Shown here: piece by piece, positions 1 through 64,000 of the stretch | Position numbering within the stretch: position 1 is the stretch's first letter | Layout: every line of letters begins with the position of its first letter | Assembly (NCBI RefSeq): GCF_000316625.1 | Contig: NC_019676.1 | Location: forward strand, 4,172,501 to 4,236,500 | Length of the DNA stretch: 64,000 bases | Source of the DNA: Nostoc sp. PCC 7107 | Lineage (GTDB): Bacteria; Cyanobacteriota; Cyanobacteriia; Cyanobacteriales; Nostocaceae | Direction: 5' to 3' | Program-made: the position numbers and the translations under genes | Notes under the pieces: generated by a model | The model's input: only the letters and a program-made list of their open reading frames with translations | What the model was told of the DNA's origin: nothing | The model's database searches: none

Positions 1-31
1 AGGATTTCGTCCAAGGCCAACTCATGTTCAT
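1..31 (-). CDS. possible start of the next gene, cut by the window edge
   Basis: Just downstream of the response regulator, on the same strand, there are in-frame ATG codons at 29-31 and 23-25. The open frame reads MNMSWPWTKS and leaves the window. A sensor kinase gene would be the usual partner after an OmpR-type regulator, but nothing in ten codons shows this. Identity unknown. Confidence 0.3.
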   Translation of the reverse strand, partial: MNMSWPWTKS

Positions 32-36
32 CACGC

Positions 37-747
37 TCACGTTACAGCAGAGTCTTCAAATTTATAGCCAACTCCCACAACAGTTTTAATAAATAAGGGA
101 TTAGCTGGGTCAGGCTCAATTTTTTTCCGCAACCGCGCTACATGGGTGTCAACAACTCGCTCGTCACCAAAAAAATCATCTCCCCAGAGTTTATCAATTA
201 GCTGGGTACGGTTCCAAACTCGCCCAGGATTACTGACAAAGGTACTTAATAAGTTAAATTCCAAGTTTGTTAAATCTAAAGTTTCTGCTTCTTGAGAATT
301 TAACTGGCGAGAAGCCGTGCGTTGTTCTACATCTACGATAAAGTTTTGTGTCCGCGTGACTTGATGTTGTCCGCCTTGGCGGAGACTACGCCGCAATAAC
401 GCCCGCACTCTAGCTACTAACTCTCTAGGGCTGAAAGGTTTAACCATGTAGTCATCAGCACCAGTAGATAAGCCAATGACGCGATCGATTTCTTCACCCT
501 TGGCTGTCAACATCAAAATATAAGGGTCTTTTGTACCTGGTTTTTGCCGAATTCTGGCACAAACCTCTAATCCATCCAACCCAGGAATCATTAAATCTAG
601 AATGATTAAATCAGGCGGTTGCTCCTGAAACATCCGCAAAGCGTTCACACCATCGCGGCCAACACGACAAGAAAATCCTTCTTTTTCTAAAGACAGTTGG
701 ATTAACTGAGCAATTTCAGATTCATCCTCAACAATTAAAATTTCCAT
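37..747 (-). CDS. OmpR/PhoB-family response regulator
   Basis: A 236-residue two-component regulator. The receiver domain (about residues 1-115) has the acidic pair E7/D8, phospho-acceptor D51 in the context LILDLMIPG, T81 and K103. The C-terminal half (about 130-230) is an OmpR-type winged helix, with the DNA-recognition region around VVDTHVARLRKKIE and a terminal GVGYKF hairpin. Length is normal for the family. It would be phosphorylated by a histidine kinase and bind direct-repeat promoters. The kinase is not visible but may begin within 20 bases downstream. It is distinct from the second OmpR-type regulator (SphR) at 44.4 kb. I cannot assign a specific orthologue; RppA- or ManR-type roles are possible but not shown. 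Confidence 0.93.
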   Translation of the reverse strand: MEILIVEDESEIAQLIQLSLEKEGFSCRVGRDGVNALRMFQEQPPDLIILDLMIPGLDGLEVCARIRQKPGTKDPYILMLTAKGEEIDRVIGLSTGADDYMVKPFSPRELVARVRALLRRSLRQGGQHQVTRTQNFIVDVEQRTASRQLNSQEAETLDLTNLEFNLLSTFVSNPGRVWNRTQLIDKLWGDDFFGDERVVDTHVARLRKKIEPDPANPLFIKTVVGVGYKFEDSAVT

Positions 748-837
748 CGCAATTCAAAATTTAGCGGAATACGCAGAGTTATTTCCTGGCTTGCAATTGT
801 ACTCTAAAAATTGGCGATGGATGATAAGTAATGGAAT

Positions 838-1548
838 TTACAGTTGAGAATTAGACAGTGACCGATAGTTGTAACCCAAATGGGAATCTTTTTGAATTTC
901 TTGTTTGATGCTATCGAGATCAAGAAAATAATCAGCTACATCAATTAAACTATCACTGGTCATCGGTCGCAAACTCACGACTTCAACTCGTCCACCTTTG
1001 CTAGTGACAGCTTCGACAGCATAGGCTAAAGCGCCATCGCCACTGACCAAAATAGCAGTATCATAATAAGGCGCTAAAGTGATCATATCGACAGCAATTT
1101 CTACATTCAAATTAGGTTTTTTTGTAGTGTCTGTCAGCTGTGCTTCTTTGGTAACTACTCGATAACCATTGCGCCGCATCCAAAACAAAAAGCCTTGTTG
1201 TTTTTCATTCGCCCGCGGGCGTGCTGGTGTTGGTCTTGTAACATCAACTATTGTGTAAAAGAAAGCCCGTAATAACCGCGAACCAGAGGTTAAACGGCAA
1301 AGTAATTTGAGATAGTCAATTTCAATGCCTAGTTGTAAAGCTGCATGAAATAGATTGACACCATCAATAAAAATTGCAACTCGCCCACGGTTTAATCCGT
1401 TGATTGTTGAACTGCTAGTTCTCGGTTCTCTATTGTGATAATGGTTGCTTTTTTCAGGATTCTTCAAGACAATTTTCCCTGATGAAGGTGATTCTTCTTC
1501 CAGAGGTTTATAGGCATTTCTGGGTTTGGTAAAATTAGTGAAAGTCAT
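838..1548 (-). CDS. NYN-domain protein (LabA/DUF88-like)
   Basis: The likely start is the ATG at 1546-1548, because CGAGGATTCA places a GAGGA ribosome site directly before it; an upstream in-frame ATG at 1605 has no such signal. This gives 236 residues. After a 50-residue polar leader, the NYN fold (PIN-like) begins at RVAIFIDGVNLFHAAL. The acidic residues expected at the metal site are present: D62 and N65 of DGVN, D154 of VDMI and D171 of SGDGA. The family includes LabA, which affects circadian gene expression in Synechococcus, and RNases; which role applies here is unknown. It runs on the same strand as the response regulator, with 90 bp between them and no clear terminator. Confidence 0.85.
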   Translation of the reverse strand: MTFTNFTKPRNAYKPLEEESPSSGKIVLKNPEKSNHYHNREPRTSSSTINGLNRGRVAIFIDGVNLFHAALQLGIEIDYLKLLCRLTSGSRLLRAFFYTIVDVTRPTPARPRANEKQQGFLFWMRRNGYRVVTKEAQLTDTTKKPNLNVEIAVDMITLAPYYDTAILVSGDGALAYAVEAVTSKGGRVEVVSLRPMTSDSLIDVADYFLDLDSIKQEIQKDSHLGYNYRSLSNSQL

Positions 1549-1707
1549 TGAATCCTCGGAAATTTTAAATTTGTGAAGACTGTTGAGAAATGACCAAGAA
1601 AGCATCTGTGCTAGTTTATTTACATAGCAGCAAATGGTGTGAAGCTATTTGTGATTAAGCTGTTATCTGTCTAAGTTACACATCGGCTTGCAGAGTTTGT
1701 ATTGTGT

Positions 1708-1753
1708 CATTAGTCATTGATATTGATGAGAGCAAATTGACAAATGACTAATG
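1708..1753. repeat. inverted repeat CATTAGTCATT / AATGACTAATG
   Basis: Eleven-base perfect arms at 1708-1718 and 1743-1753, separated by 24 bases. The words belong to the short AGTCA-type repeats scattered between genes in heterocystous cyanobacteria; related strings occur at 23930-23990 and 26735-26799. Confidence 0.6.
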
Positions 1754-2339
1754 CGTTTATACTTAGCAGCACTAGCTTAATACACAGGTATTGTGTTAAT
1801 TTTGCAGATTCCAAAAATAAACGCTCCAGAGTTATGAACTCTGATCAGAGCGAGTTTTACGAGATATTCCCTTTGCCTACAAATATAAGGCTCTTTCTCT
1901 ATTCCCTCTGCATCTCAACTTACCACAGGATGCTAACACTTGCTCAAAGGCAATTTGTTTTAAGGTGAATAGCGAAGAGCGATCGCATCTATATTTTATT
2001 GTACAACTGTATGGCAAAATCCTTCAATCAAAATAAGCTTTGTATATTGATATCAACATATATCAAGATGTCAAACTCAGCATTGACTATAAAAATCTGC
2101 CAGAAAAATTCTCAAGTCTATACTTAGGTTGATGGCAGGTATAATTATTTAAAATTAATAGTAATAACAATTACCGCAATATTTGAGAATATTTGCTATT
2201 TAAAGTTTATCTACTGACAAAATCAGTCAAATAAGCAGTTAGTAAAATTGTCATCCAGATAACTTATCAACTTAACCTTTAATTCTTCTTAAGATGGAGT
2301 GCATTGATTGAGTAATAGCGCTAAATTTATATCTAGACT

Positions 2340-2404
2340 AGTCCACAAAATGTCTTTGCTCATCTCCTCCAGTGGTTATTTAACACCGGAGGTTATTTTT
2401 TGTC
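2340..2404 (+). ncRNA. candidate small RNA (about 65 nt)
   Basis: A possible promoter TTGATT (2304-2309) with TATATC (2328-2333) at 18-base spacing lies before a stretch with no reading frame, which ends in a hairpin (CCTCC-a-GTG pairing with CAC-c-GGAGG, 2366-2392) followed by TTATTTTTTG. Promoter plus terminator over about 65 bases is the layout of a bacterial sRNA. No homology to a named sRNA was recognised; the Yfr1 core ACUCCUCACAC is not present in exact form. Confidence 0.35.
2366..2401 (+). terminator. Rho-independent terminator without upstream gene
   Basis: The stem CCTCC/GGAGG, extended by GTG/CAC with one A-C mismatch and a nine-base loop, is followed by TTATTTTTT. Only the + strand has the T-tract. 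Confidence 0.6.
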
Positions 2405-2684
2405 GGACATCATTGATTGGTAATGAAAATCAATAAATGCGTTGAGTAAAATAAATTACTTTCTAGATAAAAAATTAAGATATGCTAAGTAAGTTTTTCA
2501 TCTTTCCTAAGCTATATGTTATTCTGGCAATAATTTGTACCTAGAGCAAAATGTTAGAAAAACTCCGGTTGTTTTGGCATTAGTTTGTTTTAGGTAGCCT
2601 AATAAAGAAAATCAAATAATTTTCTCAAACTGAGGAAAGAAAGTTGGTTTTTCTGTTGAATTCACTTTGTTTATAACACGATCG

Positions 2685-2718
2685 CGCCAGTTTTATTCCG
2701 CTTTGACTGGCGTTTTTT
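2685..2718 (+). terminator. strong Rho-independent terminator without upstream gene
   Basis: Perfect 7-bp stem CGCCAGT (2685-2691) / ACTGGCG (2706-2712) directly followed by six T. It is oriented for + strand transcripts, yet the neighbouring gene is on the - strand and ends at 2762. This suggests an unannotated + strand transcript between about 2405 and 2690. Confidence 0.75.
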
Positions 2719-2761
2719 CTAGGTTTAAAACAATGAAAATAGGTGAATTTGGATTTTTGAT

Positions 2762-3703
2762 CTACAAAATTTCTAGAAGCGATCGCTCAATTACACCACT
2801 CACGAACTGATTACCCTGCAAATTCATGTGAATGCTGTCATGATATAAGGCTTGAGCATGGGCAGTTTCATTCAACAGTGGTAAAAAATCTATATAAGGA
2901 ATTTGCTGGGTTTTGGTAAACTCATTCAACCGTTGACGCGCTGTAACTTCGTAATCAAGGGGGCCAGGTTTGCCGAGTTCTCGCAATAAAGGAGTCATGG
3001 CTAAGAGAAACTTGCTGTTGTGTTGGCGAACTAGGGCTTGAATTTGCTTAATTGCTTCCAGATTCACACCCACGCGATCGCCTGGTTCGGCTAGAAGTGC
3101 TTTTAGTTCGGGAATTGGCTGTTGCTTAGTGATATAACGCTGCCATACTTCGACTAATGCTAAAGGTGGTTTACTATCTGGATAGTTGCGATCGCGGCCT
3201 ACTGGTAAAGCTGTAGGAGTATGAGCAAACAAATCGTCAGTATTAATTAATAAAACTACTACTTGCGCCTCAAAACTGCCAAATCGCTGTAAATAAGCGA
3301 GTTCGTTTCTTGGCCCCCAAGAATTAGCCGAAGCATTCAAAACTTCGACTTGGGGATATTTGTCAGCGATCGCTGATGTTAGCGAATTCATGATTAAGCT
3401 GGAGATGGTATTTTTTTGATCCGTCCACCAGCCACCATTGGCGATGGAGTCTCCTAACAACAGTACTCGCAAGGTTGAAGGTGCAGGAATTTTAGCGATG
3501 GGGCTGCTACGCATGGAAAATTCGTTAATTTCAATGCGATTACCAAAGCGACGAGTGCTTTGATTTGGCGCTAGTAAGTAACCAATCTGGGAGTCGCCAA
3601 TATAAACAAGGGGATTACCAAAACCAAATAGCGATCGCAATCCCATCTCAATCACAATTAGTAGTCCGATTACTCCCAAAATCATGAATATTACTACTTT
3701 CAC
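2762..3703 (-). CDS. SGNH/GDSL-type hydrolase, membrane-anchored
   Basis: 313 residues. A single hydrophobic segment (about 2-21) should anchor the protein or act as a signal. The SGNH motifs follow: block I is LLLGDSIANGG with nucleophile S86, block III carries N124 and N127, and block V is HDSIHMNLQG with D289 and H292. The fold hydrolyses esters or deacetylates polysaccharides; the substrate cannot be told from sequence. In cyanobacteria similar proteins often lie near exopolysaccharide genes, but here the neighbours give no such clue. It is transcribed alone. The start is the ATG at 3703, with only a weak purine tract before it. Confidence 0.85.
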   Translation of the reverse strand: MKVVIFMILGVIGLLIVIEMGLRSLFGFGNPLVYIGDSQIGYLLAPNQSTRRFGNRIEINEFSMRSSPIAKIPAPSTLRVLLLGDSIANGGWWTDQKNTISSLIMNSLTSAIADKYPQVEVLNASANSWGPRNELAYLQRFGSFEAQVVVLLINTDDLFAHTPTALPVGRDRNYPDSKPPLALVEVWQRYITKQQPIPELKALLAEPGDRVGVNLEAIKQIQALVRQHNSKFLLAMTPLLRELGKPGPLDYEVTARQRLNEFTKTQQIPYIDFLPLLNETAHAQALYHDSIHMNLQGNQFVSGVIERSLLEIL

Positions 3704-4150
3704 TTGTTCACCCTCACCGATAAATTATGCAAATTTACAAGTATAAAGTAATCAACTATACTATATTTCTTCAGTGTTTTCTTCTGAAAGCAGAGATTTA
3801 TCAACTAGTATATTCACTGAAAAATCTCATTAAATAATGCCCAGTATGATTGCTGGTGAATAAGTAAACTCAGGGATATAAAGGAAAGCTAGGTTTCTTC
3901 CCTTTTCCCAGGACAGGGTTAGGGCAGAGTAAAAAATATTTCATCTATCAATCATGACTTTTAAAACATCTTCTTATATTACTTCTTGGTATAAAGTGAG
4001 ATACTACTACTAACGGCATAAGTAAATTTAGGGATGTATTTGTTGCAAAGCTTAAACAAAATAACAGGAGAAACTTAACTTGTTTTGCTAACAGAAGGAC
4101 TACAATCAAAACGGACAAATTAGGACTCTAACGAAGGAGGATTAAAGGCT
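3704..4150. other. intergenic region upstream of psb34
   Basis: AT-rich spacer between divergent genes. The last 70 bases hold a TACAAT (4101-4106) that could be the -10 box of psb34, and the AAGGAGG ribosome site. Nothing else was recognised. Confidence 0.5.
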
Positions 4151-4291
4151 ATGTCCGACTTAAATAGAGGAATTATGAAATTTGAGGGTGCAGACTCTCC
4201 AAAATTAGTGACTATTTCGACTGTGTTGCTTTTGGGTTCGATTGCTGGCCTGATTATTTGGGCGCTGCAAGCGGCTTATGCCCTAAATTAA
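4151..4291 (+). CDS. psb34: Psb34, photosystem II assembly protein
   Basis: A 46-residue protein. The N-terminal part (MSDLNRGIMKFEGADSPKLV) is soluble, and one transmembrane helix spans about residues 21-40, ending LQAAYALN. This matches the family of Synechocystis Ssl1498 and Thermosynechococcus Tsl0063, now called Psb34, which binds CP47 in the RC47 assembly intermediate and resembles the CP47-binding part of high-light-inducible proteins. The start is supported by AAGGAGG about 10 bases upstream. It is monocistronic, with a very strong hairpin 33 bases after the stop. Role assigned by family, not shown here. Confidence 0.88.
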   Translation: MSDLNRGIMKFEGADSPKLVTISTVLLLGSIAGLIIWALQAAYALN

Positions 4292-4323
4292 ATCAGTGAA
4301 TAGTGAACAGTGAACTTTTATCA

Positions 4324-4359
4324 AGGTTTCAATCGGGTATTTGAACCCGATTGAAACCT
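4324..4359 (+). terminator. 15-bp perfect stem-loop after psb34 (CRISPR-repeat-like words)
   Basis: The arms AGGTTTCAATCGGGT (4324-4338) and ACCCGATTGAAACCT (4345-4359) pair perfectly around ATTTGA. A TTTTT follows about ten bases later. Position after the psb34 stop makes a terminator or 3' stabilising hairpin the simplest reading. The ends GTTTCAAT...ATTGAAAC resemble cyanobacterial CRISPR repeats, but there is one copy only. Confidence 0.6.
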
Positions 4360-4506
4360 ATCACGTCACTTTTTAGAAGTGAGGGACTTCAACCCAGATA
4401 TAGCTGATCACTGATGACTGTTCACCGTTAAAAAACTTCAAAAAGATTTTAGACTTTGCGATTTGAGATTTTAGATGCAATATAAATCTAAAATCCAACA
4501 TCAACA

Positions 4507-7401
4507 ATGCTTGAACTTTGGGGTGCCTTAGTTATTTTAATTGCCTGCCCCTTATTAGGCGGCTTACCGCTAATAGCCTGGATTACCAACGGGTTAACAG
4601 GTAGGCGATTGTCACAAATAGGCACAAAAAACATCAGCGTCTCTGCTGCTTTTTATCATGGCGGCACTTGGGTAGGGCTTTTGGCGGTATTGTCAGAAGC
4701 CTTAAAAGGAATTGCCGCAGTTTTTCTGACTCGTGCTTTTTTCCCAGATGGATCACCTTGGGAAATAGTCGCCCTGATAGCCTTAGTCTTAGGTAGATTT
4801 TGGTTAGGCAAAGGGGCGGGAACCACTAATGCTGCTTGGGGATTTCTCATCCATGATCCCCTAGTGACGGTATTTGTCAGTTTTTTGGCAATCACGACAT
4901 TTTTAGTATTTCGTGCCAAAAAACCAGTAAAGTACGGGGTGTTAGTTTTGTTTCCCTTACTTGTGACTATTGTGCATTCGGATGATTTATTTAGAATGCT
5001 GGCCGCGATCGCCTTAGCTGTATTATTAGGCTGGATTTATCGGCAAATGCCTGACGATTTAGATTTACCAGCCCAAGAAGCACAAACAGATACACAAGCA
5101 ACATTAGAAAAGTTACAGGGCGATCGCCCAATTTGGACTTTAGATAATGAATTAGATGGGGCAATAGTTGGGCAGAAAGCTGCTACCCTCTCGCAAATTA
5201 AGCGTTGGGGTTATCCTGTGCCGAAAGGTTGGGTTGTTGTCCCAGGTGCTGATCCAGAAAAGTTAATCGCCATTCTTCAACCATCAGATTTATCGCCGTT
5301 AATCGTGCGTTCATCAGCCATTGGGGAAGATTCCGAACACGCTTCCGCCGCTGGACAGTATGAAACTGTAATTAGTGTCACCAGCAAACAGCAACTGCAA
5401 ACAGCGATCGCCCAAGTGCGTGATTCTTACAATCATCCAACGGCTGTACAATATCGTAGCGATCGCGGTTTACCAGAAACAGCAATGACTGTACTGGTGC
5501 AACAGCAAGTGCAAAGCGTATATTCAGGCGTGGCTTTTACTCGCGATCCCATTACCCAACAAGGTGATGCGATCGTCATTGAGGCTTTACCCGGTAGCCC
5601 CATTCAAATTGTTTCTGGACAAGTCACACCAGAACCATATCGCGCCTTTGTCGTCGAGACAGATAATATTTCATCTATTCATATAGAAGGTACAGGACAA
5701 GTCCCCCAGTCCATCCTCAAACAAGTCGCTTACCTCGCCCACCGCATCGAAAAACGTTATCACGGTATACCCCAAGATATTGAGTGGAGTTATGACGGTC
5801 AAACTTTGTGGGTGTTACAGGCGAGGCCGATTACTACCCTGTTACCTATTTGGACACGCAAAATTGCCGCGGAAGTGATTCCCGGTGTGATTCATCCTTT
5901 AACGTGGTCAATTAATCGCCCATTAACTTGTGGCGTGTGGGGTGATATTTTCACAATTGTTTTAGGCGATCGCGCTTCTGGGTTAGATTTTACAGATACT
6001 GCTACACTGCATTACTCCAGAGCTTATTTTAATGCCTCCCTCTTAGGAGATATTTTTCTGCGGATGGGTTTACCGCCAGAAAGTTTAGAATTTCTCACCA
6101 GAGGCGCAAAAATGAGTACACCGCCGTTGCAGTCAACAGTGCAGAATCTCCCAGGATTAATGCAGTTGCTGAAACAAGAATTAAATTTAGACAAAGAATT
6201 TAAGCAAGACTACCGCCAATTATTTATTCCTGGGTTATCTCAATTAGCCCATGAATCAATTGAGGATATGGAGTCGGCAGAAATTTTAGCCAGAATTGAC
6301 TTTAACTTAGAACTACTGCGACGTGGTACGTATTACAGCATTTTAGCGCCCTTGAGTGCAGCAATTAGACAATCAATTTTTCGGGTGAAAGATGGGCAGA
6401 TTGATAACAGTGTGACACCAGAAGTCGCCGCCTTGCGATCGCTCAGTGCTTTAGCCGCCGACGCGAGACAAGTATTACCAGAGTTTGAACCAGACAAAGT
6501 ATTTGAACAGTTAGAACAAACTCCCGAAGGCCAAAAAGTTCTGTACGAATTTAACGAACTGCTAGAAGATTACGGCTATTTAAGTGATGTGGGGACTAAT
6601 ATTGCTGTTCCTACCTGGAAAGAAGACCCCCGACCGATTCAGCAGTTATTCGTCCAGTTGATTCAAGGTAATCAACCGGAAACAGGCGATGTTGACCCAA
6701 TTAATCGCGCCTTATCAGGTAAACGCAAGCGTGGCTTTGTCCAAGAACGTGTAGATATTAAAGGACGGGTAACAGAGGTTTATTCCCGGCTATTAGCCGA
6801 ATTGCGCTGGCGATTTGTGGCGATTGAGAAAACTTGGCTAAAATCTGGGTTACTCAAAACAGCCGGAGATATTTTCTTTTTAGAAATAGCCGAAGTTAGA
6901 CAACTAATTGCCGAAGTTGAGACACCGTTGCGAGAACGCTTACCAGAAATTATCGAATATAGGCGATCGCAATTTATTGAAGATAGCAAAATTCCCCAAG
7001 TCCCAATTTTAATTTACGGCAATACACCACCGCACCCCCTGGCACCTTCTCCCATATACTCTGACCAAGTATTACAGGGTATTCCCGCCAGCCACGGACA
7101 AGCGGTCGGTCGAGTCAAAGTTGTGCGGAACTTACAAGATCTGCCCTACATCGACCGCGATACCATTTTAGTTGTCCCCTACACCGATTCTGGCTGGGCT
7201 CCTTTGTTAGTTAGGGCTGGTGGACTAATTGCGGAAGCTGGCGGGAGATTATCTCATGGCGCAATTGTCGCTCGTGAATACGGTATTCCCGCTGTGATGG
7301 ATGTCAGAGGTGCAACTTGGTTATTGCAAGATGGTCAACGAGTCCGCATTGATGGATCTAGGGGTATCGTAGAACTATCTAACGACTTAAGGCCACAATG
7401 A
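4507..7401 (+). CDS. PlsY-like membrane domain fused to PEP-synthase-type ATP-grasp and swivelling-His domains
   Basis: 964 residues in three parts. Residues 1-185 are hydrophobic, with several membrane helices and words recalling the acyl-phosphate glycerol-3-phosphate acyltransferase PlsY (GTKN, EALKGIAAVFL), but the third PlsY motif is degenerate (GRFWLGKGAGTTN; no His). Residues about 215-445 form a PPDK/PEP-synthase N-terminal ATP-binding domain (GQKAATLSQI, IVRSSAIGEDS, ending VLQARPITT). A long linker leads to a C-terminal PEP-utiliser mobile domain with the phospho-histidine H917 in GGRLSHGAIVARE. The order ATP-grasp, linker, swivelling His also occurs in rifampin phosphotransferases. 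There is no PEP/pyruvate TIM barrel, so it is not a true PEP synthase. Substrate unknown; the membrane part suggests a lipid or envelope role. It overlaps the cupin gene by 4 bases. Confidence 0.8.
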   Translation: MLELWGALVILIACPLLGGLPLIAWITNGLTGRRLSQIGTKNISVSAAFYHGGTWVGLLAVLSEALKGIAAVFLTRAFFPDGSPWEIVALIALVLGRFWLGKGAGTTNAAWGFLIHDPLVTVFVSFLAITTFLVFRAKKPVKYGVLVLFPLLVTIVHSDDLFRMLAAIALAVLLGWIYRQMPDDLDLPAQEAQTDTQATLEKLQGDRPIWTLDNELDGAIVGQKAATLSQIKRWGYPVPKGWVVVPGADPEKLIAILQPSDLSPLIVRSSAIGEDSEHASAAGQYETVISVTSKQQLQTAIAQVRDSYNHPTAVQYRSDRGLPETAMTVLVQQQVQSVYSGVAFTRDPITQQGDAIVIEALPGSPIQIVSGQVTPEPYRAFVVETDNISSIHIEGTGQVPQSILKQVAYLAHRIEKRYHGIPQDIEWSYDGQTLWVLQARPITTLLPIWTRKIAAEVIPGVIHPLTWSINRPLTCGVWGDIFTIVLGDRASGLDFTDTATLHYSRAYFNASLLGDIFLRMGLPPESLEFLTRGAKMSTPPLQSTVQNLPGLMQLLKQELNLDKEFKQDYRQLFIPGLSQLAHESIEDMESAEILARIDFNLELLRRGTYYSILAPLSAAIRQSIFRVKDGQIDNSVTPEVAALRSLSALAADARQVLPEFEPDKVFEQLEQTPEGQKVLYEFNELLEDYGYLSDVGTNIAVPTWKEDPRPIQQLFVQLIQGNQPETGDVDPINRALSGKRKRGFVQERVDIKGRVTEVYSRLLAELRWRFVAIEKTWLKSGLLKTAGDIFFLEIAEVRQLIAEVETPLRERLPEIIEYRRSQFIEDSKIPQVPILIYGNTPPHPLAPSPIYSDQVLQGIPASHGQAVGRVKVVRNLQDLPYIDRDTILVVPYTDSGWAPLLVRAGGLIAEAGGRLSHGAIVAREYGIPAVMDVRGATWLLQDGQRVRIDGSRGIVELSNDLRPQ

Positions 7402-7745
7402 TTACCACTTCCCTCAATAATTTGCCGGAAGAATGCGTTTCACACAACCCCGATATCAAAAAAAAGGTGATGTTACGCCTTGGCGAAATACCTCACCTCA
7501 CTAACTTTTCTCAAGCCCGTTTTGCACCCGGACACACTGCACCAGCACACACTCATTTAGATATGTGTGAAGTATTTTTTGTCGAAGCTGGTTCTGGTGT
7601 CATTCGTGTTGACAACCAAGAATATCCTTTGCTTCCCGGAAAGTGTATTGCAATTGAACCTGGGGAAGTTCACGAAGTCATCAATAATGGCGAAACTGAA
7701 CTTGTTCTCACCTACTTTGGTTTACTCGTGGAATCACAAGTGTAA
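7398..7745 (+). CDS. small cupin-domain protein
   Basis: 115 residues, single cupin barrel. Metal-binding motif 1 is visible as GHTAPAHTHLDMCEVFF (H51, H53, E58) and motif 2 as PGEVHEVINNG (H92). The start codon overlaps the stop of the preceding fusion gene (ATGA), so the two are almost certainly co-translated. Small cupins act as metal-dependent isomerases, oxygenases or sugar-binding regulators; the coupling suggests it works on the same substrate as the fusion enzyme, which is inference only. Confidence 0.85.
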   Translation: MITTSLNNLPEECVSHNPDIKKKVMLRLGEIPHLTNFSQARFAPGHTAPAHTHLDMCEVFFVEAGSGVIRVDNQEYPLLPGKCIAIEPGEVHEVINNGETELVLTYFGLLVESQV

Positions 7746-8071
7746 TTATTTGGGGATTTTCAATTTATTCCACTGATATATCTGGGGGTTCTCATACAAA
7801 GGAACTATGGGTTACAACAATCCGATACAATACTTAATATAAAATTTATCTATCTTATTAATTACCGAAACCTTACTTACTCAACAGGTATAGTATTTTA
7901 TCTATGCAAGCAATTTAATATTTATTTAATAATAAGACTTATAAATGATCAACATTGACTAGGAAAGCTGTAAGCTATTTCTAACCGTATTAACGTTAGT
8001 GATAAATAAGACTTACGAAAGTTGCAAGTTTTTTCAATCAATTTTTTGAACTCTCTTCGGCTTAACAATTT

Positions 8072-8109
8072 TCTACGGGAGATTCGGTCTCAACGACTCT
8101 CCATGTAGA
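8072..8109. other. interrupted hairpin
   Basis: TCTAC-g-GGAGA (8072-8082) pairs with TCTCC-at-GTAGA (8098-8109), loop about 15 bases. No T-tract follows on either strand, so it is not a simple terminator. Role unknown. Confidence 0.4.
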
Positions 8110-8583
8110 AAGGCACTATAAGTCTGCTGCTGCGTAAAGAAAATTTTGTTTTCTTTGCCTAATTTTTCATGCTTATAAAACATGAAATTTACCCAAAGTA
8201 GCTGACATTTTTATAAACCCAAATTTTGCATTTTTGTAACCAAAACCCCAGTATGGCATTGACTAATACTATCGATTTCAAGACTTCTCGGTTAAGAATT
8301 AAACGGCATTTAAGAATAAAAAAAGTGAGTGGCTGATGTTTAGTACTCGCTCCTGAGTGGATTGATTTTCTAGATGGAAACTTAGAGCGAGGTTTTTTCA
8401 CCACTCTGGGATTTGTTCTGCCAAGTCTTTGAGGGATTTTTTGCCCCAAAATTTCCAGGATTGGTTTGGAGAAAAAAAGGGTAGACCGTAAGCCCTGTCT
8501 ACAGGTTCTCGTGCAGCACCTGTGCTTTAGGTGTGAAGCGCATGACTCTTTTTTAAAGTTTATTTAGTTCATTTATTGCAATA

Positions 8584-8610
8584 CTCCTCATCAGAGGAAG
8601 CACAAGGAGG
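8584..8610 (+). promoter_or_regulatory. ribosome site of sbtA with possible occluding hairpin
   Basis: AAGGAGG lies 6 bases before the GTG start of sbtA. CTCCT (8584-8588) can pair with AGGAG (8605-8609) and hide the site, while the overlapping TCCTC (8585-8589) can pair with GAGGA (8594-8598) and free it. The pairings are visible; a regulatory switch is inference. Confidence 0.35.
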
Positions 8611-8615
8611 TATTC

Positions 8616-9725
8616 GTGGATTTTGTGTCCCTGTTCGTGAAAGACTTCATTCTTCAATTGCAGTCCCCAACACTCGCTTTTTTGATTGGTGGGATGATCA
8701 TTGCAGCTCTTGGTAGCGAACTGGTCATTCCAGAGGCAATTTGTACGATCATCGTCTTTATGCTGCTCACCAAAATCGGTCTGACTGGTGGAATTGCGAT
8801 CCGCAATTCCAACCTGGCGGATATGGTCTTACCCATGATCTTTGCCATCATGGTAGGAATTCTTGTTGTTTTCATCGCGCGCTATACGTTAGCCAAGCTG
8901 CCAAAGGTCAAAGTCGTCGATGCGATCGCCACTGGGGGGTTGTTTGGAGCCGTGAGTGGTTCTACCATGGCCGCAGGCTTGACGGTACTGGAAGAACAAA
9001 AAATTCCATACGAGGCATGGGCTGGCGCACTCTATCCTTTTATGGATATCCCAGCGCTCGTAACTGCGATTGTGGTGGCTAACATTTATCTCAACAAGAG
9101 GAAGCATAAAGAAGCAGCCTACTCTACTGAGCAGCCTGTTGCGGCTGGTGATTATCCCGATCAAAAAGATTATCCCAGTAGCCGTCAGGAGTATCTCAGC
9201 CAGCAGAAGGGGGATGCGGATAATCGGGTCAAAATATGGCCAATCATCGAGGAAAGCCTCCGGGGTCCTGCCTTATCAGCAATGTTGTTGGGCCTCGCTC
9301 TGGGACTGTTTACCCAGCCGGAAAGTGTCTATAAAAGCTTCTACGATCCCGCCTTTCGCGGCTTGCTTTCGATCTTGATGCTGGTCATGGGGATGGAGGC
9401 TTGGTCAAGAATTGGCGAACTACGCAAGGTGGCGCAGTGGTACGTAGTGTATAGCGTGGTGGCACCGTTTGTGCATGGGTTAATTGCCTTCGGTCTCGGT
9501 CTGATTGCTCACTACACCATGAACTTCAGTATGGGCGGTGTCGTGATCCTGGCTGTCATCGCCTCCTCTAGTTCAGACATCTCAGGGCCGCCTACGTTGC
9601 GAGCCGGTATCCCGTCAGCCAATCCCTCTGCCTATATAGGTGCATCCACAGCCGTCGGTACGCCAATTGCGATCGGTTTGTGTATACCGTTCTTCATCGG
9701 GCTTGCCCAGGCGATCGGCGGCTAA
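8616..9725 (+). CDS. sbtA: SbtA, sodium-dependent bicarbonate transporter
   Basis: 369 residues, close to the usual 370. It is almost entirely hydrophobic: two halves of about five helices each (1-165 and 215-369) joined by a hydrophilic cytoplasmic loop (about 165-210, rich in K, E, Q, Y). Recognisable words are VIPEAICTIIVFMLLTKIG, GGLFGAVSGSTMAAGL and, in the second half, SSSSDISGPPTLRAGIP. SbtA is a high-affinity Na+/HCO3- symporter of the inner membrane. The GTG start has AAGGAGG six bases upstream. sbtB follows after 85 bp and a Na+/H+ antiporter after that, as expected for a Na+-driven system. Composition is clearly more GC-rich than the flanks, suggesting transfer from another cyanobacterium. 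Confidence 0.95.
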   Translation: MDFVSLFVKDFILQLQSPTLAFLIGGMIIAALGSELVIPEAICTIIVFMLLTKIGLTGGIAIRNSNLADMVLPMIFAIMVGILVVFIARYTLAKLPKVKVVDAIATGGLFGAVSGSTMAAGLTVLEEQKIPYEAWAGALYPFMDIPALVTAIVVANIYLNKRKHKEAAYSTEQPVAAGDYPDQKDYPSSRQEYLSQQKGDADNRVKIWPIIEESLRGPALSAMLLGLALGLFTQPESVYKSFYDPAFRGLLSILMLVMGMEAWSRIGELRKVAQWYVVYSVVAPFVHGLIAFGLGLIAHYTMNFSMGGVVILAVIASSSSDISGPPTLRAGIPSANPSAYIGASTAVGTPIAIGLCIPFFIGLAQAIGG

Positions 9726-9737
9726 TCCCAGACGGAT

Positions 9738-9766
9738 CGCGGTCTGTCAGCGCTCCCTTGACCGCG
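9738..9766 (+). other. intercistronic hairpin between sbtA and sbtB
   Basis: CGCGGTC (9738-9744) pairs perfectly with GACCGCG (9760-9766). An overlapping alternative is GGTCTG (9741-9746) with CAGACC (9767-9772). No T-tract follows. It could stabilise the sbtA part of the message or set the sbtA:sbtB ratio. Confidence 0.5.
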
Positions 9767-9792
9767 CAGACCCAATAGATAAATGTAAATAA

Positions 9793-10143
<351 letters not shown>

Positions 10144-10186
10144 GTCGAAACCACGCGCCATAAAAGGAACAAGCGAGCCTGCGAGT

Positions 10187-10246
10187 TTCTGTGGGTCAGA
10201 CGGTTGTTGCATCAAGACGACGCAGACCCCAAAGCCGAGGTCATGA
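10187..10246 (+). pseudogene. duplicated sbtB C-terminal tail, out of frame
   Basis: Read in the +1 frame relative to sbtB, these bases encode FCGSDGCC followed by IKTTQTPKPRS and a stop. Bases 10190-10209 closely copy the sbtB end at 10123-10142 (TGTGGG-C/T-CAGACGG-C/T-TGTTG). This looks like a partial tandem duplication of the sbtB 3' end or the remnant of a second sbtB. No start codon or complete domain belongs to it. Confidence 0.6.
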
Positions 10247-10256
10247 CCTCGGCTTT
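10231..10256 (+). terminator. palindromic terminator of sbtAB
   Basis: 26-bp perfect palindrome: AAAGCCGAGGTCA followed by its reverse complement, with TTTT within the right arm. It lies 88 bp after sbtB and should at least partly separate sbtAB from the antiporter gene. Confidence 0.75.
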
Positions 10257-10355
10257 TGAGTAACCATGTTTCCCGCAGGACGATGACCCTGGCGCATAAA
10301 TCATCTCTCCCGCAGTTTTATGACTCCCTCAAACCCTTAACCTTCCTTAAAACTC

Positions 10356-11756
10356 ATGATTTTGTCCAACATTTTGCCTCCTTTCAGTGGGGGGATAGCT
10401 CCGATGCCATTCCTGGCGACTGTTGTTGCTGAGGATTCACCCATTATTCTGTCCGGCGTATTGCTGACGCTGGTGGTGGTTTACTTGGCAAGCAAGTTCG
10501 GCGCAGAGGTCGCTAGGCGATTGGATTTTCCGCCCGTCCTGGGGGAATTGGTCGCCGGTGTGATTGTCGGCGTTTCGGCGCTGCACCTAGTGATCTTTCC
10601 TGAAGGGGGGCTGTCTGCCTCTGACTCGGTGATTATGACGGCGCTGCAAGGATTGAACCAATTGGCACCGGACGCGCTGACCCGGATCTTTGAGTCGCAA
10701 AGTGAAGTGATTTCGGTTCTGGCTGAAATCGGCGTAATTATTCTGCTGTTTGAAATTGGGCTGGAATCCGATCTGCGGCAACTGAAGGAAGTGGGAATTC
10801 AGGCCACGGTTGTCGCCTGTGTCGGAGTCGCGGCACCTTTTGCGGCGGGAACGGCAGGGTTAATGATGCTCTTTCATGTAGCAGCAATTCCAGCGATTTT
10901 TGCAGGGGCGGCGTTGACGGCAACGAGTATCGGCATTACCTCTAAGGTGTTGTCAGAGTTAGGTCAACTCAAATCCAAAGAAGGGCAAATCATTGTTGGC
11001 GCGGCGGTGATTGATGATGTTCTCGGCATTATTGTCTTGGCGGTGGTTGCCAGTTTAGCCAAAACTGGTGAGATTGATGTCGCCAATGTCATTTACTTGA
11101 TTGTCAGTGCTACGGCATTTTTGATTGGCTCAATTTTGTTGGGTGGTGTCTTTAACAAAAGTTTTGTGGCGATCGTGGATCGGCTCAAAACCCGTGGAAA
11201 TATTGTGATTCCGGCATTCATCTTCGCTTTCTTTATGGCATTTTTAGGCAACGCCATTCATCTCGAAGCGATTTTAGGTGCCTTTGCAGCAGGTTTGGTA
11301 CTTGATGAAACCGATGAGCGGAACGAGTTAGATGAATTAATCAAACCGATCGCCGATTTACTGGTACCCATCTTCTTTGTGACGGTGGGAGCGCGTGCCG
11401 ACCTCAGTGTTTTGAACCCGGCGGTACCGGAGAATCGGGCGGGACTATTGATTGCTGTCTTTTTGGTACTGGTGGCAATTGTGGGCAAACTAGTAACCGG
11501 CTGGGCAGTGTTTGGAATACCCGGAATCAATCGTGTGGCGATCGGGGTTGGGATGATCCCTCGAGGTGAGGTGGGTCTAGTGTTTGCTGGAATTGGCTCG
11601 GCGAGCGGTATTTTGGATAAGCCGCTGGAGGTGTCGATTATTATTATGGTGATCTTGACAACTTTTCTGGCTCCACCTTTTTTGCGGGTTGCCTTTGGTT
11701 CATCCACTCAGCCCATCCCAGAACCTACTACTTCTGTAGAAGCAGCGAGTGAGTAA
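10356..11756 (+). CDS. CPA2-family Na+/H+ antiporter, NhaS3-like
   Basis: 466 residues, 11-13 membrane helices. Features of the CPA2 family are visible: the long first helices (VLLTLVVVYLASKFGAEVARRL), the motif LFEIGLESDL (about 131-140), and the paired aspartates D220-D221 in VIDDVLGIIV that bind the exchanged cation. The short polar C-terminus means there is no TrkA-N domain. Length and motifs fit Synechocystis NhaS3. Lying directly behind sbtAB and sharing their GC-rich composition, it probably exports the Na+ that enters with bicarbonate. The terminator after sbtB suggests its own or read-through transcription. The exact NhaS number is not proven. Confidence 0.85.
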   Translation: MILSNILPPFSGGIAPMPFLATVVAEDSPIILSGVLLTLVVVYLASKFGAEVARRLDFPPVLGELVAGVIVGVSALHLVIFPEGGLSASDSVIMTALQGLNQLAPDALTRIFESQSEVISVLAEIGVIILLFEIGLESDLRQLKEVGIQATVVACVGVAAPFAAGTAGLMMLFHVAAIPAIFAGAALTATSIGITSKVLSELGQLKSKEGQIIVGAAVIDDVLGIIVLAVVASLAKTGEIDVANVIYLIVSATAFLIGSILLGGVFNKSFVAIVDRLKTRGNIVIPAFIFAFFMAFLGNAIHLEAILGAFAAGLVLDETDERNELDELIKPIADLLVPIFFVTVGARADLSVLNPAVPENRAGLLIAVFLVLVAIVGKLVTGWAVFGIPGINRVAIGVGMIPRGEVGLVFAGIGSASGILDKPLEVSIIIMVILTTFLAPPFLRVAFGSSTQPIPEPTTSVEAASE

Positions 11757-11802
11757 CGATTTTGCAACGTTACATCTTCTCACTAAACGGATGATTGCGG
11801 TA

Positions 11803-11830
11803 CGAGGTTGGGTCAATGCCGATGACCTCG
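11803..11830 (+). terminator. weak terminator-like hairpin
   Basis: CGAGGT (11803-11808) pairs with ACCTCG (11825-11830), with only a modest T-rich stretch after it. It shares the words CGAGGT and ACCTCG with the palindrome after sbtB. Confidence 0.4.
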
Positions 11831-11990
11831 CACTTATTTAAATCTAAATAGCTGTTGTGACCTGCAATGATAAATCCGCTTTTATTGCGCTTTGCATTTA
11901 AACAATCACCAGAACAAAAAGAGCCTTTAGAAGAAGCCAATTTACTCAGCTAATTCATTTTCTAAAAATAGCTATAAACAGAAAAGGTAA

Positions 11991-12023
11991 AATTTGTCTA
12001 TCTTACCTTTTTTGTTTTTATAG
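11991..12023 (+). terminator. Rho-independent terminator
   Basis: AAAAGGTAA (11992-12000) pairs with TTACCTTTT (12003-12011), followed by TTGTTTTTA. Oriented to stop transcripts from the antiporter gene. Confidence 0.75.
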
Positions 12024-12075
12024 TTCCTAGTGTTCCTAGTATCTAACATTAGTGTATGAGCATAATTGAAAGAAA

Positions 12076-12651
12076 TTATTCTTCTCTGACATGCCAATGA
12101 GGATTAGTCAGGCTTGTGAGAATATGGTCTTGCCACTTGCCATTAATTAATAAATAATCTCTAGCATATCCTTCGACGACAAATCCCAGGCGCTTTAGGA
12201 CATTACCGCTGCGTTGGTTGTGTGGCATATAATTTGCCATAATCCGATGAAAATTTAAGTCATCAAATACATATTGAATTGCTGCTTTGAGTGCTTCTGT
12301 CATGTAGCCTTTGCCTTGCTCATTTTCTGCTAGGCCATAACCTACATAACAAAAATGGGCGGCTCCCCGAATAAAATTATTAAAATTAATAGTTCCGACG
12401 ATGAGTTGAGGATTTTTTTTAGAAAAAATAAATAACTTTAAAGATTGGTCATGAATGAATTCTAAAAATGTATTTTCTAGTTGATATTGCCAATACACTT
12501 CTGTAAAAAAATCATCCACCCATTGAGGGTAAAATGGAGTCAGATAAGCTTTGTTTTCCCGAAAATATCTTAATATTTGGGGAATATCCTCTTTGATGGC
12601 AATGCGTAATAATAGGCGATCGCTAGTAATAATTGGCAATTCCGAATTCAT
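12076..12651 (-). CDS. GNAT acetyltransferase, RimJ/RimL type
   Basis: 191 residues. The N-terminus SDRLLLRIAIKEDIPQILRYF is typical of the RimJ/RimL/SpeG group. The acetyl-CoA loop is in AENEQGKGYMTEAL (Q/R-x-x-G-x-G/A type) and the family's NQRSGNVLKRLGFVVEGYARD is conserved. Such enzymes acetylate ribosomal protein N-termini or small amines; the substrate is unknown. Monocistronic; convergent with the antiporter, from which it is separated by a terminator. Confidence 0.88.
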   Translation of the reverse strand: MNSELPIITSDRLLLRIAIKEDIPQILRYFRENKAYLTPFYPQWVDDFFTEVYWQYQLENTFLEFIHDQSLKLFIFSKKNPQLIVGTINFNNFIRGAAHFCYVGYGLAENEQGKGYMTEALKAAIQYVFDDLNFHRIMANYMPHNQRSGNVLKRLGFVVEGYARDYLLINGKWQDHILTSLTNPHWHVREE

Positions 12652-13156
12652 ACAAATTTGACTAAATTAACAACTGACGGCTACAGTATTTAGACTTATT
12701 GACTTTTTTTATTCCATCTGTTCACTGCTGTAACTTCTGCTCGAAAACAGTAAAACTGTTATAACAAGATTTATCAAAATTAGCATTTTCTAAATTTGTA
12801 CAGCAGTAATCTGCTTCAACACGGTTTTTAGTTGGCCAGTTGGTTTAATTAATATATATGTACTACAAAACAGCGATCGCACCGTACCAGTTAAAAAAAT
12901 TCTGGAAATGAGGCGATCGCATTTTGATTATGTTCAAGGCTTTAATAGCTGAGAGTGAGTTGCCCCTTGAGGGAATCAAGGAAATCTAGAAGTTCTGTCT
13001 CCGAGAGATGATACCGCGATCGCTATATAGAATTCCCTCGTCAGCAGGTTAATTAACAACCTTGCACCAAAAACAGATCCAAATATCACAAGCCACGTTT
13101 CTCAAGAGAGTTCTTGAGAAACGTGGCTTGCGATGACAAAAGATTGAAAACAATCT
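12652..13156. other. intergenic stretch with HIP1 sites
   Basis: Several GCGATCGC or near-HIP1 sites and one long perfect palindrome (13090-13129). No protein gene supported; the + strand frame 13114-13296 lies mostly across the Uma2 gene and is not credible. Confidence 0.5.
13090..13129. repeat. 18-bp perfect inverted repeat with 4-base loop
   Basis: The arms 13090-13107 (AAGCCACGTTTCTCAAGA) and 13112-13129 pair without mismatch around GAGT. It lies 27 bp beyond the stop of the Uma2 gene. Neither strand has a T-tract after it, so it is either a dispersed palindromic repeat or an RNA-stabilising hairpin. Confidence 0.75.
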
Positions 13157-13879
13157 TCAGGCTAAATTTTCGGGTTCTACACCTAAAGCCATTAATTGTT
13201 CTGCGAGTAGCTGCATTTTGTGTTCTGTTTGGATGCGTAGTTGTCGCTCAAAATATAATTGTTCTTCTATTTCTTGAACACGTTCTTCTGGGGTAGGCAA
13301 CCTTTGTCCTTGCTCGTTATACCAGTACAACCATTCCCGTGCAATACCTTGATAAAGTCCTATTTCTCGGCCAATTCCTAAATTAATCTCTGGTAGCCAA
13401 ATGGGATTTCCTGACATGAGGATATATTCCCCATCTATTAATTGATATACCTCAAGAGGAGTTTTTTTCTTTCGCAAGGGTTTGTAAATAACGTAGTATA
13501 AAACTCCTAATTCTTTGGCGTAAAATTCTTTTTTGGTACTGTATTCGCCATGACTGAGTTGAGAAACAACCTCTAGGGCTAAGACTGGGGGCTGTTTTTC
13601 TTCCCACATCACATAACTCAGGCGTAAGTCACCATCAATAAAGCGCTTCACTCCGACACTGAGAAATCCATCAGGAGCGATCGCGGCTTTTTTCGGGTCG
13701 TAATAAATTCCCATATTAACGCCAAAAAACCAATCCCAGCGTTCTGACCATACAAACGCCAGTGTCGCTTTCAGCAAACTGGGAATTAAATCTTGTAGTT
13801 CATTATCCACAGGTATATCCTCTGAGTCTGGTAGCTCTTCGGAAGACGGCAAACAGTGTAACGGGTTGTAGTTTAACAT
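13157..13879 (-). CDS. Uma2-family (DUF820) PD-(D/E)xK-like protein
   Basis: 240 residues. The Uma2 fold is seen from about 30 to 190, with the restriction-endonuclease-like acidic residues D70 (APDGF) and E103 (LALEVVS), followed by K116/K117 and the family strand GVLYYVIYKP. Residues 200-235 form a charged coiled coil (EERVQEIEEQLYFERQLRI), common in cyanobacterial Uma2 proteins. The family is greatly expanded in filamentous cyanobacteria; its biological role is unsettled. Transcribed alone. Confidence 0.88.
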   Translation of the reverse strand: MLNYNPLHCLPSSEELPDSEDIPVDNELQDLIPSLLKATLAFVWSERWDWFFGVNMGIYYDPKKAAIAPDGFLSVGVKRFIDGDLRLSYVMWEEKQPPVLALEVVSQLSHGEYSTKKEFYAKELGVLYYVIYKPLRKKKTPLEVYQLIDGEYILMSGNPIWLPEINLGIGREIGLYQGIAREWLYWYNEQGQRLPTPEERVQEIEEQLYFERQLRIQTEHKMQLLAEQLMALGVEPENLA

Positions 13880-14281
13880 GACTGGTCTGAGTAGATGCTA
13901 TTTCTAGAAAGATTTTAGAAAATAATGTAATTTTGATATGTGTAGATATCGCAAAGTTTTAATCATGTAAATTAATACTGCGGTTTTAATTAAAATCTAA
14001 CATGAAGTGCCAAAAATAATTAATGAACCGTAAAAGACTGATAGACGCATCAGTCGCTTCCCGCAGGGTAGAACACACAGAGAATAACAAGTAAATTTAT
14101 CACAAAATATCTCTTATCTGAATCAGATTATATGTAATAAGTAAGTGAATTATTTGTGTATTTGCGTGAGATTTAAAATTTTTTACATAATAATTTTCAA
14201 TAGTTAATGCCTTAGCCTGCATAAAAAAGGCGAGTATAAAACCCGCCTGCAAAAATATAAATCGAACTTTACCATCTTTGG
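13880..14281. other. intergenic stretch before ndhD 3' end
   Basis: AT-rich and without a gene; only the ndhD terminator (14223-14247) was recognised. Confidence 0.5.
14223..14247 (-). terminator. terminator of ndhD
   Basis: On the - strand GGCGGG (14247-14242) pairs with CTCGCC (14234-14229, one G-T pair), followed by six T. It lies 35 bp after the ndhD stop. Confidence 0.75.
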
Positions 14282-15862
14282 CTAATTACCAATTTTTGGC
14301 GCATTCAATGAAAGCTTAGGTGCTGCTTCTTTTTCCTGCGCCAAAGTTGGTACAGAATCCCGCAATCTTGCGGTCAATTGTACGGTTGTAGCGTCGTAAA
14401 TTTGAGTCAGCAATTTTGGATAGAAACCAATCCCAATAATTGGCACTAGCAAACAAGCAATGATAAAGACTTCACGGGGTTCAGCATCGATAAGTTTCTG
14501 GTGAGAAACTAATTCCTCATTTTCTTTGCCGTAGAAAATTTCCCGCAACATCGATAGCAAATAAATTGGCGTTAAAATCACACCAACTGCCATCAAGAAC
14601 ACTACGATAACTTTAAAGGTAGAGCTATAAGCATCGCTAGTGGCAAAGCCCACAAATACCATCAATTCTGCTACGAAACCACTCATTCCTGGTAATGCTA
14701 AAGAAGCCATTGAACAGGTAGTAAACATAGCGAAAATTTTCTGCATTCGCTTACCAACACCACCCATTTCATCTAGCATGAGGGTGTGTGTGCGATCGTA
14801 AGTTGCACCGACCAGAAAGAATAAACTTGCCCCAATTAAGCCGTGAGACACCATTTGTAAAACTGCCCCACTCAATCCCAAATCTGTGAAGGAGGCGAGA
14901 CCGATGAGGACAAAGCCCATGTGAGATATTGAGGAATAAGCAATTTTTCGCTTGAGGTTGCGCTGGGCAAAGGATGTCAGGGCGGCGTAGATAATGTTAA
15001 CCACCCCCAAAACCACTAACACCGGTGCAAAATAAGCGTGGGCATCAGGAAGCATTTGGGCATTCATCCGAATTAAGGCGTAACCGCCCATTTTCAAGAG
15101 AATACCTGCTAATAACATGTGTACTGGGGCTGTAGCTTCACCGTGGGCATCAGGTAGCCATGTGTGCAAGGGAATAATGGGTAACTTGACAGCGTAGGCA
15201 ATCAGGAAGCCAGCATACAGCGCCAGTTGGAAATTTAGGGCGAAATCTTTTAAAGCGAGCGATCGCATATCAAATGTTATCGTATCGCCGTAAAATCCCA
15301 TTGTCAGGGCAGACAGCAAAATAAACAGCGAACCACCAGCTGTGTACAAAATAAACTTTGTGGCTGCATATTGCCGCTTCTTACCTCCCCAAATCGACAG
15401 TAGGAAGTATATCGGTACTAGTTCCAGTTCCCACACCAGGAAAAATAACAGCATATCCTGTACGGCGAAGACGGCAATTTGACCGCCATACATCGCCAAA
15501 ATCAAAAAGTAAAATAGCCTGGGTTTGAGGGTTACAGGCCATGCTGCCAAAATTGCCAGGGTAGTAATGAATCCAGTCAAAAGAATTAGGGGCATAGATA
15601 AGCCATCTGCCCCTACTGACCACTTCAAATCTAGTTGTGGTACCCAGGCATAACTTTCAAACAGCTGCAAATCTGGATTGGAGAAGTCATACCCGGTATA
15701 AAAGGCGTAGACAATCAATGCAAAGTCTAGTAACCCAATAATCAGGGAATACCAGCGCACAGTTTTACCATCTTTATCAGGGATGATCGGAATCAGGAGT
15801 GATGCCGCAATCGGAAATAGGATAATCGTCGTCAGCCACGGGAAATTAGCTGTATTCATCAC
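14282..15862 (-). CDS. ndhD: NAD(P)H-quinone oxidoreductase subunit 4 (NdhD1-type)
   Basis: 526 residues with about 14 membrane helices, normal for cyanobacterial NdhD. It is one of the antiporter-like proton-pumping subunits of thylakoid NDH-1. Clear family words are [19 protein letters not shown] (with the conserved membrane Glu), [19 protein letters not shown] and [15 protein letters not shown]. Subunit D1 with F1 makes the NDH-1L complex for respiration and cyclic flow; D3/D4 types serve CO2 uptake. I favour D1 because of the ndhF partner on the same strand about 5.8 kb upstream. In relatives, as I recall, the two are adjacent; here an accessory island separates them, so ndhD must use another promoter. 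Confidence 0.93.
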
Positions 15863-16066
15863 AATTTATCTGCAATCAAAATCATGTTTTTCAAGGAAGC
15901 CCTAGCTATTAAGTAGCAGCTTTTTGGGGATTTGGCATTCCTTGTTAGGTTGATTTAATTAAGTGGGCAATTGCCATTTTTTCGCTTGGCAGTATCTTTT
16001 AATTTTCGGGGCTACTGAATCTCCGTTATCATACTTGCCGTTAAGTCACATCTTGCACCAAGCCCC

Positions 16067-16182
16067 GACGAATGGAATTTGCGGCTAAACAAACGAAGTC
16101 CGCCTGCGCGGACTAATGGAAAACCAAGCCTTTTGAGCCTGCAAAGGCAGGCTTTGGTCGTGTAGCCGCGATTTTAATCGTC
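16067..16182 (+). mobile_element. MITE-like palindromic element, copy 1
   Basis: Imperfect terminal inverted repeats of about 23 bases (GACGAATGGAATTTGCGGCT at the left; GACGATTAAAATCGCGGCT read inward from the right) enclose two small hairpins: GTCCGC/GCGGAC and GCCTGC/GCAGGC. A second copy of similar length in inverted orientation lies at 21517-21633, and a half copy at 54692-54742. No coding capacity. Confidence 0.75.
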
Positions 16183-16188
16183 AGGCTA

Positions 16189-16222
16189 GAATTATAGCGA
16201 TGCGATCGCATCGCTATAATTC
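16189..16222. repeat. 34-bp perfect palindrome centred on a HIP1 octamer
   Basis: Bases 16189-16222 read the same on both strands; the centre is GCGATCGC (16202-16209) within TAGCGATGCGATCGCATCGC. It abuts the MITE-like element and lies 80 bp before the antitoxin-like gene. Possible cruciform, methylation target or operator. Confidence 0.75.
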
Positions 16223-16303
16223 AGTTGCAAAAATTACATAATGTTTGGTAGTTGTCAAAAAAGCGATTTGGTGCGAAAAAAGCATTACAGGAGAGATAAG
16301 CAC

Positions 16304-16561
16304 ATGATCAGAGGACAAATTGGCAGTCAAATTCGTTATGTCAATAACGCAGATGGAGAAACAACAGATGTACTCGTCCCGATAGAACTTTGGCAACAAT
16401 TGATGAGTTGCATCAATTCTGATAACGTTAGTGGTTTAGCTGAGATTGATGAACAAGAGCCAAAAGCGCAAATATTAGCTGACTTGCAAGAATCCTTACG
16501 ACAAGCAGCATCAGGACAAACTTTCCCAGTTTCAGAACTTTGGGACGATATCACAGCCTAG
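16304..16561 (+). CDS. antitoxin-like small protein
   Basis: 85 residues from the ATG at 16304, chosen because AGGAGAGA lies about 8 bases before it; an upstream in-frame ATG at 16241 has no such signal. The N-terminal third is a small beta-rich segment (GQIGSQIRYVNN, TTDVLVPIELWQQL), and the C-terminus ends ESLRQAASGQTFPVSELWDDI. That tail pattern is frequent in cyanobacterial antitoxins coded just before RelE/ParE-type toxins. A decayed toxin frame follows 4 bases after its stop. Function by context only. Confidence 0.6.
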   Translation: MIRGQIGSQIRYVNNADGETTDVLVPIELWQQLMSCINSDNVSGLAEIDEQEPKAQILADLQESLRQAASGQTFPVSELWDDITA

Positions 16562-16565
16562 ATTT

Positions 16566-16667
16566 ATGGCAGAAGTTCGCTTTACCGATCCCTTCAAAAG
16601 TAAATTTATGATCGCTCTCATCACTACAATAGGCGATCGCACCACAAGATTAAGGATTAATTTTTAA
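16566..16667 (+). pseudogene. remnant of a RelE/ParE-type toxin gene
   Basis: A 33-codon frame beginning MAEVRFTDPFKSKF, which looks like the first strand and helix of RelE/ParE-family toxins, then losing all similarity and stopping. It starts 4 bases after the antitoxin-like gene, the normal toxin position. A full toxin would need about 85-100 residues. The antitoxin may thus be an orphan. Confidence 0.45.
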
Positions 16668-16740
16668 TAGAGGAAGGGCGATTACCCGCGATCGCTTATC
16701 ATTTATTTACTGTGTAACCCTCCTCCAAAGTAATCACTTC

Positions 16741-18792
16741 ATGCCTTTCTCCGATTTCACCAACCCTTATCAAAATCCAGCTGACATACCACAGAATTAT
16801 CGCCAGCATATAAATCTACTGAAGTTATTTAAAGCTGATGGTTCTTATGTGCGTCCAGCAGAAGACCCTGTGACGATGTGGGCGCTTCAGATTTTAGTAG
16901 AAGAGTACGGTGTTCCACTAGAGGCAATGGAACTAGAACTAAATTCAGATTTTGCCGAGGGAACTTATCAAGGTGGGCGACGCTATCAAGGACGGGCAGA
17001 CCTTGTAGTTTACGATGACCGTTATGCTGATTCTGTAGGTAATTTGGATGTAGCCTTCATTATGGTGGAGGCTATGGAACCAAGTAAAAAAGTTGGCGGG
17101 ACTGAAGGCGAAGGTTGGGTTGATCATCTTAACCGACTCAATGCTTACATGAGTGCTTCACCATCTGCCCGTTATGCGATTTTAACCAGTGGTAAACATA
17201 CAGTAATTTATCGTCGTGACCTTGACTACCCACGCAAGTTAGAACCTATTGGCGATTTACCTAAATATGAAAGCGCCCGTGAAGCCGCACAGCACAGCCC
17301 TTATACTGTAATCCTTAATCCCAGTGAACCAGATGGGATTCAAACTGGACTAACGCCACTAACTCGTGATAAATTTCGGGAGGTTTTGGGAGACACACGA
17401 TCTGGTTGTCACTCTATTCTGAGAGATAACGAGGGTTTGCAGCCACAAGAAGCCGTTGATGCAATGGTTAAATTCTTGTTTGCTAAGTGGTATGACGAAC
17501 AGGCAACAATTGACTTGGTAAAGCAAACAGGAGAATCACGGGCTTATGTATTTAGTGTTAGTAATGAAACTGACCCAGAACGTTTATTAGTTCAAGTTAG
17601 AGACTCTTTTGAAAAAGCCAAGCAGTGGGAACGGGACACACTAGCGAGAAAATTTGGTGATGATTTGGGTGTGCGTTTGGCATTTAATGAAGCTGATGTG
17701 TTGCAATTCAAGCCACACACGACAATGGAAATCGTCAAGCGTTTACAGCCTTGGAGTTTGCGAAAATCTTCAGCAGATGTCAAAGGTGGAGTATTTGAGG
17801 ATTTTTTAAGCAAGACTTTTCGGGATGATTTGGGGCAATATTTCACACCTACACCAGTAATTAATTTAATGGTAGGGATTTTGCAACCTACAGTAAATGA
17901 TTATGTTGGCGATCCTGCTTGCGGTTCAGCGCGGATTTTGACGCACGTTTTGGATTATGTGCGTAAGCAGGAGTATGCAAAAGCAATAGCAAATAATGGT
18001 GGTAGTGCTGAAGGGATTAATCCTGAAGAACCAACCCAAGAGTTTATCAAGTTTCGAGATAATCATTTATTTGGTGCTGAATATTCTCGAAATGTGATGC
18101 ACGTAGCGCGAGTTAATACTTTAATGAATGGCGCACAATATGCCGATTTAAAGGTAATGGATTCGCTGGAGCGATTGGGTAGCATTACAGGAGGAATTAC
18201 AGAGGGGCTTCCAGAACGTCCAGGTTTTTATCTGGGAGGGTTGACGATGATTTTAACTAATCCTCCCTTTGGTTCTAAATTGACAAATGAAAATGTTTTG
18301 AAGGACTTTGCTGGACGAGATGGAGTGACAAAAAAAAAGGGCAAGGTTGTTAAAAGTATTCCTCAAGAAGTTGCTTTTTTAAATCGTTGTTTGGAATATC
18401 TTGCACCAAATGGAAAGTTAGCAATTGTTTTGCCTGATGGGTTATTAGCGAATAGTTCAACGCAAGATGTACGCGACTGGATTTTACGCTGGGCTAGATT
18501 GAAAGCAGTGCTGAGTTTACCACAAGAAACATTTGCACCTTATGGTGCTGGTGTTAAATCTAGTATCTTAGTTTTAGAAAAACGAGCTATTGCTCTTGCT
18601 ATTGGAGAACAAATTGAAATTAATCAGATAGTTGTAGAGGAAGAAGACTATAAAGTTTATATGGCAAGAATTGATGATATTGGTTATGACGCTTCTGGGC
18701 GTTCAAAAGTAAAAGAAGAAGAGGCTTCATTTTGCTCTGAAATACAATCAACTATAAAGACCTTCCATGAAAAATTAGGATGGTGTATTTAA
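16741..18792 (+). CDS. nuclease-like N-terminal domain fused to N6-adenine DNA methyltransferase
   Basis: 683 residues. Residues 40-160 match the HsdR N-terminal-like fold (HSDR_N_2): ELELNSDFAEGTYQGGRRYQ, RADLVVYDDR with D87, and FIMVEAMEPSKK. In active PD-(D/E)xK enzymes the last motif is E-x-K; here it reads E110-A-M112, so the catalytic lysine seems lost. Residues about 340-640 form an HsdM-type methylase: FEDFLSKTFRDDLGQYFTPT, SAM motif GDPACGSA (390-397), FGAEYSRNVMHVARVNTLMN, and catalytic NPPF (507-510). Nuclease-like plus methylase in one chain with a separate S subunit recalls BcgI-type (type IIB) systems. No HsdR helicase lies nearby. The S gene begins 3 bases after the stop. Modification without cutting, or restriction by an unseen partner, are both open. 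Confidence 0.85.
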   Translation: MPFSDFTNPYQNPADIPQNYRQHINLLKLFKADGSYVRPAEDPVTMWALQILVEEYGVPLEAMELELNSDFAEGTYQGGRRYQGRADLVVYDDRYADSVGNLDVAFIMVEAMEPSKKVGGTEGEGWVDHLNRLNAYMSASPSARYAILTSGKHTVIYRRDLDYPRKLEPIGDLPKYESAREAAQHSPYTVILNPSEPDGIQTGLTPLTRDKFREVLGDTRSGCHSILRDNEGLQPQEAVDAMVKFLFAKWYDEQATIDLVKQTGESRAYVFSVSNETDPERLLVQVRDSFEKAKQWERDTLARKFGDDLGVRLAFNEADVLQFKPHTTMEIVKRLQPWSLRKSSADVKGGVFEDFLSKTFRDDLGQYFTPTPVINLMVGILQPTVNDYVGDPACGSARILTHVLDYVRKQEYAKAIANNGGSAEGINPEEPTQEFIKFRDNHLFGAEYSRNVMHVARVNTLMNGAQYADLKVMDSLERLGSITGGITEGLPERPGFYLGGLTMILTNPPFGSKLTNENVLKDFAGRDGVTKKKGKVVKSIPQEVAFLNRCLEYLAPNGKLAIVLPDGLLANSSTQDVRDWILRWARLKAVLSLPQETFAPYGAGVKSSILVLEKRAIALAIGEQIEINQIVVEEEDYKVYMARIDDIGYDASGRSKVKEEEASFCSEIQSTIKTFHEKLGWCI

Positions 18793-18795
18793 TAA

Positions 18796-20205
18796 ATGGA
18801 AGATACTATCATTGCAATTAGCCGATTAAGAAATAAAAAAAAATGGGCTTATTCATTTCATTCTGAATCATCTCTTCAAACTGAAGAATACTTAAAAAAT
18901 ACTAGTTTTGAAATTCAGAAACTAGGAAAATTAGTTGCAGAAATTACTGATGGTTTACATTCTACTCGTCATTATGTAGATGATGGCATAATAGTGTTAG
19001 CAGTTAGGAATATAACTGAATTTGGTTTAGATTTATCTAATAAAAAAATGATAAATCAAGCAGAACATGAGCATTTTAAACGCTCACAAGTACAGCCAGG
19101 AGATTTGTTAGTTACTATCACAGGAAGGTTAGGAACTGCATTAGTATATACATCTGAAAAGCCTGCAAATCTTAGCGCCCATGTTGCCCGTGTAAAAGTT
19201 CATGCTAATAAAGTCAATCCTTACTATTTAGCAGCATACCTAAATTCAAATTTTGGAAAACAGTTACTTAATGAACATTCGATCGGAAGTCTATATCCAC
19301 ATATTAACGTTAATGGACTTCAAAATGTGCAAATTATTCTTCCTCGGAGACATATTCAAGATCGCATTGCCCAAATAATGCAGGATGCTTACATAGTAAA
19401 TAAGAAAAAACTAGCAGAAATAGAAGCTTTGCTCAATAACTTTGATGAGTTTGTAATGAAGGAGATGGGTTTGTCTTCTATTATATTTAAAGATGAAAAA
19501 GACTTTACTGTAAATATTAAACAAATGAGAGGTGGTAGATTTGACCTAGACTTATATAATACTAAGTATATAAATCTTATTTCATCTCTCAGAAAAGAAT
19601 TTAATTTAAATCTAAAAAAACTAGTATCCATTACTGAACCAATTACAAGCGGGACAACTCCATTAAACTCACAGTATCTAGAAACAGGAATCCCCTTCTT
19701 ACGAGTGCAAAATATTAGTAATGAGGGAATTTTAAATTGGGAGAACTGCTTATTTGTTTCTGAAGAATTTGCTCAAACTATCCATCGTTCTAATATTAAA
19801 GATGGGGATATATTACTTGTTATTGTTGGTGCAACTATTGGGAAATGCGCTGTTGTTATGGGTGTTAATTCCATAACGGTAATTAATCAAGCTCTTGCAC
19901 GCATTAGAGTTAAAAAAGATATTCCTATAAATCCTAATTACCTCCAAGCTTTTTTAAGCTGCCCAGCAGGACAAATCCAAATCTCTGCCTTAAAAAGACC
20001 TGTGGCTCAAGGTAATTTAAGTCTTACAGAAACAGGACAAATACTTATTCCTATTATTCCTGATGAAGTTCAAAATGCCATAACCAAGGAAATGGAGCAT
20101 CGTCGATTCCTTATCAAGAAATTACGCAAAGAAGCAAAGCAAATTATTATAGAAGCAAAAGCCTGTGTAGAACGGATGATATTAGGAGAAGAAGAGGTGA
20201 CATGA
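18796..20205 (+). CDS. type I/IIB-like specificity subunit (HsdS)
   Basis: 469 residues with two target-recognition domains. TRD1 is about 30-195 (GDLLVTITGRLGTALVYT), followed by a conserved helical spacer (about 190-225). TRD2 is about 255-425 (GTTPLNSQYLETGIPFLRVQ, GDILLVIVGATIGKC), followed by a second helix at the C-terminus (EHRRFLIKKLRKEAKQIIIE). Two TRDs predict a bipartite target. The ATG is three bases after the methylase stop, so they are one operon; it overlaps the next gene by 4 bases. AT-rich with lysine runs, unlike the methylase, as is usual for exchanged S genes. Confidence 0.88.
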   Translation: MEDTIIAISRLRNKKKWAYSFHSESSLQTEEYLKNTSFEIQKLGKLVAEITDGLHSTRHYVDDGIIVLAVRNITEFGLDLSNKKMINQAEHEHFKRSQVQPGDLLVTITGRLGTALVYTSEKPANLSAHVARVKVHANKVNPYYLAAYLNSNFGKQLLNEHSIGSLYPHINVNGLQNVQIILPRRHIQDRIAQIMQDAYIVNKKKLAEIEALLNNFDEFVMKEMGLSSIIFKDEKDFTVNIKQMRGGRFDLDLYNTKYINLISSLRKEFNLNLKKLVSITEPITSGTTPLNSQYLETGIPFLRVQNISNEGILNWENCLFVSEEFAQTIHRSNIKDGDILLVIVGATIGKCAVVMGVNSITVINQALARIRVKKDIPINPNYLQAFLSCPAGQIQISALKRPVAQGNLSLTETGQILIPIIPDEVQNAITKEMEHRRFLIKKLRKEAKQIIIEAKACVERMILGEEEVT

Positions 20206-20675
20206 AGGAGGGGAACAAATATCAGCCACTCCTTGAGTTTTTGCGTGGCAGTGATCAAAATGAAATAACTCTATCATTTGCTGAAATTGAGACTTTAATA
20301 AATGATGTTTTGCCTGAATCAGCAAGAAATAAACAGGCATGGTGGAGTAACCGCAAACAAGGCTCATCACAAGCTTACGCTTGGATGAAAGCTGGATATC
20401 GTGTTGAGGAAGTGGATTTTGATCAGCAACAAGTGATGTTCCGTAAACCTCCTGATAAATATCAAGTTCAGCTTCAGGGTGATACTTTACTGTGGAATGC
20501 TGAGTTAATCAAAGCACTGCGGCAACACATGGATTTAACACAAGCGGAGTTTGCACAAAGGCTAGGTGTGCGACAAGCAACAGTGAGCCAATGGGAAAAA
20601 AGTGTATATGAGCCGACTTTAGCCACATCTAGGTATCTGACCTTAATTGCAAAACAAGCTGGATTCAAAATTTAA
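20202..20675 (+). CDS. two-domain HTH protein, likely controller of the methylase operon
   Basis: 157 residues, start overlapping the specificity gene stop (ATGA). Residues 5-82 form a small domain with YQPLLEFLRG, SFAEIETLINDVLP, AWWSN (W47-W48) and AWMKAGYRVEEVDF, a pattern found next to restriction-modification and other defence genes (DUF7662-like, from memory). Residues 101-155 are an XRE-type helix-turn-helix (LTQAEFAQRLGVRQATVSQWE). By position and fold it could be a C-protein that times expression of modification and any nuclease. DNA-binding target unknown. Confidence 0.75.
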   Translation: MKEGNKYQPLLEFLRGSDQNEITLSFAEIETLINDVLPESARNKQAWWSNRKQGSSQAYAWMKAGYRVEEVDFDQQQVMFRKPPDKYQVQLQGDTLLWNAELIKALRQHMDLTQAEFAQRLGVRQATVSQWEKSVYEPTLATSRYLTLIAKQAGFKI

Positions 20676-20747
20676 ACTAAATCTATTTACATAATAATAC
20701 TTTACCGCATATATTGTTTTTTAGTCAAACATTTTATTCGGTAGAGC

Positions 20748-21081
20748 ATGAATATTGAAAACACCGAACCCAAAGCCCTCTTCCTCTCCCCCGACGGCAA
20801 CGTATACCCAGACAACCTAATTTGCTCCGGCATCATCCCCGCAGAACTCGACGGCAAACCCTGCCCCCATTCCCAAGCAGGGCGCTTTCCTGGAGTCAGA
20901 CCCCTCAATCCTGGAGACTCAAACTACACCATCGACAAAGGAAAACCAGGCGACCTCTGCCCAATCTGCGCCAAACAACAACTTGCACACCTTGGACACT
21001 GGCAAGGTCACAGAAATCAAATATTCCCTGAAGAACTTCTATCATTACGCTTGTTCAAGTGCCGGATGTGGCTATGGCTAG
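20748..21081 (+). pseudogene. cysteine-containing hypothetical gene with apparent frameshift
   Basis: The first frame (20748 to about 20980) codes a plausible protein with LFLSPDGNVYPDN, GKPCPHSQAGRFPGV and GDLCPICAKQQ. After that the frame turns into unlikely sequence and runs to 21137. In the +1 frame from 20983 the reading LDTGKVTEIKYSLKNFYHYA, with C and G residues after it, ends at a TAG at 21079-21081 and looks like the true C-terminus. A one-base indel near CAAACAACAACTT (about 20972-20984) would join the two. Either a recent pseudogene, a sequence error or programmed shifting. A zinc-binding role is possible from the CPxC and CxxxxC cysteines; function unknown. Confidence 0.55.
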
Positions 21082-21281
21082 TTGTCCCAGGACTGCACGA
21101 TCGCAACGCAACCCAGCTTTTACCGCAAAAGCTATGAGATGAGAGTGTTTAGAAGCGATGAAAACACACTCAAACTTACAGCAACCCCGCAACAAAAATA
21201 CAAATCTTGTCAGAAGCCAGCAAATAAGTTTCCAAGGCTTCCTGCTGGCTCTTGGCTCCCTAACAAAAGGAGACATTCACC

Positions 21282-21491
21282 ATGATAAAACCAGTTATTG
21301 TCCAAAATCATCCTTGGGTAATAGTAAAAACTGTAGTGATTACCCAATCTCACACCGTCGCCCGTTTTGCTAACCGCCAAGATGCAGACGACCATTTAAG
21401 ATTTTTGCGTCGAACTATTCCCAACGGAGGTTTTGAGATTATGTTTGAACCACCAGATGATGTAAGAGAAGAAAAAAGGAGTCTAAATTAG
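21282..21491 (+). CDS. conserved-looking small protein of unknown function
   Basis: 69 residues. AAAGGAGA lies about 8 bases before the ATG. The sequence VKTVVITQSHTVARFANRQD then DDHLRFLRRTIPNGGFEI reads as a compact alpha/beta domain with normal composition. Such short proteins are common in Nostoc genomes but I do not recognise a named family. It closes the accessory island; the MITE-like element copy 2 begins 25 bases after its stop. Confidence 0.6.
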   Translation: MIKPVIVQNHPWVIVKTVVITQSHTVARFANRQDADDHLRFLRRTIPNGGFEIMFEPPDDVREEKRSLN

Positions 21492-21516
21492 GCTCCTAAA
21501 AAATTTGGGGTAAAAG

Positions 21517-21633
21517 GGCAGTTAGAAACCGCGTCTACACAGGCAAAACCCACCTCCGTGGGTTTCAAAAATTCAATTTTTCCTTAGTCCGCGAAGGCGG
21601 ACTTTGTTTGTGTAGCCGCGAATTCTATTCGCC
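21517..21633 (-). mobile_element. MITE-like palindromic element, copy 2 (inverted)
   Basis: Read on the - strand it begins GGCGAATAGAATTCGCGGCT, then the hairpin GTCCGC/GCGGAC, an A-rich spacer, a second hairpin (ACCCAC/GTGGGT) and the opposite end with CGCGTCTACAC. Same plan and nearly the same length as copy 1, opposite orientation. The two copies bracket the 5.4 kb accessory island between ndhD and ndhF. Confidence 0.75.
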
Positions 21634-21657
21634 CTGGCTCTAATTTGACTACACAAA

Positions 21658-23751
21658 TCAGGTCACACCAAAAACGATCACTAAGCCTAAAACTGCACCA
21701 AACACAATCAAGGCATAGAATTGAACGCGACCGTTTTCTAAATATTTCAACCCTTCGCCGCTGACTAGGGTGAAAAAGCCTGTCAAGTTGACAGCACCAT
21801 CAACAACGCGGAAGTCAACCTCCATGACTTGTCTAGCTAGGCGACGCAAGCCAAGGACGAAGACGCGATGGTAAATGTCATCAAAGTACCACTTGTTGAG
21901 GGATAGTTCGTACAGAGGTTTGATTTTAGCAGCGATCGCAGCGGGGTCAATTTTCCCGCGCAAGTACATCAAGGAAGCTAAGGTAATCCCAATCAAGGAA
22001 ATCCCCACTGAAGCCCCCGCCATAATATAAAATTCCGTCGGGTCGAACTCGGCGGCTTTTTCTAGAACTTCGGTGAGAGTTTCGTTGGGTGAGTAAATAA
22101 ATTCCTCAAAGTAATTGGCAAAGGGAGTCCCCACCAAACCAATCAAAATCGAAGGCACGGCCAGCACTACTAATGGTAATGTCATTGTCCACGGTGATTC
22201 ATGGGGAGAATCGCTGTGATGACCATGAGAATCATGATGGTCTCCTGTGGCAGCTAACTCACCGTGTTTCATTGCCCCAGGTCCAAAATTCGGGGCTGGT
22301 TCGGCGGTTTGTAATTCGAGAATGATTGTCGATGCTTTTTTCAGCTTGTCTTTGATTTTCTCGTCATTTCCCCGGAATTTGCCTTCAAATGTCATGAAAT
22401 ACATTCTGAACATATAGAAAGCAGTAATACCAGCCGTTAGCCAGCCAATAATCCACAGAAATGGGTTGGCCTCAAATGCCTTACCGAGAATTTCATCTTT
22501 TGACCAAAAACCAGCAAAAGGAGGCATCCCGGAAATGGCCAAGCAACCAATCAAGAAGGTTGTAGCTGTGACGGGCATATATTTCCGCAGTTTACCCATC
22601 AGCCGCATATCCTGGGCTAAAGCAGGGTCATGACCGACGACTCCTTCCATCCCATGAATCACAGAACCAGAACCTAAAAACAGCATCGCCTTGAAATAAG
22701 CGTGAGTCATCAGGTGGAACAAGCCAGCACTGTAAGCGCCTACTCCCATCGCCATCACCATGTAACCCAATTGGGAAATGGTGGAGTATGCCAAGCCTTT
22801 TTTGATGTCGTTCTGCGTAATCGCAATTGTCGCCCCTAAAAACGCTGTAAATGCCCCAGTAAAGGCAATGACGTTCATGGCGGCGGGTACGTGTTCAAAA
22901 ACAGGGTACATCCGGGCAACGAGGAATACACCTGCTGCCACCATTGTGGCGGCGTGGATTAAGGCAGAAATGGGTGTCGGGCCTTCCATCGCGTCTGGTA
23001 GCCAGACATGGAGGGGGAATTGTGCCGATTTTGCCACTGGGCCTAAGAAAACCAAAATTGCAAACAGAACTGCGAGAAAATTGCTAATTGTACCTGATTG
23101 CACTAGTTGAGCGAGGCGATCGCCCATGATATGAAAGTCGAAACTGCCGGTTGCCCAAAACAGTCCCAAAATACCGAGTAATAGACCAAAGTCACCGACT
23201 CGGTTGGTGACAAATGCTTTTTGACAGGCATCTGCCGCTGACTTGCGATCGTACCAAAAGCCGACCAGCAAGTAGGAACACATCCCCACCAGTTCCCAGA
23301 AGATATAAATTTGCACTAAGTTGGGGCTGATCACCAGACCCAACATTGAGGAGCCGAATAAGCTCAGATAAGCGTAAAACCTTACATATCCTGGATCATG
23401 TGCCATGTAGCCATCGGTGTAGACCATGACTAGAAAGGCTACGGTTGTCACAATTACCAGCATGAGGGCAGTTAGATGGTCAATAGTGTAGCCCATGCTC
23501 AGGTGAAAATTCCCGGCTGCGGCCCATTCCAAGGTACGAAGATAAGTCGGATGTCCTTGAATTTGACTCCAGAGCAAGGCAAACGACAAACCCATCGCTG
23601 CTCCCATCAAGGAGATAATCAACACAGCGTTGAGTTGTCTTAGGCTGTTAGTCACCTGATTTATCGAAATTAATCCCAAACCGACCAGCATTGCCCCTAA
23701 CAGAGGGAATACTGGAATCAGCCAGGCATATTCATAGATTGCTTCCATCAC
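21658..23751 (-). CDS. ndhF: NAD(P)H-quinone oxidoreductase subunit 5 (NdhF1-type)
   Basis: 697 residues, about 16 membrane helices plus a His/Asp-rich hydrophilic loop (HGELAATGDHHDSHGHH, about 495-515) before the lateral helix region. Core words are DRVGDFGLLLGI-like NRVGDFGLLLGILGLFWATG, FPLHVWLPDAMEGPTPISAL and KKGLAYSTISQLGYM. It is the distal proton-pumping subunit of NDH-1 in the thylakoid membrane. The start is the ATG at 23749-23751, opening MMEAIYEYAWLIPVFPLLGA. The leader carries a hairpin at 23785-23824. The downstream element copy 2 and the island separate it from ndhD. Confidence 0.93.
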   Translation of the reverse strand: MMEAIYEYAWLIPVFPLLGAMLVGLGLISINQVTNSLRQLNAVLIISLMGAAMGLSFALLWSQIQGHPTYLRTLEWAAAGNFHLSMGYTIDHLTALMLVIVTTVAFLVMVYTDGYMAHDPGYVRFYAYLSLFGSSMLGLVISPNLVQIYIFWELVGMCSYLLVGFWYDRKSAADACQKAFVTNRVGDFGLLLGILGLFWATGSFDFHIMGDRLAQLVQSGTISNFLAVLFAILVFLGPVAKSAQFPLHVWLPDAMEGPTPISALIHAATMVAAGVFLVARMYPVFEHVPAAMNVIAFTGAFTAFLGATIAITQNDIKKGLAYSTISQLGYMVMAMGVGAYSAGLFHLMTHAYFKAMLFLGSGSVIHGMEGVVGHDPALAQDMRLMGKLRKYMPVTATTFLIGCLAISGMPPFAGFWSKDEILGKAFEANPFLWIIGWLTAGITAFYMFRMYFMTFEGKFRGNDEKIKDKLKKASTIILELQTAEPAPNFGPGAMKHGELAATGDHHDSHGHHSDSPHESPWTMTLPLVVLAVPSILIGLVGTPFANYFEEFIYSPNETLTEVLEKAAEFDPTEFYIMAGASVGISLIGITLASLMYLRGKIDPAAIAAKIKPLYELSLNKWYFDDIYHRVFVLGLRRLARQVMEVDFRVVDGAVNLTGFFTLVSGEGLKYLENGRVQFYALIVFGAVLGLVIVFGVT

Positions 23752-23784
23752 TGACGCGTAATTTTAGAATTCTTGACTAGCTTA

Positions 23785-23824
23785 GGACAGTTTTGCGGCG
23801 GCTGTCCTCCGCAGGCAACTGTCC
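23785..23824 (-). promoter_or_regulatory. hairpin in the ndhF leader
   Basis: GGACAGTT (23785-23792) pairs with AACTGTCC (23817-23824) and the stem continues with TGCGG (23794-23798) / CCGCA (23809-23813). A second CTGTCC (23802-23807) allows a competing shorter hairpin with the same GGACAG. It lies 34-73 bp before the ndhF start. Attenuation or mRNA stability are possible; inference only. Confidence 0.5.
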
Positions 23825-23867
23825 AGGTTGGAACTGTTAATAATTGTGACACACACCCCTGATGATA

Positions 23868-23900
23868 AAATACCCCACTCAAGTGTGATTGGGTGGGGTA
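23868..23900 (-). terminator. terminator of the thioredoxin gene
   Basis: On the - strand TACCCCAC (23900-23893) pairs with GTGGGGTA (23878-23871), followed by TTTTATC. It lies 92 bp after the thioredoxin stop; AGTCA-type inverted repeats fill the space between. Confidence 0.65.
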
Positions 23901-23991
23901 ATTAAGCATGGTTTTAGATTTAGTCAAAAGTCCATAGTCAACAGTGCATAGTTAACAATAAAAATTATTAACCATTGACTATTGACTCATA

Positions 23992-24378
23992 TTATGCAGT
24001 ACGACATTCTAAATCTGCTGTTTGGGGATGGTTGTATGTTTTAGAACGTTTGGTGTAGGTGAGCTTGATTTCTTCTAACGCCAGACGTAAATCGTCTCTA
24101 CCACGAAAACCTTCTAGGCGATGTCGGATAATTCCGTTTTCTACTAAAAGTAAAGTGGGTAGTGACTTGAGACGATAAGTATTAGATAGTTGGAAGTTTT
24201 CATCAGCATTAACCCCCACCAATTTAATTTGCTCTCCGCATTGAGATTTAAATTGCAACAATAAAGGGTGAATAATGCGGCATAAGCCGCACCAAGGTGC
24301 TTCAAAATTCACTAAAACAGGTACTGGAGATTCTAAAACTTCTTGAGTAAATGTCTGCTCACTAACCGACAACACCAT
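23992..24378 (-). CDS. thioredoxin-like protein with WCGLC site
   Basis: 128 residues from the ATG at 24376-24378, preferred because CGAGGCATC gives a GAGG ribosome site directly before it; a further upstream in-frame ATG lacks one. Thioredoxin fold with active site WCGLC (C30, C33) in place of the usual WCGPC, cis-proline in LPTLLLVENG, and a C-terminal extension of about 20 residues rich in T, H and R ending in a further cysteine. Redox potential will differ from standard TrxA. A perfect TATAAT stands just 11-16 bases before the GAGG, so the leader would be very short if used. Cytosolic; targets unknown. Confidence 0.88.
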   Translation of the reverse strand: MVLSVSEQTFTQEVLESPVPVLVNFEAPWCGLCRIIHPLLLQFKSQCGEQIKLVGVNADENFQLSNTYRLKSLPTLLLVENGIIRHRLEGFRGRDDLRLALEEIKLTYTKRSKTYNHPQTADLECRTA

Positions 24379-24475
24379 GATGCCTCGAAAATTATAGGGT
24401 TTTAATATCAAACTAGCTATCAGCAGGGAGAATTGCCAACCCAGTCAGTACCCATCTATGAATCAGCATTCAGGA

Positions 24476-24610
24476 TTAAGATGATTCAAAAATTTCTTCT
24501 GCTTTGATTTTAACTCTGATAAAAAAGCCAGCGCGATTGTCACATTGGCATTTTGATTTTTTAACTCCTGATTGCTGCTGCGATAGAGGGCGTTGAAAAT
24601 GCTGTGCCAT
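24476..24610 (-). CDS. small basic CxC-motif protein
   Basis: 44 codons: MAQHFQRPLSQQQSGVKKS, then KCQCDNRAGFF and IRVKIKAEEIFESS. GAG stands six bases before the ATG (GAGAATTTA). Composition, the CxC pair and the alternating IRVKIKAEE strand make it look coded rather than random. It lies on the same strand between the thioredoxin and NnrU genes. I know no family for it; a metal- or RNA-binding role is possible. Confidence 0.5.
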   Translation of the reverse strand: MAQHFQRPLSQQQSGVKKSKCQCDNRAGFFIRVKIKAEEIFESS

Positions 24611-24785
24611 TAAATTCTCAACCAAAGTATTTGATCAGCGACTTACCACTACATGAAGATCAAACTGGCTAAGTTTACCCCCACTGACAACTAGTTGATT
24701 TGATTCTATATTGATTTGGGAGCAATTGATAAGTGGAAATTTTCATTCACTCAGATTTTTTGTTGATGGCAGGGATCAGCAAAAA

Positions 24786-25508
24786 TCACCATCCTATCTT
24801 ACTAGTTCCTACTATCAATAGTGGATGTGACCACCAAAGCAGACCGACAAAAATTACTACCCCTAAATAAGCCGGACGAATAAATTCCTGCCATAAGATA
24901 GATTGACGACCATCAATAATTGCCTTAAAAGGCATGATAGAAGTTCTTTGCTTCACAAGTTCAAAAGCTTCGCCGTAACGTTGGGATAAACGGCGATCGC
25001 CATGCCAAACTCCAAATAAGTGATGTAATACTAATCCCAGAGATGTTACCAGAGTAAAACTAGTCCCTAGCCACAGACTATGGGCAATACACCAAATAAC
25101 TTGTCCTACCATCTGGGGATGACGGGTAATGCGGATAATGCCCGTTTCGTACAGATGGACTTGGGGCTTTTGAATAGCCGCAATTTCTAGTAGATTGAAG
25201 GTGGCAGGATACAAAAACAAAAACGAAATTGCTGACAACACCCAAACTACAGCCTTTACCCCTGGTAATCCCTGTACCTGCCAAATTTGCCAGCCATCAT
25301 AGCGGTGATTAAAAAAGTAAATAATTAAGATGACAGCCAACGGTAAACTAACTAATGCAAATAAAATGCGATAAAGCCTTGCTCCTATATGCTTCTCAGC
25401 CAATGGACGTAGAGCAGCCCCGCCACTGTGGGCGATCGCAAAAGCAAATTGTAACCCCAACATGACAAAATGACTGGGAGTAAACCAAGGATCGGGCATC
25501 GTAGACAT
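24786..25508 (-). CDS. NnrU / Z-ISO-like membrane protein
   Basis: 240 residues, six or seven membrane helices. NnrU-family features: an early helix with HFVMLGLQFAFAIAHSGGAAL, central GIIRITRHPQMVGQVIWC, and HLFGVWHGDRRLSQRYGEAF. The histidines in AHSGG, RHPQ, AHSLW and HHLFGVWH are candidates for the heme ligands of the plant 15-cis-zeta-carotene isomerase Z-ISO, which belongs to this family; cyanobacterial relatives are thought to do the same step of carotenoid synthesis. The start could also be the ATG three codons later. Upstream lies the divergent rbcR. Confidence 0.75.
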   Translation of the reverse strand: MSTMPDPWFTPSHFVMLGLQFAFAIAHSGGAALRPLAEKHIGARLYRILFALVSLPLAVILIIYFFNHRYDGWQIWQVQGLPGVKAVVWVLSAISFLFLYPATFNLLEIAAIQKPQVHLYETGIIRITRHPQMVGQVIWCIAHSLWLGTSFTLVTSLGLVLHHLFGVWHGDRRLSQRYGEAFELVKQRTSIMPFKAIIDGRQSILWQEFIRPAYLGVVIFVGLLWWSHPLLIVGTSKIGW

Positions 25509-25715
25509 GGGTGAAGTTATTTAAACAAAAGTTAATACAGTACAACCAATAACACAAAGTATTCAACAGGGGATTTGAGCAAAGATGCAATATTAGCGTC
25601 TTTTTTAAGTCAAGTCTTCAATTTTTAAGATGCAATAAATCATCTCTCACTTTTTCGTGATGAAATCGGATTTATTGCCAAAGTTGCTCCTTTCAAAGTT
25701 TGTGGGTTGAGCCTT

Positions 25716-26729
25716 ATGTCTGACCTTCCTTTCACTTTAGATCAGTTACGTATCCTAAAAGCGATCGCTGTAGAAGGGAGCTTCAAGCGTGCTGCTGATA
25801 GCCTGTATGTCTCCCAACCTGCCGTTAGTTTGCAAGTGCAGAATCTGGAACGGCAACTGGATGTTCCCTTATTTGACCGTGGTGGCCGTCGCGCACAATT
25901 AACCGAAGCAGGGCATCTACTTTTAAGTTACGGCGAAAAAATCCTCAGTTTGTGTCAAGAAACTTGTCGCGCCATTGAGGATCTACAAAATCTTCAAGGT
26001 GGCACATTAATTGTTGGTGCTTCTCAAACCACTGGGACTTATTTATTGCCCAGAATGATTGGGATGTTTCGCCAAAAATATCCAGATGTTGCAGTGCAAT
26101 TGCACGTCCACTCGACTCGCCGGACTGCTTGGAGTGTCGCCAATGGACAAGTTGATTTAGCAATTATCGGAGGGGAAATTCCTGGTGAATTAGCAGAATC
26201 TTTGGAAATTATTTCTTATGCAGAAGATGAACTGGCACTGATTCTGCCAGTCTTTCATCCCTTTGCCAAACTTGAAACAATTCAAAAAGACGACCTATAT
26301 AAATTACAATTCATCGCTTTAGATTCACAATCAACTATTCGCAAGGTCATCGATCAAGTACTAGCACGCTGCGAGATTGATACCAGACGTTTTAAGATAG
26401 AAATGGAACTAAACTCCATAGAAGCAATCAAAAATGCCGTGCAATCAGGCTTAGGCGCTGCCTTCGTTTCGACATCAGCGATCGCCAAAGAATTACAAAT
26501 GGGTGTGCTTCACTGCTCCCCAATAGAAGGCGTGATTGTGAAACGCACACTCTGGCTGATTGTTAATCCAAATCGGTATAGATCCAAAGCAGCAGAGGCA
26601 TTTAGTCAAGAAATTTTGCCACAGTTTGCTACTCCAGGATGGAACCAAGACCTGGTAAAATTATCGCAAAAAAAGCTAGTAGTTAATACATTAGATGTAG
26701 CAACGCCCAGTTCTTCTGACGAAGGCTGA
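25716..26729 (+). CDS. rbcR: LysR-type regulator, RbcR
   Basis: 337 residues from the ATG at 25716 (a TTG three codons earlier is less likely). The N-terminus [20 protein letters not shown] with [19 protein letters not shown] is the winged-helix domain and matches the RbcR family of cyanobacteria and of red-lineage plastids (ycf30). The effector domain has [19 protein letters not shown] and [12 protein letters not shown]. RbcR activates Rubisco and related carbon-fixation genes; it differs from NdhR/CcmR and CmpR in its N-terminal signature. A polar C-terminal tail ends the protein. Monocistronic; divergent from the NnrU gene. Confidence 0.85.
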
Positions 26730-26734
26730 TACCT

Positions 26735-26799
26735 GTCAATAGTCAATAGTCACTAGTTAAGGGCTACAGGCTATTGGCTACTAACTGTGGACTATTGAC
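26735..26799. repeat. AGTCA-type inverted and tandem repeats
   Basis: GTCAATAGTC occurs at 26735-26744 and, overlapping, 26742-26751; its reverse complement is at 26790-26799. Similar words lie at 23930-23990 and 1708-1753. Typical of short repeats between genes in Nostocales; may form a hairpin before the kinase gene. Confidence 0.6.
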
Positions 26800-26810
26800 T
26801 CAAAACTAAC

Positions 26811-28175
26811 ATGGAAGCTTACTGCACCCGTCCACGCTGCCCCCGCCCGAAAAACTATTTTGCCGACCTAGATGAAGCAACAACCTTAAAAACAGCGCAG
26901 CAAAAATACTGCGCTACCTGTGGGATGCCACTCATCCTCGATGGTAGATACATATCTACCAAATTGCTGGGTCGGGGAGGATTTGCTTCTGCCTTCCTCG
27001 CACGCGATCGCCGCATTCCTGGAATCCGTGCTTGTGTAGTCAAACAGTTCCAACCAGCAGAAAATATCAGTGCCAATCAACTGCGAATCGCTCAACAACT
27101 ATTTGAAAGAGAAGCAGATGTCTTAGCCGAAATCGGCAGAGAACACGAACAAATACCGGAACTATACGCTTTTTTTCAAACTACTGTTCCTGGCTTTAAT
27201 CAGCCAAATCACGAAGAACAGTTTTTTTACCTAGTACAAGAATATATTGATGGACTAAATCTTGAGGAAGAACTAACGCAAAAGGGTAAATTTTCTGAAG
27301 CAGAAATTTTATACATGCTGCAAGAAATCCTGAAGGTACTCAAGTTTGTCCATGATAAAAGTATTATTCATCGAGATATTAAGCCTTCCAATATCATGCG
27401 CCGCCAGGATGGGAAATTATTTCTCTTAGATTTTGGCGCAGTTAAGCAAGTCACAAATGTCGTAACAGGTACGATTGCATCATCTACGGGAATTTATTCA
27501 GCCGGATTTGCACCCCCAGAACAGATGACAGGGAATCAAGTATTTCCCTGTACAGATTTATATGCTTTGGCTGTTACCGCTGTCACCTTGCTCACAGGTG
27601 AACCAGCTACACAGTTATTCGACCCATTGATTAACCAGTGGACATGGCGATCGCACGTGAATATTAACCCCCGCCTAGCTGATGTTTTAGATAAAATGCT
27701 TTTGCCTGCGGTCAGTCAACGCTTTCAATCAGCGGAGGAAGTGCTAAAAGAACTTTTTCCCCAGCTAATACCCCCAACTACTCTTGGAAACACACCACCC
27801 CAACGCCACGGAATAAAGCCGCCTGCCATTTTTTCCACTAGGGATTTATTATCAGGGGCAGCTGTGAGCGGCTTTGAAAGTGCATTAATTGCGATCGCCT
27901 TATATAGTCTGATACCCACACCAATCATCGTTTTAACCATCACAATGGTGATTTTAAGTGTGAGCATTTTTGCTCACACTCGACGCTCGATTAAAACCAC
28001 ACATTTATTGATTGTTGCGGTAATTACTTTTGCGATCGTTCTTTTCGTTCCTGCCTTGCAAGCAGGAATGGATATTCAACAAATAGTAATTTTAGGAATT
28101 ACTGGCAGTTTAGTAGCTATTGCCGTCACCACACTATTTCAGCTTATATACAAGTTATTATCTATGATGTTTTAG
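26811..28175 (+). CDS. Ser/Thr protein kinase with N-terminal zinc ribbon and membrane tail
   Basis: 454 residues. C5, C10, C34 and C37 form a zinc-ribbon-like leader (CTRPRC...CATC). The kinase domain spans about 45-315: glycine loop LLGRGGFASAF, K78 in VVKQF, HRDIKPSN (187-194), and DFG (207-209). All catalytic residues are present. Residues about 350-450 hold three or four membrane helices, so the kinase faces the cytoplasm from the inner membrane. Many such kinases exist in filamentous cyanobacteria. The PstS-like gene follows on the same strand, though with its own Pho box. Substrates unknown. Confidence 0.9.
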   Translation: MEAYCTRPRCPRPKNYFADLDEATTLKTAQQKYCATCGMPLILDGRYISTKLLGRGGFASAFLARDRRIPGIRACVVKQFQPAENISANQLRIAQQLFEREADVLAEIGREHEQIPELYAFFQTTVPGFNQPNHEEQFFYLVQEYIDGLNLEEELTQKGKFSEAEILYMLQEILKVLKFVHDKSIIHRDIKPSNIMRRQDGKLFLLDFGAVKQVTNVVTGTIASSTGIYSAGFAPPEQMTGNQVFPCTDLYALAVTAVTLLTGEPATQLFDPLINQWTWRSHVNINPRLADVLDKMLLPAVSQRFQSAEEVLKELFPQLIPPTTLGNTPPQRHGIKPPAIFSTRDLLSGAAVSGFESALIAIALYSLIPTPIIVLTITMVILSVSIFAHTRRSIKTTHLLIVAVITFAIVLFVPALQAGMDIQQIVILGITGSLVAIAVTTLFQLIYKLLSMMF

Positions 28176-28283
28176 CTAAAACTAAGTATGGTTCATTTCT
28201 CCCTCAGTGAGTAATTTCAGGAATCAAATTGAGGTACTGTGTAGCATATTTCGTACCAACAGCATCGCAACTAGGAAATTAGA

Positions 28284-28313
28284 GTTTAACTAAACTTTAA
28301 CCTAGAGTCACCC
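28284..28313 (+). promoter_or_regulatory. Pho box before the PstS-like gene
   Basis: Three 8-mers at 11-base period: GTTTAACT (28284-28291), CTTTAACC (28295-28302), AGTCACCC (28306-28313, weak). The first two fit the cyanobacterial SphR repeat CTTAACCT. The spacing to the ATG at 28361 (47 bases) suits a transcription start between them. The site is inferred from pattern only. Confidence 0.6.
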
Positions 28314-28360
28314 ATAAAATGAGAAATTACTTTCAGGGTAAGAAAACCAAACAACCAACT

Positions 28361-29395
28361 ATGACGCAACAACATAGAACTAATGAAACTAAAGTTTTGG
28401 TTCTAACACTAGCAATCACCTTGGGACTAGTGGGTGGTTTTTTGTGGTGGTTTTCTCACAGCTATGGCATAAAAGCTGGTTATCTTAATAGAACCAGGGT
28501 AGACACTCCAACAACGGATACCTTCTCTCAAGTACCTGATGTTCCTACAGGATTATTTAGTTATGGAGGTAGTACTACTTGGGCTCCCATTCGCCAGCAA
28601 GTAGATTCGGCAGTGGCGATTGTCTGGCCTAGATTTCAACTACGCTATACTGAGCCGATAGAAGCTGCACCCGGTTCTAGTACAGGAATTAAAATGCTGC
28701 TAGGTAATCAGTTAGCATTTTCTCAGTCTTCCCGCGCCTTGAAACCAGAAGAAAACGAACAGGCGAAACAATTGGGATTTACAATCAAAGCAGTTCCAGT
28801 TGCAATTGATGGACTGGCGATCGCAGTTAACCACAATCTCAGCATTCCTGGGTTAACCCTTGCTCAACTTAAAGATATCTACACCGGAAAACTCACTAAT
28901 TGGCAACAGTTAGGTGGGCCGAATTTACCCATAACACCCTATTCTCGTCGCCTAGATGCAGGCGGAACTGTCGATTTTTTTGATGAGAATGTGTTAGCCG
29001 GAGAAAAATTTGGTAGTAATGTAAAATTTGTCCACAGCACAACTCCAGCCTTGGAAGAAGTAGCGAAAAACCCTGGTGGAATATATTACGCCTCTGCACC
29101 AGAAGTAATCGGACAATGTAGCATCAAACCCTTATCATTGGGTCGAAAATCTGATAAACTCGTTAAACCTTATAAGGAACCCTATATTCCACCAGAAAAA
29201 TGCCCAAAACAGCGTAATCAACTTAATAAAGAAGCATTTCAAACTGGTGAATATCCCATCACCAGACGTTTATTTGTCATTGTTAAACAAAATGGACAAA
29301 GTGATCAGCAAGCTGGAGACGCTTATGCCAATTTGTTGCTCACAGATCAAGGCCAAGAATTAATTGCTAAAGCTGGATTTGTCAGACTTCGCTAA
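28361..29395 (+). CDS. PstS-like phosphate-binding protein, membrane-anchored
   Basis: 344 residues from the ATG at 28361; an ATG at 28319 would add 14 residues but begins only six bases after the Pho box. One hydrophobic helix near the N-terminus (VLVLTLAITLGLVGGFLWWF) anchors it. The PstS-type fold follows: FSYGGSTTWAPIRQQV, the signature GSSTGIKMLLGNQLAFSQSS, AVPVAIDGLAIAVNH, GLTLAQLKDIYTGKLTNW and a C-terminal LLTDQGQELIAKAGFV. Phosphate capture for a Pst transporter, or sensing, is likely. No pstCAB genes adjoin. The upstream Pho box agrees with a phosphate role. Confidence 0.82.
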   Translation: MTQQHRTNETKVLVLTLAITLGLVGGFLWWFSHSYGIKAGYLNRTRVDTPTTDTFSQVPDVPTGLFSYGGSTTWAPIRQQVDSAVAIVWPRFQLRYTEPIEAAPGSSTGIKMLLGNQLAFSQSSRALKPEENEQAKQLGFTIKAVPVAIDGLAIAVNHNLSIPGLTLAQLKDIYTGKLTNWQQLGGPNLPITPYSRRLDAGGTVDFFDENVLAGEKFGSNVKFVHSTTPALEEVAKNPGGIYYASAPEVIGQCSIKPLSLGRKSDKLVKPYKEPYIPPEKCPKQRNQLNKEAFQTGEYPITRRLFVIVKQNGQSDQQAGDAYANLLLTDQGQELIAKAGFVRLR

Positions 29396-30111
29396 TCAAA
29401 ATCAGCAATTTATAGGAGTAGAAGCACAAATTAGGTCTATGTTGATTATTCAAAGTCTTAGGGCAGATACACAGGAACGTCGGCAGTGGGTTGGGCAGCT
29501 TTGCCGATTTGAGGCGACTGGAGTGAGAGGTTTGGAGAGAGGTCTCAAAAATAAGTCGTACATCGCGTAAACTTATGTTCAGCACTTTGCTATGTAGAGT
29601 CAAAATTGACAATTGGAGCCTATAGTTAGGCTCCAATAATTCTGTGAATCAACTGTATTTCCACTACACCGCTGATAACAACAAGATAGACAATTGCACT
29701 GAAAAAGTCTTGGGTAATCAATACTTTCGACTCTAATTTTGAGTTTTTTTCAAGACCACCCAAATTTAGGTAAAGTTAGCTGATCTTTCTTACTGGAATT
29801 TACTACGCTCTTGCCTTAAACAAGCATCATCTTTATTGTTCAATTTAGTTCCTGCTGTCGAGAGGCAAACAAGATAATTAATACGTTCTCTACCAAGAAC
29901 TATTATTTTTGCCTTGTGAATATCTTGTACAAGAGACAAACTTCACACAGAAGCTTTTTTATCTAGAATGACCCGATTACGCACAATCTGTTTGTGGTGG
30001 TCAAACAGATTGGTCAAACACAAGAGTAAGTAGGTGTTGCTGCGCCAACTTACTGATGACTGATCGGGTTCAAATTCTAATAGATGCTGTGACAGGAACT
30101 CTAAAAACGTC
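29396..30111. other. intergenic stretch with two hairpins
   Basis: No supported gene. An 11-bp perfect stem (29612-29637) and a 10-bp stem AATCTGTTTG/CAAACAGATT (about 29985-30011) were seen; neither has a T-tract. The frame at 29364-29570 overlaps the PstS-like gene and is not credible. Confidence 0.5.
29612..29637. repeat. 11-bp perfect hairpin
   Basis: ATTGGAGCCTA (29612-29622) and TAGGCTCCAAT (29627-29637) around TAGT, 217 bp after the PstS-like gene. May end or stabilise its transcript. Confidence 0.55.
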
Positions 30112-30861
30112 TTAGCTGGCTCTATTAATTGATTCTGCTGGCAAGCAAATTAGATTATCTCCTTGAGTGAGGATTAAACCTCTTTGACGCAATTTGCCCA
30201 TTAAGCGGGTAACAGTTACACGAGTAGAGCCAATCGCGCTACCAATTTGGGCATGAGTTAGAGGGAAAGGCAAACAATAGCCTCTAATCACATCGGGATC
30301 AGTCTCACTCATTGCTGGTTCGCCATATTCCTCAATTAACAATGTGAGGAATCCTAAGAGTCGGTCAATTGTGCGTCGTTGCCCTAAAGCACTCAGCCAC
30401 AACAATTTACGTTGATGCTGATACCTAAAGGCATCCATAACTTCGCGCCGGAAGTGAGGCCAATTATCTAAATCATGCCAGTACATCCATAACACCGCAG
30501 TTTGGTCAACGTGTGCGTATGCCTGGAGGGTGAATGGTGACTGAGCGACAATTTCAAATGGTTGTCCTGCTCCGACAAAACCCAAGAAGGCTTCTTCTGG
30601 AGTTCTGTTAATGCGTCGAGATGTTAGCTGACTGGCAGTAGCACTAACTTGAGCAGTACCTACCATACGGATCGCACCTCTTTGCACCAAATACAGCAAT
30701 CCAGGTCTAGCTGGAATGCGCTCATCTTTGCTAAAGGTGCGGCAACGATAGTGTTCTTGAGCCCAATCAAGAATACGTTGCCAAGTCAAAAAAGGGCGTG
30801 ATGCCTCAGAAAAGGAGGATGGAGATTGCATAGGTAACAAAGAGCGTTCGGCTGAAGACAA
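30112..30861 (-). CDS. Crp/Fnr-family regulator with NtcA-type recognition helix
   Basis: 249 residues. An N-terminal cNMP-binding-like barrel (about 45-130) lacks an obvious cAMP phosphate-binding cassette. The dimer helix is followed by a winged helix at about 200-230: LTHAQIGSAIGSTRVTVTRL, where GSTRVTVTRL is, from memory, identical to the recognition helix of NtcA. The protein is longer than NtcA (about 223) and has a different N-terminus, so it is a separate paralogue. It should recognise GTA-N8-TAC-like sites; one such site lies in its own upstream region (31000-31013). Effector unknown. Confidence 0.85.
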   Translation of the reverse strand: MSSAERSLLPMQSPSSFSEASRPFLTWQRILDWAQEHYRCRTFSKDERIPARPGLLYLVQRGAIRMVGTAQVSATASQLTSRRINRTPEEAFLGFVGAGQPFEIVAQSPFTLQAYAHVDQTAVLWMYWHDLDNWPHFRREVMDAFRYQHQRKLLWLSALGQRRTIDRLLGFLTLLIEEYGEPAMSETDPDVIRGYCLPFPLTHAQIGSAIGSTRVTVTRLMGKLRQRGLILTQGDNLICLPAESINRAS

Positions 30862-30999
30862 AGACGTTATAAAACAAGGTGCAAGGAGTGTCTTTGTGTT
30901 GGCGGGTAGGCTTAACGCCTAACAGCGCCAGCCATCCAAAGAGTAGAAAGCAATTTTGCCCCTACTCTTTTGTTATACTTCTTACTGTACAATGATGGT

Positions 31000-31039
31000 A
31001 GTAAAGTTTACTTACTATTCATAGAATATTTATTAAATT
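31000..31039 (+). promoter_or_regulatory. NtcA-type site with -10 box
   Basis: GTA-GTAAAGTT-TAC (31000-31013) fits GTAN8TAC. Twenty bases further is TAAATT (31034-31039), which fits TAN3T. This is the layout of NtcA-activated promoters in cyanobacteria, pointing to the gene at 31143. It lies between divergent genes, so it could also act on the Crp-type gene. Confidence 0.5.
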
Positions 31040-31142
31040 TTATGCTCTTCTCATTTTTCTTTATATAGATAAAACTTATATCTAAAGAAAGATGACAAGC
31101 CACTATTAGAGAAATAATCAAAAGATATTCTTATGGTATTTA

Positions 31143-32021
31143 GTGCATAGTCGGTCAATAATAAGCAATTACCCATCAGTTAAACAGCTACTACATGCTT
31201 TGTTATTTAATACACTAAGTGAAACTACACAAGTGGAAAAAAAGCAGTTCATAGAATTTAAAAAAAATCATCTATATAAAGATAGAGATAATAGCAAAAT
31301 CTTGTATATCTCAGGAGTAGCACAGCAGTTATCAAAATCTCATAATTCCACCGCTATGGATATAGCCGATAGTATCAGAGCTAAATTATCGGCGACCAGT
31401 GGCGACGTTTGTCAGGTCAAAATTGTTCCACCTGGTTGGATTTATTTAGAATTAACTCCTCCTTTTTTGGCAACTTGGTTACAACACTTGGTAATGGGAT
31501 GCCTGGAACAAGACGGAAAGATGGGAAAAGAAGAAATAAACTCACAATTTAAAGACCACAACCCGGCAAATATTTTTGCTGTTCAATACTCTCATGCACG
31601 CTGTTGTTCATTAATATTGCTAGGTCATCAAGAGGGATTAATCCAACTGAGGGAACCTTTACCATATAATCATCCTGCATTTGGGCAGTTATTACCTCAA
31701 CAGCCAATACCTTGGTTGAATCATGACAAGCAACTTTGCCTCAATCTCTCAACGGAGAAAGATTTACTTGCTCAGTTAGTACAAGTAGTGGACGACCTGG
31801 TATGTGCGAGTACTAGTGATGCAATTAACTGGCAAAAAGCAGCTTTGAAGTTGAGTCAAGCGCTAGAAAACTTCTGGTGCCAGTGCCGCATTTGGGGTGA
31901 TGTAAAAATTTATTCACCGGAACTAGCTCAAGCTAGGCTGGGTTTGGTGATAATTACTCAACGTTTGCTGAGATTTTTGCTAGTAGAAAAACTAGGAGTT
32001 ACTGCTCCGTGGGAACTGTGA
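31143..32021 (+). CDS. DALR anticodon-binding-domain protein (ArgRS-like fragment)
   Basis: 292 residues from a GTG start. The C-terminal part resembles the DALR anticodon-binding domain of arginyl-tRNA synthetase (FAVQYSHARCCSLILLG, then LLAQLVQVVDDLV and RLGLVIITQRLLRFLLVEKLGV). The catalytic HIGH and KMSKS domains are absent. Stand-alone proteins of this kind are conserved in cyanobacteria, role unknown; binding of tRNA or a synthetase complex is possible. A candidate NtcA-type promoter precedes it. Confidence 0.78.
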   Translation: MHSRSIISNYPSVKQLLHALLFNTLSETTQVEKKQFIEFKKNHLYKDRDNSKILYISGVAQQLSKSHNSTAMDIADSIRAKLSATSGDVCQVKIVPPGWIYLELTPPFLATWLQHLVMGCLEQDGKMGKEEINSQFKDHNPANIFAVQYSHARCCSLILLGHQEGLIQLREPLPYNHPAFGQLLPQQPIPWLNHDKQLCLNLSTEKDLLAQLVQVVDDLVCASTSDAINWQKAALKLSQALENFWCQCRIWGDVKIYSPELAQARLGLVIITQRLLRFLLVEKLGVTAPWEL

Positions 32022-32234
32022 ACTTTTATCGTTGCCTAGAACTCATAAATTCAAAGGAGTTATACCAATTCACCAAAATTTTGATATACATACAAAAACT
32101 GGCATGACTTAATAATTTATTGAAGTTATAAAGTTGAATTTTCCAGAAACAGCTACACAATTTTGTTAGGAATAAGCGTGCTATTCAATCCGTAGTGTTT
32201 CTGACAAGAAATATAACAATTTTTATTATGGCTA

Positions 32235-32263
32235 TTGACGCATAAAAGTAGTTCGACTATACT
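32235..32263 (+). promoter_or_regulatory. sigma70-type promoter TTGACG-N17-TATACT
   Basis: The -35 box TTGACG (32235-32240) and -10 box TATACT (32258-32263) stand at exactly 17 bases. No reading frame follows; the start of transcription would be near 32269. Confidence 0.6.
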
Positions 32264-32268
32264 TTCAG

Positions 32269-32338
32269 TTGTGTGAGGAGCGAACCAGCAAGAACACCGA
32301 GACGAAACACGGCCAGTCGTCGGTGTTCTTTCTGATTT
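32269..32338 (+). ncRNA. candidate small RNA (about 70 nt)
   Basis: Begins just after the promoter, carries GTGTGAGGAGCGAACC, and ends in the 11-bp stem AAGAACACCGA (32290-32300) / TCGGTGTTCTT (32320-32330) followed by TCTGATTT. The single-stranded GUGUGAGGAG at the 5' end is the complement of the core CUCCUCACAC of the cyanobacterial sRNA Yfr1, and it also resembles a ribosome site. No reading frame. Confidence 0.45.
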
Positions 32339-32368
32339 CATGATGTATAAAGGTTGAAATAGCAATCT

Positions 32369-33229
32369 TTAAGAGAGTAAAAATTTTTTGATCGCGATCG
32401 CGGCTCCATCTTTTTCTACACTAGGAGCTATCCACTGAGCGATCGCTTGTACTTCTTTGGGTGCATCTCCCATCGCTACACCAATACCAGCATATTCCAA
32501 CATTTCTACATCATTAAAGTTATCACCAATAGCCATCACATTATTTCTTTGTAAACCCAGAAGTTCTTCGGCAAAATAACGTACAGCAGCGCCTTTATTA
32601 ACAGCAGGATTTGTGGCTTCAAAAAAGGTAGCAACAGAAGTTGTCAGGTAAAGTTCTGCGGGTGTGTATTGACGGCGCAAATTTCCCAATAACCGATCAA
32701 TCGCTTCTGTGTCATCGCACAAAGCTAAAATTTTTGTTGGTTCATGTTCAATTAAAATTTGGCGTAAATCACCCACAGCAATTGGGTTAATTCCTGAGCG
32801 TTGTGCATAAATTTTAGTTTCTCTGGTTAACTCCCGCACATAAAGCTCATCATTAATGTAAAAGTGGATAGAAAGAAGCGATCGCCACTGGGGTTGTTCA
32901 AAATAGTCTAGTAATTGGTGTGCTATTTCTCTAACCACAGGCAAATGACGATGTATTTTCTGGTTTGTGGGGTCTTGAATCCAGGCTCCCTGATAAGCTG
33001 CTAACGGTAGGTTAGAGCCAATTTCTTGATGAAAGCGCAAGGCGGAACGATACATACGTCCAGTCGCAATTGCTACATTAATTCCTTTGGCTTGTACGGC
33101 AGCGATCGCTTGCTTGACAGATTTGCTTAAGGAATTAGATTTTCCGGCGATCGTACCATCTATATCTAAAACTAGTAACTTAATCTCTTGTGTAGGTAGA
33201 GCTTGATTTTCAGGCGATGCCATATACAT
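32369..33229 (-). CDS. Cof-type HAD-superfamily phosphatase
   Basis: 286 residues. HAD motif I LLVLDIDGTIAGK with D22 and D24, motif II in VAIATGR, motif IV GDNFNDVEML (D236, D240) and a C2-type cap between them, as in Cof/YbiV enzymes that hydrolyse sugar phosphates and nucleotide or cofactor phosphates. All catalytic residues are present. The start could also be the ATG two codons later. Transcribed alone. Confidence 0.9.
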   Translation of the reverse strand: MYMASPENQALPTQEIKLLVLDIDGTIAGKSNSLSKSVKQAIAAVQAKGINVAIATGRMYRSALRFHQEIGSNLPLAAYQGAWIQDPTNQKIHRHLPVVREIAHQLLDYFEQPQWRSLLSIHFYINDELYVRELTRETKIYAQRSGINPIAVGDLRQILIEHEPTKILALCDDTEAIDRLLGNLRRQYTPAELYLTTSVATFFEATNPAVNKGAAVRYFAEELLGLQRNNVMAIGDNFNDVEMLEYAGIGVAMGDAPKEVQAIAQWIAPSVEKDGAAIAIKKFLLS

Positions 33230-33405
33230 AAATTTTTAACCTGTGAACTCCCAGTATGAGGTTAACAGGCATTGGCACAATCTGATTCAGTCAAAATAAT
33301 TAACCAGAAATACATCGAAAATTATTTATCGTCTTTGTCTCTTTTGTTCATACAGTATGTTTTCGGTAAAGGAGGTTAAAAACATGAAAAACACACAATA
33401 ACTTA

Positions 33406-33445
33406 TCAAGAAAAATAAAAAACCTAGACGAAAAGTCTAGGTTTT
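33406..33445 (-). terminator. terminator of the PEP-CTERM gene
   Basis: AAAACCTAGAC (33445-33435 on the - strand) pairs with GTCTAGGTTTT (33429-33419), followed by a T-rich tail (TTTTATTTTTC). Strong on the - strand, 155 bp after the stop. Confidence 0.75.
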
Positions 33446-33564
33446 CCACAGTTAAATAAAAGATGATTCTGACAGTAATAATCGACATGAGAAAGGTCTA
33501 ACAGATGCACAGATATGTTATTAATGCAATGTGCTTTCTGGTGATTAATTGATATTAGTCAATT

Positions 33565-33592
33565 GAAACAGGTGAGAAAACTCACCTGTTTC
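33565..33592. terminator. 12-bp perfect hairpin after the PEP-CTERM stop
   Basis: GAAACAGGTGAG (33565-33576) and CTCACCTGTTTC (33581-33592) around AAAA, 7 bases beyond the stop codon. Likely a first terminator or a 3' stabiliser. Confidence 0.6.
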
Positions 33593-33598
33593 TACCGA

Positions 33599-34336
33599 TT
33601 AGTTAGACGCTTTGAGCCAGCTTTTTCTGCGTTGTGACATTAAACCAATTCCTGCTACTAAACCAAGACCAATTGCCGCAGAAGGTTCGGGTACAGCTTT
33701 GGGGTCGTAGTTATAAGTAACATTAACATTTGCACTGGCTAATGTAGTAACATAAGAGGCAAGATTACCAGGGCCAGAAATACTTGAATTAGCTGTTGCT
33801 AAGAAGGTGAAGTCTGTGGTTCCTTGACCTAGGAAATATTGCAAGAAACTGCTATCAGCGAATGTTTTTGTTTCTGTAATACCAGCACTTAATCCAGCAA
33901 CTGTTCTACCAGAAGTACCACCGTAATCCAATACTCCATCTCTCCTAGCTACGGTGTAAGAATAAGACTGTTCTGGATTTAACTCAAATCGATCTACACC
34001 TTCTGGTAGTTGCAAATTCAGTGTACCTGCAAGATTTACTAGGACAGTAGCAGCATTATTGCTTCTGTTTTCAAAGCCTGCATCTCCTTTCAAATTGCCA
34101 ATAAACTCTATGGTTACACTTTTGAGAGTACCTAGTGCTGAGTTAAACTTTTGAACGCTGATTGTATCCTTGATGTCTGTTATGTAGTAACCATCAGCTG
34201 ATGCTGCTTCATCTGTAGGTTTGTATTGGTATTGAGTAGAGTAAGAGAGTGAAGCTGCATTTGCTGCGCCTGCGGTGGCTACGATACCTGCTAATGTGGT
34301 AGCTGCTGCTAGAGTTTGGAATAGTTTTGTTGTCAT
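33599..34336 (-). CDS. secreted PEP-CTERM sorting-domain protein
   Basis: 245 residues. Signal peptide of about 27 residues ending AANAA. The mature part is a beta-rich domain (TDFTFLATANSSISG, VNVTYNYDP). The C-terminus has the tripartite sorting tag: VPEPSAAIGL (PEP at 216-218), a hydrophobic helix and the basic end SQRRKSW. Such proteins are cut and exported by exosortase in strains that possess it, often into exopolysaccharide. No exosortase lies in this window. Function of the domain is unknown. Two hairpins follow the gene. Confidence 0.82.
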   Translation of the reverse strand: MTTKLFQTLAAATTLAGIVATAGAANAASLSYSTQYQYKPTDEAASADGYYITDIKDTISVQKFNSALGTLKSVTIEFIGNLKGDAGFENRSNNAATVLVNLAGTLNLQLPEGVDRFELNPEQSYSYTVARRDGVLDYGGTSGRTVAGLSAGITETKTFADSSFLQYFLGQGTTDFTFLATANSSISGPGNLASYVTTLASANVNVTYNYDPKAVPEPSAAIGLGLVAGIGLMSQRRKSWLKASN

Positions 34337-34547
34337 GGGAAATTGGGAAATTATCTTCTCAAACTGGATAAACGCAAGATTGCTACACTATTTCTAACTC
34401 TTAGTTTCTAGTTCTCGGCTTGCTAAAACTACCGAAATTTATGTGAAGCTTTGATTATGAAAAAACCTGCATAAATCTCCCTTTGAGAACCACAGATAAA
34501 GTTTTGTTAAGGTTGACAAATTAGATGGAGATATTGGTTGCGCCTCA

Positions 34548-34691
34548 ATGGACTATCAAAAACCATCAGAAGTTTTGCCCAATCATAACTATTTCAACTC
34601 AGCAAATGTTCAGATATCAGCTGAATTTCCTATACATCAAGTTATTTATCGAGGATATATGCACTATTGGTATAATGAGCATGAAAGCTAG
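34548..34691 (+). CDS. small Tyr/His-rich protein, YRG motif
   Basis: 47 codons: MDYQKPSEVLPNHNYFNSAN, then VQISAEFPIHQVIYRGYMHY and WYNEHES. The IYRGYMHYWYN end recalls the repeated YRG-x-x-Y motif of small cyanobacterial DUF4278 proteins. It lies in the spacer between recJ and the PEP-CTERM gene, on the opposite strand to both. No good ribosome site (GGAG is 18 bases away), so the evidence is composition and motif only. Confidence 0.4.
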   Translation: MDYQKPSEVLPNHNYFNSANVQISAEFPIHQVIYRGYMHYWYNEHES

Positions 34692-34744
34692 TGTGAATCG
34701 TTAAAATTTTAAATTTCTGTGGGTGTAATTCGCACTATCTATGA

Positions 34745-37075
34745 TTAAAAAGGCAGAGGTCGATTAATAATCGCCACAATAGTAGATAAAGGTACTTCAG
34801 AAAAATACTGTCGCTGAAATTGTTCTTCGCTGACTGCGGCTAAAAATTGAGTGACGGCTGCATCCGCTAGGTTGGCGGAAATTGTTTGGGGATTTTGGCT
34901 GATTTGTAAAGAACGGTCTTGTCTTGTGACAATAAATCCGCAATATTTTAAAGCTTTGATTCCTAAAAGCAAGCTTGAATTACCTATACCTAATTTTTCT
35001 AGTAGTTGTGTGCGGTTAACTAGCTGCTGTGTACGACTCAGATATTTGGCAATACCAACCAAGGTAAACCAAATTTCTTGGGGTGGTTGGAGGTGAAGTT
35101 TAGACCAAGCAAGGGCTAATTGTTGACTATTATAAAGAGAGCGTTGCCACCAAGCACGTAATTCATCCCAGCTAGTGGGGCATTGTTCAAGGATGAGTGG
35201 AGAGTGGGGAGTGGGAAGTACTGAGTAATCTTGATTTCGCCAGTCTAGGATTTGTGTTGATTGTTGTTGATTCAATTCTGAGTTAGCACTGGGACGGACG
35301 GCGATTAATCTGATTTCATAGCGTTTTTTGAAACTGTTGTAATCTAGTTCAACTATGCAATCAGCTTTGCCTATAGGTAATTCATCCTTATAATGTCCCC
35401 ACCACACACCAGGAAAAAAATTTTTAGTAGAGTCATCCCGAATATCAAAATCTGTTTTAATGTACTGTACTTTTTTTCCTTGCCAGTCTTGCTGATTGCG
35501 ATGCCAAGCGTTTTCAAACCAGCAGTTTTGGATGAGTAGTTTTGGGGCTGGGTTTCCCATACCGCAAGGTTCTAACAGTTTCAGTTCTAAAAATAATTCT
35601 TTGCCCAAATCAGCTACGGTCACTGTTAAATCTGCTTGAACCGTAGGTATCAATTCTGTACTACCCGAAGATTGCCGCAACTGCTGATTGATTGCTTGGG
35701 TAAATAAAGGAATATTTTCTACTGGTAGACTCAAGCCTGCGGCGTAGGGATGTCCACCAAAGCGATGTAATAAATGTGCTTGGTCTTTGACTAGTTGATA
35801 TAAATCGACAGAATTGATGGAACGGGCTGAACCTCTTGCTAGGGGAATGGAATTGTCTAAACTCTCTTCTGTGCTTAACAAAATTGTGGGACGGCCTGTT
35901 TCTTGGGCTACTTGTCCGGCGACTAAGCCTAACACGCCTGCTGGCCATTGGGGATCTTCGAGGACGATGACGCTGGTGGTTGATAAATCTAATTGGGAGA
36001 GTTTTTGGACTACTTGGGCTTGTACATCTTTTTGTAATGATTTGCGGCGAGTGTTGGCAAGTTCTGTAACTTCAGCCAATTGATTGCAGTGTTTAGCATC
36101 GCGGCTGGTCAATAATTCTACGCAAAAACTCGCATCGCCTTGAATGCGGCTAACTGCGTTGATGCGTGGCCCTAAACCAAAGGAAATATCTGTGGGGCGA
36201 TCGCCACTTTTTTGGCACAATTCTAATAATCGCCCTACACCTGGTCGTCTTCGTGCGGTTGGAAGTTGTTTAAAGTCTGCTTGTAAACGTTGAATTCCCA
36301 ATTGTGCTAAATATCGACAATCTCCCTTGAGTTGCACCAAATCGGCAATTAACCCTACTGCGACTAAATCTAATAAATTTTCCAGTGCATCTTGTGGGAC
36401 ATTTGGCAGAGTTTGATAAAGAGCTTCTATTAACTTGTAAGCTACTGCTACCCCAGAAAGATTAAATAAAGGATGAACGCTGGGTAAATAACGGGGATTA
36501 ATAATTGCTGTAACTGGTGGACGTTCCGCAGGTAAGGTGTGATGGTCTGTAACAATAACATCTATATCTAACTGTTTAGCATAGATAATTTCATCAATAT
36601 TTGTGCTACCAGTATCACAAGTAACTATTAATTTAAAATTTTGTTTTGCTAAATTATCAATTCCTGAATTATTCAGTCCGTGGGACTCTCTTAGGCGATT
36701 GGGAATGTAATAAGTTAACTGACTATGTTGCTGAAAAAATTGCCCTAAACCATCCCATAACACAGCAGTAGAAGTGATACCATCAGCATCAAAATCTCCC
36801 CAAATAGCAACTTTTTCACCAAGACTACGCGCTTGCTGTAATCTGGCTATTGCTAGGTGCATTTCTGCTCCAAATTCAAAGGGACTAGCAGGTTGATAAG
36901 TTTGATAGTTAACAAAAGCTGCTAGTTGTTGAATATTTTTGATATCTCTTTGCCATAATAATTGTGCAGCATATAGTCCACTAGATGAAGGTGTATACTG
37001 TTTGACTGCTGCAATAAACCACTCTGGTGGTTGTTCAGTTGGGGCTAAAAGCCACTGTGTTTGGTCATTTGTCAT
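34745..37075 (-). CDS. recJ: single-stranded-DNA-specific exonuclease RecJ
   Basis: 776 residues. DHH phosphoesterase core with motif I IWGDFDADGITST (D94, D96, D98), motif II TCDTGS (D154) and motif III VTDHHTLP (177-179), a DHHA1 domain with RFGGHPYAAGLSL, and an OB-fold region (about 465-560). The C-terminal 200 residues extend beyond the E. coli enzyme, as usual for cyanobacteria. It degrades single-stranded DNA 5' to 3' in recombination repair. The RecB/Cas4-like nuclease gene ends 20 bp upstream on the same strand, so the pair forms an operon. Confidence 0.93.
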   Translation of the reverse strand: MTNDQTQWLLAPTEQPPEWFIAAVKQYTPSSSGLYAAQLLWQRDIKNIQQLAAFVNYQTYQPASPFEFGAEMHLAIARLQQARSLGEKVAIWGDFDADGITSTAVLWDGLGQFFQQHSQLTYYIPNRLRESHGLNNSGIDNLAKQNFKLIVTCDTGSTNIDEIIYAKQLDIDVIVTDHHTLPAERPPVTAIINPRYLPSVHPLFNLSGVAVAYKLIEALYQTLPNVPQDALENLLDLVAVGLIADLVQLKGDCRYLAQLGIQRLQADFKQLPTARRRPGVGRLLELCQKSGDRPTDISFGLGPRINAVSRIQGDASFCVELLTSRDAKHCNQLAEVTELANTRRKSLQKDVQAQVVQKLSQLDLSTTSVIVLEDPQWPAGVLGLVAGQVAQETGRPTILLSTEESLDNSIPLARGSARSINSVDLYQLVKDQAHLLHRFGGHPYAAGLSLPVENIPLFTQAINQQLRQSSGSTELIPTVQADLTVTVADLGKELFLELKLLEPCGMGNPAPKLLIQNCWFENAWHRNQQDWQGKKVQYIKTDFDIRDDSTKNFFPGVWWGHYKDELPIGKADCIVELDYNSFKKRYEIRLIAVRPSANSELNQQQSTQILDWRNQDYSVLPTPHSPLILEQCPTSWDELRAWWQRSLYNSQQLALAWSKLHLQPPQEIWFTLVGIAKYLSRTQQLVNRTQLLEKLGIGNSSLLLGIKALKYCGFIVTRQDRSLQISQNPQTISANLADAAVTQFLAAVSEEQFQRQYFSEVPLSTIVAIINRPLPF

Positions 37076-37095
37076 TTGTCAATAAGATTGAACCG

Positions 37096-37896
37096 TTAAA
37101 GAGAGACTTCTTGAATACTTTCAATATTTGGTAATGGGTATGTCTTTGTTGTTTCAGTTGATCGGTTACGTTGACAACGAATAGCAAACTGACAGTAATT
37201 GCAAGTTTTACTACTTTCAATTACTTGTGGGAATAGCTGACCTTTTTGATAAAGTTTTAGGAAATTAGAGAGATAATTTAACAGTTGATTGAGGTCTTTT
37301 TCTGTTTGCTGATGTTGCTTATTATTATAGGTAAATTTGATATTCTGTGGTCTGCCTTGAGACTGAACAAACCAGTAAGTCATAGAAATATTTTCTGGCA
37401 AATATTCGCTAGTCTCAGCTAATACGTACAGATAAAGACGTGTTTGCCAGTTTTGTTCTAGTTTGTGTTGATCTGGGGGTTTTGGATAAGTTTTCCAATC
37501 TAAAATTTGTGCTTGTTGATTATCTGCAATTAATAAATCATAAATAACAGTTAGTAAATAATCTTGAAGTTGTAGGGTACGGTAATGTTCACTGTCACGA
37601 AAGGTTTGATTATCTCTTAGAGGTGTGACAATTTCTGGGGCAGCATTGGTAAAAGCAGACATCCAACTTTGCAGTTGCGGATCTGCTTGCAATAAACTAT
37701 CAATTGGTAAACCCATTTCTTGCTGCTGCATTAACAAGTGAAAACGGCTACCTAAAGTTTGTCTCTCTTCATGTTCAGGATCTGAAGGAGAATTGAGTTG
37801 TTCTAAATAAGTATGCTGGAACTGACGGGGACAACGTTCTAATAAATTGAGTTGTCCTTGCGATAGTCGTAATAAATTAGGAGAATTTGATAGCAT
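37096..37896 (-). CDS. PD-(D/E)xK nuclease with probable Fe-S cluster (RecB/Cas4-like)
   Basis: 266 residues. It opens with SQGQLNLLERCPRQFQHTYL, typical of the AddB/Cas4 nuclease domain, and has the catalytic words YDLLIAD and QILDWKTYPK (D-x-K). Cysteines C22, C232, C235 and C241 (CNYCQFAIRC) match the C...CxxCx5C arrangement that binds a 4Fe-4S cluster in AddB and Cas4. No CRISPR or AddA gene is near, and recJ follows directly, so a role in DNA repair is more likely than in CRISPR adaptation. Confidence 0.85.
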   Translation of the reverse strand: MLSNSPNLLRLSQGQLNLLERCPRQFQHTYLEQLNSPSDPEHEERQTLGSRFHLLMQQQEMGLPIDSLLQADPQLQSWMSAFTNAAPEIVTPLRDNQTFRDSEHYRTLQLQDYLLTVIYDLLIADNQQAQILDWKTYPKPPDQHKLEQNWQTRLYLYVLAETSEYLPENISMTYWFVQSQGRPQNIKFTYNNKQHQQTEKDLNQLLNYLSNFLKLYQKGQLFPQVIESSKTCNYCQFAIRCQRNRSTETTKTYPLPNIESIQEVSL

Positions 37897-38011
37897 TATT
37901 CTATTGTAGATTTAGCAGCGATCGCTTAGAGTAATCAGGTCTGATTTGTAATAATTTTTATTTTGAGTATCATTGTGTTCATCTCAAATAAACTATAAGT
38001 AATTAATGAGA

Positions 38012-38275
38012 TTATTCGTTATAGTCAAGTTTTCGTTGAAAATCTTCAAAATGCTCTGTAAAAATAAATCTTGAATATATATGTTTTGGGCTAACTGGAC
38101 AATAAATGCCAGGCTGTAATTGATGTTTTGTGATTAACTTTTTATCTTCATAACCAATTATGATTAATTCCGAACCGCATACTGCACATAAAATCCAACA
38201 TCCATTTGTATAAATATCAAGAGCTTTCTGTAAGTTGTCACACTCACTATCATAAATAAAATTTTCTCTATTCAT
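38012..38275 (-). CDS. small hypothetical protein with clustered cysteines
   Basis: 87 residues. C26, C30 and C33 (CWILCAVC) plus C59 could bind zinc. Rest is mixed alpha/beta with no family recognised. The gap from csaB is only 14 bases on the same strand, so it is probably translated from the csaB message. Confidence 0.6.
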   Translation of the reverse strand: MNRENFIYDSECDNLQKALDIYTNGCWILCAVCGSELIIIGYEDKKLITKHQLQPGIYCPVSPKHIYSRFIFTEHFEDFQRKLDYNE

Positions 38276-38289
38276 TACTATCTAAAACT

Positions 38290-39336
38290 TTAACTTAAAA
38301 CTTCAGTCAACAAATCGCGGTGTATTAAGGCACGATCGACTAAAGATTGAATTTGTGCTGATAAAAGTGGCTCACCATTTGCATAATGTTCCAGCCAAGT
38401 TTTACAAATTATATTTGCATCATCTGGTAAATTATCTAAATCCCATCCAGGTATCGCTAAATCTTCCATTAAACGATTGACTTTGGGATCATAACTCAAG
38501 GCAAAACAGCGACAACCTTCAGCAGCAGCCATAATTAAACTGTGCAATCGCATTCCAATTGCCATTTCAACACCACGATATACACCTTTTAAAAGTTGTG
38601 GATCTTCCAGACATAATATTTGACTAACATCTGCAAGATGAGGTTGAATTGCTTGGGCAATGGCTAAATCTTCACTTCTTTGAAATGGCAGCAGTAAAAT
38701 AAATGCTTGGGTAGCTGTTTGAAAATCAACTAATGCCTTCGTGAGTTTAGCTAGATGTTTTGCTGTCAATTGAGGATGCGATCGCAATGTTACCGCAACT
38801 CTCGGTGCAGGTAAATCTGCTAATCCTGTTACTGGTTTACCTTGTAACGCCCAAACGGGATCAGGTGCGATGATATGGGGAATTTGCCAATCTGATAATA
38901 AAGCCGCACTGGCGCGATCGCGTACACTAATTTTGGTGCAGCCAGCAAAGTTGCGTTTTGCTAACCAACGGGTTTGGGGACGCACTAACGGGCCAATACC
39001 TTGGGCCCAAGCAATGGTTTTCAAATTCATTGTTTGCGCTAATGTCATCAATCCCCCATAATACAGAGGGCTAATAGTACTGGTGACATCTTGAATTAAA
39101 CTCCCACCACCCCAAATAAAAGCATCACAAGAACGTAAAGCTTGCAGTATAGGTAGCATAGCCATCCGGTTGTGAGTTTCTACATTGTAGCGATCGCGCG
39201 TTTCTTCTGGATTACCAGAAAGCACCACAGGCGTTACATGAGATGGCAACATTTGTAGAAGCGTCGCCAGTAAAGCTTCATCACCACCATTACCTTTGCC
39301 GTAATAACCAGATAATAACGCCCGCATAGTTCCCAT
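38290..39336 (-). CDS. csaB: polysaccharide pyruvyl transferase CsaB
   Basis: 348 residues. The N-terminal loop LSGYYGKGNGGDEALL is diagnostic of the CsaB/pyruvyltransferase family; further motifs are SCDAFIWGGGSLIQD, IAWAQGIGPL, and near the C-terminus VEMAIGMRLHSLIMAAAEG. CsaB adds pyruvate ketals to cell-wall polysaccharide, which then binds SLH domains. That fits the two SLH-domain porins at 50.8-54.2 kb. The start may be the ATG three codons later (MRALLSG). Confidence 0.9.
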   Translation of the reverse strand: MGTMRALLSGYYGKGNGGDEALLATLLQMLPSHVTPVVLSGNPEETRDRYNVETHNRMAMLPILQALRSCDAFIWGGGSLIQDVTSTISPLYYGGLMTLAQTMNLKTIAWAQGIGPLVRPQTRWLAKRNFAGCTKISVRDRASAALLSDWQIPHIIAPDPVWALQGKPVTGLADLPAPRVAVTLRSHPQLTAKHLAKLTKALVDFQTATQAFILLLPFQRSEDLAIAQAIQPHLADVSQILCLEDPQLLKGVYRGVEMAIGMRLHSLIMAAAEGCRCFALSYDPKVNRLMEDLAIPGWDLDNLPDDANIICKTWLEHYANGEPLLSAQIQSLVDRALIHRDLLTEVLS

Positions 39337-39464
39337 CTTTAGATTGTGGATTTTAGATTATCAACTTTTTCTCAGTAGTTGATAGAAAGTCAGCCATCTT
39401 GTCGACAAAAGATGAATTTCCTTGTGGGAAGATGAACTGAAGGAAGAATCAGAGGACGATTTAC

Positions 39465-39503
39465 TCTTGACTTTTGACCTTTGACTTTTGACTTTTGACT
39501 TTC
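39465..39503. repeat. tandem TTTTGAC heptamers
   Basis: About five near-perfect copies of CTTTTGA/TTTTGAC end three bases before the start codon at 39506 and may cover the ribosome site. A shorter run of the same unit is at 60911-60938. Characteristic of heterocystous cyanobacteria. Confidence 0.8.
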
Positions 39504-39505
39504 CT

Positions 39506-39853
39506 ATGCACGCCCTATCAATTCCCACTTGGATTATTCATATTTCTAGCGTTATTGAGTGGATTGCCGCGATTTGGTTAATCTGGATTTACGGCGAACT
39601 CACTGGTAATCGTCGTTGGTGGGGATTGTCCCTAGCTATGTTACCAGCTTTGGTTAGTGCTATGTGTGCTTGTACCTGGCATTATTTTGACAATGCAGAA
39701 TCTTTAGAATGGCTGGTAACGCTACAAGCTACCATGACCTTAGTTGGTAATTTTACCCTGTGGGCAGCTGCGGTGTGGATTTGGCGTTCCACCAAGTCTG
39801 TCAAAAATCCCACTGATACTATTGCCGTTCCATCTATTAAATCAGAACCATGA
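39506..39853 (+). CDS. DUF2499 membrane protein
   Basis: 115 residues from the ATG at 39506; an upstream TTG at 39488 lies inside the heptamer repeat and is unlikely. Three membrane helices; words typical of the family are HALSIPTWIIHISSVIEW, LSLAMLPALVSAMCACTWHY and TLQATMTLVGN. DUF2499 is conserved in cyanobacteria and plants. Its stop overlaps the next gene by 4 bases, and the DUF2499-DUF3593 order is a known pairing, so the two probably form one membrane complex. Function not known. Confidence 0.85.
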   Translation: MHALSIPTWIIHISSVIEWIAAIWLIWIYGELTGNRRWWGLSLAMLPALVSAMCACTWHYFDNAESLEWLVTLQATMTLVGNFTLWAAAVWIWRSTKSVKNPTDTIAVPSIKSEP

Positions 39854-40170
39854 TCTCGAAGGAAACCCTATTTGCCCTTTCTCTATTTCCCTATTTGGGT
39901 TTCTTGTGGTTTATTAGCCGTAGTCAGGAAATGCCACGTTTAGCACTATATGGATTTTACGGCACACTTGTATTTGTGGGCGTGACCATCCCGGTAGGTA
40001 TATACGCCAAGGTACATTATGGAGAAACTTTAGCAAATGTAGATTGGCTACACGGTGGTGCTGAAGTATTTTTAACCCTAGCTAACATCTTACTTGTAAT
40101 TGGTTTTCGCCAAGCTGTGAAGGAATTAAAAGACAGAAGGCAGGAGGCAGAAGGCAGAAGGCAGGAGTAG
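39850..40170 (+). CDS. DUF3593 membrane protein
   Basis: 106 residues, two or three helices (LFALSLFPYLGFLWFI, LYGFYGTLVFVGVTIPVG), then YGETLANVDWLHGGAEVFLT, the family signature. The last dozen residues (RRQEAEGRRQE) come from an AGAAGGC-type tandem DNA repeat that has run into the gene end. Co-translated with DUF2499 (ATGA overlap). Confidence 0.85.
   Translation: MISKETLFALSLFPYLGFLWFISRSQEMPRLALYGFYGTLVFVGVTIPVGIYAKVHYGETLANVDWLHGGAEVFLTLANILLVIGFRQAVKELKDRRQEAEGRRQE
40134..40169. repeat. AGAAGGC/AGGAGGC tandem heptamers
   Basis: Four to five copies of a GGCAGAA-type heptamer across the 3' end of the DUF3593 gene, supplying its last codons. Confidence 0.65.
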
Positions 40171-40281
40171 ATATTATGGTTTCGACCTTTGAACTTGGAA
40201 CTTCAACCTCAGAACCCGAAACTTCACACCTCATACTTCATACTTTTTTCCCTACTCCCTATTTTTTAAAAGGAAACTTCA

Positions 40282-41055
40282 ATGGACGTAATTCCAGCAA
40301 TCGATTTACTTGAAGGTCGTTGTGTGCGACTTTATCAAGGAGACTATGAAAAATCGCAGGTTTTTAGTGAAAATCCGGTTGATGTTGCGAAACAATGGGT
40401 AGATCAAGGTGCAACTCGCTTGCACTTAGTTGATTTAGATGGAGCCAAAGCAGGTAAAGTAGTAAACTTGAAAGCGATAGCTTCAATTGCTCAAGCAATA
40501 TCAGTACCGATTGAAGTTGGTGGCGGATTGCGCGATCGCGTTAGTGTGGAACAATTGTTTAACTTGGGTGTACAATGGGCAATTCTGGGAACTGTCGCTG
40601 TTGAACAACCCCAGTTAGTGCAGGAACTCTGCCAAGAATTTCCCCAACAGATTATTATCGGCATTGATGCGCGTAATGGTAAAGTAGCAACTCGTGGCTG
40701 GTTAGAAACCTCGGAAGTTTTAGCTACCCAACTAGCTGTGCGAATGCAAGAATTAGGTGCAGCAGCTATTATCTACACCGATATTCACCGCGATGGAACT
40801 CTCAGTGGCCCCAACATCGAAGCATTACGCGAACTTACCAATGCTATTTCTATTCCGGTAATTGCTTCTGGTGGTGTGAGTTCTGTGACTGATTTGTTGA
40901 GTTTGTTAGCCTTAGAACCGCAAGGTGTCACAGGTGCAATTGTGGGACGAGCTTTGTATACTGGTGATATTTTACTAAAAGAAGCATTACGAGCGATCGG
41001 GCCAGGACGCATTCAGGACATACCCCCAAATCTGGACTTTTCCTCCTTCGCCTAA
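40282..41055 (+). CDS. hisA: phosphoribosylformimino-5-aminoimidazole carboxamide ribotide isomerase (HisA)
   Basis: 257 residues, one (beta/alpha)8 barrel. Begins [20 protein letters not shown] with catalytic D8; general acid/base D129 lies in [11 protein letters not shown]; the phosphate loops are VGGGLR and IASGGVSS; D171 is in [11 protein letters not shown]. HisA opens the ribose ring of ProFAR to PRFAR in histidine synthesis. AAAGGA before the ATG. Followed by a hairpin (41077-41111). Confidence 0.95.
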
Positions 41056-41076
41056 AAATAGCTTGATGCAAAATTG

Positions 41077-41111
41077 CGGCTAGACAAACTCAGGTTATGT
41101 CTGTTTAGCCG
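41077..41111 (+). other. hairpin after hisA
   Basis: CGGCTA (41077-41082) pairs with TAGCCG (41106-41111), extended by ACA/TGT. No T-tract. The words GCGGCTA-GACAAAC recall the ends of the MITE-like elements, so it may be a relic of one. Confidence 0.4.
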
Positions 41112-41189
41112 TAGGTAATTTCCGGAACAGCTATTTACACTGTTGTAGTTCAAGTAGTAAAGATTCTACCAACAGTAAGAGTATTCTTA

Positions 41190-41324
41190 TGACTCGTCAA
41201 AAACCACTTAATAATGGTAAACCAAGGAAAACAGAACCTGGCGCTATTCGGTCTATTGGAAAAATTGACAGAATAAATCAACAGAAATCGAACAAACTTG
41301 ATAAACCAGAATAATTTAGGATAA
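41190..41324 (+). CDS. tiny basic protein with PLNNGKP motif, copy A
   Basis: Starts MTRQKPLNNGKPRKTEP and continues GAIRSIGKIDRIN; 44 codons as read, with the exact C-terminus uncertain. The block KPLNNGKP-x-KT-E/D-P is shared with the second small gene at 41518. A well-formed terminator (41401-41437) follows. Highly basic and without hydrophobic core, so probably a nucleic-acid- or protein-binding peptide. No known family recognised. Confidence 0.5.
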
Positions 41325-41400
41325 AACTAACCTAAATAACTATAGTAATTACAGGTATTAAAACTTTTAATTTTTAAAATATTGGGTTTCTTCTCGACTT

Positions 41401-41437
41401 AGAGACGTAATTATAATCACGTCTCTTTTTTATTTTT
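41401..41437 (+). terminator. Rho-independent terminator of small gene A
   Basis: AGAGACGT (41401-41408) pairs with ACGTCTCT (41419-41426), followed by a long T-rich tail. Sequence resembles the terminator after gene B. Confidence 0.8.
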
Positions 41438-41517
41438 ATATGTAAAATTTTTAACTAATTTCTGGATTCAGCAATATCCTTGTTGTAGGTAAACTTATCA
41501 TTAATTTCCGTAGTCTT

Positions 41518-41631
41518 ATGTCTAATCAAAAATCGAACACTAACCCACAACCCAATAAAAAATCGAATGAAGCTATTCCTCCCCGTAAAAAACCCCTGAA
41601 CAACGGTAAGCCCAATAAAACCGATCCCTAA
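41518..41631 (+). CDS. tiny basic protein with PLNNGKP motif, copy B
   Basis: 37 residues: MSNQKSNTNPQPNKKSNEAI, then PPRKKPLNNGKPNKTDP and stop. The C-terminal block KKPLNNGKPNKTDP matches copy A near its N-terminus. Asn/Lys/Pro-rich and disordered by appearance. A perfect 12-bp terminator stem begins 39 bases after the stop. Confidence 0.55.
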   Translation: MSNQKSNTNPQPNKKSNEAIPPRKKPLNNGKPNKTDP

Positions 41632-41669
41632 TTATCACTAAAAACTCATCATCAATTATGTCTAAAAAG

Positions 41670-41698
41670 TAGAGGCGTAATGAGTAATTACGCCTCTA
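41670..41698. terminator. bidirectional terminator between small gene B and the coiled-coil operon
   Basis: TAGAGGCGTAAT (41670-41681) and ATTACGCCTCTA (41687-41698) pair perfectly around GAGTA. On the - strand CTTTTTAG follows, so it should stop the coiled-coil operon; it also follows small gene B on the + strand. Confidence 0.8.
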
Positions 41699-41720
41699 AA
41701 CTGTTTTAGTTGTATCCTAA

Positions 41721-42800
41721 CTATTTATTTTTTACCTGGCTTTTTGCCTGTTCTAAAGCTATCTCCTTAATGGCTTGGTAAGAATTTACATTTGCAGTTC
41801 CTTCAATAGCCTTAACAGCCAAATCTTGAACTTGTTTCAAAGCTGAGTCTAACTGATTAGAAAGATTTTGGATGCGTGTTTCTTGATTATTAATAGTTTG
41901 TTCTAGAGATTGTAATCTCTGCTCATAAAAACGCTTTTGTCCTTCTACTTCTTTCGCATATAAATCTGATTTTACCTTCGCCTGATAATGAGCAATACCC
42001 TTACCTTCTTCTGTAGCTTTTTTCAAAGCTGCTTCTTTATCTTTCGGGAATGCTTCTACCTTAGATTTGGCTTCTGCAAATTGCGTTTCTCGTTCTATAA
42101 CTTGTTTTTCACGTTCATTCCATTGTTTTTCTGTAGCTTGTTGAAATTCTTCTAACTGCTTGTATAAAGTTTTTTGCACTTGTTCATATTCATCAGAATT
42201 CAACTTGCGCTGTAGTTCTAAATCATATTTATACTCTGATATATCTCGTTGTCGGGTTTTATTTAAGTTATCATTGCGTTCTTTAATTGACTGCTTATAT
42301 TCTTCTTGTTCTTTTTGCCAAGTAATACGTTGCTCAAGGATTTCTTGCGATAACACTTCATAACGTTGATTATACTCTTCCTGATATGCCTTAGAATTAT
42401 CTTCATAGGCTGTAATCAAAGTATCTAATGTATTTTCAGCAACGTCTAAATTATGTAGTTGTTTTAAGGCTGTAATTTCCATTTCTACAGATTGCCTAAT
42501 TTCTCCTAATTTAGAAGCTTGCGTAGTTAACTGTTCTGATAGCTCATTCGCCGCACTACCGAAGCCTAATTGAATTTTAGCTAAACTTTCAATTGTGTAA
42601 TTCATCTTCTGTTGGATAGTAGTTGGCTGATTCATAGCTATATTTGCCTCTATGTTAGGCTTATCTATATTTACAGTTTGATTAGCTTTTACAGCTTGAT
42701 TTAATTGAGTTTTCAATCCTAATATTTCTTTAGATAACTCTTCATGGGCTTGCAAAATTTCTGCTTTTGTATTCTTATCTGTGAGTTTTTTACCAGCCAT
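41721..42800 (-). CDS. zacK: coiled-coil filament protein, ZacK-like
   Basis: 359 residues, almost wholly charged coiled coil (about 75-330), rich in K, E, Q and without membrane helices. Strong GGAGG site seven bases before the ATG. It is a paralogue of the next gene upstream: both have (T/S)YT(I/V)(E/D)S(L/I) followed by (L/I)QLxFGS and end in LKQVQDLAVKA / LKQAQDLAMRA. In Anabaena PCC 7120 the coiled-coil proteins ZicK and ZacK (Alr4504, Alr4505) form an interdependent heteropolymer that keeps the trichome straight, and as I recall they are coded next to and divergent from sphR, as here. Assignment rests on this context and on the pair structure. Confidence 0.68.
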   Translation of the reverse strand: MAGKKLTDKNTKAEILQAHEELSKEILGLKTQLNQAVKANQTVNIDKPNIEANIAMNQPTTIQQKMNYTIESLAKIQLGFGSAANELSEQLTTQASKLGEIRQSVEMEITALKQLHNLDVAENTLDTLITAYEDNSKAYQEEYNQRYEVLSQEILEQRITWQKEQEEYKQSIKERNDNLNKTRQRDISEYKYDLELQRKLNSDEYEQVQKTLYKQLEEFQQATEKQWNEREKQVIERETQFAEAKSKVEAFPKDKEAALKKATEEGKGIAHYQAKVKSDLYAKEVEGQKRFYEQRLQSLEQTINNQETRIQNLSNQLDSALKQVQDLAVKAIEGTANVNSYQAIKEIALEQAKSQVKNK

Positions 42801-42840
42801 TATAAACCTCCAAACATTCTCGATTTTTCAGATAAAATAC

Positions 42841-43830
42841 TTATTTATTGGCAGAATTGCCAAAAGCTCTCATTGCCAAATCTTGTGCCTGTTTCAAGGT
42901 TGTTTGTAATTGTGTAGAAATACTTTCTATTTGCTCTACTTGCTTTGTAATTGTTTCTTCCAAGCTTTGAATTTTTTGTTCATAGCTTTGCTTGCTAGAT
43001 TCCCATTCTTTCTCAAATAAATCAGCTTCGATTTTAGCTTTTTGACTGGTGTCTTTAATTGCTTCTTCTCTCGCCTTTTTAACTGCTTCTTCCAATTCGG
43101 CAGGAAAAGCTGCGACCTTTTGTTGATATTCTTTAAATACCGCTTGATTATTAGAGAGAATTTTCTCCCGTTCAGCCCAATCTTTCTCTTTTTCTTGGGT
43201 TTTTTCTTGAATATCTCTTTCTAAGTTGCGTTTATTCGCTTCATAAGCATCTGTATTCAGCTTGCGAGTAGTTTCTAGTTTATATTGATATTCTTCTTGT
43301 TCTTGTTGGCGTTCTTTATTGGTCACATCATTGTATGCTGCGACGGCTTCTTCATACTCCGATTGTTCATTTTGCCATTCTTTACGCTTGAGAGCAATTT
43401 CTTTTTCAATTGCCTCTTGTTTGCTGGTAGTATCTTGTTCTAGAGTTTTTAATTTTTCTTGGTGTTCTTGAGTGAGAATATCTAGTGTATCTGCAACAAT
43501 TCTAATTCTTTGTAGTTCTTGCAACTGTTGAGTGGCAATTTCTATACCTCGATTTAGTTCATCTAACTTGGAGTTTTCTTTAGCTAACTTTTCTGATAGA
43601 GAATTGACAATACTCCCAAATTCTAATTGTAAATCGGCTAAACCTTTAACAATGCTATCAACTGTATAGCTAGAAGCCGCAGTTAAAATTTCTTGGTTTT
43701 TGACTTTTTCTGCTTCTTCTTGTTTGGTAGCAATTTTTGATTCTAATTTTTTTCGTTCAGTTAAAATTTGTTGAAATGCTTGCATTAGTTGCTGTTTGCT
43801 GTCTTTAACTGCAACTGAAGTCATACTCAA
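42841..43830 (-). CDS. zicK: coiled-coil filament protein, ZicK-like
   Basis: 329 residues, mostly coiled coil. It has a short head, the shared block SYTVDSIVKGLADLQLEFGS, then LAKENSKLDELNRGIEIATQ and long heptad regions, with a tail LKQAQDLAMRAFG. It lies 40 bp upstream of the paralogue on the same strand, with AAGGGAG before the ATG, so both are made from one message as expected for a heteropolymer. Cytoplasmic, intermediate-filament-like. Which of the two is ZicK is taken from gene order (nearest to sphR) and could be reversed. Confidence 0.68.
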   Translation of the reverse strand: MSMTSVAVKDSKQQLMQAFQQILTERKKLESKIATKQEEAEKVKNQEILTAASSYTVDSIVKGLADLQLEFGSIVNSLSEKLAKENSKLDELNRGIEIATQQLQELQRIRIVADTLDILTQEHQEKLKTLEQDTTSKQEAIEKEIALKRKEWQNEQSEYEEAVAAYNDVTNKERQQEQEEYQYKLETTRKLNTDAYEANKRNLERDIQEKTQEKEKDWAEREKILSNNQAVFKEYQQKVAAFPAELEEAVKKAREEAIKDTSQKAKIEADLFEKEWESSKQSYEQKIQSLEETITKQVEQIESISTQLQTTLKQAQDLAMRAFGNSANK

Positions 43831-44353
43831 ACTCCCTTAATTAGCAATGAATTGATTGGGTAGCAAACCATACCAATAGCTACCCTATGCAGACATCAGA
43901 GTAACCTTTAAAACAGTAGTTTTTGTTCAGTACAAATACTGGAATGAAGGAATACTAAAACTGGGTATGGTTTTTACTTGAAATATTTATAGTATTTTTG
44001 TACTAATAACTATACTCAAACTCATTAGCCTTTGTCAATAGAGAATGGATGCTGGAATGAGAATATGTGTGAGGTATGGTAAAAAGCTTGTTTTTCGGAG
44101 ATGTGGCGGTGTAAAATCACCAAATATTCAACCTAGAACGATACAAAGATAGCGGCAAAACGCTGTAGCCCTAAGTTTCACCAGGATTTTTCTTGCCAAT
44201 ATGCAATAAATCTGCTTTATAATATTTTGTAGACATGACTGTTACATATGTTACTTTTTGCAAATTAATTTGCAACAGTGCGACTGTAAATGCACCGAGA
44301 AGTTAGATAATTGACTCAATTCTCATATTGATACAAGCACAGGGCAGACTTTT
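43831..44353. other. divergent regulatory region between zicK-like gene and sphR
   Basis: 523 bases without a gene, AT-rich. It contains the 18-bp palindrome at 44258-44275. No clear Pho box was found here, so SphR autoregulation is not evident. Confidence 0.5.
44258..44275. promoter_or_regulatory. 18-bp perfect palindrome upstream of sphR
   Basis: TTGCAAATTAATTTGCAA reads the same on both strands, 78 bp before the sphR start. Its symmetry suits a dimeric repressor; the binding protein is unknown. Confidence 0.45.
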
Positions 44354-45115
44354 GTGATATCAATGTACACCAGTGAATCGACCAAGTATTCTGCCAGAGC
44401 AGATATCGGACACACAAGCCAGATTCTAGTGGTAGAAGATGAAGAGTTAATCCAAGAGATGCTATCTGTAGCCTTGGAAGAGGAAGGTTATGGGGTTGTA
44501 ACCGCCCCAGATGGGCGAGTGGCGATTGAGTATCTCAAAAACTTTGAAGCCAACTCAGGCGAGTTTCCCTTTGATTTGGTAATTCTTGACTTGATGTTAC
44601 CGCAAATCAATGGTTTAGATATTTGTCGCTTGCTACGCCATCAAGGCAATCCAGTACCGATTTTAATGCTGAGTGCTAAGGGTAGTGAAACCGATCGCGT
44701 GTTGGGTTTAGAAGTTGGCGCAGATGACTATCTCACCAAACCTTTTAGTATGCGGGAGCTAGTGGCTCGGTGTCGCGCACTGCTGCGTCGTCAACGTTTA
44801 AGCACTTTACCGCAGCTACCAGTTCTGAAACACAAAGATGTTACCTTAAACCCCCAAGAATGTCGGGTGTTAGTACGAGGTCAAGAAGTAAATCTTTCCC
44901 CAAAAGAATTTCGGTTGTTGGAATTGTTTATGAGTTATGCTCGGCGAGTTTGGTCGCGGGAGCAGTTGCTAGATCAGGTCTGGGGGCCAGATTTCGTTGG
45001 GGATAGTAAAACTGTGGATGTTCACATTCGCTGGTTAAGAGAGAAGTTAGAGTTAGATCCTAGCCATCCTGAGTATATTGTGACTGTGAGAGGATTTGGC
45101 TATCGTTTCGGATAA
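44354..45115 (+). CDS. sphR: phosphate response regulator SphR (PhoB type)
   Basis: 253 residues from a GTG (an ATG three codons later is equally possible). Receiver domain with E28/D29, phospho-acceptor D79 in LVILDLMLPQ, K129 in YLTKPFSM, then an OmpR-type winged helix (KEFRLLELFMSYARRVWSRE, VDVHIRWLREKLE, GFGYRFG). It is followed by a histidine kinase and PhoU, the standard cyanobacterial SphR-SphS-PhoU set. Phosphorylated SphR activates Pho-box promoters such as those seen before phoX and the PstS-like gene. Confidence 0.9.
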   Translation: MISMYTSESTKYSARADIGHTSQILVVEDEELIQEMLSVALEEEGYGVVTAPDGRVAIEYLKNFEANSGEFPFDLVILDLMLPQINGLDICRLLRHQGNPVPILMLSAKGSETDRVLGLEVGADDYLTKPFSMRELVARCRALLRRQRLSTLPQLPVLKHKDVTLNPQECRVLVRGQEVNLSPKEFRLLELFMSYARRVWSREQLLDQVWGPDFVGDSKTVDVHIRWLREKLELDPSHPEYIVTVRGFGYRFG

Positions 45116-45173
45116 TCGATGAAGATAGTTGTTAGTTTATTAATCACGACGCAACTAGCAACTGGGACTCATA

Positions 45174-46487
45174 ATGTTCTTATTGGGATTTATTCTAGGT
45201 TTGGCGGTAGGTATCGGTTTTTGGATTTGGCAACAGGTTCAACTAAACCGTTACCTAGAGAAAGTTTTGCAACCCTACTCTAAGTCTACTGATTTAGCCT
45301 TACCGCTATTACCGCGTTTGCGTCAGGAAATCAAGACATTACAGCAGCAGCGCCAAGAGTTGCAAAAATCTCTGCAAACATATCAAGACCTGTTGGATTT
45401 TGCACCAATGGGATATTTGCAAGTAGATGAAGAAAATCAACTGCTGTGGTGTAACCAACAAGCAAGAGAAATTTTATATCTGCAAAGATGGCAACCAGGA
45501 CAGGTGCGTTTGTTGTTAGAGTTGGTGAGATCGTATGAATTAGACCGATTGGTTGAGCAAATACGCGATCGCCAAAAACCCCAAACTAAAGAGTGGTTAT
45601 TTCATCCCTCATCCGACAATCCAGCAGAATTACCCACCATCAAGTCTATGACTTTACGCGCCTCTGGCTTGCCCTTACCCAACGGTCAGGTAGGCGTATT
45701 TCTAGAAAATCGTCAACCACTGCTAGACGTAAATCAAGAACGCGATCGCTCATTTTCTGATTTAGCTCACGAACTGAGAACGCCTTTAACTTCTATTCGG
45801 CTTGTTGCAGAAACCTTACAACATCGCCTAGAACCGCCGTTAAATCGCTGGGTTGATCGCCTGATGCAAGAAGTTGACAGACTAATTAGCTTAGTTCAAG
45901 GCTGGTTAGAACTGACACAAATTGAAGCTAACCCCAAAATGCAATTGCATCTGGAAAAAGTCGAAGTGCGATCGCTAATTGCATCGGTGTGGGAAACTTT
46001 AGAACCTTTAGCACAAAGACAACATCTCTCTCTGAACTATTCCGGGCCAGAAGATGTTTGGATTAAAGCTGATCAAGCCCGGATTTATCAAGTTTTTCTC
46101 AACTTGCTAGACAATAGTATTAAATACAGTTCTCCTAGCACAAACATTCAAATACAAGCAAAAATTAGATTTTCAGAAGATAATTCTATACATCCCACTT
46201 TAGAACTAAATTTAATTGATTCAGGTACAGGTTTTTTGGAAGCAGATTTACCGCATATTTTCGAGCGCTTTTATCGCGGGGATAAAGCCCGAACTCATTC
46301 ATCCTTAGCCGATAATTCTATTGGATCGATTGTCGGTAATGGTTTAGGATTGGCGATTGTGCGGCAAATTCTTTTAGCTCATGGCGGTTCCATTACAGCC
46401 ATGAACCATCCACAAACAGGTGGCGCTTGGATGCAGGTGATACTTCCCGAAGTTGTGGCGAACTCTCAAAGCCAAGACTATAGTTAA
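45174..46487 (+). CDS. sphS: phosphate sensor histidine kinase SphS (PhoR type)
   Basis: 437 residues. The N-terminal helix MFLLGFILGLAVGIGFWIW anchors it to the membrane; there is no periplasmic sensor, as in PhoR. A PAS domain (about 65-180, YQDLLDFAPMGYLQVDEENQ) leads to the HisKA helix with phospho-acceptor H199 in SDLAHELRTPLTSIRL, then the HATPase domain (N-box LLDNSIKYSS, G boxes GTGFLE and GNGLGLAIV). It signals low phosphate to SphR and is held off by PhoU/Pst. The phoU frame begins at or just after its end. Confidence 0.9.
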   Translation: MFLLGFILGLAVGIGFWIWQQVQLNRYLEKVLQPYSKSTDLALPLLPRLRQEIKTLQQQRQELQKSLQTYQDLLDFAPMGYLQVDEENQLLWCNQQAREILYLQRWQPGQVRLLLELVRSYELDRLVEQIRDRQKPQTKEWLFHPSSDNPAELPTIKSMTLRASGLPLPNGQVGVFLENRQPLLDVNQERDRSFSDLAHELRTPLTSIRLVAETLQHRLEPPLNRWVDRLMQEVDRLISLVQGWLELTQIEANPKMQLHLEKVEVRSLIASVWETLEPLAQRQHLSLNYSGPEDVWIKADQARIYQVFLNLLDNSIKYSSPSTNIQIQAKIRFSEDNSIHPTLELNLIDSGTGFLEADLPHIFERFYRGDKARTHSSLADNSIGSIVGNGLGLAIVRQILLAHGGSITAMNHPQTGGAWMQVILPEVVANSQSQDYS

Positions 46488-46515
46488 TAGTATCTTCACT
46501 TTTGAGAATACAAGT

Positions 46516-47181
46516 GTGGAAGCTGTCGTTTATAATCCCAACCCTGACAGTTCTCAGTTAGCACGCGCTATCAGGCGCTTAGAACGAGATGTTTTACGTA
46601 TGGGAGCTTTGGTAGAACAATCATTTCGCCTAAGCCACCAAGCGTTATTTGCTCGTAACCTAACAGCTGCTGAAGAACTCCCCAAATTAGATAAAAAAAT
46701 TGACCGTTTTTATAGACAAATAGAATCAGACTGTACAGCAATTATGACCCAAGCACCAACAGCCCAAGATTTGCGCTGTTTAAGTGCTTTCATGCAATTA
46801 GTCCGAGATTTAGAACGTATAGGTGATTATGCGAAAGATTTAGCTAAAATTGCGATAAAACTCTTTCCTTATGAGCCTCATACATCTTTGCCAGAAATTG
46901 AAATCATGTCACACCACGCCCAGGCAATGTTAGCAACTAGCTTGGTAGCTTTGGCAGATTTAGATGAAGCTGGTGGTAGGGGAATTAAGCATTTAGATGA
47001 TGCTGTTGATAATGCTTACGCTCGCCTTTATCAAACTTTAGCTCAACAACGAGATATTCCTGGAGTTGTAGAGCCAATTATCCTGCTGGCATTGGCAATT
47101 CGTTGTCTGGAACGTATGGCAGATCATGCCACTAATATTGGTCAAAGAGTAGCATATATTGTCACTGGTCAACGCACTTAA
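46516..47181 (+). CDS. phoU: phosphate regulator PhoU
   Basis: 222 residues from a GTG at 46516; a GTG at 46453 would give 242 but lies inside sphS. Two repeated three-helix bundles, each with the metal-binding motif: RDLERIGDYAKDLAKIA and RCLERMADHATNIGQRV (E/D-x3-D pattern). PhoU couples the Pst transporter to the SphS kinase and represses the Pho response when phosphate is plentiful. Third gene of the sphR-sphS-phoU operon, closed by a very strong terminator. Confidence 0.9.
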   Translation: MEAVVYNPNPDSSQLARAIRRLERDVLRMGALVEQSFRLSHQALFARNLTAAEELPKLDKKIDRFYRQIESDCTAIMTQAPTAQDLRCLSAFMQLVRDLERIGDYAKDLAKIAIKLFPYEPHTSLPEIEIMSHHAQAMLATSLVALADLDEAGGRGIKHLDDAVDNAYARLYQTLAQQRDIPGVVEPIILLALAIRCLERMADHATNIGQRVAYIVTGQRT

Positions 47182-47256
47182 GCACAATTAATGATAAATT
47201 TTTCCCAATTACGGAATTGATTATTTAGCAAATATTGTGTTACCAAATACAACATT

Positions 47257-47304
47257 AAAAAAAGCGAGAATTGGAATGTGTGATTTCCAATTCTCGCTTT
47301 TTTT
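47257..47304. terminator. 20-bp perfect-stem terminator of sphR-sphS-phoU
   Basis: Arms 47257-47276 (seven A, then GCGAGAATTGGAA) and 47285-47304 pair without mismatch around an eight-base loop; the right arm ends in seven T. Works in both directions by symmetry. Confidence 0.9.
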
Positions 47305-47319
47305 AGCTGATGAATCAAG

Positions 47320-47352
47320 AGATCCCCGACTTCTTCAAGAAGTTAGGGATCT
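47320..47352. repeat. dispersed palindrome, copy 1
   Basis: AGATCCC...GGGATCT flanks ACTTCTTCAAGAAGT: a 33-base near-perfect palindrome. An identical copy of the same 33 bases is at 54250-54282. Confidence 0.85.
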
Positions 47353-47420
47353 GAACTTCCTATTATTTTGTATTGCCTAAAAAATTAAAACTTGCTTAAC
47401 TAAGTTGGATTTCACTAAAA

Positions 47421-47450
47421 GTTTACCTAAGCTTAACCTTGCATGATTAA
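47421..47450 (+). promoter_or_regulatory. Pho box before phoX
   Basis: Repeats at 11-base period: GTTTACCT (47421-47428), CTTAACCT (47432-47439, exact consensus) and ATGATTAA (47443-47450, weak). It lies 40 bases before the phoX start and three genes after sphR, whose product should bind it. Confidence 0.7.
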
Positions 47451-47490
47451 AGTATCCGAGATAACAATAGATATCGCTTTACCGATATAA

Positions 47491-49743
47491 ATGACTATCC
47501 AGCGTCGAGATTTCTTGCTATTAATGGGAGGTAGCGCTAGTGCATTAGCGCTGAGTAATCTCACAGGTTGCGGTCAAAATACTACGACGCAAAAAAGCAC
47601 ACCATCAGTAAGAGAATCTGTATTTTCGTTTCAACCTATTAAGGGGCCAATACCCTTAGAAACCGCAGGCTTTAACCCAGAACAACAGCAAGTCCAATAT
47701 AGTAGTTATGAAGTAGTTGATGACTTAGTACTGCCAGAAGGGTTTGAATATCAAGTAATTGCCGCTTGGGGTGATCAAGTTGGCGATTCGCGGTTTGGGT
47801 ACAACAACGACTATTTATCGTTTATACCGACGGGAGAAAATGCTGGTTATTTAGCGGTTAACTTTGAATATATCAGTGCTATTCCTTGGATGGAAACCTA
47901 TCAGCAAGTGATTGGTAAATCATTACCATTTGCTGATGTGAAAGTAGCTTTAGCAAGTACAAATTCCGCGAAAAATGCCATTAATGCTTATGCCTTACCA
48001 GATAATGACCCAGTAAAAACTAAAATTGCCGAAATTTGTCAAGCAGCTTTATTAGACCAAGGTTTAGGGGTAATTTCGCTGCGTAAAACAGCTAATGGTC
48101 AGTGGGAAAGAACTAATTCCCCAGCAGATAGACGGATTAGTGGGATTTCGGGCTTAACAGATAATCGGTATTTAAAAGCTACTGGCCCCGCAGTTGCAGT
48201 ATTTCGCAAACAAACAGGTCAGGGATATATTGATAAATTTGGCGATCGCATTATTGGCACTTTTGCTAACTGTGCTGGGGGAACAACCCCTTGGGGTACA
48301 GTACTGAGTGCAGAAGAAAACTTTCAAGCCCAAGTACCGGAACCAGTGTATGCCGATGGTACCGCTTTTGACCCTAGCACACTACCGTTTGCGTTGGGTG
48401 ATGAGGAATTATTCGGTCAAGGTAATGTATTTGGTTTAGCGGGGAATAAATATGGTTGGATTGTGGAAATTGACCCAGCTAACCCCCAAGATTACGGTAC
48501 GAAACATACTTGGTTAGGACGTTATCGCCATGAAGCTGTGGGTGTGCGAGTAGAAGCCGGGAAACCATTAGCTTTTTATTCAGGGTGCGATCGCCGCGGC
48601 GGACACATATATAAGTTTGTCAGTCGTGATCAAGTAACTAATCCCCAAGACAAGACTAATTCTCAGTTATTACAACAGGGAATGCTGTACGCCGCCAAAT
48701 TCAACGCTGATGGTACAGGTAGCTGGATAGCCCTCAAAGCAGAGACTCCTATTAATCCAGATGTTCCCAGTAGTATTGCTGGCAATATTATTTTGTTGCC
48801 ACTAGGCGCTAAAGCAGAAAAATCTGACTTGAAGGCAGGTTATTTACCAGTTACCCAAGATGAAGCGATCGCCCAATACAAACAAAATTATCAAAAACTC
48901 GCAGACCTTTACACTGGTAACGCCAAAGAACAGCAAGGCGCAATTTTAATTGATGCACACTACGCCGCCAATGCAGCTGGCGCTACCTGCACAGCGCGTC
49001 CAGAAGATACGGAAATTGCACCTAATGGAGATTTATACATCAGTTTTACTTCTGGTGCGCCTGACAAACAAGGTGGTTCGGATATCCGAGTGTTTAAAAG
49101 TCCCAAAGGTGAAGCAGGTTATGAATATGGCTGGGTGATGCGTTTAACCGAAGATAACAACGACCCCACCGCTATGACTTTTCGTTGGCAAATGTTAGCC
49201 ACAGGTGGAGAACCAGCCGCAGGCGGTATGGGTTTTGCAAATCCAGATAATTTATTACTAGATCCTCAAGGTAACGTCTGGATGGTAACGGACATTTCCA
49301 CCACCAAACTCAATCATGCGGTTAATAACCGTAACGCTGAACCAGGAAAATCTATCAGCTTGTCTGGTTTGTTTGGCAATAACTCTATGTGGTTTATCCC
49401 TACAAGTGGCGCAGATGTGGGTAAAGCTTTTTTGTTTGCAATGGGGCCGATGGAATGTGAAACGACAGGCCCTTGTTTCACAACAGATCAGACAACTATG
49501 TTCTTATCTATACAACACCCAGGAGAAACAAATGGGACTCGTAAAAACCAAGCTAGAGAAACCAGACAATTTGTAGTGACTACTACTACAGGCAAAGAAT
49601 TTTTCCAAACTCGCCAAGTTCCTATTGGTTCTAATTGGCCTGATAAAACTCCTAACGCACCTCCTAAACCAGCAGTTATTGCTATCACAAAACCTTCAAT
49701 CTCTGCTAACAAACAATATCAAAAGATTCAATTAGCTACATAA
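47491..49743 (+). CDS. phoX: PhoX-type alkaline phosphatase, Tat-exported lipoprotein
   Basis: 750 residues. The N-terminus has a twin-arginine motif RRDFLLLMGG (5-14) and, at the end of the hydrophobic stretch, the lipobox LTGC with C27, so the enzyme should be Tat-exported and lipid-anchored. The rest is the DUF839/PhoX beta-propeller: GFNPEQQQVQYSSYEVVDD, GGTTPWGTVLSAEENFQAQ, LGRYRHEAVGVRVE, CDRRGGHIYKF and, near the C-terminus, NPDNLLLDPQGNVWMVTD. PhoX uses Ca and Fe to release phosphate from organic esters outside the cell. The Pho box just upstream and the sphRS-phoU operon before it make its control by phosphate very likely. Confidence 0.92.
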   Translation: MTIQRRDFLLLMGGSASALALSNLTGCGQNTTTQKSTPSVRESVFSFQPIKGPIPLETAGFNPEQQQVQYSSYEVVDDLVLPEGFEYQVIAAWGDQVGDSRFGYNNDYLSFIPTGENAGYLAVNFEYISAIPWMETYQQVIGKSLPFADVKVALASTNSAKNAINAYALPDNDPVKTKIAEICQAALLDQGLGVISLRKTANGQWERTNSPADRRISGISGLTDNRYLKATGPAVAVFRKQTGQGYIDKFGDRIIGTFANCAGGTTPWGTVLSAEENFQAQVPEPVYADGTAFDPSTLPFALGDEELFGQGNVFGLAGNKYGWIVEIDPANPQDYGTKHTWLGRYRHEAVGVRVEAGKPLAFYSGCDRRGGHIYKFVSRDQVTNPQDKTNSQLLQQGMLYAAKFNADGTGSWIALKAETPINPDVPSSIAGNIILLPLGAKAEKSDLKAGYLPVTQDEAIAQYKQNYQKLADLYTGNAKEQQGAILIDAHYAANAAGATCTARPEDTEIAPNGDLYISFTSGAPDKQGGSDIRVFKSPKGEAGYEYGWVMRLTEDNNDPTAMTFRWQMLATGGEPAAGGMGFANPDNLLLDPQGNVWMVTDISTTKLNHAVNNRNAEPGKSISLSGLFGNNSMWFIPTSGADVGKAFLFAMGPMECETTGPCFTTDQTTMFLSIQHPGETNGTRKNQARETRQFVVTTTTGKEFFQTRQVPIGSNWPDKTPNAPPKPAVIAITKPSISANKQYQKIQLAT

Positions 49744-49776
49744 TCACAAATCTATTATTTATTAACCGAACATTTA

Positions 49777-49930
49777 GAGGATGTCTGAGAAGTATTAAAT
49801 ATTTTGCCTGATCCCCCTTAGCCCCCTTTTTTAAGGGGGAGGAATGAATAAAAAAATCCCCCTTAAAAGGTGGGATTTAGAGGGATCTAAAAGTCTCAAA
49901 TACAACATCAAAAAGTTTTCACACATCCTC
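49777..49930. mobile_element. 154-bp MITE with TTA target duplication
   Basis: Terminal inverted repeats GAGGATGTCTGAGAAGT (left) and GAGGATGTGTGAAAACT (right, read inward) differ at three of 17 positions. The element is flanked on both sides by TTA (49774-49776, 49931-49933). Inside are the paired words CCCCCTT/AAGGGGG common in Nostocales repeats. No coding capacity; it would need a transposase in trans. Confidence 0.8.
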
Positions 49931-50030
49931 TTAGAAATTATCAAGCAAATAGCTGCTTAAAAATTAACAGATTTGCAGCGATCACCTTGTAAACTTGTCA
50001 AAACTTTCACTACATACCATAAAATTTATA

Positions 50031-50651
50031 ATGACATCCACCAGTCTGACACCAACATTCTCCACGGCATCTGTAAGCGAACAACTATCAGTAAAAATCT
50101 TTGCCCGAAAAGAAATTATTCCCCTACGGAATGAGGTAATATGGCGCATAGAAAGGGGTGCAGTTCGTACCCTAACTTGGGCTGAAGATGGAACATTCAT
50201 CACTTTAGGTTATTGGGGGCCAGGAGATTTAATTGGCTCTCCTTTATCGAAAGTTAAACCCTACCAAATTGAGTGTCTTACCAGTGTAGAGGTCAGCATT
50301 GTACCATCTTATTTGTGGCATCAAGAGATTGAAGGCTTATTTAACCACATTCAACAGTCAGAAGAACTTTTAAGCATAGTTCATCTCAAACCAATCTCCC
50401 TGCGGTTATGGAAATTTTTATTATGGCTGAGTGATAAGTTTGGCCGGAATGTCGAACAAGATAAAGTTATTGATATCAACATCACCCATCAGGAAATAGC
50501 AGAAGTTCTAAACACAACTAGGGTGACAATTACAAGACTATTACAACAGTTTGAAGAAGAAGGTGTCTTGTTAAGATACAAGCGGCGGATTATTTTGCGT
50601 TTACCAAATAAATTTACAACCCAAACTATAGGTAAAAACAATGTTTATTGA
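50031..50651 (+). CDS. Crp/Fnr-family transcriptional regulator
   Basis: 206 residues from the ATG at 50031. A short cNMP-binding-like barrel (about 10-95; GAVRTLTWAEDGTFITLGYW, GPGDLIGSPLS), a dimer helix, and a winged helix at about 155-190 (ITHQEIAEVLNTTRVTITRL then LQQFEEEGVLLRYKRRIILR). Distinct from the Crp-type gene at 30.1 kb. In position between phoX and the porins it may control outer-membrane uptake genes; no effector is evident. Confidence 0.85.
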   Translation: MTSTSLTPTFSTASVSEQLSVKIFARKEIIPLRNEVIWRIERGAVRTLTWAEDGTFITLGYWGPGDLIGSPLSKVKPYQIECLTSVEVSIVPSYLWHQEIEGLFNHIQQSEELLSIVHLKPISLRLWKFLLWLSDKFGRNVEQDKVIDINITHQEIAEVLNTTRVTITRLLQQFEEEGVLLRYKRRIILRLPNKFTTQTIGKNNVY

Positions 50652-50783
50652 CTTGTGTTAATAGCAAAGCATCTGGTATATTGATGCCTGTGATTGTGAA
50701 TATGTACCCCCAGAATAAGCAGCAATTGTAGCCAGAATACAGCCATATATTGCACTAGTGGGTGTGAGTGAGAGTTAATGATA

Positions 50784-52427
50784 ATGATCAAACTTTTCTG
50801 GAATGTACTGAAAGTCAGTCCAGCTATTTTAGCTACGGCCTTATTAGGTGCTAATAGTGCTTTAGCTGGAGAAGCTAACGAACAAATCACAACTGTTACT
50901 CAGTTGTCGGCACAGCCTGACAGTATGGGGCAAGTAACATCCGTTTCTCAATTTTCGGATGTACAGCCAACAGATTGGGCATTCCAAGCTTTACAGTCCT
51001 TAGTAGAACGTTACGGTTGTATTGCAGGTTATCCCAACGGTACATATCGCGGGAACCGGGCTTTAACTCGTTATGAGTTTGCTGCTGGTTTGAATGCTTG
51101 TTTAGACAGAGTTAACGAACTAATTGCTACAGCCACAGCTGATTTAGTTACCAAAGAAGATTTAGCGACATTACAGCGTTTACAAGAAGAATTTTCGGCG
51201 GAATTGGCAACTCTGCGCGGTCGCGTAGATGCACTAGAAGCGCGGACATCTGAATTAGAAGCAAATCAATTCTCCACTACCACCAAGTTAGTTGGTGAAG
51301 CTATTTTCGACGTATCTCAAACTTTTGGGGAAAATGTAGCGGTATCTAACCCCAACACACCAACACGAGATTTAGATTCTAATACGACATTTGGCGATCG
51401 CGTCCGTTTATCCTTACTTAGTAGTTTTACAGGCACAGATCAATTACAGGTTCGCTTACAAGCTAACAATATCGTCAACGGTACCGTGCCATTCACTGGT
51501 ACAAACCAGACCCGATTAGCTTATGCAGAACCAATTCTGAACAACGACGTTCAAATCGATAAAATTAACTACGCTTTCAACCTAACCAATTTTGCTCGCG
51601 TCAAGGTTGATGTGAGTGCGGCGGAATTGTGGGAGAATGTCAACGTTTTAAACCCTGAGTTTAGAAGCAGTGGTGCAGGTGCTATCTCGCGTTACGGACG
51701 TTTCAGTCCTATTTATCGTAATGGTTCTGGCGGTTCTGGTTTAACAGTTACCCTTAACCCTCAAGGCGCTATTAGCTTAACTGGGGCTTATTTAGCACCT
51801 AGATCAAGTAGCCCCAATGCAGGTTTTGGCTTATTCAACGGTGATTACGCTGCTTTTGGACAATTAGAATTTAAGCCAAGCAAAGCTTTAAACATTGCTT
51901 TAGCCTACGCCCACACTTACGACGGTGCGAGAACTTCACCTACGGGCATTTCCAATAACAATGTTAACTTCACTGGAGGTACAGGTAGTCTCTATGCAGT
52001 GAGTCCCTTTGGTACTGGTGTTGCTACCACAGGTAATCACTACGGTATACAAGCTACTTTTAAACCTAGTGATAAATTGACGCTTGGTGCTTGGGCTGGC
52101 TATTCCAGTGCTGTAGCCGAAACTGGCCCAAACAGAGGTAGAGATGCGGATGTTGTCTATTGGGCTGGAACCATAGCACTAAGAGACTTTGGTAAAGAAG
52201 GTAACGTGCTAGGTATAGTATTCGGTCAACAACCAACAGTGACAGAAAATCCTGATGCGAGTCGTAGAGATGGAGATAGTTCCTATCATCTGGAAGGGCT
52301 TTATAAAATCAAGGTCAGCAATAACATTCAAGTCACCCCTGGTTTAATAGTAATTTTCAACCCGGAAAATAACGATAGAAACGATACTCTTTACGTCGGT
52401 ACACTTCGGACAACTTTTAGTTTCTAA
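50784..52427 (+). CDS. SLH-domain outer-membrane porin (iron uptake porin type), copy 1
   Basis: 547 residues from the ATG at 50784 (an ATG two codons earlier is also in frame). Signal peptide IKLFWNVLKVSPAILATALL to LALA-type cut at about 28. The SLH domain (about 55-120: FSDVQPTDWAFQALQSLVER, GYPNGTYRGNRALTRYEFAA) binds pyruvylated cell-wall polysaccharide, then a coiled coil (LQRLQEEFSAELATLRGRVD), then an OprB-like beta barrel from about 185 to the terminal LRTTFSF. It is followed by a second copy that shares the N-terminal 185 residues almost exactly. Confidence 0.9.
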   Translation: MIKLFWNVLKVSPAILATALLGANSALAGEANEQITTVTQLSAQPDSMGQVTSVSQFSDVQPTDWAFQALQSLVERYGCIAGYPNGTYRGNRALTRYEFAAGLNACLDRVNELIATATADLVTKEDLATLQRLQEEFSAELATLRGRVDALEARTSELEANQFSTTTKLVGEAIFDVSQTFGENVAVSNPNTPTRDLDSNTTFGDRVRLSLLSSFTGTDQLQVRLQANNIVNGTVPFTGTNQTRLAYAEPILNNDVQIDKINYAFNLTNFARVKVDVSAAELWENVNVLNPEFRSSGAGAISRYGRFSPIYRNGSGGSGLTVTLNPQGAISLTGAYLAPRSSSPNAGFGLFNGDYAAFGQLEFKPSKALNIALAYAHTYDGARTSPTGISNNNVNFTGGTGSLYAVSPFGTGVATTGNHYGIQATFKPSDKLTLGAWAGYSSAVAETGPNRGRDADVVYWAGTIALRDFGKEGNVLGIVFGQQPTVTENPDASRRDGDSSYHLEGLYKIKVSNNIQVTPGLIVIFNPENNDRNDTLYVGTLRTTFSF

Positions 52428-52539
52428 AATGTTACTTACGTGATATAATAGAAACAAGCTTTGTGAGTATATTTTCTGATAAAATAATAAGAAATGTACT
52501 CATAAACTTTGACGGTATGGTGTGAGTGAAAGCAAAATC

Positions 52540-54171
52540 ATGATAAATTCTTTCTGGAATGTACTCAAAGTCAGTCCAGCAGTTTTAGCTGCGACCGTAT
52601 TAGCTGCTAACAGCGCCTTAGCTGGTGAAGTTAACGAACAAGTTACAACTGTGACTCAGTTGGCTGCACAACCTGACAGTATGGGGCAAGTAACATCCGT
52701 TTCCCAGTTTTCGGATGTACAGCCAACAGATTGGGCATTCCAAGCCTTACAGTCTTTGGTAGAACGTTATGGTTGTATTGCAGGTTATCCCAACGGTACA
52801 TATCGCGGGAACCGGGCTTTAACTCGTTATGAGTTTGCTGCTGGTTTGAATGCTTGTTTAGACAGAGTTAACGAACTAATTGCTACAGCCACAGCTGATT
52901 TAGTTACCAAAGAAGATTTAGCGACATTACAGCGTTTACAAGAAGAATTTTCGGCGGAACTCGCAACTCTGCGCGGTCGCGTAGATGCACTAGAAGCGCG
53001 GACATCTGAATTAGAAGCAAATCAATTCTCCACTACCACCAAGTTAGTTGGTGAAGCTATTTTCAGTGTAACTGCACCCTTTGGTGATGATCGCGCTGAT
53101 ACTGACACCAATACCACCAACAATCGTGACTTAGATAGCATTGTCACTTTTTCTGATCGGGTTCGTTTGAACTTATACACTAGCTTTACAGGTTCAGATA
53201 GATTGCAGACTCGTTTGCAAGCTCGAAACATTGCTACACTTAGCACAGGTGTTACAGGCACCAACATGACTCGCTTAGGTCATGATGGCGATAACAGCAA
53301 TGAAGTTGAAGTTGATAAACTCAACTATGAATTCAACTTGGTGAGTGACGCAGTGCGAGTCAAAATTGACGCGTTTGGTGCAGAACTGTGGAATAACATC
53401 AACGTGTTCAACCCAGACTTCAGAAGTAGTGGTACAGGTGCGCTCTCTCGTTACGGACGTTTCAGCCCAATTTATCGGGCATCATCTCCTGGTGGAGCAG
53501 GTTTGACAGTCACTGTCAACCCCAAAGGCCCTATTAGTCTTACAGGTGCGTATCTTGCACCTAACGCTAGTGACCCATCCCAAGGTAATGGTCTATTCAA
53601 CGGATCTAATGCCTACTTTGGTCAAATAGACTTTAAACCAAGCAAAGCTTTAAACGTTGGTTTTGCCTACTCTCACACTTATCAAAATGATGGTGCTGAT
53701 ATTGATGTCAACCTGTTTGGTAGCCAAGGTAGTTCTCTTTCTAGCAGACCTTTCGGTAACATTGGTACCACAGCTAACAACTACAGTTTCATGGCTAACT
53801 TCCGCCCCACTGATAAAATTGGTATTGGCGGTTGGGTAGGTTATACCGATGCACAAGCTGACTCTGGTACAACCTCCGGTAGCGCAGAGATTTGGTACTG
53901 GGCGGCTAATCTAGCTGTCAAAGACCTGGGTAGAGAAGGAAACACCTTGGGGATCATTTTTGGTCAACCACCCAAAGTCACCAATCTGAACTTGGGTGCT
54001 ACACCAAATACCGACAGAGATACTTCTTATCACTTAGAAGGTCTTTATAAAATCAAAGTCAGCGATAACATTTTAGTGACTCCTGGCTTATTGGTTATCT
54101 TCAACCCCGAACATAACGACAACAACGATACCATCTATGTTGGTACACTGCGTACCACCTTCTCGTTCTAG
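52540..54171 (+). CDS. SLH-domain outer-membrane porin (iron uptake porin type), copy 2
   Basis: 543 residues from the ATG at 52540, aligning with copy 1 (MINSFWNVLK against MIKLFWNVLK); a GTG at 52522 is less likely. Same domain order: signal peptide, SLH, coiled coil, barrel ending LRTTFSF. Identity with copy 1 is near complete at DNA level across SLH and coiled coil, but the barrel is clearly different in its loops. This is the mark of tandem duplication with gene conversion of the anchor half and divergence of the pore half. A strong terminator follows. Confidence 0.9.
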   Translation: MINSFWNVLKVSPAVLAATVLAANSALAGEVNEQVTTVTQLAAQPDSMGQVTSVSQFSDVQPTDWAFQALQSLVERYGCIAGYPNGTYRGNRALTRYEFAAGLNACLDRVNELIATATADLVTKEDLATLQRLQEEFSAELATLRGRVDALEARTSELEANQFSTTTKLVGEAIFSVTAPFGDDRADTDTNTTNNRDLDSIVTFSDRVRLNLYTSFTGSDRLQTRLQARNIATLSTGVTGTNMTRLGHDGDNSNEVEVDKLNYEFNLVSDAVRVKIDAFGAELWNNINVFNPDFRSSGTGALSRYGRFSPIYRASSPGGAGLTVTVNPKGPISLTGAYLAPNASDPSQGNGLFNGSNAYFGQIDFKPSKALNVGFAYSHTYQNDGADIDVNLFGSQGSSLSSRPFGNIGTTANNYSFMANFRPTDKIGIGGWVGYTDAQADSGTTSGSAEIWYWAANLAVKDLGREGNTLGIIFGQPPKVTNLNLGATPNTDRDTSYHLEGLYKIKVSDNILVTPGLLVIFNPEHNDNNDTIYVGTLRTTFSF

Positions 54172-54192
54172 AATTTAGTTTTGGATGAGATG

Positions 54193-54224
54193 AATAAAAG
54201 CCCGCCTAACAACGGGCTTTTATT
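54193..54224 (+). terminator. terminator of the porin genes
   Basis: AATAAAAGCCCG (54193-54204) and CGGGCTTTTATT (54213-54224) pair perfectly around an eight-base loop, 21 bp after the stop of copy 2. Confidence 0.85.
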
Positions 54225-54249
54225 TATGAGAACCTTTTTGTAAGGGTTT

Positions 54250-54282
54250 AGATCCCCGACTTCTTCAAGAAGTTAGGGATCT
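54250..54282. repeat. dispersed palindrome, copy 2
   Basis: Exact copy of 47320-47352, about 25 bp after the porin terminator. Both copies lie just behind a terminator. Confidence 0.85.
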
Positions 54283-54303
54283 AAGGCTCTCGATTTTCAC
54301 AAA

Positions 54304-54561
54304 TTAAAGAGAATTATCTTCTGACTTTACCAAATCGGAGGGGGGGCGATCGCTACTCCAAGCCCACCACGCACAACCACAATGGCATTTATAGAACTCT
54401 TGCCATTTGCGACGATGTTCTTCTGAAAAGACAGGCGATCGCCGATTGATCCAAACTTGTAATGCTTCTCGACTACTAGAATGGCAAGTAGGACAGCAAA
54501 ATTCGTAAGCGTGAACTGCCTCAGATGTCCATTCAGGCGGGATGGGAGCAAAAGCGTCCAT
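54304..54561 (-). CDS. small zinc-finger-like protein
   Basis: 85 residues. Cysteines C22, C23, C26 (FCCPTC) and C59, C61, C63 (KCHCGC) form two knuckles that could bind zinc. The sequence PEWTSEAVHAYEFCCPTC and EEHRRKWQEFYKCHCGCAWW has normal amino-acid use and the ATG start at 54559-54561. Conserved-looking cyanobacterial protein of unknown function, transcribed against the porins. Confidence 0.65.
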   Translation of the reverse strand: MDAFAPIPPEWTSEAVHAYEFCCPTCHSSSREALQVWINRRSPVFSEEHRRKWQEFYKCHCGCAWWAWSSDRPPSDLVKSEDNSL

Positions 54562-54691
54562 GTAATTTAAAATTTAATCTCAGCAGGCAGCATATCAGCC
54601 CGAATTAATATATATCTGTTTATCTGGTATTTTCATAAAATTAGTCTGTTTTTTTACAACTCTTAATTTATGTAAAGTCAACTTAAGCCTT

Positions 54692-54742
54692 GGCGAATGG
54701 AATTCGCGGCTATACAAACAAAGTCCGCCTGCGCGGACTAAT
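54692..54742 (+). repeat. half copy of the MITE-like palindromic element
   Basis: GGCGAATGGAATTCGCGGCT and the AGTCCGC/GCGGACT hairpin match the left half of the elements at 16067 and 21517. The right half is missing. Confidence 0.7.
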
Positions 54743-54804
54743 AGAACATTAAGAGGTGATTCTGAGCATTGTTTTGCCTGTATTTCTCACTGAAAATCAC
54801 AAAG

Positions 54805-55407
54805 ATGGAACAGAATGCTGAAATTCGTCGGTTATTAGATGTTATGCCGGCTTATGGGAGAATGACAACCAAAATAGTCAGTAAGCCAGCGCAAGCGAAA
54901 GTAATTGATGCTAATTTTCCCTTGCCTTGGAATCAAGATAGACCAATATACATTAATTTTGATTTATGGGGACGTTTAACCAAAGCACAGCGAGATTTAC
55001 TACTGTTGCAGAAAGTTAGCTGGTTGATTGGGGTGAAATGGTTTAAACCGAATATTGATCAAGGTGTTGTGCTGCTGGGATTGTTAGCTGGATTAATCGA
55101 ATCGTCACAGTCAGATGCTGTGGGTGTGGCGGTGGCTGGGGGATTAAGTGCGATCTCCGCTTTGCGTATCTGGCGTAGTAACAAATCATCAGAGTCGGAG
55201 TTAAATGCTGATATAGCAGCTATTAAAATAGCCCAACGTCGGGGTTATTTAGAAGCTGAAGCGGCGCAACATTTACTATTTGCAATTGAAGCCGTAGCCA
55301 AGATAGAAGGAGGTTCTGGGTTAAATTTTACTGAGTTAATTCGCTGTCAAAATTTGCGGGCGATCGCAGGTTTATCGTCTGTGGGTATTCCAGAAACTTA
55401 CAGTTAA
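54805..55407 (+). CDS. DUF3318 protein
   Basis: 200 residues from the ATG at 54805. It opens MEQNAEIRRLLDVMPAYGRM, characteristic of cyanobacterial DUF3318, followed by FPLPWNQDRPIYINFDLW, a hydrophobic pair of segments (GVVLLGLLAGLIESS, VGVAVAGGLSAISALRIW) and an acidic-helix domain with YLEAEAAQHLLFAIEAV. Probably membrane-associated. Function unknown. An upstream TTG frame start at 54769 is unlikely. Confidence 0.8.
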   Translation: MEQNAEIRRLLDVMPAYGRMTTKIVSKPAQAKVIDANFPLPWNQDRPIYINFDLWGRLTKAQRDLLLLQKVSWLIGVKWFKPNIDQGVVLLGLLAGLIESSQSDAVGVAVAGGLSAISALRIWRSNKSSESELNADIAAIKIAQRRGYLEAEAAQHLLFAIEAVAKIEGGSGLNFTELIRCQNLRAIAGLSSVGIPETYS

Positions 55408-55411
55408 ACAA

Positions 55412-55861
55412 TTATGCTTGTCGTGGATCTTCATCGGGTGGATGCCAACCTCCTTTGATCCAAAGACGGCGTGCTTTAATGATAGATTCTTCATTATGAC
55501 GTTCATCATTAAAGTCTAAACGATTACAAGTAGCACGTCCTATAGAAGTAATACCAATAATTTTTAGACCATCTGCTGACCAAATAAAGTGTTCGCACCA
55601 CGTTTGTTTGCGTGGATTAAACAGAGGTAACATCTGACCTGTATCGGGATCAATTCCGGTTGTGAAGTTATAGCGATACCCGTTACAACGCTGACAAGCT
55701 AATGCTAAATTATCGGGGTCATCTGAACCAGAAAGCGATTGTGGAACAATATGGTCAATAGAAAATAGCGCGGCACTTGCTTCTTCTGAAGAATGACAAT
55801 ATTCACAAAGAAATTTAGCTCTTTCTCTGACTAATTTTTTGCTGGCATAACTAACTGTCAT
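55412..55861 (-). CDS. HNH endonuclease
   Basis: 149 residues. HNH core with zinc cysteines C19, C22 (CEYCHS), C56, C59 (CQRCN), catalytic H37 in IDHIVPQSLSG and N51 in DNLALAC. Such small HNH proteins occur in great number in filamentous cyanobacteria, alone or paired with a short gene as here. The ATG overlaps the stop of the preceding 79-residue gene. Role in defence or mobile elements unknown. Confidence 0.87.
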   Translation of the reverse strand: MTVSYASKKLVRERAKFLCEYCHSSEEASAALFSIDHIVPQSLSGSDDPDNLALACQRCNGYRYNFTTGIDPDTGQMLPLFNPRKQTWCEHFIWSADGLKIIGITSIGRATCNRLDFNDERHNEESIIKARRLWIKGGWHPPDEDPRQA

Positions 55862-56097
55862 GATTCAGAAATGATTTTGGCATTGAGCAAGGTAAATATT
55901 CTATCAAGTTCTAATATACCTGCCAATTCAGCATTTTCATCTGAGGTTAGCAATCCGGCTTTTTTCTTCTCTGACAATTCTTCAAGTCGAGACTGTAATT
56001 CTTCAGTAAATTTAAATAAATATATGTTCCTAACTTGGCTGAGTTTGATTCCTGATTCTACCCAGAATGAGGGTTGAACCATCATTTGAGTAATCAT
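55858..56097 (-). CDS. small helical partner of the HNH protein
   Basis: 79 residues, mostly helical and charged (LQSRLEELSEKKKAGLLTSD, ENAELAGILELDRIFTLLN). Overlaps the HNH gene by four bases, so it is co-translated. Similar short genes often precede HNH genes in cyanobacteria and may inhibit or position the nuclease. No firm family. Confidence 0.65.
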   Translation of the reverse strand: MITQMMVQPSFWVESGIKLSQVRNIYLFKFTEELQSRLEELSEKKKAGLLTSDENAELAGILELDRIFTLLNAKIISES

Positions 56098-56189
56098 AAG
56101 CTGTGTGTCTCATTTAATTTATCGAACTAGTCATATTGTAACAGTGAATCCTGCCTGCTTTCCTTGAGTTGGAATAGGATTTGGATTAA

Positions 56190-57977
56190 TTATCGACAAT
56201 GGTAAATTTTGTACTCGTAGCCGTTGACTGCTGGGAGAGATTTAGTTTCAGCAAGACATTTTTCTGTTTCTGTTGCTATGGGGGCGCGGAAATTTACTAA
56301 CCACAAATCAAAGGGTTTTGGTAGGTTCTTTAAAATATTATTGAGGGTATTTGTAGAAGTATTTGGGTCTTGGTCTTGATGAGCCAGGATAAACTGGAGT
56401 GATGGTGATGGTATATTTTGGATTTTCCACTCTCTAGCGATACCCATCATTTCACCCATTTGTACATGGGTAATTTGAGTAGTCGCAATTACGGCTGGAA
56501 CTTGGGATGTTTGTCTGATGACTTGTAAAAACAAATCGGGGCGGTAATATTTTTGATATCCCAAATTACAAATCACAGTTACAGCACTACAAAATCCCAT
56601 CAGCCAAATTATAGCTACAGCTTGTTTGCCTGTGATTTTATAATTTTTCTCTTGAGTTTGCCAACGAACTGCTAAACTGGCTCCAAGTAAAAGAATGACG
56701 GCGGGAAAATAAACAAAGTTATAACGAGCGCCTCTGGTTAAATCAATTCCCAGAAAATAAGTAAAGACAAAAAATAAAGCGATCGCGCTTAAAATGATTC
56801 CCCATAAAACCTGAGTTTCTGGTTGCTTTAATTGAATTTTGATACCGCGAATGAATATTGGTAAAAACCAAATAAAGAAAATCAACATCACCAACCCAGA
56901 AATTAAAATAATGGCTAATTTTGGTGATTCAATAGGGAGTAAGAAAAGCATTGTCACCCAAGCTGCAAAGGCTTGGAAAAATGGATTTAACCATTCCAAA
57001 CCCTGGCGCGGTTGTTGTATCCAATCTGTTAATTTATCGCCATAATTATTCTGTAAAAATATTGGTACCCAAACTATCCCTGAGATAGTAGTACCAGCAG
57101 CAACCGCATAAATTCGCCGCCAAGGAGGAGAGAATAAAGTACGTTGTCGCCAAGCCAGGAAAATCAAAACTAAGGCTTCACTACCCAGGGTAAGGACAAA
57201 AAAGTAATGGCTTGCAATCCCGAAAGCGTTAATAACTACCCAAGTAAGTGCTGTGGTGATGGGTAATTGTGTCCGATGTTGAATGTGGCGTGTAGCGATA
57301 ATTAAGCAAGCAAAAGATGCAATCACCCACAAAATTGCCAAAGTGTAATGACGTGCTTCTTGTGCCAAAAAGATAGAGTATGGTGATACCGCCATAATGG
57401 CAGCAGCGATATGTGCAATCAAGCGAGAACGAAAAGTCAGCCAGCCTAAACCATAAATGGCGGGAATAGACGCAGCGCCAAAAATTGCCGAGAGCGATCG
57501 CGCCCCCCATAATGAAACTAGGCCTTGTTGTGTCGGAAATAACTGCATCCACCAGTGAGCCAAGAAAAAATACAGTGGCGGATGATTAGTTTCGTGGCTC
57601 AAGTGCGCCCAAACATCATGTGCAGTAGCACTTGATTGGGGTTGCAATGGTTGTAATAAAATATCAGGTGCGATCGCTTGATCTAAGGGTACTGGTAAAA
57701 AACTATTCCCCAAACTAAATACTAAAGTCGAAAATTCATCAGTCCAAGGTGGTTTGGCTGTTAAATTAGTTAAACGCAAACCAAGACCAATCATTAACCA
57801 CAGCAATAACAGCAAAGGATGAAACCAGCGATTATTGGTGACAAAATGCCAATTACCCGATATCTGATTTGGGGTAGGAGTTTCGTCTGCTAAAGGCACG
57901 CGGCGGTTAGCAAAGGTGGAGAAAAACAGGATCGCATGTTGGTAAAATTTTGATGCACTCCCAAAAAAAACTTTCAT
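56190..57977 (-). CDS. membrane glycosyltransferase of the GT39/ArnT-like group
   Basis: 595 residues with 11-13 membrane helices. After the first helix comes LRLTNLTAKPPWTDEFSTLV, with the acidic D-E pair of the first periplasmic loop typical of GT-C enzymes, then HLSHETNHPPLYFFLAHWWM. A C-terminal soluble part (about 465-595) ends in a CxxETK-like tail. It would take a polyprenyl-phosphate sugar from the GT2 partner coded next to it and add it to lipid or protein outside. Same strand as the GT2 gene, 62 bp downstream. Confidence 0.82.
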   Translation of the reverse strand: MKVFFGSASKFYQHAILFFSTFANRRVPLADETPTPNQISGNWHFVTNNRWFHPLLLLLWLMIGLGLRLTNLTAKPPWTDEFSTLVFSLGNSFLPVPLDQAIAPDILLQPLQPQSSATAHDVWAHLSHETNHPPLYFFLAHWWMQLFPTQQGLVSLWGARSLSAIFGAASIPAIYGLGWLTFRSRLIAHIAAAIMAVSPYSIFLAQEARHYTLAILWVIASFACLIIATRHIQHRTQLPITTALTWVVINAFGIASHYFFVLTLGSEALVLIFLAWRQRTLFSPPWRRIYAVAAGTTISGIVWVPIFLQNNYGDKLTDWIQQPRQGLEWLNPFFQAFAAWVTMLFLLPIESPKLAIILISGLVMLIFFIWFLPIFIRGIKIQLKQPETQVLWGIILSAIALFFVFTYFLGIDLTRGARYNFVYFPAVILLLGASLAVRWQTQEKNYKITGKQAVAIIWLMGFCSAVTVICNLGYQKYYRPDLFLQVIRQTSQVPAVIATTQITHVQMGEMMGIAREWKIQNIPSPSLQFILAHQDQDPNTSTNTLNNILKNLPKPFDLWLVNFRAPIATETEKCLAETKSLPAVNGYEYKIYHCR

Positions 57978-58039
57978 AACCGCGCCATTTACAAGTCAAC
58001 TCTTTGCTATTTTGACTTGATTTGTAAATTTAAGTTCGC

Positions 58040-59275
58040 TTATTTCACATCAGTTACGCGCCAACTCAGTTTTAAATTCACCCAAAAATTCCAGACAGTC
58101 GCAACTGCGATCGCAATTAAGTTAGCAATGTAACGATTGGGAATCACAAAATTAAACACTAAATTTAACACCAAAACATTGATTCCCAATCCCGCCAAGC
58201 AAACAAGATTAAATTTCAAAAATCGCTTTGCACGATGATGCCATTCTTGCTGTCTTTGACTCACATCGGCAAATGTCCAAGCATCATTCCACAAAAAATT
58301 ATTGAAAATTGCAATTTCACCAGCAATAATTTTGCTGCGTGTCAGGGGTAAAGCTAAAGTCGTTGGGTCACTAAGTAGATAAAGTATTCCCATATCCACA
58401 AATACCCCACTGAGTCCTACCAAGCCAAAACGTAGAAATCGACCAACTGGAAAAGAAGATTTTTGTCCCACCTGTTTTGTAGTTAGCCGTAAGCGCAATA
58501 AGTGATGTAAGTATTCTACATATTGCTTCCATGTGACTTTACTTTCACCTTCTTTGCGCTCACAGAATACATAACCAACCTCGGTGATTTCGCCGACATT
58601 TCCCCGTCCAATCACCTCTAGGAGAATTTTGTAGCCTACAGGATTAAGCGTTACACCTGCAATACAACTCCGGCGCACCATAAAATAACCACTCATCGGG
58701 TCAGAAACTCTCCCTAATACCCCAGGTAAGAAAATCAAACCCAACACTTGAGCGCCACGAGACAAAAAACGTCTCACAGCACTCCAACTGCTGACACCGC
58801 CACCTTCTATGTGACGACTCGCCACAGCCAAATCTGCACCCTGTGCAATACCACGTAACAGCTGCGCCAATACTTCTGGCGGATGTTGCAAATCCCCATC
58901 AATCACACCTAAAACATTCCCCCTAGCAATTTGCCACCCACGAATCACGGCTGAAGATAATCCCCGTTCTTGTTGGCGACGCATCACCCGCAAGTTGGGA
59001 TATTCTGACATCATTGATTGTGCTACTTCCCAAGTTTTGTCTGGGCTATCATCATCTACCACAATTAGCTCATAATCCTCTGAGATAGATTCCTCTATCA
59101 GTTCACTCAGAATTTTGATGACCTTGGCGATGTTGTCACGCTCTTTGTAAGTAGGGATGATTAGCGAGAAATAAATATTTTTACTGTCTGTTGTCAGATG
59201 GTGAGGCGGAAATTCTGGAATCTGCAAATCGCCAGATGGCACTGTTAATAAGGTATTAGTTTGACTGTTTCTCAT
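58040..59275 (-). CDS. GT2 polyprenyl-phosphate glycosyltransferase fused to a GtrA domain
   Basis: 411 residues. Residues 35-265 are a DPM1-like GT2 domain (SLIIPTYKERDNIAKVIKIL, VVDDDSPDKTWE with D74-D76, VLGVIDGDLQHPPEVLAQL, ESKVTWKQYVEYLHHL). Residues about 285-405 are a GtrA four-helix membrane domain (RFLRFGLVGLSGVFVDMGIL, NRYIANLIAIAVATVWNFWV). The first half makes polyprenyl-P-sugar, the second helps flip or place it. It forms a pathway with the GT39-like gene directly downstream. Substrate sugar unknown. Confidence 0.9.
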   Translation of the reverse strand: MRNSQTNTLLTVPSGDLQIPEFPPHHLTTDSKNIYFSLIIPTYKERDNIAKVIKILSELIEESISEDYELIVVDDDSPDKTWEVAQSMMSEYPNLRVMRRQQERGLSSAVIRGWQIARGNVLGVIDGDLQHPPEVLAQLLRGIAQGADLAVASRHIEGGGVSSWSAVRRFLSRGAQVLGLIFLPGVLGRVSDPMSGYFMVRRSCIAGVTLNPVGYKILLEVIGRGNVGEITEVGYVFCERKEGESKVTWKQYVEYLHHLLRLRLTTKQVGQKSSFPVGRFLRFGLVGLSGVFVDMGILYLLSDPTTLALPLTRSKIIAGEIAIFNNFLWNDAWTFADVSQRQQEWHHRAKRFLKFNLVCLAGLGINVLVLNLVFNFVIPNRYIANLIAIAVATVWNFWVNLKLSWRVTDVK

Positions 59276-59433
59276 GGAACTAAATCAATTTGGGTTGGAG
59301 GCAGGAGGGAATGAGGATGCTAACCTATTTTATATTTCTTCACATTCTTTAGTTATCTCTACCGTTATACTCATCATGATTTTTTCCCTTCATCTCTCCA
59401 CCCTATTTGTCTAATCTCAGTAAATCACGGAAA

Positions 59434-59461
59434 AAACAAATGCACCTAACGAGTAGGTGCA
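59434..59461 (-). terminator. orphan terminator-like hairpin
   Basis: TGCACCTA and TAGGTGCA (59441-59448, 59454-59461) pair perfectly; on the - strand TTTGTTTTTTCC follows. No annotated gene runs into it. Confidence 0.5.
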
Positions 59462-59533
59462 AAGATTAGGTAATTACAGAATTAATACTACTATGTAAAA
59501 CTAAGTAAGTAATAACTCAGGAGTTAATAGAGT

Positions 59534-59605
59534 TTATCTGAAGAAGCCATGAATTGTTTCCGTAAATCCACTTAATTTTTGCTTAAAAGCCATAAAATTA
59601 GTCAT
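59534..59605 (-). CDS. possible 23-residue peptide
   Basis: MTNFMAFKQKLSGFTETIHG, then FFR and stop. It lies about 73 bases before the orphan terminator on the same strand. No ribosome site; amphipathic helix composition. Weak evidence. Confidence 0.25.
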   Translation of the reverse strand: MTNFMAFKQKLSGFTETIHGFFR

Positions 59606-59760
59606 GATAAGTATTTTTACGATTAGCAAATTTTCTTAAGTAATTAAGCTGAGATTTTTAATGATAAAAAATTTAATCCCCAGCAGCAACGAAATAGGGC
59701 TTAATAAAAGCTGTAGGCTCAAACGCTAAAAAGCATTTTTATAAGTTTTAGTTATTAATT

Positions 59761-60903
59761 GTGATAAATACTTCTATTGAAAACATTCTTGAGCGTGCCT
59801 TGATGGGGTACAATTTATCTCCTCAAGAGGGCGTAGTGTTGTTAAATCAAACTGACCCAGAGGCGATCGCCGCGATTCGTAGCACCGCCGATCAACTCCG
59901 CTACAATCAGGTAGGCGACACTGTAACATATATCATCAACCGCAATATTAACTTTACTAACATTTGCGAACAGCATTGTAGTTTTTGTGCTTTCCGCCGA
60001 GATGATGGTGATGCGGGTGCTTATTGGTTAGATTGGGGGCAAATTTTAGAAAAGTCGCAAGATGCAGTTCGTCGGGGAGCGACGGAAATATGTATGCAGG
60101 GTGGATTAAACCCTCAAGCCCAGATTAACGGTAAATCTTTAGCTTATTACCTGAAATTAGTTGCAACTATTAAACAAGCATTTCCTCAAATTCATTTACA
60201 CGCCTTTTCTCCCCAAGAGGTGCAGTTTATCGCCAGACTTGATGGGTTAGATTATGCAACTGTGATTGCGGCTTTGCGCGATGCTGGTGTTGGTTCTATG
60301 CCAGGTACAGCCGCCGAGGTGTTAGATGATGAAGTGAGAAAAGTATTGTGTCCAGAGAAAATTGACACAGCTACTTGGTTAGAAATTGTCTCCACAGCCC
60401 ATAAATTAGGTTTACCCACCACTAGCACCATGCTATCGGGACATATCGAAACCCCAGAACAGCAAATTGGACATTTAGAAAAATTGCGATCGCTCCAACA
60501 AACTGCTATTAATCAAGGTTATCCAGCAAAAATTACCGAGTTTATTGTCTTACCCTTTGTCGGTCAAGAAGCGCCTAAATCCTTACGCCGTCGAGTGGGG
60601 CGCGATCAACCAATCTTAACTGATGCTCTGTTATTAGGGGCTGTAGCCCGGATTTACTTAGGGAATTGGATTCCTAATCATCAACCCAGTTGGGTAAAGT
60701 TGGGACTCGCTGGGGCGAAAGAAGCTTTAGTTTGGGGTTGCAATGATATTGGTGGCACTTTAATGGAAGAACACATCACCACAATGGCGGGTGCTGTGGG
60801 TGGAACTTGTATGGAAGTGGAAAGTTTGCAAGATGCGATCGCATCTTTAAAACGACCTTATCAACAACGCGATACTCTCTATCAAAAAGTGCTGAGTAGA
60901 TAA
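59761..60903 (+). CDS. cofH: FO synthase subunit 2, CofH
   Basis: 380 residues from a GTG start. Radical-SAM cluster motif CEQHCSFC (C69, C73, C76) in [20 protein letters not shown], followed by [22 protein letters not shown] and the C-terminal [20 protein letters not shown] with GGTLMEEHI. CofH joins 5-amino-6-ribitylaminouracil to tyrosine on the way to FO (8-HDF), the antenna chromophore of cyanobacterial photolyase and base of F420. The partner cofG is not in the window. Confidence 0.92.
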
Positions 60904-60910
60904 TTATATT

Positions 60911-60938
60911 ACTTTTAACTTTTGACTTTTGACTTTCC
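60911..60938. repeat. ACTTTTGA tandem heptamers
   Basis: Three to four copies of TTTTGAC/TTTTAAC directly after cofH; same unit as 39465-39503. Confidence 0.7.
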
Positions 60939-61007
60939 TCATGATCCCCAAGATACCAATCCAAGATAGGATGGACGGTGATTTACGTGTAGTTTCAGAT
61001 AATGCTT

Positions 61008-61403
61008 ATGAAACGCTATTGGTCGCGTCTGCTTGCCTTAGTTTTGGTTTTAGCCATTGGTTTAATTGGCTGTTCTAGTCCTGATAGTTTATCGGGAGAC
61101 TATCGCCAAGACACCTTGACTGTAGTCAGTACCTTGAGAAAAGCCCTAGAAGTATCTGAAAGTTCACCAGATAGAGTAGAACTACAGGCAGATGCGCGTC
61201 AAAAAATCAACGATTTTTCTGCCCGCTATCAACGGGCTGGTGCGATTTCAGGTTTAAGTTCTTTTACAACCATGCGTACCGCCCTCAACTCTTTAGCGGG
61301 ACACTACAGTTCTTACCCAAACCGTCCAGTTCCCCAAAAGCTGAAAACCCGTTTAGAACAGGAGTTCCAGCAAGTAGAGTCTGCATTAAAGCGTGGTGCT
61401 TAA
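61008..61403 (+). CDS. psb27: Psb27, photosystem II assembly and repair lipoprotein
   Basis: 131 residues from the ATG at 61008 (another ATG two codons upstream). Lipoprotein signal MKRYWSRLLALVLVLAIGLI with lipobox LIGC, acylated C22. The mature four-helix bundle has DYRQDTLTVVSTLRKALE, INDFSARYQR and PNRPVPQKLKTRLEQEF. Psb27 binds the lumenal side of CP43 in PSII intermediates and keeps the manganese cluster from forming too early. With psb34 this is the second PSII assembly factor in the window. Terminator at 61426-61459. Confidence 0.93.
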   Translation: MKRYWSRLLALVLVLAIGLIGCSSPDSLSGDYRQDTLTVVSTLRKALEVSESSPDRVELQADARQKINDFSARYQRAGAISGLSSFTTMRTALNSLAGHYSSYPNRPVPQKLKTRLEQEFQQVESALKRGA

Positions 61404-61425
61404 CTATTTCGTTATATTTTTCAAA

Positions 61426-61473
61426 GTCAAGAGTCCAGAGTTATTACTTTGGACTCTTGATTTATTTATTTTT
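61426..61473 (+). terminator. terminator of psb27
   Basis: TCAAGAGTCCA (61426-61436) pairs with TGGACTCTTGA (61449-61459), followed by TTTATTTATTTTT. Confidence 0.85.
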
Positions 61474-61685
61474 ACCAAGTTATATCTGAGTTTAAAATTT
61501 TATGTTTGAGAAATACCTGTGAATTTTACAGCATTGCTGAATATAAAAACCTAAAAAAATCTAGCAACAGTCATGGGGTTTTGGCAGTCTTCCAAATTAG
61601 GCTTCCAAGCCCTTGTTTTTCGACTATAACAATTGATACACACTAATACTCAATTCCTGTGAATTTGTACATCTACCTTGCAGGT

Positions 61686-63185
61686 ATGCCTCACCGTCCC
61701 GCAAAACATTTCCCCACAAAATTATTATGGCAACGCTTGTTCGCTGTGATTTTTAGCAGTAGCCTGTTGATACCTAACTTGATCAGCCAACCAGCACAAG
61801 CGCAACTCAAACAAGATTGCCTGTTATCGACCACAGCAGCGCAAACAAAAGAAAAATTACGCTTGTTGGCACTAAAAGGCGATCGCGATGCCCAAAGCCG
61901 CTACCAGCAATTGGTACGCCAACACGCCAAGGAGTTACAAGAATGCCGCAGTCGGAATTGGCCGAAAATCCAAGCTGTTTGGTTGCGTCTATATCCCTGT
62001 GACATTCAACCAGGGTTAATTGACCAAATTATGGATCGCATGGTCAACCGTGGCTATAACCAAATTTATATAGAAACCTTTTATGATGGGCAGGTATTAC
62101 TTCCAGCAGCCGATAACCCCACAGCTTGGCCTTCTGTAGTGCGTACACCTGGAACAGAAAAGATAGATTTACTCTCCATCGCCATTCAAAAAGGGCGGGA
62201 AAGGGGATTAAAGGTTTATTCTTGGATGTTTACTACCAATTTTGGCTATACCTACGCCCAACGTGCCGATCGGGAAAGAGCGATCGCCCGGAATGGCAAG
62301 GGGCAAACTAGCTTATATGTTGTAGATAACAGTTCGCAAGTATTTATTGACCCCTACAACATGCAGGCCAAGCGCGATTACTTCCAGATGGTGCAGCAAG
62401 TACTACGTCGTCGCCCAGATGGTTTGCTATTTGATTATGTGCGTTATCCCAGACAAGCCGGTACTGATTCAATTGCGACCAAAGTCACTGATTTATGGCT
62501 ATTTACCCCAGCCACCCAAGAAGCTTTATTTCGTCGGGCGTTGAATTCTAAAGGGTTGGATTTAATTCGACGCTTTCTCACTAAGGGATACGTCACCGTA
62601 GCAGATATTGATCAAGTCGATAAACTTTATCCCCAAGAAGGTGAACCGATGTGGCAAGGTAGGACTCCGCCATCACAGCAAAAGTCACTTTTACCAGCCG
62701 CCGACAGACAACCAACTTTGCAAGTTGAACTCTGGCAATTGATGGTTGCCCACGCTATGCAAGGCATCTTAGATTTTGTTGCTTTAGCCAGTTATCCAGC
62801 ACAGCAAGTAGGCATTCCAGCAGGAGTGGTGTTTTTCCCAGATGGCAATCAAATGGTGGGACAAGGTTATGATTCCCGCTTGCAACCTTGGGATAGATTT
62901 CCTAGTAACTTGCAGTGGCACGCTATGGCCTATGCAGTTTGTAGTGATGTTAGTTGTATTGCCGACCAAGTGCAACGGGTGATCAGTGTTGCTAAACCAG
63001 GAACAAAAATTATTCCCGCCTTAGCCGGGGCTTGGGGACAATCAACCACCACTCGCCCATCACTAGAAGCCCAAATGCAAGCATTACGCAAATTTGCGCC
63101 CCAACTAGCGGGAGTGAGTCATTTTGCGTATTCTTGGCAGTATCCTGAAAATGATCGCGATCGCAAATTCTGCCGCCTGCGTTAA
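61686..63185 (+). CDS. secreted GHL10-like glycoside hydrolase family protein
   Basis: 499 residues from the ATG at 61686; a GTG at 61659 would add nine. Signal peptide of about 38 residues ending QPAQAQ. A short helical segment with cysteines precedes the TIM-barrel-like part: IQAVWLRLYPCDIQPGLIDQ, GYNQIYIETFYDGQVLLP, RGLKVYSWMFTTNFGYTYAQ, RRPDGLLFDYVRYPRQAG, and VSHFAYSWQYPENDR. The words WxxxxN and FDYVRYP are typical of the GHL10 (PF02638) family of putative glycosyl hydrolases. Periplasmic; substrate unknown, possibly peptidoglycan or exopolysaccharide. Confidence 0.8.
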   Translation: MPHRPAKHFPTKLLWQRLFAVIFSSSLLIPNLISQPAQAQLKQDCLLSTTAAQTKEKLRLLALKGDRDAQSRYQQLVRQHAKELQECRSRNWPKIQAVWLRLYPCDIQPGLIDQIMDRMVNRGYNQIYIETFYDGQVLLPAADNPTAWPSVVRTPGTEKIDLLSIAIQKGRERGLKVYSWMFTTNFGYTYAQRADRERAIARNGKGQTSLYVVDNSSQVFIDPYNMQAKRDYFQMVQQVLRRRPDGLLFDYVRYPRQAGTDSIATKVTDLWLFTPATQEALFRRALNSKGLDLIRRFLTKGYVTVADIDQVDKLYPQEGEPMWQGRTPPSQQKSLLPAADRQPTLQVELWQLMVAHAMQGILDFVALASYPAQQVGIPAGVVFFPDGNQMVGQGYDSRLQPWDRFPSNLQWHAMAYAVCSDVSCIADQVQRVISVAKPGTKIIPALAGAWGQSTTTRPSLEAQMQALRKFAPQLAGVSHFAYSWQYPENDRDRKFCRLR

Positions 63186-63200
63186 TCGGTTAATCGTTTT

Positions 63201-64000
63201 CTATCTTTGCCAGTCGTCTAATTGGGTAGCGAGGAAATAACGCACATGATCAACAAATGCTAGTCCTTGTTGTCTGGTTCCGTGTCCCATACCCGGAACC
63301 ACATAATAAGCACCATCGGGGAACTTTTGAGCGCAAGCACGAGTATCTTTAATACTCACAATCGGATCGTTAGCCCCAACCAAAAAGCGCACCCGTCGGG
63401 GAAACTTAACTTGTTCGACATAGTTCATCGGGTTGCATTCCCAAGCAGATTCATCTTGGTATTTGAGATGTTTGGCTAACTGTAAAAGCTTGATCACCGG
63501 TTGCAAATCAGGCTGTACTTTTTTTAACAATGCTTCTGCTAATCCACCTAAAGGAGAAGCTGCTAAATCTGGCAAGAATCCATAGCCCCAACTTTTAGCA
63601 AATGACTGAAGATCAGCATGACCAATAGTTCCCAATAGTCTATCTCCCACACCATTGGCTGTAAAGGCGTAAGCAGATAGCAGAACTCCCATACTAACTC
63701 CGAATAGTGCCAGCTTTGTCTGACTTAGATGATAGCGATCGCCGCAAAAGTCTCCTATTCTCGCAATATCTTGAGCCGTACTCCGAAATATACGTAAAAA
63801 TAGTGCCGTATCAAAGTCAATACCACTGTCAATTAATGGTTTAATTTCGTTCTGAACTACAGATGTAAATGTCCGTACTAAGCTACGTTCGCCGGCAAAA
63901 GGCGTATCGAATAAAGCTACAGCTATACCCATTTGCGTCAATGTTGGCACAATAAAAGCATTCCAGCCGAATGGCGCACACATTCCTTGCAAAGCAATTA
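63201..64000 (-). CDS. alpha/beta hydrolase, 5' end outside the window
   Basis: At least 266 residues; the frame stays open to base 64000 and reads IALQGMCAPFGWNAF there, so the true start lies beyond. Nucleophile elbow LFGVSMGVLLSAY, acid in RFLVGANDPIVSIKD, and histidine in VVPGMGHGTRQQG complete the triad. Dienelactone-hydrolase/prolyl-oligopeptidase type cytosolic or membrane-linked esterase; substrate unknown. Convergent with the GHL10-like gene, 15 bp apart. Confidence 0.82.
   Translation of the reverse strand, partial: IALQGMCAPFGWNAFIVPTLTQMGIAVALFDTPFAGERSLVRTFTSVVQNEIKPLIDSGIDFDTALFLRIFRSTAQDIARIGDFCGDRYHLSQTKLALFGVSMGVLLSAYAFTANGVGDRLLGTIGHADLQSFAKSWGYGFLPDLAASPLGGLAEALLKKVQPDLQPVIKLLQLAKHLKYQDESAWECNPMNYVEQVKFPRRVRFLVGANDPIVSIKDTRACAQKFPDGAYYVVPGMGHGTRQQGLAFVDHVRYFLATQLDDWQR

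Follow-up and report, generated by a model that had tools for sequence, protein, structure and literature searches.

A Type IIB-like locus of Nostoc sp. PCC 7107 that lacks the catalytic lysine and probably marks DNA without cutting it

Does a DNA methylase with a fused endonuclease-fold domain, in which the lysine of the E-x-K motif reads methionine, still cut DNA or does it only mark it? The locus that raises this question lies in the one-contig, 6.33-Mb genome of Nostoc sp. PCC 7107, of which we studied the 64,000 nucleotides from 4172501 to 4236500 (the window, whose own numbering is used for its features). We found that the interval between the minus-strand genes for NdhD (14282-15862) and NdhF (21658-23751), both named by NCBIfam, carries on the plus strand an antitoxin-like gene together with M, S, H and a gene for a protein of 129 aa. 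M (16741..18792, plus strand) encodes an RM-like subunit of 683 aa with an endonuclease-fold domain (residues ~1-200), a connector and an N6-adenine methylase (~330-620). S (18796..20205, plus strand) encodes a specificity subunit with two target-recognition stretches, both matched as Methylase_S, and is overlapped by H (20202..20675, plus strand), whose Pfam-type domain matches, DUF7662 and HTH_3, indicate a probable transcriptional regulator. The first-pass annotation had described M, the two-TRD S and the overlapping HTH gene, and the domain matches agree; it overlooked the fourth gene of the operon (20748..21137, plus strand), which encodes the 129-aa protein with five cysteines. An inverted repeat, TTAC-TGT-GTAA (16707..16717, no strand assigned), lies 23 nt upstream of the M start codon and is a candidate operator. 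Past NdhF there is a protein kinase gene (26811-28175), whose cluster is present in 8 of 25 mapped loci.

M matches N6_Mtase, scores slightly below the cut-off of HSDR_N_2 and retains the methylase motifs DPACGSA and NPPF, as first annotated. Using a family profile of 18 rows (including four distant proteins, three of which carry K and help to anchor the alignment), we found by profile search that the top solved relative is the Type IIB subunit BsaXI, matched over both domains (E 3.6e-70); the match stops at 604, with a further short piece at 607-626, and no C-terminal paddle is visible. In the profile alignment, the catalytic D90, E105 and K107 of BsaXI correspond to D87 (codon 16999..17001), E110 and M112 of the window protein, with E105-V-K107 opposite Glu-Ala-Met (codons 110-112, 17068..17076); E73 corresponds to E66 (codon 16936..16938), counted along the printed alignment, and all of these codons are on the plus strand. 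This bears out the earlier description of an N-terminal HSDR_N_2-like domain with D87, E110 and E-A-M112. According to the BsaXI study (PMC11997821), alanine at E73, D90, E105 or K107 abolishes cleavage, the K107A enzyme does not cut, and its authors describe the four residues as absolutely conserved in their Type IIB family. The window protein thus has the Type IIB arrangement of REase-like and N6-methylase domains on one chain plus an S function, but not the full catalytic set of E, D and E-x-K: the acids are kept and K is M or L in 19/19 rows. Hence, we do not class the locus among the active Type IIB enzymes.

The earlier annotation had supposed that the lysine could have been lost recently. 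We surveyed orthologues at residue 112 in 25 loci, 22 of which are readable there (L019, L022 and L034 have no aligned stretch at that residue), and found 19 M, 3 L and 0 K, which refutes a recent loss. The three acids E66, D87 and E110 do not vary across 19 aligned N-terminal domains (19/19), and residue 112 is M in 16 of these and L in 3. One of the six peptide patterns used in the locus search, FIMVEAME, is biased toward M112; seven loci (L004, L007, L010, L011, L015, L016 and L018) are without it and were retrieved by other patterns. In the tree alignment, all 17 family rows that have the domain carry M (15) or L (2) at this position, whereas 28/31 rows of a hand-chosen outgroup carry K, the exceptions being a Hymenobacter MAD2 (N), L032 (R) and L150 (E); two of the 33 outgroup rows are without the domain, and the MAD2 of G318 (L118) was left out of the tree. 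The family forms a single clade (SH-aLRT 100, from a quick method with a midpoint root and a long stem), so the lysine was lost long ago and, most simply, once. The nearest relatives of the window M are Nostocales, and the distribution of this lysine-less family is mainly cyanobacterial; the Chloroflexota labels of L012, L015 and L018 rest on metagenome bins, whose names may err. Literature searches found no title on the family.

The strict conservation of the acids may reflect a functional metal site, and some PD-(D/E)xK enzymes substitute another residue for the catalytic lysine. K116 and K117 are candidates for such a replacement, being lysine in 16 of the 19 rows, namely all 16 with Met; this and the three acids kept in every row are what favor a domain that still cuts. 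Both lysines are absent from the three Leu rows (L015, L016 and L018), and the BsaXI K107A mutant is cleavage-dead (PMC11997821). However, each of the Leu rows derives from an interrupted M gene in a metagenome bin, so they weigh less, the case against K116/K117 is not firm and we give this alternative more weight on that account; even so, we consider continued cutting improbable.

We found dN/dS well below 1 in every part compared (M, H and the cysteine gene); hence, the window-type locus is maintained. For M against its relatives (9 usable of 10 comparisons), dN/dS ranges over 0.12-0.34 in residues 1-200, 0.035-0.12 in 200-330 and 0.08-0.16 in 330-620, and in 8 of these 9 comparisons the N-terminal domain exceeds the methylase part. 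H gives 0.12-0.25 (7 usable of 8) and the cysteine gene 0.12-0.26 (8 usable of 9). Damage by truncation, frameshift, stop or internal deletion affects at least 13 related M genes (L014, L015, L016, L018, L021-L026, L034, G416 and G336), as a decaying relic of an R-M system would have it, but the window copy is intact and dN/dS is low throughout, and we hold this reading to be very unlikely. A single recurrent break site in M was also considered; comparison of the damaged genes does not support it.

S diverges beside near-identical M: in L004, L006 and L017, M is 89-91% identical and S only ~30%, and in L003, the values are 94% and 54%. A target-recognition function that is in use would be expected to give this pattern.

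No ORF like the HsdR of this genome was found near M-S among 513 ORFs of at least 150 codons in the window and 37 further stretches (E up to 1), in keeping with the first-pass annotation, so that the window M and S are not encoded together with an HsdR as in Type I R-M systems. One HsdR in the genome scores above its cut-off (genome positions 5134844-5136928), by the model TIGR00348, which misses some HsdR kinds (above cut-off in 5/14 control genomes); among 19 ResIII places, the neighborhood inspected was that of the HsdR. It has S and M genes of its own ~3.4 kb away on the same strand, and hence is unlikely to partner the window S. Outgroup M-S pairs that bear the lysine likewise stand without a recognized HsdR (a Skermanella plasmid, L148, L149, L151, L152 and L158), which suggests that the ancestor was a two-gene RM.S enzyme.

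H is probably a regulator of the operon and may act at the inverted repeat upstream of M, which occurs once in the 64-kb window (0.04 expected). At the same position, CTAC-TGT-GTAG stands in 9 of 18 other aligned loci, with both arms changed together, and does not in the other 9; CTACTGTGTAG is found in the fetched loci solely at the repeat position before M (13 records, 10 distinct places). The alleles of H sort into types (60-65% vs 92-95% identity) that do not match the site types. With the exact word missing in 9/18 loci and H alleles that do not track the sites, the operator reading is weak, and binding of H to TTAC-TGT-GTAA is put forward as a possibility. We rejected H as a controller specific to R-M systems, since its homologues (58-71% identical) stand without M in 8/8 stretches read, from four other genomes. 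The literature search found no paper on DUF7662.

The cysteine gene is present in 15/25 mapped loci, and its cysteines are invariant in 13 aligned rows. In a sample of 386 genomes of the phylum, it was matched in 6, all of which also carry the window M family; the match is partial in G168, G303 and G389, and M is broken in G168 and G416. The protein has no Pfam, PADLOC or NCBIfam match, and its AF2 model (pLDDT 40.5) gave no fold. Neither H nor the cysteine gene turned up next to M-S in L006 and G336, so the two are not obligatory.

Taken together, we favor the reading, as probable though well short of certain, that the locus encodes a Type IIB-derived, lysine-less, modification-only complex with a regulator, in which the enzyme's own nuclease is permanently off. 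This was one of two readings offered by the first-pass annotation and is the best supported, with only the lysine missing from the four catalytic residues of BsaXI. From sequence, alignment, conservation and linkage, we infer its stoichiometry, methylation, lack of cutting and regulation as follows. On the model of BsaXI, one S subunit would assemble with two of the 683-aa subunits into a complex that reads a bipartite site through its two TRDs and methylates adenine. Because the endonuclease-fold domain has three acids without the lysine needed for cleavage, unmodified DNA would not be cut, and the complex probably marks DNA without cutting. The domain itself may be retained for its structure, for sensing, or for binding DNA, metal or a partner. 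The DUF7662-HTH protein would regulate the operon, and the five-cysteine protein would be an accessory.

A less likely reading, to which we give perhaps one third of the weight of the favored one, is methylation-linked defense in which the effector is separate and exchangeable: the lysine-less M.S would sense or license DNA and another protein would kill. In one branch the effector would be an RNase-type HEPN protein; for the window, the cysteine protein or an unlinked gene may take this role. We found a HEPN-like gene adjoining S in 9/9 loci with a half-size S (228-231 aa; L005, L007-L011, L153, L155 and L156) and beside S in 0/12 with a full-size S (at least 420 aa; the window, L003, L004, L006, L012, L015-L019, L021 and L157); loci with S truncated, missing or off the contig (L013, L014, L020, L022-L026, L034 and L154) are outside this count. 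The HEPN-like proteins are of 272-316 aa, and all nine have R-x4-H. HEPN_Swt1 is above its cut-off in one of the three proteins tested (L005, 33.3 vs 27.5) but below it in L007 (21.3, where CSN8_PSD8_EIF3K scores 21.5) and L009 (26.4). The L007 protein is identical to that of L155 (G303), so the two may be a single lineage. Moreover, the window has no HEPN gene. H is present in eight of the nine HEPN loci, and an intact cysteine gene was seen in three of the nine and not in the other six.

The surroundings of these loci bear on the same alternative. In L008, the cassette lies directly behind the BREX genes BrxL and PglZ-like, which indicates a defense island at that locus. NTP_transf_2/HepT pairs precede H in L019 and G416, and a DUF3368 gene is found in L016; these can be counted for a separate effector, but toxin-antitoxin genes are common at these loci and the linkage may be chance. 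HEPN genes linked to R-M systems (PMC3710099) and inactive REase domains as sensors (PMC12839542) have been described.

The known defense system MADS offers a parallel, in that it also uses an M subunit whose REase domain is eroded. Both proteins above the MAD2 cut-off, from Hymenobacter (844 bits) and G318 (1004 bits), are without the E-x-K lysine; the G318 gene has one stop and was compared in pieces. This raises the chance, unproven, that the window family serves defense with a separate effector protein. A defense lineage derived from a Type IIB enzyme that stopped cutting DNA, as seems to have happened in parallel in MADS, is possible but doubtful in our estimation: M.S would have become a methylation sensor or licence, separate effectors would stand in for the lost nuclease (a HEPN RNase in the branch with half-size S and perhaps the five-cysteine protein in the branch with full-size S), and DUF7662-HTH would serve as a switch.

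On the favored reading of a modification-only complex, the old and apparently fixed loss of one lysine, with the acids kept, would split modification from restriction inside one family, and the family would be nature's equivalent of the inactive BsaXI K107A mutant. Should the complex still protect cells, its effector would have to be elsewhere, and the HEPN-linked branch supplies a candidate; if it does not, this is a restriction enzyme turned methylase with diversifying specificity.

Compared with known systems, the locus is closest to BsaXI, which likewise has an REase domain, connector and N6 methylase on one chain and a separate S, and with which it shares three of four catalytic residues; it differs by M or L in place of the catalytic lysine and by the added DUF7662-HTH and cysteine genes. 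It resembles Type I HsdM/HsdS in its methylase and S domains, but M has a fused endonuclease-fold domain and no recognized HsdR adjoins it. Like an orphan (solitary) DNA methyltransferase, it probably modifies without a cutting partner; unlike one, it combines a pseudo-nuclease domain that is conserved with an S that diversifies. MADS operons include a kinase and further mad genes. None of the four operon genes of the window (M, S, H and the cysteine gene) encodes a kinase, and the stretch from M to NdhF has no such gene; the protein kinase gene at 26811-28175 lies beyond NdhF. The best NCBIfam models are MAD2 for M (280.7 bits, cut-off 720) and MAD5 for S (150.6 bits, cut-off 400), both so far under the curated cut-offs that we rejected membership in MADS, and the window M is 27% identical to the Hymenobacter MAD2. 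MAD2 is also missing the catalytic lysine, but in the alignments it has lost the E of E-x-K as well, which the window family keeps.

The gap between NdhD and NdhF is an insertion hot spot in several Nostocales. Toxin-antitoxin-like genes and the cassette of methylase (M), specificity subunit (S) and DUF7662-HTH genes were found inside this gap in several members of the order (window 14282-23751 and relatives). Upstream of M in the window, we found an antitoxin-like gene (16241-16561) that matches the RelN family with a score below the cut-off, followed by a short remnant (16566-16667) whose start resembles a RelE/ParE-like toxin gene; the fetched loci L005, L017, L022 and L026 have a longer form of this toxin gene.

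The M and S genes carry internal deletions in L014, L021, L022, L023 and L026, with the HTH gene intact, and in genome G416 (L154) a reverse transcriptase gene (RVT_1, 7074-9155) lies directly behind a broken M gene. In L008 (3-9874), BrxL and a PglZ-like gene, the latter at its cut-off, lie upstream of a cassette of M, half-S, HEPN-like and HTH genes, and these surroundings are a defence island.

DUF7662-HTH genes also occur without M nearby (L094-L101), with as many as 7 matches in a single genome, and are often followed there by a small gene with a common PKTFVITLRQ stretch. For the plasmid matches H47 and H48, genes annotated as HNH endonuclease overlie the DUF7662-like stretch.

In the MADS defence system, the MAD2 methylases of L057 and L118, both scoring above the cut-off, lack E-x-K in the endonuclease-fold domain.
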